A stretch of DNA of 26,966 nucleotides from a virus: positions 1 to 26,966 of the IMG/VR virus record IMGVR_UViG_3300025886_000127, one strand, 5' to 3'. A program made the translations under genes and the position numbers. This document shows positions 1 to 26,966 of this stretch, piece by piece; the first letter of the stretch is position 1; every line of letters starts with the position of its first letter. The notes under the pieces were generated by a model. It made no database searches, was not told the DNA's origin, and saw only the letters and a program-made list of their open reading frames with translations.

Positions 1-2
1 TT

Positions 3-275
3 ATTTTCTCGCATGCTGGGGATAGTAGTTTTGGTTTGGTTAATGATGTTAAGTTTATGTTTCGTTTGATGTCTACTATTAAAGAAATATTACAAAAGGA
101 ATTTTCTAGTAATATGCCTAATCTGTTAATTTACTCTCCTAATAAAAAAGGTAGTGAACAAATCGAGGATACTGGGCGACATAGGTTGTATACTGCGTTT
201 ATTAAAAAAGCATTCCCTGATGCCCGTGTATTCGTAGATGATCGTAGTGAAGAAATAATATTTAAATTAAAGTAG
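3..275 (+). CDS. Unidentified protein, C-terminal part (5' end outside window)
   Basis: The reading frame is open from the left edge to a TAG stop at 273-275. A TTG at 36 could be read as a start, but the frame continues upstream without a stop, so this is most likely the C-terminal 90 residues of a longer protein. The visible part is hydrophilic, probably alpha/beta, ends in a short strand (EEIIFKLK), and has no motif I recognise. Its Arg codons are mostly CGN, unlike the AGA-rich structural genes downstream. The stop is directly followed by the ATG of the lipoprotein gene at 276, so the two are probably co-transcribed. Function unknown. Confidence 0.6.
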   Translation: MFSHAGDSSFGLVNDVKFMFRLMSTIKEILQKEFSSNMPNLLIYSPNKKGSEQIEDTGRHRLYTAFIKKAFPDARVFVDDRSEEIIFKLK

Positions 276-566
276 ATGCGTATATCGGTTATTATAATGG
301 TTATATTGTGTATTACGTCGTGTAGTACCACATCAAACATGCAATGTGATGAGCTCTATGCTATAGATTATAACTGCGATATACCACAACGAAATTCATA
401 TGGTGTAGATAAGGATTATTATCCAAATGTTCAATCTATTTACTATTATCCTCGTTATACTCGCATTATTTACCCCACAACGCAACCTCTTCCCCATAGT
501 GAGCAAAAAACCGTAATATCTAAAAAGCGGCCTTCGATCGTAAGAACAACTCGTGGTAGCGAGTAA
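276..566 (+). CDS. Small putative lipoprotein
   Basis: This 96-aa protein begins with a positively charged residue, a hydrophobic stretch (residues 3-13) and a lipobox-like ITSC ending at Cys16, so it should be exported and lipid-modified. The mature part is about 80 residues, rich in Tyr and Pro (YYYPRYTRIIYP), with a basic tail. It lacks the acidic surface-export signal found after the Cys in many Bacteroidota surface lipoproteins, which suggests a periplasm-facing location. Small Pro-rich phage lipoproteins include outer-membrane spanins (Rz1-type), but no inner-membrane partner is visible, so that role is only a possibility. It starts on the base after the upstream stop. The signal peptide is seen; the function is not known. 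Confidence 0.6.
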   Translation: MRISVIIMVILCITSCSTTSNMQCDELYAIDYNCDIPQRNSYGVDKDYYPNVQSIYYYPRYTRIIYPTTQPLPHSEQKTVISKKRPSIVRTTRGSE

Positions 567-617
567 AGTATATACGTAGATAAAGAAACAGGGGAGGTAT
601 TGAGTTAGGTTTTTTGG

Positions 618-629
618 ATATTTATTAAT
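618..629 (+). promoter_or_regulatory. ATATTTATTAAT motif before the fibre module
   Basis: The motif directly abuts the ATG at 630, the first gene of the fibre module. It shares its ATATTTAT core with the motifs at 5812, 8252, 10703, 20740 and 20754. It could be a late-type promoter element or an A/T-rich translation leader. Because it touches the start codon, a T4-style start site about 6 nt downstream would fall inside the gene, so confidence is low. Confidence 0.25.
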
Positions 630-1034
630 ATGCCAACATCCTATACAAGATTACAATTAAGAAGTTTTCAAACCTCATCTGGGGATTTTCTTGGTTCTAC
701 TGCTTATACTTTTACTTTAGAAAATAATAATAATTCTACAGCTTACTTTGCTATAGAAGGAAATGAGTACTGGGGTGGTACCCGTTTTGTGTATAAGGAT
801 GTATTTCATTCGGCATCTTTTTCTTCTTTAACTAATTGTACAGTAGTTAGTGGTTCTACGAATGCTGCTTTTATAATTAATAAGAATGCTACTGCTACAT
901 TTACTTTTACTCCTACTGCTTTAATTGCTAAGGAACAGGTAAAATTTTCTGCACCTAATACTATTGTTTATAGTGTAGCAGACTTAACTGCTTCAGGTTC
1001 TTTATTGGGAGTAGATTTAGCAATTACCCCCTAA
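630..1034 (+). CDS. Putative tail-fibre/adhesin-module protein
   Basis: A 134-aa protein rich in Ser, Thr, Ala and aromatic residues, with alternating polar and hydrophobic stretches typical of a beta-sandwich. It has no signal peptide, membrane helix or coiled coil. I do not recognise a family. It opens a four-gene block (630-2810) that includes a clear fibre-like protein, and such composition and position suggest a virion surface component. Start chosen at the first ATG, which follows an A/T-rich leader and has no Shine-Dalgarno sequence. Arg codons are AGA/CGT mixed. Function is inferred from context only. Confidence 0.5.
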   Translation: MPTSYTRLQLRSFQTSSGDFLGSTAYTFTLENNNNSTAYFAIEGNEYWGGTRFVYKDVFHSASFSSLTNCTVVSGSTNAAFIINKNATATFTFTPTALIAKEQVKFSAPNTIVYSVADLTASGSLLGVDLAITP

Positions 1035-1063
1035 TTTCTTACAAAACCCCCATATGTATTAAT

Positions 1064-1357
1064 ATGATACCAGGAGTAAACGACCCAGGACCTTGGCAAT
1101 GGTACGTAAAGCGACCAGATAATAGAGGTTTATCTTTAATGGAAGTAAAACGAAAGTATATGCATGAGCAACTTTTGTTTGAAAATTACATAAGTACATT
1201 AAATACATTAAATACAGTAAGTACTGCTGCAGCAGGAGCTGCAGGTGGTCCTGCACCCGGAGGAGGTGGACCCGATATTACACCTGCAAAAGAAATTTTA
1301 ACTGAAAGTGGAGATGCCATTTTAGCAGAAAATGGTGATTTCTTAGTAACCGAATAA
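1064..1357 (+). CDS. Small Gly-rich virion-type protein
   Basis: A 97-aa protein in three parts. Residues 1-45 form a charged segment with a helix-prone stretch (LMEVKRKYMHEQLLFE). Residues 52-70 are an Ala/Gly/Pro linker (AAAGAAGG, GGGG). The end carries two copies of a short repeat (ILTESGD, then ILAENGDFLVTE) that I associate with small virion proteins of marine T4-like phages, from memory rather than a search. It lies between two fibre-module genes and is probably a virion or fibre-associated protein. The start follows a TATTAAT leader. Confidence 0.5.
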   Translation: MIPGVNDPGPWQWYVKRPDNRGLSLMEVKRKYMHEQLLFENYISTLNTLNTVSTAAAGAAGGPAPGGGGPDITPAKEILTESGDAILAENGDFLVTE

Positions 1358-1373
1358 AAAACAACATTAAAAA

Positions 1374-2510
1374 ATGGCAACTACAAAAATATCTGAATTA
1401 AACCCTCTAGCATCAGGAAGTACCTGTGCTGCTGCGGTGCTTCCTATTGTAAATGATGGGGTAACTGATAAAATTTCGATTAATAATTTAAGAGGAACCT
1501 TAAGAGGAGCTTCAAACCAAGGACCAGATAATGCAGCATTAAATGGAGGTATTAATAATGCTGCTTGTAGATTAGGAGATGGTGTTTTAGGAGGCCAAGC
1601 TAATACAGTAAATGCTAATTTTGCTGCCCGTACTTCTAATAGTAATACATACAATTATGATGGACCTGTTATAACTTCTCAAGGATCTTTATCTTCCATT
1701 ATTGGAGGATTAAAAAACGAGATATCTATAAACACGGCTAGTCTTTGTATGGCTTATGGTGGATACCCATTGTTACCTTCATTAATATTAAATAGTGTAG
1801 GCACATGTATTTCAGAATCAGCGAATAGTCCTTACCCTGGGTATTATCCTATTGTAGGAGGAAATATGATAATGGGGGCACATGGTACTAAAATTCTTGG
1901 TCCAACCGCAAATGGAAATTATAATATAGGTCTTAATAGTGTAATAGGGGGGTATTGCAATACTCTGGATTTTACAAATCAAGTAGCTGATCAAGCTTCT
2001 GCGAACTATGTAAATAGTATGATAAATTCTGTCAAATCAAATATTATTGGTATTTCAAGTGGAAGTTCAGCAGGGAGTTGGATGGCATATAATACTATAG
2101 TAGGAAGTTATGATTCAGATATAATAAATGGTCTTAATAATAGTGATGGATATTATAATTTAATAGGAAATAGCCGGCAAGCGATGATATTAGATTCGGG
2201 GGAGTCAACTATTCTGGGAACTGATTTAAATTCGTGCATCGAGAATTCATCTCATGCCACAATCATAGGTGCCCGAGGTGGTATCATTTCATCATCCAAT
2301 TACTCAGCAGTAATAGGAGGTACGAATGGTTGTGTATCAAATGTTAGTAAAGCTGTTGTACTTGGAGGAGAAAATATTACAGCATGTGTTGCAAATGCTG
2401 TACACTTACAACAGTTAGTATTTAAAACAGGAGTTGGTGGAATTCCCACATCTAATCCAGGTGTAACAGGTCAAGTTTGGAATGATGCCGGAACTTTAAA
2501 AATTTCCTAA
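1374..2510 (+). CDS. Tail-fibre/adhesin with YadA-head-like beta-roll repeats
   Basis: A 378-aa protein. Its N-terminus (MATTKISELNPLASGS, then LPIVNDGVTDKISINNL) matches the usual opening of phage fibre proteins that attach to the tail. From about residue 60 to 350 it carries degenerate repeats of 14-30 residues with a small-residue turn: SIIGGLKN, SVIGGYCN, NTIVGSYD, NLIGNS, TILGTDLN, TIIGARGG, AVIGGTNG, VVLGGEN. This resembles the left-handed beta-roll of trimeric adhesin heads (YadA/Hia type). The C-terminus (GQVWNDAGTLKIS) is typical of phage fibre ends. Eight Cys residues are unusual for such a protein, and most fall within repeats. Likely role is host-surface binding as a trimer. The repeat fold is an inference from pattern. 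Confidence 0.7.
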   Translation: MATTKISELNPLASGSTCAAAVLPIVNDGVTDKISINNLRGTLRGASNQGPDNAALNGGINNAACRLGDGVLGGQANTVNANFAARTSNSNTYNYDGPVITSQGSLSSIIGGLKNEISINTASLCMAYGGYPLLPSLILNSVGTCISESANSPYPGYYPIVGGNMIMGAHGTKILGPTANGNYNIGLNSVIGGYCNTLDFTNQVADQASANYVNSMINSVKSNIIGISSGSSAGSWMAYNTIVGSYDSDIINGLNNSDGYYNLIGNSRQAMILDSGESTILGTDLNSCIENSSHATIIGARGGIISSSNYSAVIGGTNGCVSNVSKAVVLGGENITACVANAVHLQQLVFKTGVGGIPTSNPGVTGQVWNDAGTLKIS

Positions 2511-2546
2511 AAATTAATAAAATATTAATAATTTAATAAATAAAAA

Positions 2547-2810
2547 ATGATAAAATTAAGATACCAAGGTGGGAATATAAAATTGGGGAGCAAAAGAGTA
2601 AACTCTTCTGAGGTTTCTGAGTGGGGGAATTTAAAAAATCATATCAATTCTTTAACTTCAGGGGGTGATCCTCTTATTTTTACACATATTTTAGAAGGAG
2701 AAAAAATAGTAGTTGCTAAAGGTAGTATGAGTAACAAACAAACTTTAGAATGGTCTAACTTAGATATTACTTTATGGAATGTTGTAAAAGCAGAAATTGA
2801 AGCTTTATAA
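2547..2810 (+). CDS. Small protein at end of fibre module
   Basis: An 87-aa soluble protein without recognised motifs, having mixed alpha/beta character, two WxNL-type segments (EWGNLKNH, EWSNLDIT) and a helical end. It follows the fibre gene after a 36-nt leader made only of A and T that holds three TTAATAA copies. Two similar halves around the EW-NL segments hint at an internal duplication. It may be a fibre accessory or chaperone, given its position just behind a fibre gene, but nothing in the sequence proves it. Its stop codon lies inside a 7-bp hairpin (2800-2816). Confidence 0.5.
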   Translation: MIKLRYQGGNIKLGSKRVNSSEVSEWGNLKNHINSLTSGGDPLIFTHILEGEKIVVAKGSMSNKQTLEWSNLDITLWNVVKAEIEAL

Positions 2811-2816
2811 AAGCTT
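2800..2816 (+). other. Inverted repeat over stop codon and promoter edge
   Basis: AAGCTTT, a 3-nt ATA loop, then AAAGCTT form a perfect 7-bp stem. It covers the stop of the 87-aa gene and the first bases of the TTG element at 2815. There is no U-run right after it, so it is a weak terminator at best; it could equally be an operator or chance. Confidence 0.3.
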
Positions 2817-2845
2817 GGAAATTTAAAAAGGTTTTATTATAATTA
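2815..2845 (+). promoter_or_regulatory. Host-type (Bacteroidota) promoter for glycosyltransferase/sulfotransferase
   Basis: TTG at 2815-2817, a 20-nt spacer, then TATAATTA at 2838-2845. This matches the Bacteroidota pattern TTG-N19/20-TAnnTTTG loosely at the second box. The ATG at 2851 is only 5 nt beyond it, the same geometry as at 26100-26136, which implies a leaderless or nearly leaderless transcript. Confidence 0.45.
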
Positions 2846-2850
2846 GTTAC

Positions 2851-3735
2851 ATGAAAAAAAAGTATTCAATTTTCCATATTGAGGGAGGTTTAGGTAAACA
2901 CATAATGGCTACAGCGGTAGCACAATGTATAAAAAATAATTACCCCGATAGGGAACTAATTATAGTTGCAGCTTACCCCGAAATTTTTTTAAATATAGAT
3001 TTTATAGATAAGGTGTATCGCATAGGCAATGCACCTTATTTTTATCAAGATTATATAGAAGGTAAAGATAGTCTTATTTTTAGAAATGAACCTTATTTTA
3101 CTACTGATTATATAAATCAAACATCTCATTTGATTGAAAGTTGGTGTAATCTTTTCCAACTTGAATATAAGGGAGAAGCTCCTCAATTAATTTTTAATAG
3201 ATCCCAAGAGTTAGAAGCTCTTAATTTTTGGAATAGAGATAAACCTATTATGGTTATCCAAACAAATGGGGGACCCCTAACACAAAATAATACTCATTCA
3301 TGGGTTAGAGATATACCTTATTTAATAGCTAATGAAATAACTCAATTATATAATAAAGATTATCATATTATACAAGTAACAAGAGATAATACCGCTATCC
3401 TTCCTGGGGTAGAGGTAGTAACTGAGGTTCCTTCAAGTATGATGTTTTTGTCTCTTTTAAAATTTTCTAAAAAAAGACTTCTTATAGATTCTAGCCTTCA
3501 ACATGCTTCTAAAGCTTTAAATTTAAAATCAACAGTTTTATGGGTAGGTAATTCTCCTGATACTTTAGGGTATGATCTTCATGACAATATAATAGCAAAT
3601 TTGCCTAGTAATATAAAGTTACCTGATTCTTATATGAGTAAGTATACTATTCACGGGGCACTTCATGAATGTCCCATAAAAGAAGAAGTTATTTTTGATA
3701 AAGAAAAAATTATTTCTTCTATAGAAAACCAATAA
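2851..3735 (+). CDS. GT9-like (heptosyltransferase-type) glycosyltransferase
   Basis: A 294-aa protein with GT-B features of the GT9 family, which moves sugars such as ADP-heptose onto lipopolysaccharide. The N-terminal Rossmann-like start has the glycine loop (EGGLGKHI, residues 11-18) after a first strand, then a helix and a second strand (LIIVAAYPE). The C-terminal half has the donor-site pattern LLIDSSLQHASKAL (210-223) followed by STVLWVGNSP and GYDLHDNI. At 294 aa it is slightly short for bacterial GT9 enzymes (about 320-350). No signal peptide or membrane segment, so cytoplasmic. It is followed 8 nt later by a sulfotransferase gene and preceded by its own host-type promoter. The acceptor may be a host envelope glycan or a virion protein; the donor sugar cannot be told. 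Confidence 0.7.
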   Translation: MKKKYSIFHIEGGLGKHIMATAVAQCIKNNYPDRELIIVAAYPEIFLNIDFIDKVYRIGNAPYFYQDYIEGKDSLIFRNEPYFTTDYINQTSHLIESWCNLFQLEYKGEAPQLIFNRSQELEALNFWNRDKPIMVIQTNGGPLTQNNTHSWVRDIPYLIANEITQLYNKDYHIIQVTRDNTAILPGVEVVTEVPSSMMFLSLLKFSKKRLLIDSSLQHASKALNLKSTVLWVGNSPDTLGYDLHDNIIANLPSNIKLPDSYMSKYTIHGALHECPIKEEVIFDKEKIISSIENQ

Positions 3736-3743
3736 ATTTTATC

Positions 3744-4559
3744 ATGAAAAAAATATTTTTTCAATCCTCTTTACCAAGAGCAGGATCAACCCTCCTCCAA
3801 AATGTTATGGGTCAAAACCCTAAATTTTACGTAACTCCCACATCAGGAGTACTTGAGTTAGTATATGGGGCTCGTAATCACTACACATCTTGTGATGAGT
3901 TTAAAGCCCAAGATGGGGAATTAATGAAAAAAGGGTTTCAAAATTTTTGCGCACAAGGTATAAATGGGTATTTTGATGCTATAACTGATAGACCTTATGT
4001 TTTAGATAAAAGTAGAGGGTGGGGTTATTATTATAATTTTTTAGATTTTATTTACCCTAATCCTAAAATAATATGTATGGTAAGGGATTTAAGGGATATT
4101 TTTGCTTCTATGGAAAAAATCTTTAGGAAAAATCCTGATATAGCTTCTGGTATGGAAGATAATTCAAACCTTAAAGGGATAACTACAGAAGAAAGAATAG
4201 ATATATGGTCATCGGCACCTCCTATAGGATTATCCTTAGAACGTTTATATCAAACTCTAAGTGAAAAAAATGATAAATACATACATTTTGTAAAATATGA
4301 AGATTTTACCCAACACCCCCAAAAAGAAATTAAAAAAATTTATAATTATTTAGAATTACCTTACTTTAAGCATGATTTTAATCATGTAAAACAAATTACC
4401 CAAGAAAACGATAGAATTCATGGAATATATGGGGATCACACTATCAAAAGTAAAATAAAATATGTTCCTAGTGATGCTCAAGAAGTTTTAGGTAAGGTAG
4501 CTTATAATTGGGTTAGAAATAACTACCAATGGTTCTATAATTATTTTGGATATGATTGA
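3744..4559 (+). CDS. PAPS-dependent sulfotransferase
   Basis: A 271-aa sulfotransferase, expected to move sulfate from PAPS to a hydroxyl on a sugar or other acceptor in the cytoplasm. The 5'-phosphosulfate loop is SLPRAGSTLL (residues 9-18). The 3'-phosphate-binding segment is MVRDLRDIFAS (111-121), with Arg113 and Ser121 in the expected places. VLDKSRGW (85-92) and the C-terminal KYEDFTQHP are also family features. Length is normal. The gene follows the glycosyltransferase by 8 nt and should share its promoter at 2815. Codon use (mostly AGA for Arg) matches the phage structural genes, so there is no sign of very recent transfer. The acceptor is unknown. Confidence 0.85.
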   Translation: MKKIFFQSSLPRAGSTLLQNVMGQNPKFYVTPTSGVLELVYGARNHYTSCDEFKAQDGELMKKGFQNFCAQGINGYFDAITDRPYVLDKSRGWGYYYNFLDFIYPNPKIICMVRDLRDIFASMEKIFRKNPDIASGMEDNSNLKGITTEERIDIWSSAPPIGLSLERLYQTLSEKNDKYIHFVKYEDFTQHPQKEIKKIYNYLELPYFKHDFNHVKQITQENDRIHGIYGDHTIKSKIKYVPSDAQEVLGKVAYNWVRNNYQWFYNYFGYD

Positions 4560-4565
4560 GAGGAC

Positions 4566-4587
4566 GTCATATTAAAGTCATATTAAA
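4566..4587 (+). repeat. Perfect 11-bp tandem repeat upstream of a promoter
   Basis: GTCATATTAAA occurs twice head to tail (4566-4576 and 4577-4587), two bases before the TTG element at 4590. One copy per helical turn right upstream of a promoter is the arrangement of an activator site or an UP-like element. No protein that binds it can be named. Confidence 0.6.
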
Positions 4588-4589
4588 AT

Positions 4590-4620
4590 TTGGCTCCACC
4601 GGAGATCGTTCGTATATTTA
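4590..4620 (+). promoter_or_regulatory. Host-type (Bacteroidota) promoter for the DUF932 gene
   Basis: TTG at 4590-4592, a 20-nt spacer (4593-4612), then TATATTTA at 4613-4620, close to TAnnTTTG. The spacer holds a short inverted repeat (CTCC-ACC-GGAG). Transcription would start near 4626-4628, giving a leader of about 40 nt before the ATG at 4670. This is the longest gene-free stretch in the window. Confidence 0.55.
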
Positions 4621-4669
4621 CGGGGTAAGGTTGCGAGCGAGTCAAGACCGATTATTTAAATTTTTAGTT

Positions 4670-5506
4670 ATGAGTGATTTAATGTTTTCAGCGACTGTAA
4701 AAGATGTTCAATTCTTGAACGACGAGCAGATTAAAGAGGTTTGCCCAGTTGCATTTTCTGAGAGTGCTAGTAGTGAAGTTTCAAAGCACTACACACACAT
4801 TCCAACCAATCAAGTAATTGATGATATGCGTAAGCTAGGTTGGGGGGTTATTGAAGCGAAACAAGTTGCTGCTCGTAAAACAGCAACAGCAGGTTTCCAA
4901 AAACACATGATGATTTTCCGCCACCCAGATTTGATGGTTGAAGGAAAAGATGGTGATAATGTTTGGCCTCAAATCATCATGACTAATTCCCATGATGGTA
5001 AAAATTCATTTACGTTCCAAGCCGGAATGTATCGATTTGTTTGTTCAAATGGATTGGTGATTGCCGATGAAGAATTCGGTTCAATGAAAATCCGTCACAT
5101 GGGTTATGATTTTAATACTTTGCGTGAAACTATTGGTGAGATGGTTGATAAATTGCCTCTTACAGTTGATAGTATGAATAAATTTAAAGCCACTACACTT
5201 GATAAAAATCAAAAGTATGATTTGGCTCGTAAAGCACTTGAGACACGATTTAAAGTTCAAGAAAACCAGAAGGTTGACCAGCTTTATAAGATTGATCTTG
5301 ATGAGTTTCTTACCCCAGTGCGTAAGGAAGATGCAGGAGATGATTTGTGGAGTGTATTTAACCTCGTACAAGAGCGTGTAGTTACAGGAGATTTTGATTA
5401 CGTTTCCGGTGCTAAAATGCGTAAAGCTCGTGAGATTAAGAACTTTAAGCAGGATTTGAAAGTAAACCAAGAGCTCTTTGAGGTAGCAAAAGAATTTGCA
5501 GCATAA
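4670..5506 (+). CDS. DUF932 family protein
   Basis: A 278-aa protein from the ATG at 4670. The frame can be read from 4556, but those 38 residues cover the promoter and tandem repeat, so the internal ATG behind an A/T-rich leader is the better start. Family features include HYTHIPTNQVIDDM, the basic KHMMIFRHPD, and the signature TFQAGMYRFVCSNGLVIADE (about residues 115-134). DUF932 proteins are common in phages and plasmids; their role is not established. The gene is a stand-alone unit with its own promoter and the terminator at 5529. All 12 Arg codons I counted are CGN, whereas flanking phage genes mostly use AGA, pointing to high early expression or separate origin. Confidence 0.75.
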   Translation: MSDLMFSATVKDVQFLNDEQIKEVCPVAFSESASSEVSKHYTHIPTNQVIDDMRKLGWGVIEAKQVAARKTATAGFQKHMMIFRHPDLMVEGKDGDNVWPQIIMTNSHDGKNSFTFQAGMYRFVCSNGLVIADEEFGSMKIRHMGYDFNTLRETIGEMVDKLPLTVDSMNKFKATTLDKNQKYDLARKALETRFKVQENQKVDQLYKIDLDEFLTPVRKEDAGDDLWSVFNLVQERVVTGDFDYVSGAKMRKAREIKNFKQDLKVNQELFEVAKEFAA

Positions 5507-5528
5507 GAGCAATGCCATGTTGATTGGA

Positions 5529-5558
5529 GGGGGAGGATGTTAACCTCCCCCTACTTTT
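5529..5558 (+). terminator. Rho-independent terminator after the DUF932 gene
   Basis: GGGGGAGG (5529-5536) pairs perfectly with CCTCCCCC (5544-5551) around a 7-nt loop, followed after TAC by TTTTAATTTAATTTT. It is by far the most G/C-rich hairpin between genes here and isolates the DUF932 unit from the next genes. Confidence 0.85.
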
Positions 5559-5574
5559 AATTTAATTTTACTAA

Positions 5575-5763
5575 ATGTCTAAAAATACAAATCCATATAC
5601 AATGAAAACAGAAGATGTAGTTCAAATGGTTCTATCTAAAGCTGATGATTATGAGCTAAGAAATGAAGTAAGAGCGGAGGCAATGGCTATTTTAAAAGAA
5701 AATCCTAACATAGATACTGGGTCCGCATATTTAATGGCTGCTATAGAATGGGATGTCGCATGA
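5575..5763 (+). CDS. Small acidic helical protein
   Basis: A 62-aa protein, acidic and mostly helical (TEDVVQMVLSKADDYELRNEVRAEAM, shown here by its key residues V-V-M-V-L and E-L-R), ending in SAYLMAAIEWDVA. No signal peptide or membrane helix. I do not recognise a family. Its short length and helical end loosely recall phage transcription cofactors, but it lacks the hydrophobic C-terminal clamp-binding motif of T4 gp33, so I do not assign it. It lies just downstream of the terminator at 5529 and overlaps a tiny 26-codon frame by 4 nt. Confidence 0.5.
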   Translation: MSKNTNPYTMKTEDVVQMVLSKADDYELRNEVRAEAMAILKENPNIDTGSAYLMAAIEWDVA

Positions 5764-5840
5764 AAAATTATTGGGTTTATAACACTACTATAGGAGATCT
5801 TGAGATCGACTATATTTATAACCGTAATGGACATAAATAA
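5760..5840 (+). CDS. Possible 26-aa micro-ORF bridging two genes
   Basis: An ATG overlaps the upstream stop (ATGA) and the frame runs 26 codons (starting MKNYWVYNTTIGDLEIDY) to a TAA that lies 14 nt inside the gene starting at 5827. Overlaps at both ends match the tight packing of neighbouring genes, and could couple translation from 5575 to 5827. The peptide is short and has no known features, so it may be chance. Confidence 0.25.
   Translation: MKNYWVYNTTIGDLEIDYIYNRNGHK
5812..5824 (+). promoter_or_regulatory. ATATTTATAACCG motif (late-promoter-like)
   Basis: It carries TATAACCG, similar to the T4 late element TATAAATA, two bases before the ATG at 5827, and shares the ATATTTATAA core with 8252, 10703, 20740 and 20754. 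There is no TTG at 19-20 nt upstream, so it does not fit the host-type promoter. It may instead be a translation leader. Confidence 0.3.
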
Positions 5841-6255
5841 AATATTTGGTGCTTTTGATTCTGAAAAGGATGATAATGGATTTCCTATTCCTAAGTTTAT
5901 AAAGGATATAGAAGAAAATCACCCTAAATATTATTTAGGTATGTTTAAAAAATTAATAAACAACCACCTTAGCTACCAAAAAGGATTAATCCAAATATTC
6001 CAGTCAGCTGATCCTAAATTAGATATGGAAGATATTAAAGCTGCTGGGGAGAATATGTTATATAATAAAGCTTGGGAGTATATTAAAAATTATGACTTAG
6101 AGGATGAATATTCTCAAAAAGCTTTATCAAAAGGAAAATCAGTTGAATTAGAACATGCGTTTGTATCTGCTATAGTTTACTTTGAAAATCAGGAAGAATA
6201 TGAAAAGTGTGCTTTTCTTAAAAAATTCCTTGATTTTTTAGATTCCATTTCGTAA
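5827..6255 (+). CDS. Helical protein with UVR-like C-terminal hairpin
   Basis: A 142-aa soluble helical protein. A TTG at 5800 is in frame, but the ATG at 5827 follows the ATATTTATAA motif and is the better start. Residues 90-142 contain SAIVYFENQEEYEKCAFLKKFLDFL, which resembles the UVR helical hairpin pattern (hydrophobic-acidic-YE-A-LK) of UvrB and ClpC-type proteins; this is a pattern similarity, not a firm domain call. The N-terminal half (KIFGAFDSEKDDNGFPIPKFI) is likely extended. It begins the run of small genes before the HD-domain gene. Function unknown. Confidence 0.55.
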   Translation: MDINKIFGAFDSEKDDNGFPIPKFIKDIEENHPKYYLGMFKKLINNHLSYQKGLIQIFQSADPKLDMEDIKAAGENMLYNKAWEYIKNYDLEDEYSQKALSKGKSVELEHAFVSAIVYFENQEEYEKCAFLKKFLDFLDSIS

Positions 6256-6260
6256 CTTAA
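6230..6260 (+). promoter_or_regulatory. Weak host-type promoter candidate
   Basis: TTG at 6230-6232, a 20-nt spacer ending in TTCG as at 4590, then TAACTTAA at 6253-6260. The second box is a poorer match than the others. It would serve the 64-aa, HD, membrane and gp55 genes beginning at 6279. Confidence 0.25.
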
Positions 6261-6278
6261 AATTAAATTTATATAAAA

Positions 6279-6473
6279 ATGTATTTTAGAGACCACATCA
6301 CCAAAAAACTCGAACATATCGAGGCAAAATTGAAGCACATCGAATTCCACACTGTACGAGGGAATAAAGATGAGATTATTAAGATTAAAGAACAGTGTGA
6401 AGATTTAGTTGAGGAGATTCAAGCATCGATTCAACGTGAACCAATGACTCCTAACGAACAAAACCGAGTATAA
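6279..6473 (+). CDS. Small coiled-coil protein
   Basis: A 64-aa charged protein. Residues 8-55 form a near-continuous amphipathic helix with heptad spacing (LEHIEAKLKHIE, then IIKIKEQCEDLVEEI), so it probably makes a coiled-coil dimer or helical hairpin. It ends in a polar tail (MTPNEQNRV). Its stop overlaps the next ATG by one base (TAATG), so it is probably translated with the HD-domain gene. Three of four Arg codons are CGN. No family recognised. Confidence 0.55.
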   Translation: MYFRDHITKKLEHIEAKLKHIEFHTVRGNKDEIIKIKEQCEDLVEEIQASIQREPMTPNEQNRV

Positions 6474-7249
6474 TGCTTACAGCCGAACAAATCCAATCTA
6501 ATTGGGGAGAATTCTGCAACAATATTGAGTTGTGGGTTACAAGAGATTCTTCTCGAAAAGAAAAACTCATTGAGTTTTATAAAAAATATGAGGATCGCAT
6601 TATGATAATGCCTGCGGCTCATAAAAAAGAATACCACAATGCCTTCCCAGGGGGTTATGTTGATCATGTCAATAGGGTTGTAAAATGTGCTCTTAATATT
6701 AATGATGTTTGGGTCGAAGCAGGTGTAGATGCTACAACTTACACTCTTGAAGAACTTGTATTTTCTGCTATTAATCATGATTTAGGTAAAATGGGTAGTG
6801 AAGAGCATGAATCTTATATTCCCCAAACAGATAAGTGGAGAAAAGATAAATTAGGTGAGGATTACATGTTTAATAAACAAGTCCCATTTGCTTCTGTACC
6901 AGATAGGGGTTTATTTATGCTACAATCTCATGGAGTTCAATATACTTTTAATGAAATGCTAGCCATCCAAACTCATGATGGGTTGTATGATGTAGCTAAT
7001 GAAAAATATCTTAAGGCATTTATACCCGAACAAAAACCACGTACATCTTTACCATTTATTCTTCATCAGGCGGATTTAATGGCAGCTAGAATTGAATTTG
7101 AGCGTGAGTGGTTATCTAGGTTTAAAAATCCCGTGCCTACCCAGGAGAAGAATTTTACATTGAACACAGAATCTAAAAAATCAACAAAAGATAAAGCACT
7201 TTCACAACTTGAAAGTAAAGGTTTAAAAGATTTATTTGACAAATTATGA
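6473..7249 (+). CDS. HD-domain phosphohydrolase/nuclease
   Basis: A 258-aa protein with an HD metal-binding core. His65 follows the GGYVDH turn, His102-Asp103 form the NHD pair, and His153, His168 and Asp201 (HQAD) complete a typical H...HD...H...H...D set. The MPAAHKKEYHNAFPGG lead-in is like that of YhaM-type HD exonucleases, though HD enzymes also include dNTPases and nucleotide hydrolases; the substrate cannot be told. The C-terminal 45 residues are basic and end in GLKDLFDKL, which resembles clamp-binding tails of T4 replication proteins (inference). It overlaps the 64-aa gene by 1 nt and the membrane-protein gene by 4 nt. Confidence 0.75.
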   Translation: MLTAEQIQSNWGEFCNNIELWVTRDSSRKEKLIEFYKKYEDRIMIMPAAHKKEYHNAFPGGYVDHVNRVVKCALNINDVWVEAGVDATTYTLEELVFSAINHDLGKMGSEEHESYIPQTDKWRKDKLGEDYMFNKQVPFASVPDRGLFMLQSHGVQYTFNEMLAIQTHDGLYDVANEKYLKAFIPEQKPRTSLPFILHQADLMAARIEFEREWLSRFKNPVPTQEKNFTLNTESKKSTKDKALSQLESKGLKDLFDKL

Positions 7250-7527
7250 TAGAAACAATTATTATAAGTGTGTTAGGGGTTTTGGTTGTAGTCTTAGGAT
7301 TTACAACCTTTAACCTTCTACGAAAAAATGAAAAACAAGAAGATATATTGGCAGGGTATATAACTTATCTTGACCAATTTAGTAAAATAATAGAATTTTC
7401 GGATGAAAAGATGAAAAAAATTGATGAGCAAGGAATATTTAAAAGTGATGATGAAATCGGTTTTATGTATGAGCAAATCAGAGAACTTCAGAAAGTTCTA
7501 TCTAATTTTAGGATAGATAAATTATGA
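7246..7527 (+). CDS. Single-pass membrane protein
   Basis: A 93-aa protein with one N-terminal membrane helix (residues 3-24, IETIIISVLGVLVVVLGFTT) followed by a basic anchor (LRKNEK), so the C-terminal 65 residues should be cytoplasmic. These form an amphipathic helix (YLDQFSKIIEFSDEKMKKI) and a second helix near the end. ATGA overlaps at both ends tie it to the HD gene and gp55. Its size and topology do not clearly match a holin (one helix, long cytoplasmic tail). Function unknown; it might anchor a partner from the same operon to the membrane. Confidence 0.6.
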   Translation: MIETIIISVLGVLVVVLGFTTFNLLRKNEKQEDILAGYITYLDQFSKIIEFSDEKMKKIDEQGIFKSDDEIGFMYEQIRELQKVLSNFRIDKL

Positions 7528-8261
7528 GCACATTACCCCCTCGAAAAAGGAAGAAGAAGACAAAAAATCAATATTTTACTCAAGAAACAGAAGACGCTAT
7601 TGTTAAATACAATGGCTCTTCTGATCCCGAAGAAAGAAGTAGAATTTATAGAGATGGAATTCATTATGGGTTTTTTAAACTCACCGAAAATATAATTCAT
7701 ACTTTTAAATTTTATTATACCGAAGTAAGTGATATTGAGCATTTACAACATGAAGTAATTACGTTTTTATTAGATAAAATTCATTTATTTGATCCTACAC
7801 GCGGAGCAAAAGCATTCTCATACTTTGGGACAATCGCTAAACGGTATTTAATTATACAAAATACTAAAAACTATAAGAAAAGAATAGACAAAGCCCCAGT
7901 CGAAGAATTACACCATAATTTAAAATATTCATATGACATAGATTATGATCCTATGGAAAAAGATAGGGATTCTATTTTTATGGATGAGTATGTAGATTAT
8001 TGTAATTCGGTTCTTCCCGAGTTATTCCCTAAGTTAAAAGATGCTCAAATAGCAGACGCTATATTATCTATATTTGCTTCTAGAGAAAATTTAGATATAT
8101 TTAATAAGAAAGCACTTTATATTTACATAAGAGAAATGGTGGATGCTAAAACTCCACAAATTACTAAAGTAGCCACTAAATTAGGAGCAATTTATAAAAA
8201 ACACTATATCTTTTATAAAGAACACGGATATACTAATTTTGAGGATGTCTCATATTTATAA
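7524..8261 (+). CDS. 55: RNA polymerase sigma factor for late transcription (gp55-like)
   Basis: A 245-aa homologue of T4 gp55, the sigma factor that directs host RNA polymerase to late promoters. Residues 72-115 match sigma region 2: an acidic helix (DIEHLQHEVITFLLDKI), FDPTRGAKAFSYFGTIAKRY, then a basic segment (KNYKKR). There is no sigma region 4, as in gp55, which does not need a -35 element. It is longer than T4 gp55 (185 aa) owing to a basic N-terminus and extra C-terminal part. The tail FEDVSYL is acidic-hydrophobic like the clamp-binding end of gp55. The gene overlaps its upstream neighbour by 4 nt and its stop lies within the late-type motif at 8252. Confidence 0.8.
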   Translation: MSTLPPRKRKKKTKNQYFTQETEDAIVKYNGSSDPEERSRIYRDGIHYGFFKLTENIIHTFKFYYTEVSDIEHLQHEVITFLLDKIHLFDPTRGAKAFSYFGTIAKRYLIIQNTKNYKKRIDKAPVEELHHNLKYSYDIDYDPMEKDRDSIFMDEYVDYCNSVLPELFPKLKDAQIADAILSIFASRENLDIFNKKALYIYIREMVDAKTPQITKVATKLGAIYKKHYIFYKEHGYTNFEDVSYL

Positions 8262-8264
8262 ACA
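8252..8264 (+). promoter_or_regulatory. Late-promoter-like motif before the baseplate operon
   Basis: ATATTTATAAACA includes TATAAACA (8257-8264), one base from the T4 late element TATAAATA. A start site about 6 nt downstream would fall near 8270, just before the ATG at 8273. No TTG element at 19-20 nt upstream. It stands at the head of the 12-kb baseplate gene series. Confidence 0.45.
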
Positions 8265-8272
8265 AAATAAAT

Positions 8273-8614
8273 ATGGGGCAATTAAACAAAAAAATATTTG
8301 GCAAGAAAAAATTCTCTGATATTTTAGAAGAGATATACCTAAATCAGAAGAAGAAAGAAGAGCAAATTTCTACTCTTATATCTGAGTTGAAACCCTTAAT
8401 TCAAGATATAGGAGATGCTACTTTAGTTGTACCTTTACTTAAAGAATATCTTGAAATTTCTGTTAAAAATGATGAGCAGCTTATCAAAATGGCTACTATT
8501 ATTCAACGTGCTGTTCAAAGTGAAACAACAGATGATGGTAGTTTTGGTATGACAGAGGATGAAAAGCAACAGTTATTGAATGAAGTAAAAAAATTCAAGG
8601 ACGATAAAAAGTAA
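8273..8614 (+). CDS. Small helical protein at head of baseplate operon
   Basis: A 113-aa, mostly helical, charged protein with a basic N-terminus (KKIFGKKKF) and two long helices: FSDILEEIYLNQKKKEEQI and a Leu-rich stretch at 50-85 (LVVPLLKEYLEISVKND). It ends in a lysine-rich helix. No membrane segment. It sits between gp55 and gp5 and overlaps gp5 by 1 nt (TAATG), so it may be a virion or assembly protein. I do not recognise a family, and it does not look like T4 gp33. Confidence 0.55.
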   Translation: MGQLNKKIFGKKKFSDILEEIYLNQKKKEEQISTLISELKPLIQDIGDATLVVPLLKEYLEISVKNDEQLIKMATIIQRAVQSETTDDGSFGMTEDEKQQLLNEVKKFKDDKK

Positions 8615-9795
8615 TGTCTAACTTAGAATATGGCATATCAGGACTTTCTCAGGGGGTATTAAATAGATTTGATACTCCTTCTACTCCTATAACTAGAGAA
8701 ATTTTTTCTAGTAGAGTAAAAGATATTATTTTAGATAAAGCTCACCCCGAATTTAATAATTATGGTGAATGGGCTTCTATAGGTGTGATACTAATTGAGA
8801 GTGTTAATCAACCTACTACTAATAAAGCCGTAATTCCTGTTTATCCCTTATTTCCTAATATAAAACATTACCCCCTAATAAATGAAATTGTAACAGTTTT
8901 ATCTTTACCTTCTACAGGATTAGAATTTAATACTGATTCTTCCCGTTTATATTATTTACCTCCTACTAACATTTGGGGAAGTCAACACCATAATGCTATT
9001 CCAGGGAATTCAGGATTAGTACCTTCTCAACAAAAAGATTATCAACAAACCTCAGCGGGTAGTGTTAGGAGGGTAACGGATGGGGGTACTGAGATTGTTT
9101 TAGGTAATACTTTTATTGAACAACTAAATATAAATCCTTTACAACCTTTTGAGGGGGATCATATTATAGAGGGGAGATTTGGACAATCTTTAAGATTTGG
9201 GAGTAGTGAAGGTAAAGACCCTATTACTAAAATAAGAAATGGGCAAGGGGAAGAAACAACTGAAGGTTGGACTACAATTGAAGAAGATATAAATGAAGAT
9301 AAAGCTTCTATATATTTAACTTCTACTCAACAAGTAAATTTAGAGCCTAATATATTTAATTATAATTCTTATACAACAGCTCCTGAAAATGTTAAGGATT
9401 ATTCATCTAATCAAGTATTAATTAACTCTGGAAGATTGGTCCTAAATGCTAATCAAGATTCAGTATTAATAAGTTCAGCAAGATCTATAAATTTAAATTC
9501 TCAAGACTCAGTTAATATAGATAGTAAAAACCAAGTTGTAATTAATTCTCCTAATATTTTATTAGGGCATCGTAGTAAAGATGCCACAGAACCCCTTTTA
9601 AAAGGAGATATTACTATAGAATTACTATCTGAATTAGTAGATGAATTAAGAAAATGGATGATCCAATTTAATACTAATCCTTCCCCTTATTTAGCTCCTT
9701 TAAAAGTTGCTACTACTCCTTTAATAACTACTTTAGTAAAAGTAAAAACAGAATTAGAAACTAAAACTAAATCTAAAGTAAGTAAAACTATATAA
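8614..9795 (+). CDS. 5: Baseplate central hub/spike protein (gp5-like, no lysozyme domain)
   Basis: A 393-aa hub spike protein. Residues 28-110 form the OB-fold region of gp5/VgrG proteins (WASIGVILIES, then KAVIPVYPLFPNIKHYPLINEIV). The middle carries the extended loops. Residues 265-330 contain short alternating beta repeats (INSGRLVLNAN, VLISSARSINLNS, VNIDSKNQVVINS), the triple-stranded beta-helix needle that pierces the outer membrane. T4 gp5 (575 aa) has a lysozyme domain between the two; there is no room or motif for one here. The last 60 residues are helical and basic. Genes on both sides overlap by 1 nt, and gp25 and gp6 follow nearby, confirming a baseplate operon. Confidence 0.75.
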   Translation: MSNLEYGISGLSQGVLNRFDTPSTPITREIFSSRVKDIILDKAHPEFNNYGEWASIGVILIESVNQPTTNKAVIPVYPLFPNIKHYPLINEIVTVLSLPSTGLEFNTDSSRLYYLPPTNIWGSQHHNAIPGNSGLVPSQQKDYQQTSAGSVRRVTDGGTEIVLGNTFIEQLNINPLQPFEGDHIIEGRFGQSLRFGSSEGKDPITKIRNGQGEETTEGWTTIEEDINEDKASIYLTSTQQVNLEPNIFNYNSYTTAPENVKDYSSNQVLINSGRLVLNANQDSVLISSARSINLNSQDSVNIDSKNQVVINSPNILLGHRSKDATEPLLKGDITIELLSELVDELRKWMIQFNTNPSPYLAPLKVATTPLITTLVKVKTELETKTKSKVSKTI

Positions 9796-10697
9796 TGGCT
9801 AAGATTGAAGAAGATATTATTAAAAATTCCACTCCTGAAGATTTAAAGGAAAAAAAATTGGCTAAGTTAGGAACTATAGTTACTAATCAAGCAATGATTT
9901 TTGCTGAGAGGATAATTCCTATCTTAGAACAGAAGATTAAAGCCGAAGCTACGAGGCAAGCTGTAGCATTAGCCCAACAACAACTTTCAGAATTAAAAGA
10001 TAAATGTCCACCTGAAGTAGAAAAACTAATAAACATTCGAAATAACATAGTAGGACAAGCAAATTCTATAGTAGAAACTATAAATAAGGTATCTACTACC
10101 GTTGCTATTGCTTCTACAGGAATTAATACTCTTATAAGTTTAATAAAAGCTTTAAAAATAGCAAAAATATCCCTTTCAGTAGGATCTAAATTTGCTCCTG
10201 TTGTTCCTGGGGCTGTAGCCTCGGGGATAAGCGATTTAGATGATTTAGTTACTAATAAAACATTTGATATAGAAGGGAATTCTAAAATTACCCCTGTGGT
10301 GGATGCTATAAATGGAATTGCGGTTCCAATTGCCTTAATTAGTTTTTATATATCTAAATTTTTATCATTAATATTAACATTAGATGCTTTAGTAAAAGAT
10401 TGCAGCACTACAAATAACCCCTCATTTGTTCTTTCTCCTATATCCGAGGATTTAATAACAATAGCAAAAAATCAAGATCAAGCAGAAAAATCACCAAATT
10501 CATCTTTATATCAAGGATTTATTTTAGAAATAGAAGAAGTACCTTTTTCACCTACTGTAAATAGGAGAAGAGCTTTAGGAAAAAATTCAGACGGAATTAC
10601 CTTAATCCAAACCGAACTTTCATTTACTCCATCAAATAAAGTAATGATAGACGAATTAAAATTTATTATTGATAGAGATAATTTGAAAGCTTATTAA
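9795..10697 (+). CDS. Hub-associated virion protein with hydrophobic helices
   Basis: A 300-aa protein. Residues 1-75 are a charged helix (with KIKAEATRQAVALAQQQL). Residues 90-150 are long, hydrophobic and Ala/Ile/Ser-rich (STTVAIASTGINTLISLIKAL). A second hydrophobic stretch follows at about 178-198 (IAVPIALISFYISKFLSLIL). The last 60 residues look like a folded domain (GFILEIEEVPFSP, then RRALGKN and ELKFIIDRDNLKAY). The gene lies directly between gp5 and the gp25 cluster, so a baseplate-hub or tail-tube-lumen protein is most likely. The hydrophobic parts could enter a membrane during injection. No family named with confidence. Confidence 0.5.
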   Translation: MAKIEEDIIKNSTPEDLKEKKLAKLGTIVTNQAMIFAERIIPILEQKIKAEATRQAVALAQQQLSELKDKCPPEVEKLINIRNNIVGQANSIVETINKVSTTVAIASTGINTLISLIKALKIAKISLSVGSKFAPVVPGAVASGISDLDDLVTNKTFDIEGNSKITPVVDAINGIAVPIALISFYISKFLSLILTLDALVKDCSTTNNPSFVLSPISEDLITIAKNQDQAEKSPNSSLYQGFILEIEEVPFSPTVNRRRALGKNSDGITLIQTELSFTPSNKVMIDELKFIIDRDNLKAY

Positions 10698-10702
10698 ATA
10701 TA

Positions 10703-10715
10703 ATATTTATAAATA
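10703..10715 (+). promoter_or_regulatory. Perfect TATAAATA element next to a start codon
   Basis: ATATTTATAAATA contains the exact T4 late element TATAAATA (10708-10715) and a 12-bp palindrome (TATTTATAAATA). It directly abuts the ATG at 10716, so a T4-style start site would lie inside that gene. It could drive transcription of the downstream gp25 region or act as a translation leader. Confidence 0.35.
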
Positions 10716-11042
10716 ATGAAATCACAAGCATTTAAATCTTTAATTAAAGAGGCTGTTAAAGAAGCCATTCAAGAAGAATTAAAAGAAGTACTAATAGAAG
10801 CAGTAAAAGCTCCTAAACAATCTTTTGTAACTCAACCTATTAATGAAACTTTACCTAAAACTCCACCTCAAGTAAGTGAGGATAGAAGAGCAAAATATGC
10901 TAATATTTTAGGCGAAACAGCCTCCCAATTCACCAGCCAAGATGTTCAACGTTTTAGTCCTCAAGGTACTATGCCTGGTGGAGATCTTCCTAAAGGGGAT
11001 CTAGGGATGGATCAAATAATGGGATTATTAGGTAATAAATAA
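10716..11042 (+). CDS. Small baseplate-operon protein
   Basis: A 108-aa protein. Residues 5-30 form a strong amphipathic helix (FKSLIKEAVKEAIQEELKEV), followed by a Pro/Gln-rich linker, a short charged segment (EDRRAKYANILGE) and a Gly/Pro-rich tail ending in a helix (MDQIMGLLGNK). It has no membrane segment. It overlaps gp25 by 1 nt. Its build, with short helical ends joined by a flexible linker, suits a scaffold or adaptor in baseplate assembly. I do not recognise the family. Confidence 0.5.
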   Translation: MKSQAFKSLIKEAVKEAIQEELKEVLIEAVKAPKQSFVTQPINETLPKTPPQVSEDRRAKYANILGETASQFTSQDVQRFSPQGTMPGGDLPKGDLGMDQIMGLLGNK

Positions 11043-11467
11043 TGGCAATAGAAATCGGAAACATACCAGCTTTAGATCAAAGTCCTGTTGTGGGGATTGG
11101 ATTATCTGTACCTTTTCAGTCTGCTGCTATTTCTGGTTCTGATTCTCTCTTTAATATAAATTATACTACTGCTGAACAGATTAAATTTAATATAATTAAT
11201 TACTTTCTCACTAGTAAAGGAGAAAGAATATTTAATCCTACTTTAGGTAGTAATATAACAGGATATGTTTTTGATCCTAATGATCCTTCAACTCTTGAAG
11301 TATTAAAAAAAAATATTGAAGATGATGTTGCTTTAGTATTTCCTATGGTTAATCTAAAAAAAATTACAACATCTTCAGATCCCGAATATTATAACATAAC
11401 GGTTCAAATGTTTTATTCGGTGTTCTCAAGTTTAAATGAATTTATAGAATTTAACATGCCATTGTAA
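11042..11467 (+). CDS. 25: Baseplate wedge protein gp25 (GPW/gp25 family)
   Basis: A 141-aa member of the GPW/gp25 family (T4 gp25 is 132 aa), which sits at the inner baseplate and seeds sheath assembly. Family features include EQIKFNIINYFLTSKGERIFNPTLGS (key part LLTxxGER-like FLTSKGERIFNP), VFDPNDPSTLEVLKKNI, and IEDDVALVFP with the conserved acidic residue. The C-terminal strand runs YYNITVQMFYSV. It overlaps both neighbours by 1 nt, and gp6 follows, the usual W-J order of contractile baseplates. Confidence 0.85.
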   Translation: MAIEIGNIPALDQSPVVGIGLSVPFQSAAISGSDSLFNINYTTAEQIKFNIINYFLTSKGERIFNPTLGSNITGYVFDPNDPSTLEVLKKNIEDDVALVFPMVNLKKITTSSDPEYYNITVQMFYSVFSSLNEFIEFNMPL

Positions 11468-13383
11468 TGCCATATAACTTAATAACTGATAATAACGGGG
11501 TTAATAGGAATATTAAATATATTAATAGGGATTTTTCTGATTTTAGATCTAATCTTATAGAATTTGCTAAAACCTATTTTCCTAATACTGTCACAGATTT
11601 TAGTCCTACATCCCCCGGAACCATGTTTATTGAAATGGCTTCCTATGTTGGGGACGTGTTATCTTTCTATACTGATAACCAAATTCAGGAAAACTTTGTT
11701 CAATATGCCAAACAAGTAAATAATTTATATGATTTAGCATATATGATGGGATATAAACCATCTGTTACAAGTGCTGCTTCTACTAATTTAGAATTATTTC
11801 AAACTGTACCCTCAGCTTATGATAGTGTTAGTGGTACTTATGTACCTGATTTTAGATATGCTTTAGTTATAAATGAAAATACTCCTGTAGGGGGAACAAG
11901 TGGTACTAATTTTTTAATTCAAAACAGAATCGACTTTAGTGAATCAAGCTCTTTAGATCCTACTACAGTTACGGTATATGAAATTACAGGAACTGAACCT
12001 TCTTCATTCTTACTTAAAAAAACTACTAAAGCTATTTCAGCTAATATTAATACTACTACTATTACAGTAGGTGAGCCTGAAAGATTTGCTACTTATGATT
12101 TATTACTTCAACGTCCTTTAGGAATTTTAGATGTAGTAGATAGTGATGGAGATGAATGGACTGAAGTAGATTATTTAGCCCAAGAAACAGTATTTGAAAC
12201 TATTAAAAATACTAATCCTTTTCCTAATGATCCTAATACTCAAAATGATGCTGCTGAGGTTGGTGAATTATTAAGATTAAAGAAAGTGCCTAGAAGATTT
12301 ACTACTAGATTTTTAAGTAGTAACAATTTAAACAGTGGCTCAGCTACGTTACAAATTCAATTTGGAGCGGGTTCCGCTAATGACTATGATGAGCAAATCA
12401 TTCCTAACCCTAATAACGTAGGGGTGGGTTTACCTTATACGCAAGATAAACTTACTACAGCTTACTCCCCTTCTAATTTTATGTTTACAAAAACATATGG
12501 GGTTGCTCCTTCTAATACTACTTTAACTATAAGATATTTAACTGGAGGTGGAGTTGGAGCAAATGTTCCAGCCAATACTTTGAATACTATTACTAGCTTA
12601 AATAATGTATTCTTTACTACAGATAATTTAGATGCTACTTTATCCCAAGCTACCTTTGATTCTTTAGCTGTAAATAACCCTAATGCTGCAGCAGGTGGGG
12701 GTAATGGAGATTCTGTTCAAGATTTAAGAACTAATTCTTTAGCTAGTTATGCTTCCCAATTAAGAAGTGTAACCCAAGAAGATTATTTAGTAAGATCATT
12801 AAGTATGCCTTCACAATATGGTTCTTTAGCTAAAGCATATATAGAACCCCAAAAATTAGATAATCTTCTCCCTGGGGAAAAGTCATCTATTTTAGATCTA
12901 TATGTTTTAGCATTTGATGCTAATAAAAAATTAGTATCTACTTCTAATGCTTTAAAACAAAATTTATCTACTTACCTATCTCAGTATAGAATTATTAATG
13001 ATTCTCTTAGAATTAAAGATGCTTTTGTTATCAATATAGGAATTAATTTTGAAATTGTAGTACTTCCTAATTTTAATAGCAATGCAGTACTTACTAATTG
13101 TATTAATAAATTAATAGAATACTTTAATGTAGATAATATGCAGATAAATCAACCTATTTTAACAAATGAGTTGTATTTAATGTTAAATTCTGTTAATGGA
13201 GTTCAAAATGTTAAAGACATAACATTTAATAGTAAAGTAGGAGAAAGTTTAGGTTATTCTAAATATGCTTATGATATAAGTGGAGCAACTGCTAATGGTG
13301 TAGTTTACCCTTCACAAGATCCATCTATTTTTGAAGTTAAATTCCCTAACACCGATATAAAAGGTAGAGTAGTACCCTTATAA
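11467..13383 (+). CDS. 6: Baseplate wedge protein gp6 (baseplate J family)
   Basis: A 638-aa protein of the gp6/P2 gpJ family (T4 gp6 is 660 aa), which forms the wedge dimer ring of the inner baseplate. The N-terminus carries the typical YINRDFSDFRSNLIEFAKTY and the FSPTSPGTMFIEMASYVGDV segment, followed by SFYTDNQIQENF. The C-terminal third holds the baseplate-J-like core (LRTNSLASYASQLRSVTQ, with TQEDYLVRSL) and the end domain with FVINIGINFEIV. It is translated from an ATG sharing one base with the gp25 stop. No truncation. Confidence 0.85.
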   Translation: MPYNLITDNNGVNRNIKYINRDFSDFRSNLIEFAKTYFPNTVTDFSPTSPGTMFIEMASYVGDVLSFYTDNQIQENFVQYAKQVNNLYDLAYMMGYKPSVTSAASTNLELFQTVPSAYDSVSGTYVPDFRYALVINENTPVGGTSGTNFLIQNRIDFSESSSLDPTTVTVYEITGTEPSSFLLKKTTKAISANINTTTITVGEPERFATYDLLLQRPLGILDVVDSDGDEWTEVDYLAQETVFETIKNTNPFPNDPNTQNDAAEVGELLRLKKVPRRFTTRFLSSNNLNSGSATLQIQFGAGSANDYDEQIIPNPNNVGVGLPYTQDKLTTAYSPSNFMFTKTYGVAPSNTTLTIRYLTGGGVGANVPANTLNTITSLNNVFFTTDNLDATLSQATFDSLAVNNPNAAAGGGNGDSVQDLRTNSLASYASQLRSVTQEDYLVRSLSMPSQYGSLAKAYIEPQKLDNLLPGEKSSILDLYVLAFDANKKLVSTSNALKQNLSTYLSQYRIINDSLRIKDAFVINIGINFEIVVLPNFNSNAVLTNCINKLIEYFNVDNMQINQPILTNELYLMLNSVNGVQNVKDITFNSKVGESLGYSKYAYDISGATANGVVYPSQDPSIFEVKFPNTDIKGRVVPL

Positions 13384-13391
13384 TATAAATT

Positions 13392-14522
13392 ATGGCAGTA
13401 TATAAAATTTTCCCTGAAAAAGATTCAACTATATATTCTGAGTTCCCTTCTATGAACACAGGGTTAGATGAGATCATAGAAGCATCTACTTTTTATAATT
13501 CAATTTCCCCTGAAGTAAGTAGATATCTAATCAAATTTTCTCAAACAGAAATTGGGGATATTATAAATAACAAAATCCAAAATTCTAATTTTCAGGTTAA
13601 CTTAAGAAATTATATTGCTAATATAACAGGAATTAATACAGACACTACTTTAGAAGTTTACCCTGTATCTGGTTCTTGGAATATGGGAACCGGAAGATAC
13701 TCAGTTAATCCTCAAGTTAAAAATGGAGTATCTTGGACTTATAGACTAAGTTCGGGATCAGGAAATTGGCCTAATACTTATAATGCTTATGTTACCGCTT
13801 CTTATAGTGGTTCTAATGTAGGGGGAGGTACCTGGTATACAGGATCGGACTTAGGATTAAATGTAACCCAGTCCCAAGTATTAAGTTATTCAAGTGATAG
13901 AGATTTAAATGTAAACGTAACTAATACTGTATTAACTTGGTATAGTGCTTCTAATAGTTTAGGGGGATTTGTTAATGATGGGTTTATAGTTAAACAATCT
14001 AAAGAAGATGAGTTTATAGCTGATAGAAATTATGTTACTACAGTGAAATATTTTTCTATAGACACACATACTATATACCCCCCACAACTTGAGTTCAAAT
14101 GGGATGACTTTGCATTTAACACAGGATCCTCCACTAATACTATTATAAATACTTCTCGTATGGTTGCATCATTAGATAATAATGCAGGAACTTATAGACG
14201 AGGAAGTGTTGAAAAAATTAGAGTAAATTCTAGGCCTCAATTCCCCCAAAGAGTATTCCAAACTGGGTCGGTTTATACTACGAATTACTATCTTCCTACA
14301 GCTTCTTACTATGCTGTAAAAGATTTAGATACTAATGAATTTGTAATTGATTTTGACACAACTTATACTAAAATAAGTGCAGATAGCGAAAGTAGTTACT
14401 TTACCCTCTATATGAATGGGTTAGAGCCTGAGAGATATTATCAAATACTTATTAAAACTAATATTGATGGAGAAACCTTAATATTAGATGATAATTATTA
14501 TTTTAAAGTAATAAATGGCTAA
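13392..14522 (+). CDS. DNRLRE-like beta-structured virion protein
   Basis: A 376-aa protein. Residues 1-235 fit the DNRLRE pattern, a beta-sandwich known from extracellular and wall proteins: KIFPEKDSTIYSEFPSMNTG, RYLIKFSQ, then SWNMGTGRY with NGVSWTY, LNVNVTNTVLTWY, and GFIVKQS. Residues 240-376 look like a second beta domain (FPQRVFQTGSVYTTNYYLP). It lies between gp6 and the gp7-like protein, where T4 has gp7 and gp8, so it is likely a wedge or peripheral baseplate protein. It overlaps the next gene by 8 nt. The leader TATAAATT abuts the ATG. Confidence 0.55.
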   Translation: MAVYKIFPEKDSTIYSEFPSMNTGLDEIIEASTFYNSISPEVSRYLIKFSQTEIGDIINNKIQNSNFQVNLRNYIANITGINTDTTLEVYPVSGSWNMGTGRYSVNPQVKNGVSWTYRLSSGSGNWPNTYNAYVTASYSGSNVGGGTWYTGSDLGLNVTQSQVLSYSSDRDLNVNVTNTVLTWYSASNSLGGFVNDGFIVKQSKEDEFIADRNYVTTVKYFSIDTHTIYPPQLEFKWDDFAFNTGSSTNTIINTSRMVASLDNNAGTYRRGSVEKIRVNSRPQFPQRVFQTGSVYTTNYYLPTASYYAVKDLDTNEFVIDFDTTYTKISADSESSYFTLYMNGLEPERYYQILIKTNIDGETLILDDNYYFKVING

Positions 14523-14907
14523 TCACTTAAACATATATAATTCAGGGAGTGAGTTAAAGTTAAGCAAAAAACTTTATAATAAATCTGCTTACCTTAATAC
14601 TATTAATAACCAATTTACTGAGTTGGTTCCTCCTACTCCTATTGTTGAGGATCCTATTAGTGTGGGTGAATTTTTTCAAACCTATAACGAATTATTTTAT
14701 GAAATACCTAAGGAAGGAGAAATAAACTCTCACGAGTATTTAATAAAACAAAGTACTGAGTATGTAGGTTCCGTGGGTATTTCTAATGAAATACAAGCTT
14801 TATTAGAAGAAATAACTTCTTTAAGAGAAGAAAACTTAGAATTACAACAAAATATTATAGATCTAACATCAACTAATGACAGTATTAACACCACTCAACA
14901 ATCCTGA
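14515..14907 (+). CDS. Coiled-coil baseplate-operon protein
   Basis: A 130-aa protein. The N-terminal 75 residues are polar with little repeat character, followed by FFQTYNELFYEIP. Residues 92-120 form a clear coiled coil (LLEEITSLREENLELQQNI) with Leu/Ile at heptad positions. It overlaps the upstream gene by 8 nt and the 1457-aa gene by 32 nt, the longest overlap in the window. It probably trimerises or binds the large wedge protein. No family recognised. Confidence 0.55.
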   Translation: MANHLNIYNSGSELKLSKKLYNKSAYLNTINNQFTELVPPTPIVEDPISVGEFFQTYNELFYEIPKEGEINSHEYLIKQSTEYVGSVGISNEIQALLEEITSLREENLELQQNIIDLTSTNDSINTTQQS

Positions 14908-17900
14908 AGGGACTACTCAACAAGAATATAATTCTGAGCAGGAAATCCTTATCCCAGTGGTGGATTCTACTTCAGAGTTTAATCCTGTGACAGATCAGGT
15001 AATTTTTTCTGTAGAAACTATTACAGGGGAATTATTAGTAAGTGAAAAAATTTCTAATTTTAATATCAGAAATTATAAAAATACTATTAATGAAGATCAA
15101 ATTTCATCAGTTGTAGTTTACCCTGTACAAAATATTGAAAAAGCAGGATATTCTACAGGGGTTTATAATATATACTATAATTTTTATAGAACAGCTTTAC
15201 AATCAGACCAATATAAATTCTTTCTTCAAGAAGTTTCTCCTAGTAGAACAGAACTAAGAATTTCAGCCAATAATGTTCCAGATGAAGAAATTAATTCTTT
15301 AGTACAGGAATTTCAAACCTTACTTGAGGGGGAAGCATTTAAAGATTTTTATATAGAGATAAATGGTTCTTATTATATTGCTAATAATATTTTAGTAGAT
15401 AGTGCATCTATCCCTAATACTATTCTTTTAAAATTATACCAACCTCTTCCTTCTAATATAGGGGTGAATACCCAACTTCAAGTAGTATTTGAGACTGCTG
15501 AAACTGTTGGATTTAACTTAAATTTACCTCCTAAACCCATCCCAATTGAGGGAGATGTAGAGTATATAAAAGGGCCTAATTTTAGCTACCAGCTTTCTGA
15601 TCAAGTTAATAATTCAACTATAGAACAAAATTATAATTCATTAGTAGAAACAAATCAATTAACTTCTTCATATAATGAGTTAGAAAATATTTTAAATCAA
15701 AAAGGTATAACTGTTAATATAGATTATACTAATTTTGATAATTTTATTCAATTTAGTTCTGCTGAACAGAGATTATTGAATTTTTATTATAAAGTAAATC
15801 AACTTGAAGCTTTTAATAATGATTTAAATAATTTAAATACTATTACTTCGGATTCACCTTCTGTGTCGGCTTCTAAAGCATCTTTAGAATCCCAGATAAC
15901 CAACATTATTAAAAATTTTGATGGATATGAAAACTACCTTTATTACACTTCAGGTACTTTAGCCTATCCTAAATCTAATTCTTCTCAACCTTACATTTTA
16001 CAACCTACAGGAAGTACAGAAGTATTAAACTGGTTAGGAAATTCAGATGAATCATCCCCTTATTATGGAGGTAGATTATTTACAGCATCTGTTTATGATA
16101 ACGAAAACCAAGACAATTTATTTAACACAGTTCCTACTTACTTAAGAGAAGACCCAGCTAATGTGGGGTATGAATTATTCTTAAATATGATAGGTCAGCA
16201 CTTTGATATATTATACTCATATATAAACATTATAACAGAAAAAAATAATGCTGATAATAGATTAGACTATGGTATATCAAAAGATTTAGTAGCAGATGCT
16301 TTAAGAGATGCAGGGTTAAAATTATACCAAAATAATTTTTCTTCTGATGAATTATATTCTGCTATTATAGGATATAATCCTAATGGTACTACTTTACCTC
16401 CTACAGGATCTGAAGTGATTGATACTTATGTAGCAGTTTCTAATAGTGCTATTCCTTTAAATAATTTAAATAAAGAAACTTATAAACGTTTATATCATAA
16501 TTTACCTTATCTTCTTAAGAAAAAAGGTACTGTTGAAGGTTTAAGAGCTTTAATTAATTGTTTTGGTATTCCTGATACTATTCTAAGAATATCTGAATTT
16601 GGAGGAAAAGATAAGGATAATACTGATGATTATGATTATACCCATAATAGGTTTAGTTATTCTTTATATGCTAATGCTGTAGATCAAGTAGTAGTACCTT
16701 GGACTTCTTCATTATTTGAAGATCCTGTACCTCAATCAATCTTCTTTAGATTTAAAACTGATGGGTATAGAAACTCCCAAACCCAGGCTCTTTTAGTTAA
16801 AGACAGTCAAAACCCTGAATTTCCTGATTTTTATATAAAATTAGAACATACTGGGTCAGGAGCTCTAACTAGTGGCTCCTACTCAGGCTCAATTCAAAGT
16901 CAAAGTGCGGATTACGGTACTTTAACTTTTGGGATAGGCAATCCTTCAGCTAATTATACAGCATCTATTAATTTACCTTTTTACAATAATGATTGGTGGG
17001 GGGTTAGTATAGTAAAAGAAAGATATAATTATCGTTTAAGGGTTGGACAAAAAATATATAACGGACAAGATGGTTGGAAATTAGGTTATTATGGTTCCGA
17101 TGAAACTGGTAATTTAATACCATCCTTAGCTTTTAATGCTTGGAATCCTACAGGAAGTGTTAAATTTAGTAATTCTATTGAAGTAAATAGTAGTTTTAAT
17201 ATAGATACTACTTTATTTAAAGGATATTATCAAGAAATAAGATTTTATAATGGCAATTTTGATGATACTGAAAGTGATTTTGATGTTATAACTAAAGATT
17301 ATATAATGAATCCTACTTCATTAGAATCTTTAGCTTTAACAGGATCTAATTCAACCTTTAATATTCTTTCATTTAGAGCAGCACTAGGTAATGAATTAAT
17401 AGGAGCTAGGGATAACTTATTTATACCTCCTATAATTTTTTTAGTTGAAGGAGGATTACCTACAAACCTTCCTTTTAACCTTCCTTTACTAAATAGCATT
17501 GTAAATCCTTCTTCAGGCTTACCTGTAAGTTTACCATTTAGTTTACCTCTTTTTAGTACTAGTACCCATTACTTATCTTCAATCCACCCCGCTATAACTG
17601 CAAGTTCAGATTTATTAATAAGTCAATCATTTGGAAACCATAGTACTTACCAAATTATAAATTATGATAGTGGTCAACCTTTTGGATCACATTTGATAGG
17701 TGGTACAGAATTTTATTATTTTGACCAGCCTGCTTTAGGTATCAGAAATAGAGTATCAGAAAAAATAAAATATCCTGATTTATCTCTCCCTTCAGGGAAT
17801 ACTTTATCTCCTTATAGAAGTGTTCAACAAAATTACCCTTCAGAAAGAAACTATACTAAAGATGTAAATTATGTTGAAGTAGCGTTTTCTCCACAAAATG

Positions 17901-19249
17901 AGATTAATGACGACATAAATTCTACGTTTGGATACTTTAATATAGGGGAATATATCGGAGATCCTCGTCAAATATCGGAATCATATTATTCATATCCTGA
18001 GTTGGATAATATACGAAATTCTTACTTTGAAAAGTATTATAAATCTTATGATTGGAAAGATTACATAAGATTAATTAAATATTTTGATAATTCTTTATTT
18101 AAAATGGTACAAGACTTTGTACCTGCAAATTCAGGATTAGCTTCAGGTGTCGTAATTAAACAACATTTATTAGAAAGAAATAGACAACGACCTGCTCAAG
18201 TTGAATCCTCTCAACATGATTATAGTGGATCTATAGAATCAGGATTTATTAGTGGGGGAACAGGAGGTACATTTAGTGAATTAAATGTATTAGGTAGTAA
18301 CCCTGAGGGTCAGTCTCAAGGGTTTACTAATCAAATTGCTCCGTTTGTTACCCAAAGTTGGGTGTATGATGTAGATACTCCTGTAGGTCCTCAAATTATA
18401 AGTCAATCTACTCAAGATGAATTTTATAATGGGGAATTTAGTGGAAGTGAATATACTGTAACTAATGGTGAGTTAATCCTTCCTCCTCCTTCAGTAGGAA
18501 TTGAAGATCATATAGGATTATACCCAATAGTTAGAGGATTTGTTTTCGAACCTAATTTCTCACCTGTTGATGATGGTCAACTAAATACTTCTACAGATGG
18601 ATTTATGCAAATATTTTGGCCCTTATATGTATTTTCAGATCTTACTCCTGAGGGGTATGTGAGAAATCCTGCGGCTACCCCAGTCCAGATAGCATTTAGA
18701 AATGATGATAGTGGGAATTATAATAATAGTGAATATTTTAATTACCTTTCCCCAGGGGATACCATTACTTTAAGGCAAAAAAATCTATCTCAAGCAGGGA
18801 TGCTTCACCAATTTACTATTGGGGGTACTTCAATATTAGAAATCGGAGGAGGAGGGATCAAATGGTATGTATTTACTATCTCAAATTATTTACCTAGTGC
18901 TAATCCTGTTAATTTAACTAGTAACTTACTTGGTACCTTAAATGCCCCCATACCCGCTGATTATTTTATGGATATTGACTTTGAACTTATGGTTGATGCT
19001 TCAGTAATAGATCAAGAAGCCTTCCCGGATATTAATCCTATACTCAATAATGTTCCTAATAATAGATTATCTACTATTTATCAAGATGTAGATTATGCAG
19101 GTAATTATATAACCCCTGTGAATTTTAATTTACTTTTAAATGGAGTAGGTTCTAAGTTTCCAATTCCCGATTCAAATTATACACAAGCAGGATGGTCTAA
19201 TGGTAGGTATAACGGTAGTAGAAATAGTTCACAAGATTTTAATCAATAA
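14876..19249 (+). CDS. Large baseplate wedge protein (gp7/P2 gpI-like) with LamG-like domain
   Basis: A 1457-aa structural protein, the largest in the window. Residues 420-455 (TYLREDPANVGYELFL) and 536-575 (KRLYHNLPYLLKKKGT, then GLRALINCFGIP) match the tail protein I pattern of contractile tails, to which T4 gp7 belongs. Position after gp25 and gp6 gives the W-J-I order. Residues about 605-815 look like a concanavalin/LamG sandwich (SIFFRFKTDG, NNDWWGVSIVKERYNYRLRVG, GYYQEIRFYNG). Residues 860-901 hold a tandem 21-residue hydrophobic-proline repeat. The C-terminal 300 residues include YNGEFSGSEYTVTNGEL and further beta domains. T4 gp7 is 1032 aa, so this one is enlarged, perhaps to carry receptor-binding parts. 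Confidence 0.65.
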   Translation: MTVLTPLNNPEGTTQQEYNSEQEILIPVVDSTSEFNPVTDQVIFSVETITGELLVSEKISNFNIRNYKNTINEDQISSVVVYPVQNIEKAGYSTGVYNIYYNFYRTALQSDQYKFFLQEVSPSRTELRISANNVPDEEINSLVQEFQTLLEGEAFKDFYIEINGSYYIANNILVDSASIPNTILLKLYQPLPSNIGVNTQLQVVFETAETVGFNLNLPPKPIPIEGDVEYIKGPNFSYQLSDQVNNSTIEQNYNSLVETNQLTSSYNELENILNQKGITVNIDYTNFDNFIQFSSAEQRLLNFYYKVNQLEAFNNDLNNLNTITSDSPSVSASKASLESQITNIIKNFDGYENYLYYTSGTLAYPKSNSSQPYILQPTGSTEVLNWLGNSDESSPYYGGRLFTASVYDNENQDNLFNTVPTYLREDPANVGYELFLNMIGQHFDILYSYINIITEKNNADNRLDYGISKDLVADALRDAGLKLYQNNFSSDELYSAIIGYNPNGTTLPPTGSEVIDTYVAVSNSAIPLNNLNKETYKRLYHNLPYLLKKKGTVEGLRALINCFGIPDTILRISEFGGKDKDNTDDYDYTHNRFSYSLYANAVDQVVVPWTSSLFEDPVPQSIFFRFKTDGYRNSQTQALLVKDSQNPEFPDFYIKLEHTGSGALTSGSYSGSIQSQSADYGTLTFGIGNPSANYTASINLPFYNNDWWGVSIVKERYNYRLRVGQKIYNGQDGWKLGYYGSDETGNLIPSLAFNAWNPTGSVKFSNSIEVNSSFNIDTTLFKGYYQEIRFYNGNFDDTESDFDVITKDYIMNPTSLESLALTGSNSTFNILSFRAALGNELIGARDNLFIPPIIFLVEGGLPTNLPFNLPLLNSIVNPSSGLPVSLPFSLPLFSTSTHYLSSIHPAITASSDLLISQSFGNHSTYQIINYDSGQPFGSHLIGGTEFYYFDQPALGIRNRVSEKIKYPDLSLPSGNTLSPYRSVQQNYPSERNYTKDVNYVEVAFSPQNEINDDINSTFGYFNIGEYIGDPRQISESYYSYPELDNIRNSYFEKYYKSYDWKDYIRLIKYFDNSLFKMVQDFVPANSGLASGVVIKQHLLERNRQRPAQVESSQHDYSGSIESGFISGGTGGTFSELNVLGSNPEGQSQGFTNQIAPFVTQSWVYDVDTPVGPQIISQSTQDEFYNGEFSGSEYTVTNGELILPPPSVGIEDHIGLYPIVRGFVFEPNFSPVDDGQLNTSTDGFMQIFWPLYVFSDLTPEGYVRNPAATPVQIAFRNDDSGNYNNSEYFNYLSPGDTITLRQKNLSQAGMLHQFTIGGTSILEIGGGGIKWYVFTISNYLPSANPVNLTSNLLGTLNAPIPADYFMDIDFELMVDASVIDQEAFPDINPILNNVPNNRLSTIYQDVDYAGNYITPVNFNLLLNGVGSKFPIPDSNYTQAGWSNGRYNGSRNSSQDFNQ
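17453..17578 (+). repeat. Tandem 21-residue repeat (LPxxLPFxLPL) in the 1457-aa protein
   Basis: GLPTNLPFNLPLLNS (from residue 860) recurs as GLPVSLPFSLPLFST (from residue 881). The DNA copies have diverged, so the duplication is not recent. The strongly hydrophobic, proline-spaced segment interrupts an otherwise polar region just behind the LamG-like domain. Confidence 0.6.
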
Positions 19250-19255
19250 TAAAAG

Positions 19256-20731
19256 ATGCCAGATCCATACATTCCTTCTAATCCTGATGGTGCAGATTCT
19301 TTACCTTCTAACCCAGAAACTGCAATACTTAGCGGTATTGAACAAGAACAATTAAATAATTTTCTAGGTCCTGTAAATGGTGCTTTAGGGGGATTACCTG
19401 TTGCTGAAAGGAATTCTAGTTATTTTATCACTTATAAGGGAGCAGGGGGAACAGGTCCCGAAATTATAGATCAAACTGCTATTTTTATAACAAATTTAGT
19501 AGATTCTAAAGGAAATATAAGTAAACCTTCTGAGGATTATAATTCTTTATATAATTTAATTCAAAATTTTGAAGTAGGTAAAAATGTTATAGTTAGAAAT
19601 AATTTAGGATCTGAAAATAATAGTCAAATTGAAGGAAAACAAAAGATAACTGATGTTGGAAGACAAGAAACTATTTTGTTTTCTCAAACAGGATCTAGTC
19701 AAGGAGCTAATATCGACGAACTAATTTTTTTAAAAGATTTTGATAATGATGATATCCCAAGTTTCCTTTTTTGGTTAAATAAGGGAATCAAGAACTTGAA
19801 TGCAGGGGAACAGGATATTATTGAGTATAATAACGCTTATTTAGAACCTGATGTTCCATCAACAGCAACCGTTGATAATACAACAGGAACTTATACGGTT
19901 GGGAATTTATCAAGTCCTCCTCAGGAGAATATAGATATAGTACAGATAAATATATGGACAAAACTCTCAAATGATACTACTAATGTAATAAATGGTTCTA
20001 TTAGATTAATGAAAGATACCAGTGTATTTAGGCAAATACCTTTTGACATTGACGTAAGAATATCAGCAACAGAACCAAGAGAAAAAGAAATAAATAAGAC
20101 CTTTAGCATATCTAAATCAGATTTAAATAGTGCAACATTTAAGATTAATGTTGCAGTAGATATTGATGGATCACGGATTGATTTTATAAATTTTAGGGCA
20201 TCAACCCAATTTCCACAAACTTCTTTTCCAACCCCAACTCCAACTTATTGGTATAATAATAATGGAAATAATTTATGGTTAACAGCATCTCAAGATATTT
20301 CTTTAAATTATGAACAAACCCAAAATTCACAAAACATAATAGATACTATAGAGCCGGGGTTTAATTTTTCTTCCCCATCTCCTTTTATAGTTAGACCCGG
20401 GGATAAAATTAGATTTGGATATGATCCTACAACAGAGTATACAATTTATGAAGTTATAGAACCTATACAGGATTCTGAAGGAAGATTAAGATTAAGGCTT
20501 AATACGTTACTTCCTAATAATTTAAATTTAAATAATTTTGTATTACATAGAGTAAATTCTAATAATCCTACTTATATAATAGTAGATATTAAAAAGAATG
20601 ATCTTGTACCTAATACTGAAGAGTTTGAAGGAATTCTCCTTCCGGAATATCCAACTCAAGAATTAAAAAATAATTTAGAAAATATAATTTTAAATCTTAA
20701 AGAAAAAGGGATATTATCTAATGAAAACTAA
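19256..20731 (+). CDS. Beta-rich virion structural protein
   Basis: A 491-aa protein starting 6 nt after the gp7-like gene. It has a Pro/Asn-rich N-terminal arm (residues 1-50), a segment TAIFITNLVDSKGNISKPSED, then long beta-type stretches (VQINIWTKLSNDT, ATFKINVAVDIDGSRIDFINFRAS), a Pro/Thr linker near 323-330 (TPTPTYWYNNNG) and a further beta domain to the end. No catalytic motif. By position it should be a peripheral baseplate or short-fibre-related protein, comparable in place to T4 gp9-gp10, but no homology can be claimed. It ends the first baseplate operon; no terminator follows. Confidence 0.5.
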   Translation: MPDPYIPSNPDGADSLPSNPETAILSGIEQEQLNNFLGPVNGALGGLPVAERNSSYFITYKGAGGTGPEIIDQTAIFITNLVDSKGNISKPSEDYNSLYNLIQNFEVGKNVIVRNNLGSENNSQIEGKQKITDVGRQETILFSQTGSSQGANIDELIFLKDFDNDDIPSFLFWLNKGIKNLNAGEQDIIEYNNAYLEPDVPSTATVDNTTGTYTVGNLSSPPQENIDIVQINIWTKLSNDTTNVINGSIRLMKDTSVFRQIPFDIDVRISATEPREKEINKTFSISKSDLNSATFKINVAVDIDGSRIDFINFRASTQFPQTSFPTPTPTYWYNNNGNNLWLTASQDISLNYEQTQNSQNIIDTIEPGFNFSSPSPFIVRPGDKIRFGYDPTTEYTIYEVIEPIQDSEGRLRLRLNTLLPNNLNLNNFVLHRVNSNNPTYIIVDIKKNDLVPNTEEFEGILLPEYPTQELKNNLENIILNLKEKGILSNEN

Positions 20732-20739
20732 AAATAATA

Positions 20740-20766
20740 ATATTTATAACCACATATTTATAAACA
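20740..20766 (+). promoter_or_regulatory. Doubled late-promoter-like motif
   Basis: ATATTTATAACCA (20740) and ATATTTATAAACA (20754) lie 14 nt apart in front of the ATG at 20767. The first copy would place a T4-style start near 20758, leaving a 9-nt leader; the second abuts the ATG. This is the only place in the window with two copies, and it opens the second structural operon. Confidence 0.45.
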
Positions 20767-21426
20767 ATGGGATATTTAAATAATTCGGTAGTAACAGTAG
20801 ATGCTATCCTAACAAACAAAGGCCGAGAGCTTTTAGCAAGAGGTGATGGTTCTTTTAGAATTACTCAATTTGCCCTCGCTGATGATGAGATTGATTATTC
20901 ATTATATAATCCAACCCACCCTTCAGGAAGTGCATTTTATGGGCAAGCTATAGAAAATATGCCTTTATTAGAAGCTTTCCCCGAAACTACTCAAAATTTA
21001 AGATATAAAATGGTAACTTTACCTAGAGGTACAGCTAAAATGCCAGTACTTGATTTAGGTTTCTCTCAAATTACTTTAAAACAAGGTGCTTCACTAGCTA
21101 TTACTCCTCAAACTCTAAATTATTTAGGAGCTAATCAAGTATTTGAAGCAAATGGGTATACTGCCACAATTGCTGATGTAAGAGTATTAAACACATTTAA
21201 TGGGGTAGGCATTCAAACCGAAGAAGCTACTAGATTAAACCAAACTGAAACTTTAGGAACTAATGTATCTAAGACAGTTGTTGGTACAACCCTCAACTTA
21301 ACCGCTACTACAGTTAATACATTATTTGGTTCTAATACAGAATTAAATACTACACTTCAAATTGTTGGAAGAGATAGTGGAGCTAGAATCACAATCCCCG
21401 TAAAAATTACAAAAACTAACGCCTAA
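20767..21426 (+). CDS. Virion structural protein
   Basis: A 219-aa protein. The N-terminal 50 residues (VDAILTNKGRELLARGDGSF, then ITQFALADDEIDYSLY) form a pattern I associate with small structural proteins of T4-like phages of marine bacteria, from memory. The rest is Thr-rich and beta-type, ending in a strand-rich domain (LQIVGRDSGARITIPVKITK). No signal peptide. It is first in the second structural operon behind two late-type motifs, and overlaps the next gene by 1 nt. It is probably a tail or baseplate component; its exact place is unknown. Confidence 0.6.
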   Translation: MGYLNNSVVTVDAILTNKGRELLARGDGSFRITQFALADDEIDYSLYNPTHPSGSAFYGQAIENMPLLEAFPETTQNLRYKMVTLPRGTAKMPVLDLGFSQITLKQGASLAITPQTLNYLGANQVFEANGYTATIADVRVLNTFNGVGIQTEEATRLNQTETLGTNVSKTVVGTTLNLTATTVNTLFGSNTELNTTLQIVGRDSGARITIPVKITKTNA

Positions 21427-22463
21427 TGTCATTTAAAAGATTTGATCCAGAAGATTTTTTAGTAAGTGCAGATAGTATTACTGCAGGTGCTTGGACTAAT
21501 AACCTTCCTACATTAACTACTTTTCATACTTCTTCTGTCCAAGCTGGTTCAGTTAGTGGAAATTACTATCTAAATGTATTCCAACAAAATTCTACTTCTA
21601 CTGGGGCTGAAGTTCAGTTTAATATTGCTTTTGGGGATTCTGCGGGTTCAGGATCAGTATTATATGATCCAGGTATAAATGGAAGATCTTACACTTCTAC
21701 TATATTTGGTCAATGGCAAAATATAGTTTTAGGGGATGAAAATAATAATTTTGTTTTTGGGGGTGTTACTCCTGTAACTCAAAGTTTTTATGCATTATCT
21801 GTTAATAGATCCAAATTTAAAGGAAGTATATTCCCCGGTACTTTGGAGTTAAGAATTTCAGGCTCAAATGAAGTTGTATTAACAGATAATAGTAATGATG
21901 TTGATACAGTAGTTTATAATGAATCCGGAAGGGTATTCCAAATTGTTTCTGGGTCTAATGGAAGTGCTATATCTATAACTGATTCTCCTGCTAATGCTAC
22001 GGCAGCAGGAATGACAGTTTCAGGTTCATACGGTTTATTTCTCCCAGATATTGGGGCTATTATATTAAATCCTGCTGCTTTAGCTTTAGATAGTGGTGAC
22101 GGGGGTGCCGGAGTAACTACATTATATGCCTCAGATACTAATGATAACAATCCTGAGGCTTTATTTAATGCTATCTCATCTTCAGGTTATTTTACTTTAA
22201 ATAGTCAAGAAAATATAACTTCAGATTATGTATTTGTAAGAGCTAGAAATAGTGAATATAATTATTCTGCAAATCCTTCATTTATATCAGGTTCTACAGG
22301 TGAAGTTCTTTATAATAGCTTTATAAATTCACCACAATCATTTGTTACTACTGTAGGATTATATAATGATTCTAACGAATTATTAGCGGTCGCTAAATTA
22401 AGTAAACCATTAAAAAAAGACTTTACCAAAGAAGCCCTTGTAAGAGTTAAGTTAGATTTCTAA
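21426..22463 (+). CDS. Virion structural protein, paralogue 1 of a tandem pair
   Basis: A 345-aa beta-rich protein. It shares its overall order with the next gene product: a central strand set (SKFKGSIFPGTLELRISGSN / SKLYGEYVQPNSFRLIAPSG), a segment with G-x-I-x-x-x-x-G-I/A-I (LFLPDIGAIIL / GNIIYPQGIAIF), and a closing domain (ARNSEYNYSANPSF, VTTVGLYNDSNELLAVAKL / RANEFNYSLNPSL, VSTIGLYNENQELIAVGKL). The conserved end suggests a common docking or trimerisation domain, with variable middles. It is likely a baseplate or fibre-network component. It overlaps its upstream neighbour by 1 nt and sits 3 nt before its paralogue. Confidence 0.6.
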   Translation: MSFKRFDPEDFLVSADSITAGAWTNNLPTLTTFHTSSVQAGSVSGNYYLNVFQQNSTSTGAEVQFNIAFGDSAGSGSVLYDPGINGRSYTSTIFGQWQNIVLGDENNNFVFGGVTPVTQSFYALSVNRSKFKGSIFPGTLELRISGSNEVVLTDNSNDVDTVVYNESGRVFQIVSGSNGSAISITDSPANATAAGMTVSGSYGLFLPDIGAIILNPAALALDSGDGGAGVTTLYASDTNDNNPEALFNAISSSGYFTLNSQENITSDYVFVRARNSEYNYSANPSFISGSTGEVLYNSFINSPQSFVTTVGLYNDSNELLAVAKLSKPLKKDFTKEALVRVKLDF

Positions 22464-22466
22464 TGA

Positions 22467-23483
22467 ATGAGCTACTTAAAAACCCTCAACAGTACAGATA
22501 TAATAGTAACCCCATTTGAGGTTAATAAGGGATTTTCTTTTTCGGGAAAAGTTGAGTTAAGACAAAGCCAAATAGATAGATTTATAGGTTTAAAAATAAC
22601 AGGTTCTACCTTTCCTTCTGCTAGTGAACCTACAACAGGTGAAGTAGCTACTGAGTATCAAAGATTAATTTACGAATCTATTAAGGAATTATATTATTCT
22701 AATAATATAGGGACAGATACTAAAAATTATTTATATGGAGCACCTACAGCAACAGCTAGTTTAGTACCTGGAGTAAATGAACAAGGAGATGCTTACGTAG
22801 GTTCCTCTTCTTCAACATCAAGATATTATAATTATCCCCAAACAGATTTATCTTTTGAAAGATATTTCCCCACATCCTCAGGGGAAATAATTGGAGTTAT
22901 TTCTATTCCTTCTAAATTATATGGAGAATATGTTCAACCCAATTCATTCCGTCTAATAGCTCCTAGTGGTAGTGTAAAAGATGATGGCGAAGGTAATCTT
23001 ATTATAAATAATAACCCTAATTTAATTTGTGGAAATATAATATACCCTCAAGGTATAGCTATTTTTACTAGGGGATTTGATGATGTTGCTTACGGATTTG
23101 CAGGATATGGAATTGATATTTATGGGGGAATTAATGAAGAAGGACAAAATATAACAAATTTTATTACTTCTAGTGAAGTTACTATATCGTTTTCTTCTTC
23201 ATTTAGTATTTATGAAACCCAATATAAATGTACTGTTAGAGCAAATGAGTTTAATTACTCATTAAATCCTAGTTTATTAAAAAATTATGGACAAAATGAA
23301 ATTATCACTTCAGGAAGTAGTAAATATAAAGATTTTGTAACAGGGTCTAGTTTTGATCCATATGTTTCTACAATAGGTTTATATAATGAAAATCAAGAAT
23401 TAATAGCTGTAGGGAAATTACCCCAACCTCTTCCTACTTCACAAACCACAGATACTACCATACTTATAAACATAGATAGATAA
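22467..23483 (+). CDS. Virion structural protein, paralogue 2 of a tandem pair
   Basis: A 338-aa protein similar throughout its plan to the product of the preceding gene (see its entry), best at the C-terminus (NEFNYSLNPSL, then VSTIGLYNENQELIAVGKLPQPL). Its first 150 residues differ: they include a helical stretch (YQRLIYESIKELYYSNN) and a Tyr/Ser-rich loop (SSSSTSRYYNYPQTDLSFERYF). The start at 22467 is chosen over the overlapping ATG at 22463, which is out of frame. An ancient tandem duplication is likely, with divergence of the N-terminal part for different partners. Confidence 0.6.
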   Translation: MSYLKTLNSTDIIVTPFEVNKGFSFSGKVELRQSQIDRFIGLKITGSTFPSASEPTTGEVATEYQRLIYESIKELYYSNNIGTDTKNYLYGAPTATASLVPGVNEQGDAYVGSSSSTSRYYNYPQTDLSFERYFPTSSGEIIGVISIPSKLYGEYVQPNSFRLIAPSGSVKDDGEGNLIINNNPNLICGNIIYPQGIAIFTRGFDDVAYGFAGYGIDIYGGINEEGQNITNFITSSEVTISFSSSFSIYETQYKCTVRANEFNYSLNPSLLKNYGQNEIITSGSSKYKDFVTGSSFDPYVSTIGLYNENQELIAVGKLPQPLPTSQTTDTTILINIDR

Positions 23484-23487
23484 TACC

Positions 23488-25005
23488 ATGGCAAAAAAAC
23501 TACAAAATATATTTGATCCAAGTATTGATGAAGTAGAACAAAATTTTACTATCAATTCATGGCATGTTTCTCAATCAGTAGATGCTTTAACATCTGTTGA
23601 TGATTATGATATTTCTATAAGTGGTAGTTTATCAGTAACAGGAAGTACTTTCCTTTCAGGAAGTACTATTATATCAGGAACCTTAGATACAGTAACTAGT
23701 GGTAGTATAAATCATACCGGAAGTATTTCTCATACAGGTAGTTTAGAGTTAATAGGAGGAATTGAAAGTATCACTACGGGAAGTATAATAAATACAGGAA
23801 GTGTTGCTTTATCTGGAAGTTTAGACTTAGATGGTATTCCTGATAAGACTTTAGGGGCATTTGATGTATTAGTAATAGATTCTAGTGGGGATGTAGGATA
23901 TAGTACCACAGTACAAGGTACTTCAGGCTCATCAGGTACTAGTGGCACATCAGGTTCAAGTGGTACCTCAGGGTCATCTGGTACTTCGGGTTCAAGTGGT
24001 ACTTCGGGTTCAAGTGGTACTTCGGGTTCTTCAGGTACTTCGGGTTCTTCAGGTACTTCAGGTTCTAGTAGTACATCAGGTTCTAGTGGCACTTCAGGAG
24101 AATCTATTACAGGCCCTCAAGGTAATAATGGTTCTTCAGGTACTTCGGGTTCTTCAGGTACTTCGGGTTCTTCAGGTACTTCGGGTTCTTCAGGTACTTC
24201 AGGTTCTTCAGGAGGAGATGGTAGTTGGAATTATATTGTCCCTAATCCTGCTACTGATTTAAAATTTGGATTAAACAACGCACATGATAATTACCAAGTC
24301 TCAGGAGTAAGTTCAGGTACTTCTACACCCCCTGTACCTGCTAATAATGGGGATGTTACTTTTAATGGGGGTGGAAGTACACCTACTAAATTTAGTATAT
24401 ACCATTTTAATTCATTGGGAAATGATCTTAGTTGGCAGTGGCAGGATTATTTAGAAAATGCTTCTCTTGATTTTTTTTGGAATGGTAATTTTGAAATTGT
24501 TGGTGCTACTATTGATAATGTTGTTGTTGATACTTTAAATAATTACACAACATTTACTATTTCTGGGGGGACATTTAGTGGAACTATAAACTCAGGAGAT
24601 AGTACTTCATTACAGACTACTATTAATTATTATATATATACTTTAGAAGAAGGATATAATAAAATAGATATAGAAGATGTAACACAATTCCCATATCCTC
24701 TAGATGAGGCTTTTTTTATATTTAAATTCCCAAATACTCTTACTAATACAAGTAAATCAGGAAATCAAATAGTAGTTGATATTAGGTATAGTAGCCCTGA
24801 AGGGAGTATTATAACCTTGAGATATTTTAGAAGAGCAAACCAATCAGTTTCAGTTGCTACTACTATTAAAGGAGCATCAGATCCTCAATCAGCAATTAGT
24901 TTATCAGATGGTAATTTTTATGTAGGTAATTTTATGATGTGGTATAGAAATTTTGGTACTAGAGGATTAATTCAACTAGGATCTGAAAATGTAACTACAG
25001 GTTAA
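23488..25005 (+). CDS. Collagen-like tail fibre
   Basis: A 505-aa fibre protein in four parts. Residues 1-40 are a probable attachment segment. Residues 45-115 are short Ser/Gly/Thr repeats (SGSLSVTGSTFLSGS, INHTGSISHTGSLEL) suggestive of a beta-stacked shaft. Residues 144-206 and 209-244 are Gly-X-Y triplets, nearly all GTS or GSS, which should form a collagen-like triple helix without the usual prolines. Residues 245-505 are a globular domain (SWNYIVPNPATDLKFG, YNKIDIEDVTQFPYP, MMWYRNFGTRG) that could be the tip or receptor-binding head. One Gly is replaced by Ser in the first block. It ends the structural operon before two nuclease genes. Confidence 0.75.
   Translation: MAKKLQNIFDPSIDEVEQNFTINSWHVSQSVDALTSVDDYDISISGSLSVTGSTFLSGSTIISGTLDTVTSGSINHTGSISHTGSLELIGGIESITTGSIINTGSVALSGSLDLDGIPDKTLGAFDVLVIDSSGDVGYSTTVQGTSGSSGTSGTSGSSGTSGSSGTSGSSGTSGSSGTSGSSGTSGSSGTSGSSSTSGSSGTSGESITGPQGNNGSSGTSGSSGTSGSSGTSGSSGTSGSSGGDGSWNYIVPNPATDLKFGLNNAHDNYQVSGVSSGTSTPPVPANNGDVTFNGGGSTPTKFSIYHFNSLGNDLSWQWQDYLENASLDFFWNGNFEIVGATIDNVVVDTLNNYTTFTISGGTFSGTINSGDSTSLQTTINYYIYTLEEGYNKIDIEDVTQFPYPLDEAFFIFKFPNTLTNTSKSGNQIVVDIRYSSPEGSIITLRYFRRANQSVSVATTIKGASDPQSAISLSDGNFYVGNFMMWYRNFGTRGLIQLGSENVTTG
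23917..24219 (+). repeat. 18-nt DNA repeat coding Gly-Ser-Ser-Gly-Thr-Ser triplets
   Basis: Two blocks of Gly-X-Y codons (23917-24105 and 24112-24219) are separated by an insertion of two residues that resets the register. In the second block an 18-nt unit (GGTTCTTCAGGTACTTCG) is repeated almost without change, whereas the start of the first block has drifted in its third codon positions. The uniform copies suggest recent expansion by slippage or recombination. Confidence 0.9.
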
Positions 25006-25017
25006 TAAAAATAAAAT

Positions 25018-25467
25018 ATGAATTGGTTATATAATGAAAAAGAAATTACAGACATATCAGAATTTCCCCTTGGGGCATTTGGATTTGTTTATGTAGTAAT
25101 TACCCCCGAGGGTAAAAAGTATGTTGGTAAAAAAGCGTTGTATCACAATCGAAAACGAAAACTCACTAAGGTCGAATTAGCAGAACAATCTGGTCGTGGG
25201 AGGAGAAAATTGTTTGTGATTGAGAGTAAAGAAAGCGATTGGAAGAAATATTATGGTTCAAATAAACATCTAAAGGACCAAATAACTAAAGGTGAAGTTA
25301 CGCTAGAAAATTTGAAAAAACAAATTATCGAAATAGGTTTTAATAAAAAACACCTTACATACTTAGAAACCAAATATCTATTCCAGCTAGAAGTGTTGGA
25401 GAATCCCGAAATATATTATAACGATTCAATTTTAGGTAAGTTCTTTACCAAAGATTTGATATTCTAG
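25018..25467 (+). CDS. GIY-YIG-like endonuclease (compact)
   Basis: A 149-aa protein with GIY-YIG nuclease features: a first strand GFVYVVITPEGKKYVGKKAL (about residues 22-41) in place of GIY...YIG, a following Arg-rich segment (HNRKRKL), WKKYYGSNKHLKD, and a possible catalytic Glu in TYLETKYLF. The YYGS motif is common in small phage nucleases that act on other DNA. No separate DNA-binding domain is visible. It comes 12 nt after the fibre gene and is followed by a longer GIY-YIG gene. It could be a homing endonuclease or a nuclease against competitor DNA. Arg codon use is mixed CGN/AGA. Confidence 0.6.
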   Translation: MNWLYNEKEITDISEFPLGAFGFVYVVITPEGKKYVGKKALYHNRKRKLTKVELAEQSGRGRRKLFVIESKESDWKKYYGSNKHLKDQITKGEVTLENLKKQIIEIGFNKKHLTYLETKYLFQLEVLENPEIYYNDSILGKFFTKDLIF

Positions 25468-25474
25468 GTAAGTT
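25433..25474 (+). repeat. TAGGTAAGTT direct repeat around a promoter
   Basis: TAGGTAAGTT occurs at 25433-25442 and 25465-25474, 32 bp apart, close to three helical turns. The first copy is part of a small inverted repeat (GGTAA-GTTCT-TTACC, 25435-25449) inside the end of the upstream gene; the second is in the promoter spacer. A repressor site is possible. Confidence 0.35.
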
Positions 25475-25485
25475 TTGTATATTTA
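25456..25485 (+). promoter_or_regulatory. Host-type (Bacteroidota) promoter for the GIY-YIG homing nuclease
   Basis: TTG at 25456-25458, a 19-nt spacer, then TATATTTA at 25478-25485, the same box as at 4613. The ATG at 25492 is 6 nt beyond, so transcripts should be leaderless or nearly so. The TTG lies within the end of the upstream nuclease gene. Confidence 0.5.
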
Positions 25486-25491
25486 TCCCCG

Positions 25492-26097
25492 ATGACAGGG
25501 ATATACAAAATAACCAACCCCAAGGGTAAAATTTATATAGGACAATCTATTGATATACCCAGAAGATTTACGGAGTATAATAAGATTCAGTGTTGTAAAG
25601 ATTCAAAAAAACTATACTACTCACTTACTAAATATTCTCCATCTTCCCATACATTCGAAGTTTTAGAAGAATGTGATAAGAATGATTTAGAAATTAGAGA
25701 AGTATTTTGGATTAGGGAATTTAATAGCATAGATGAGGGTTTAAATATTAAAAATGGTTCTAAACCTCAATGGAGTGGGAAAAAACGCCCCGAACATAGC
25801 CAATTCCTCATTGAAAATGGAAGTGGATTATCCTACACTAGAACTCAAAGTCATAGAGATGGTGTATCTAAAATGATGAAAGCTGTTTGGGCTGAAAAGA
25901 AAGATGAAATAGGTAAAAAAATCACAGCAGGTAAAATAGGTAAAGGAACTAAAGCTATTAGGTGTACTACTTTGGATATTACATTTAAATCTATAAATGA
26001 AGCTTCCGAGGCATTAGACGTATCTAAAGGACAAATCTGCCAGATTGTAAAAGGTGATAAAGATTACATTAAGGGATTAACTTTCATCTACCAGTAG
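25492..26097 (+). CDS. GIY-YIG homing endonuclease (Seg-like, NUMOD end)
   Basis: A 201-aa free-standing homing endonuclease. Residues 1-95 hold the GIY-YIG nuclease: TGIYKITNPKGKIYIGQS, the catalytic Arg region (IPRRF), and the Glu helix (DLEIREVFWIREF). A middle linker contains the basic KKRPEHSQ, similar to a NUMOD3-type DNA-contact motif. The end (TTLDITFKSINEASEALDVS, then GQICQIVKG) matches the NUMOD1-like helix-turn-helix. T4 SegA-type enzymes have the same plan and cut near their own gene in related phages that lack it. It sits between a nuclease gene and the primase gene, at the border of structural and replication modules, with its own promoter. Confidence 0.85.
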   Translation: MTGIYKITNPKGKIYIGQSIDIPRRFTEYNKIQCCKDSKKLYYSLTKYSPSSHTFEVLEECDKNDLEIREVFWIREFNSIDEGLNIKNGSKPQWSGKKRPEHSQFLIENGSGLSYTRTQSHRDGVSKMMKAVWAEKKDEIGKKITAGKIGKGTKAIRCTTLDITFKSINEASEALDVSKGQICQIVKGDKDYIKGLTFIYQ

Positions 26098-26099
26098 AC

Positions 26100-26130
26100 T
26101 TGGATTTCTAAATTTTTCATCGTATATTCA
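26100..26130 (+). promoter_or_regulatory. Host-type (Bacteroidota) promoter for the primase
   Basis: TTG at 26100-26102, a 20-nt spacer ending in ATCG, then TATATTCA at 26123-26130; the ATG at 26136 follows after CCTAC (5 nt). The TTG begins 3 bases after the stop of the homing nuclease gene, so the promoter sits wholly between genes. A leaderless transcript is implied. Confidence 0.5.
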
Positions 26131-26135
26131 CCTAC

Positions 26136-26966
26136 ATGATAAATCATCTACTAGTAACACTAGTTGATTCCGTTCTAGGAAAAGGAAAACAAACCTCCAG
26201 GGGCAATTATGCTTACCACTGTCCTTTCTGTAAACACCACAAACCAAAAATGGAGGTAAACTTTACAGAAAATAAAAAAGGACACAATCCTTGGCATTGT
26301 TGGGTATGTAATACCAGAGGAAAAACAATTCCTAGTTTATTTAAGAAAACGGAAGCATATGATAAAATTGAGGAAGCTAAAAAATTAATCCCTCAGGGTT
26401 CATTTGTAGAAGAAACAATTATAAAACATGATTTATTTCTCCCTAAAGAATTTACTCGCTTCATAGATAAACCTACCAGTTTAATGGCTCGACATGCTTT
26501 AGCTTATCTAAAGCGTAGAGGGGTTACAATGGAGGATATGATTAAATACAATATGGGGTATTGTGAAGAAGGAGAATATCAAAATATGATTGTTATCCCC
26601 TCATACGATGCTCAGGGTAATTTAAATTACTTTACAGCTCGCAGTTTTGAAAAAGAACCATTCCGCAAATACAAAAACCCATCAGCATCTCGCGATATTG
26701 TACCATTTGAAATGTTTATAAATTGGGATAGCCCGTTAGTATTATGCGAAGGACCTTTTGATGCCATCACCATTAAACGAAATGCTATCCCGCTTTTAGG
26801 AAAAAATATACAAACTAACCTAATGAAGAAAATTGTTTCTTCTAAAGTAAAAAAAATATATATTGCACTTGATAGTGATGCTATTAAATCATCCTTAAAA
26901 TTCTGTGAAAAATTCATGGATGAAGGTAAAGAAGTTCATTTGTTAGAGATGGATGATAAAGATCCT
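26136..26966 (+). CDS. 61: DNA primase (gp61-like), 3' end outside window
   Basis: 277 codons are visible and the frame is still open at the right edge. An N-terminal zinc ribbon has Cys29 and Cys32 (HCPFC), His34/His35, then Cys55 and Cys58 (HCWVC), with the typical MEVNF between. After a helical linker (RHALAYLKRRGVTMEDMI, about 119-136) comes the TOPRIM catalytic part: Glu205 in LCEGPFDA and the Asp pair 246/248 in YIALDSDA. The protein makes RNA primers on the lagging strand, with a gp41-like helicase. T4 gp61 is 342 aa, so perhaps 60-70 residues are missing. Arg codons are mainly CGN, as in DUF932. Confidence 0.85.
   Translation, partial: MINHLLVTLVDSVLGKGKQTSRGNYAYHCPFCKHHKPKMEVNFTENKKGHNPWHCWVCNTRGKTIPSLFKKTEAYDKIEEAKKLIPQGSFVEETIIKHDLFLPKEFTRFIDKPTSLMARHALAYLKRRGVTMEDMIKYNMGYCEEGEYQNMIVIPSYDAQGNLNYFTARSFEKEPFRKYKNPSASRDIVPFEMFINWDSPLVLCEGPFDAITIKRNAIPLLGKNIQTNLMKKIVSSKVKKIYIALDSDAIKSSLKFCEKFMDEGKEVHLLEMDDKDP

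Follow-up and report, generated by a model that had tools for sequence, protein, structure and literature searches.

We find that a glycosyltransferase gene (GT) and a PAPS-type sulfotransferase gene (ST), adjacent in an aquatic phage, a 26,966-base virus record that was analysed whole (the window), belong to a widespread cassette, and that in the window's lineage the pair has been gained or lost together with the beta-roll fibre gene at 1374–2510. On balance, we favour the reading that the two genes form a fibre-modification module that would decorate the phage's own fibre with a sulfated sugar. What sulfotransferases do in phage genomes is called unclear (PMC10580990) and phage cysC is read as a sulfur assimilation gene that can out-transcribe host genes (PMC10914622). 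Among open-licence papers, we found no description of the cassette. The features of the region are, in window coordinates:

630–1034, plus strand: small fibre-like gene (fib630), left flank; stays when the block is absent
1035–4561, plus strand: insertion unit of fibre genes, small gene, GT and ST; missing as a block from the relative L476
1064–1357, plus strand: 97-aa fibre-associated protein (fib1064); part of the block, seen only where the block is present
1374–2510, plus strand: beta-roll (head-repeat) adhesin-like fibre (fib1374) with head-repeat motifs; proposed sugar acceptor
2547–2810, plus strand: 87-aa protein between fibre and GT; no Pfam or PHROG match, homologue in L003
2815–2843, plus strand: sigma-70-like promoter match TTGGAA-17-TATAAT; chance level, not conserved, unsupported as functional
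2851–3735, plus strand: GT9-fold glycosyltransferase (GT), 294 aa; invariant GGxGK and DSxxQH motifs
3744–4559, plus strand: PAPS-type sulfotransferase (ST), 271 aa; Sulfotransfer_3, PHROG 27463 (unknown function)
4562–4669, plus strand: conserved intergenic stretch, right boundary of the block; precedes DUF932
4670–5506, plus strand: DUF932 protein, right flank; common to relatives with and without the block

The GT and ST ORFs are both intact and lie on the same strand with a stop-to-start gap of 8 nt, as an earlier sequence-only reading had described, and the motif pairs it named are present (GGLGKHI and LLIDSSLQHAS in GT, PRAGSTLL and RDLRDIFAS in ST). Its match of arginine codons to the structural genes also holds: AGA/AGG make up 84% of arginine codons in GT and ST, a figure drawn from 19 arginine codons only, compared with 90% in the structural genes and 43% in the DUF932-side genes. 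The pair had further been placed directly after four fibre-module genes. Fibre genes do lie upstream at 630–2510, but the 87-aa ORF intervenes, and its status as a fibre-module gene is unsupported; searches of Pfam and PHROG with this ORF gave no match, and L489 has an 88-aa ORF at the equivalent position. The proposed separate host-type promoter is unsupported. Its putative −10 element (TATAAT) would end 7 nt ahead of the GT ATG, promoter-like sites number 42 in the window against 38.6 ± 6.1 in shuffled sequence, and the match was sought in the closest relatives and is not retained there. Given this chance-level frequency and lack of conservation, we reject a functional promoter at 2815–2843.

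Evidence for a joint history of fibre and enzymes comes from relatives gathered around the fib630–DUF932 junction, which, being contigs of one lineage, are not independent samples. The relative L476 aligns to window positions 1–1034 and 4562–6299 with 4 nt between the two parts; because it joins the equivalents of 1034 and 4562, the stretch 1035–4561 is a clean presence/absence unit that holds both the fibre genes and the enzymes. In nine lineage contigs in which fib630 is followed by DUF932, no match to fib1064, fib1374, GT or ST was found upstream, and three of the nine have one small ORF of 83–99 aa in that gap. All GT-bearing contigs that span the site (the window, L002, L003, L004, L489 and L163) also have a fib1374-type gene. 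L163 has fibre and GT but no ST, with the right boundary unchanged, and ST therefore resembles an accessory to a GT tied to the fibre. The conserved intergenic stretch at the boundary (about 108 bp) looks like a shared regulatory element. It has an exact core at 4610–4635, TCGTATATTTACGGGGTAAGG, which is identical in several relatives and occurs twice in L476 (61–81 and 4993–5013).

The fibre fib1374 carries four [I/V]GGxxN head-repeat motifs, and its relatives match the LbR_Ice_bind beta-roll and UspA1 repeats. Elsewhere in the window, 23488–25005 encodes a collagen-like, Ser/Thr-rich (GTSGSS)n fibre (PF01391), which is another possible glycan acceptor. Among isolates, the window's baseplate and DUF932 proteins are closest to those of Flavobacterium phage vB_FspM_immuto (approximately 45% identity), so a Bacteroidota host is likely. 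The block is absent from this cultured phage. Upstream of DUF932, immuto has a glycan island of approximately 11 kb (MW353175, 49172–59988) that differs from, and is larger than, that of the window and contains glycosyltransferases, WecE and WcaG homologues and a 'pilin glycosylation' protein; the region upstream of DUF932 may hence be a glycan and host-interaction region.

Searches of viral contigs gave more than 500 relatives each for GT and ST. The two are adjacent (within 60 bp) in 75 of 119 non-redundant viral loci, 67 in the order GT-ST and eight in the order ST-GT, with an intergenic distance mostly of −3 to +10 nt and a more distant ST used in 16 of the 75. The possibility that related phages never have the genes linked is thus excluded, and most relatives have the linked pair. 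Distances among the GTs correlate with those among the STs (Mantel r 0.585; 0 of 2,000 permutations). Fibres related to fib1374 are found in 97 of 138 loci under loose single-linkage clustering, and head-repeat fibre ORFs are enriched approximately five-fold upstream compared with downstream of the cassette (59/478 vs 15/591, p 3e-10). In the single-particle/cell virus genome AG-345-L05, GT is embedded in an array where large fibre genes alternate with genes for 2OG oxygenases, two additional sulfotransferases and further glycosyltransferases; immediately after GT comes a carbamoyltransferase. In L213 (2012–5533), a contig binned to an archaeon but probably viral, the GT domain starts a 1,173-aa protein that follows a fibre with a Peptidase_S74 chaperone domain. 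No isolated phage was found with the full pair; given that GT occurs in one isolate record only and ST in ten, there is no cultured model that has both.

Structure prediction and profile searches, which the sequence-only reading had proposed as checks, place ST above its Pfam cut-off and the GT model closest to GT9, but leave the window's GT protein without a Pfam match of its own; it also has no NCBIfam name. The AlphaFold model of GT (pLDDT 92) has a GT-B fold nearest to GT9 structures (best matches 3tov, WaaF, TibC and WaaC; top hits 3tov, 1psw, 4rb4 and 4rap, 6dfe). Weak Glyco_transf_9 matches occur in 11 of 35 GT homologues (best E 0.0016), whereas the window protein has none. When profiles are aligned with E. 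coli WaaC and WaaF, the DSSLQH of GT pairs with the GT9 motif DxGLxH. The position of the catalytic WaaC Asp13 is occupied by Lys16, invariant across the GT family alignment, although this profile alignment is weak (probability 47%). By fold, GT would work like a GT9 enzyme, yet it lacks two marks of the family, the above-cut-off Glyco_transf_9 match and the aspartate, and its activity and donor may differ from those of GT9 because of the invariant lysine. The same lysine could be read as a sign that GT and ST are inactive or domesticated remnants. We give this hardly any credence, as both are long intact ORFs and 27 columns of the GT family alignment and 34 of the ST alignment are invariant, PAPS-binding residues included.

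The classical substrate of GT9 enzymes is the LPS core, and with WaaF and WaaC among the best fold matches, the pair might place a sulfated sugar on host lipopolysaccharide or capsule during infection and so change the receptor, for superinfection exclusion or progeny release. In other phages, sulfation genes do share islands with glycosyltransferases, epimerases and aminotransferases of a kind usual for envelope glycans. We nevertheless consider a host-surface target rather unlikely, given that the pair is lost or gained with a fibre gene and is strongly placed just 3′ of fibres, where a purely host-directed enzyme need not be. Hence, of the two targets of the sequence-only reading, host surface and phage fibres, we favour the fibres, because the insertion unit joins fibre and enzymes and because contexts elsewhere are rich in fibres. 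Fibre adjacency is no proof that the fibre is the acceptor, given that any host-range genes naturally neighbour fibres.

ST scores 73.4 bits against Pfam Sulfotransfer_3 (cut-off 27; E 4e-20) and has both the 5′-phosphosulfate loop PRxGxT and the 3′-phosphate site R..S. Its PAPS-binding residues P11, R12, G14, T16, R114, D115 and S122 are invariant in 23 aligned sequences. Structures that the ST model (pLDDT 91) matches include tyrosylprotein and heparan sulfotransferases, and the nearest solved structures are the tyrosylprotein sulfotransferases TPST1/2. This closeness raises the alternative of two separate protein modifications, in which ST acts on the fibre protein itself (sulfating tyrosine, for example) and GT adds an unrelated sugar. 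It is improbable in our view: the catalytic residues Glu99 and Arg101 of TPST (TPST2 numbering) align with Thr33 and Gly35 of ST, each shared by at least 90% of the family, and the sole NCBIfam match of ST is the Nod-factor (sugar) sulfotransferase NoeE, at 30 bits against an equivalog cut-off of 500. Based on these two observations, a sugar acceptor is more likely than tyrosine. In L042 (1321–2823), the ORF containing ST is approximately 500 aa long, and ST therefore seems fused to a second domain.

Members of an APS kinase cluster lie near the pair in 49 of 138 loci, mostly directly downstream, the cluster being made up among these loci of APS kinase (36), HxGH adenylyltransferase (30) and DUF2061 (29). 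The APS kinases (CysC) of linked loci have a profile match and the DGD...R motifs; a tested short phage APS kinase scores below the NCBIfam cut-off, whereas those of L107 and L203 score above it. Across whole records, APS kinase is present in 28 of 50 large GT/ST records. The 45 control records comprise 35 of the window's lineage and 10 cyanophage-like ones, and two of the 45 hold GT, both with ST; in the 43 without GT, no APS kinase above the cut-off was found where 8.5 would be expected at the same per-base rate (P 0.0002), an association rather than proof because the controls are shorter and from other lineages. In the window's own lineage, no APS kinase was found in the contigs examined, all of which are partial. 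The linked adenylyltransferase matches NMN adenylyltransferases only, and ATP sulfurylase by homology is rejected. That it forms APS is therefore a guess from context, namely its adjacency to APS kinase and its fusion to a full APS kinase in phage L107. Together, the APS kinase, adenylyltransferase and DUF2061 beside the pair are likely a PAPS supply.

An APS-kinase-centred sample of 60 non-redundant loci leads us to reject a universal tie of phage APS kinases to the pair: ST is present within the flanks of 15 and GT within those of 18, and in the other loci APS kinase stands beside other glycosyltransferases, other ST-like genes, carbamoyltransferases or fibres. Many glycan islands of marine phages (L242–L301; for example L284, 6001–9033) lack the GT/ST pair but contain a module in which a short APS kinase is joined by an NMNAT-like adenylyltransferase, DUF2061 and, in many cases, a small HAD phosphatase; its neighbours there are carbamoyltransferase-like genes, sugar epimerases and further ST-like genes. 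Metabolic cargo for sulfur assimilation, or a small molecule, lipid or DNA as acceptor, is a further explanation. Passages of PMC10914622 and PMC9529941 assign phage cysC to assimilatory sulfate reduction, and phage glycosyltransferases can modify DNA (cited in PMC12619734). We hold it to be very improbable, since a sulfotransferase uses up PAPS without producing reduced sulfur, no DNA-modification genes were seen beside the pair in the window, and the gene context is one of fibres.

The pathway of GT plus PAPS-sulfotransferase put forward by the sequence-only reading is thus, its own promoter apart, well supported by the folds, the invariant PAPS-binding residues, the adjacency across dozens of unrelated contexts and the linked APS kinases. 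For the window's phage, we infer the acceptor, the sugar, the order of steps and the source of PAPS as follows. GT and ST would be a two-step modification pathway belonging to the adjoining fibre gene. GT would first glycosylate the new fibre protein in the cytoplasm of the infected cell, as TibC, a GT9 protein heptosyltransferase, does with its target, a bacterial adhesin protein. ST would then move sulfate from PAPS to that sugar, giving charged, sulfated fibres, with the host as supplier of PAPS; in other phages, the supplier would be the phage-encoded APS kinase and adenylyltransferase module. A transmembrane-like stretch was sought in GT and ST and found in neither. Many unrelated phages have the pair, in a good number of cases accompanied by activated-sulfate genes, and a fibre coat of sulfated sugars is therefore suggested.

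In Bacteroidota genomes, GT and ST follow directly after beta-roll-like proteins and after proteins that combine NHL repeats with T9SS sorting domains, and GT is single, in tandem or adjoined by an FkbM methyltransferase. Some of these loci lie near CysD or a DUF2061-APS kinase, and some may be phage-derived; L204, which has CysD nearby, has neighbours that look like ordinary chromosomal genes. DUF2061 is fused to a full APS kinase near GT/ST on Bacteroidota chromosomes (L203, 2091–2975; L199, 10095–10991), which suggests a part for DUF2061 in activating or transporting sulfate.

If the fibre reading is true, the job of phage sulfotransferases becomes testable, and part of phage cysC may serve sulfation instead of sulfur assimilation. 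A fibre-linked cassette, in many phages with a likely PAPS supply, gives both genes a concrete role in sulfated fibre glycans, which could change adsorption, stability or recognition, and it also predicts which fibre bears the modification. More tentatively, it is possible that a common modular sulfation system of aquatic phages (fibre, GT and ST, optionally joined by a compact PAPS-making module of NMNAT-like adenylyltransferase, short APS kinase and DUF2061) dresses fibres with sulfated sugars, and that a good part of phage cysC belongs there rather than to sulfur assimilation.

Compared with known systems, GT has its best fold matches in the GT9 heptosyltransferases (WaaC/WaaF, the Veillonella GT9 and TibC; E down to 3e-11, TM approximately 0.6) and has a DSxxQH-type motif that lines up with their DxGLxH, but it differs in its 10–15% identity, its missing Pfam match and its invariant lysine. 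ST has the PRxGST and RDxR..S PAPS-binding motifs and the fold of Sulfotransfer_3, TPST and NoeE sulfotransferases, but it is without the TPST Glu and Arg, and its NoeE score falls very far short of the equivalog cut-off. APS kinase and Sulfotransfer_3 genes are known as auxiliary genes of aquatic phages (PMC10914622, PMC9529941, PMC10580990), whose passages on them treat cysC as sulfur assimilation and draw no link to GT or fibres. In mycobacteriophage virion glycosylation (Freeman 2023, as cited in PMC12619734), phage glycosyltransferases likewise decorate virion proteins; the targets there are capsid and tail tube, with no sulfotransferase mentioned in that passage of PMC12619734, whereas the system described here, read from its genes, is linked to fibres and includes a sulfotransferase.
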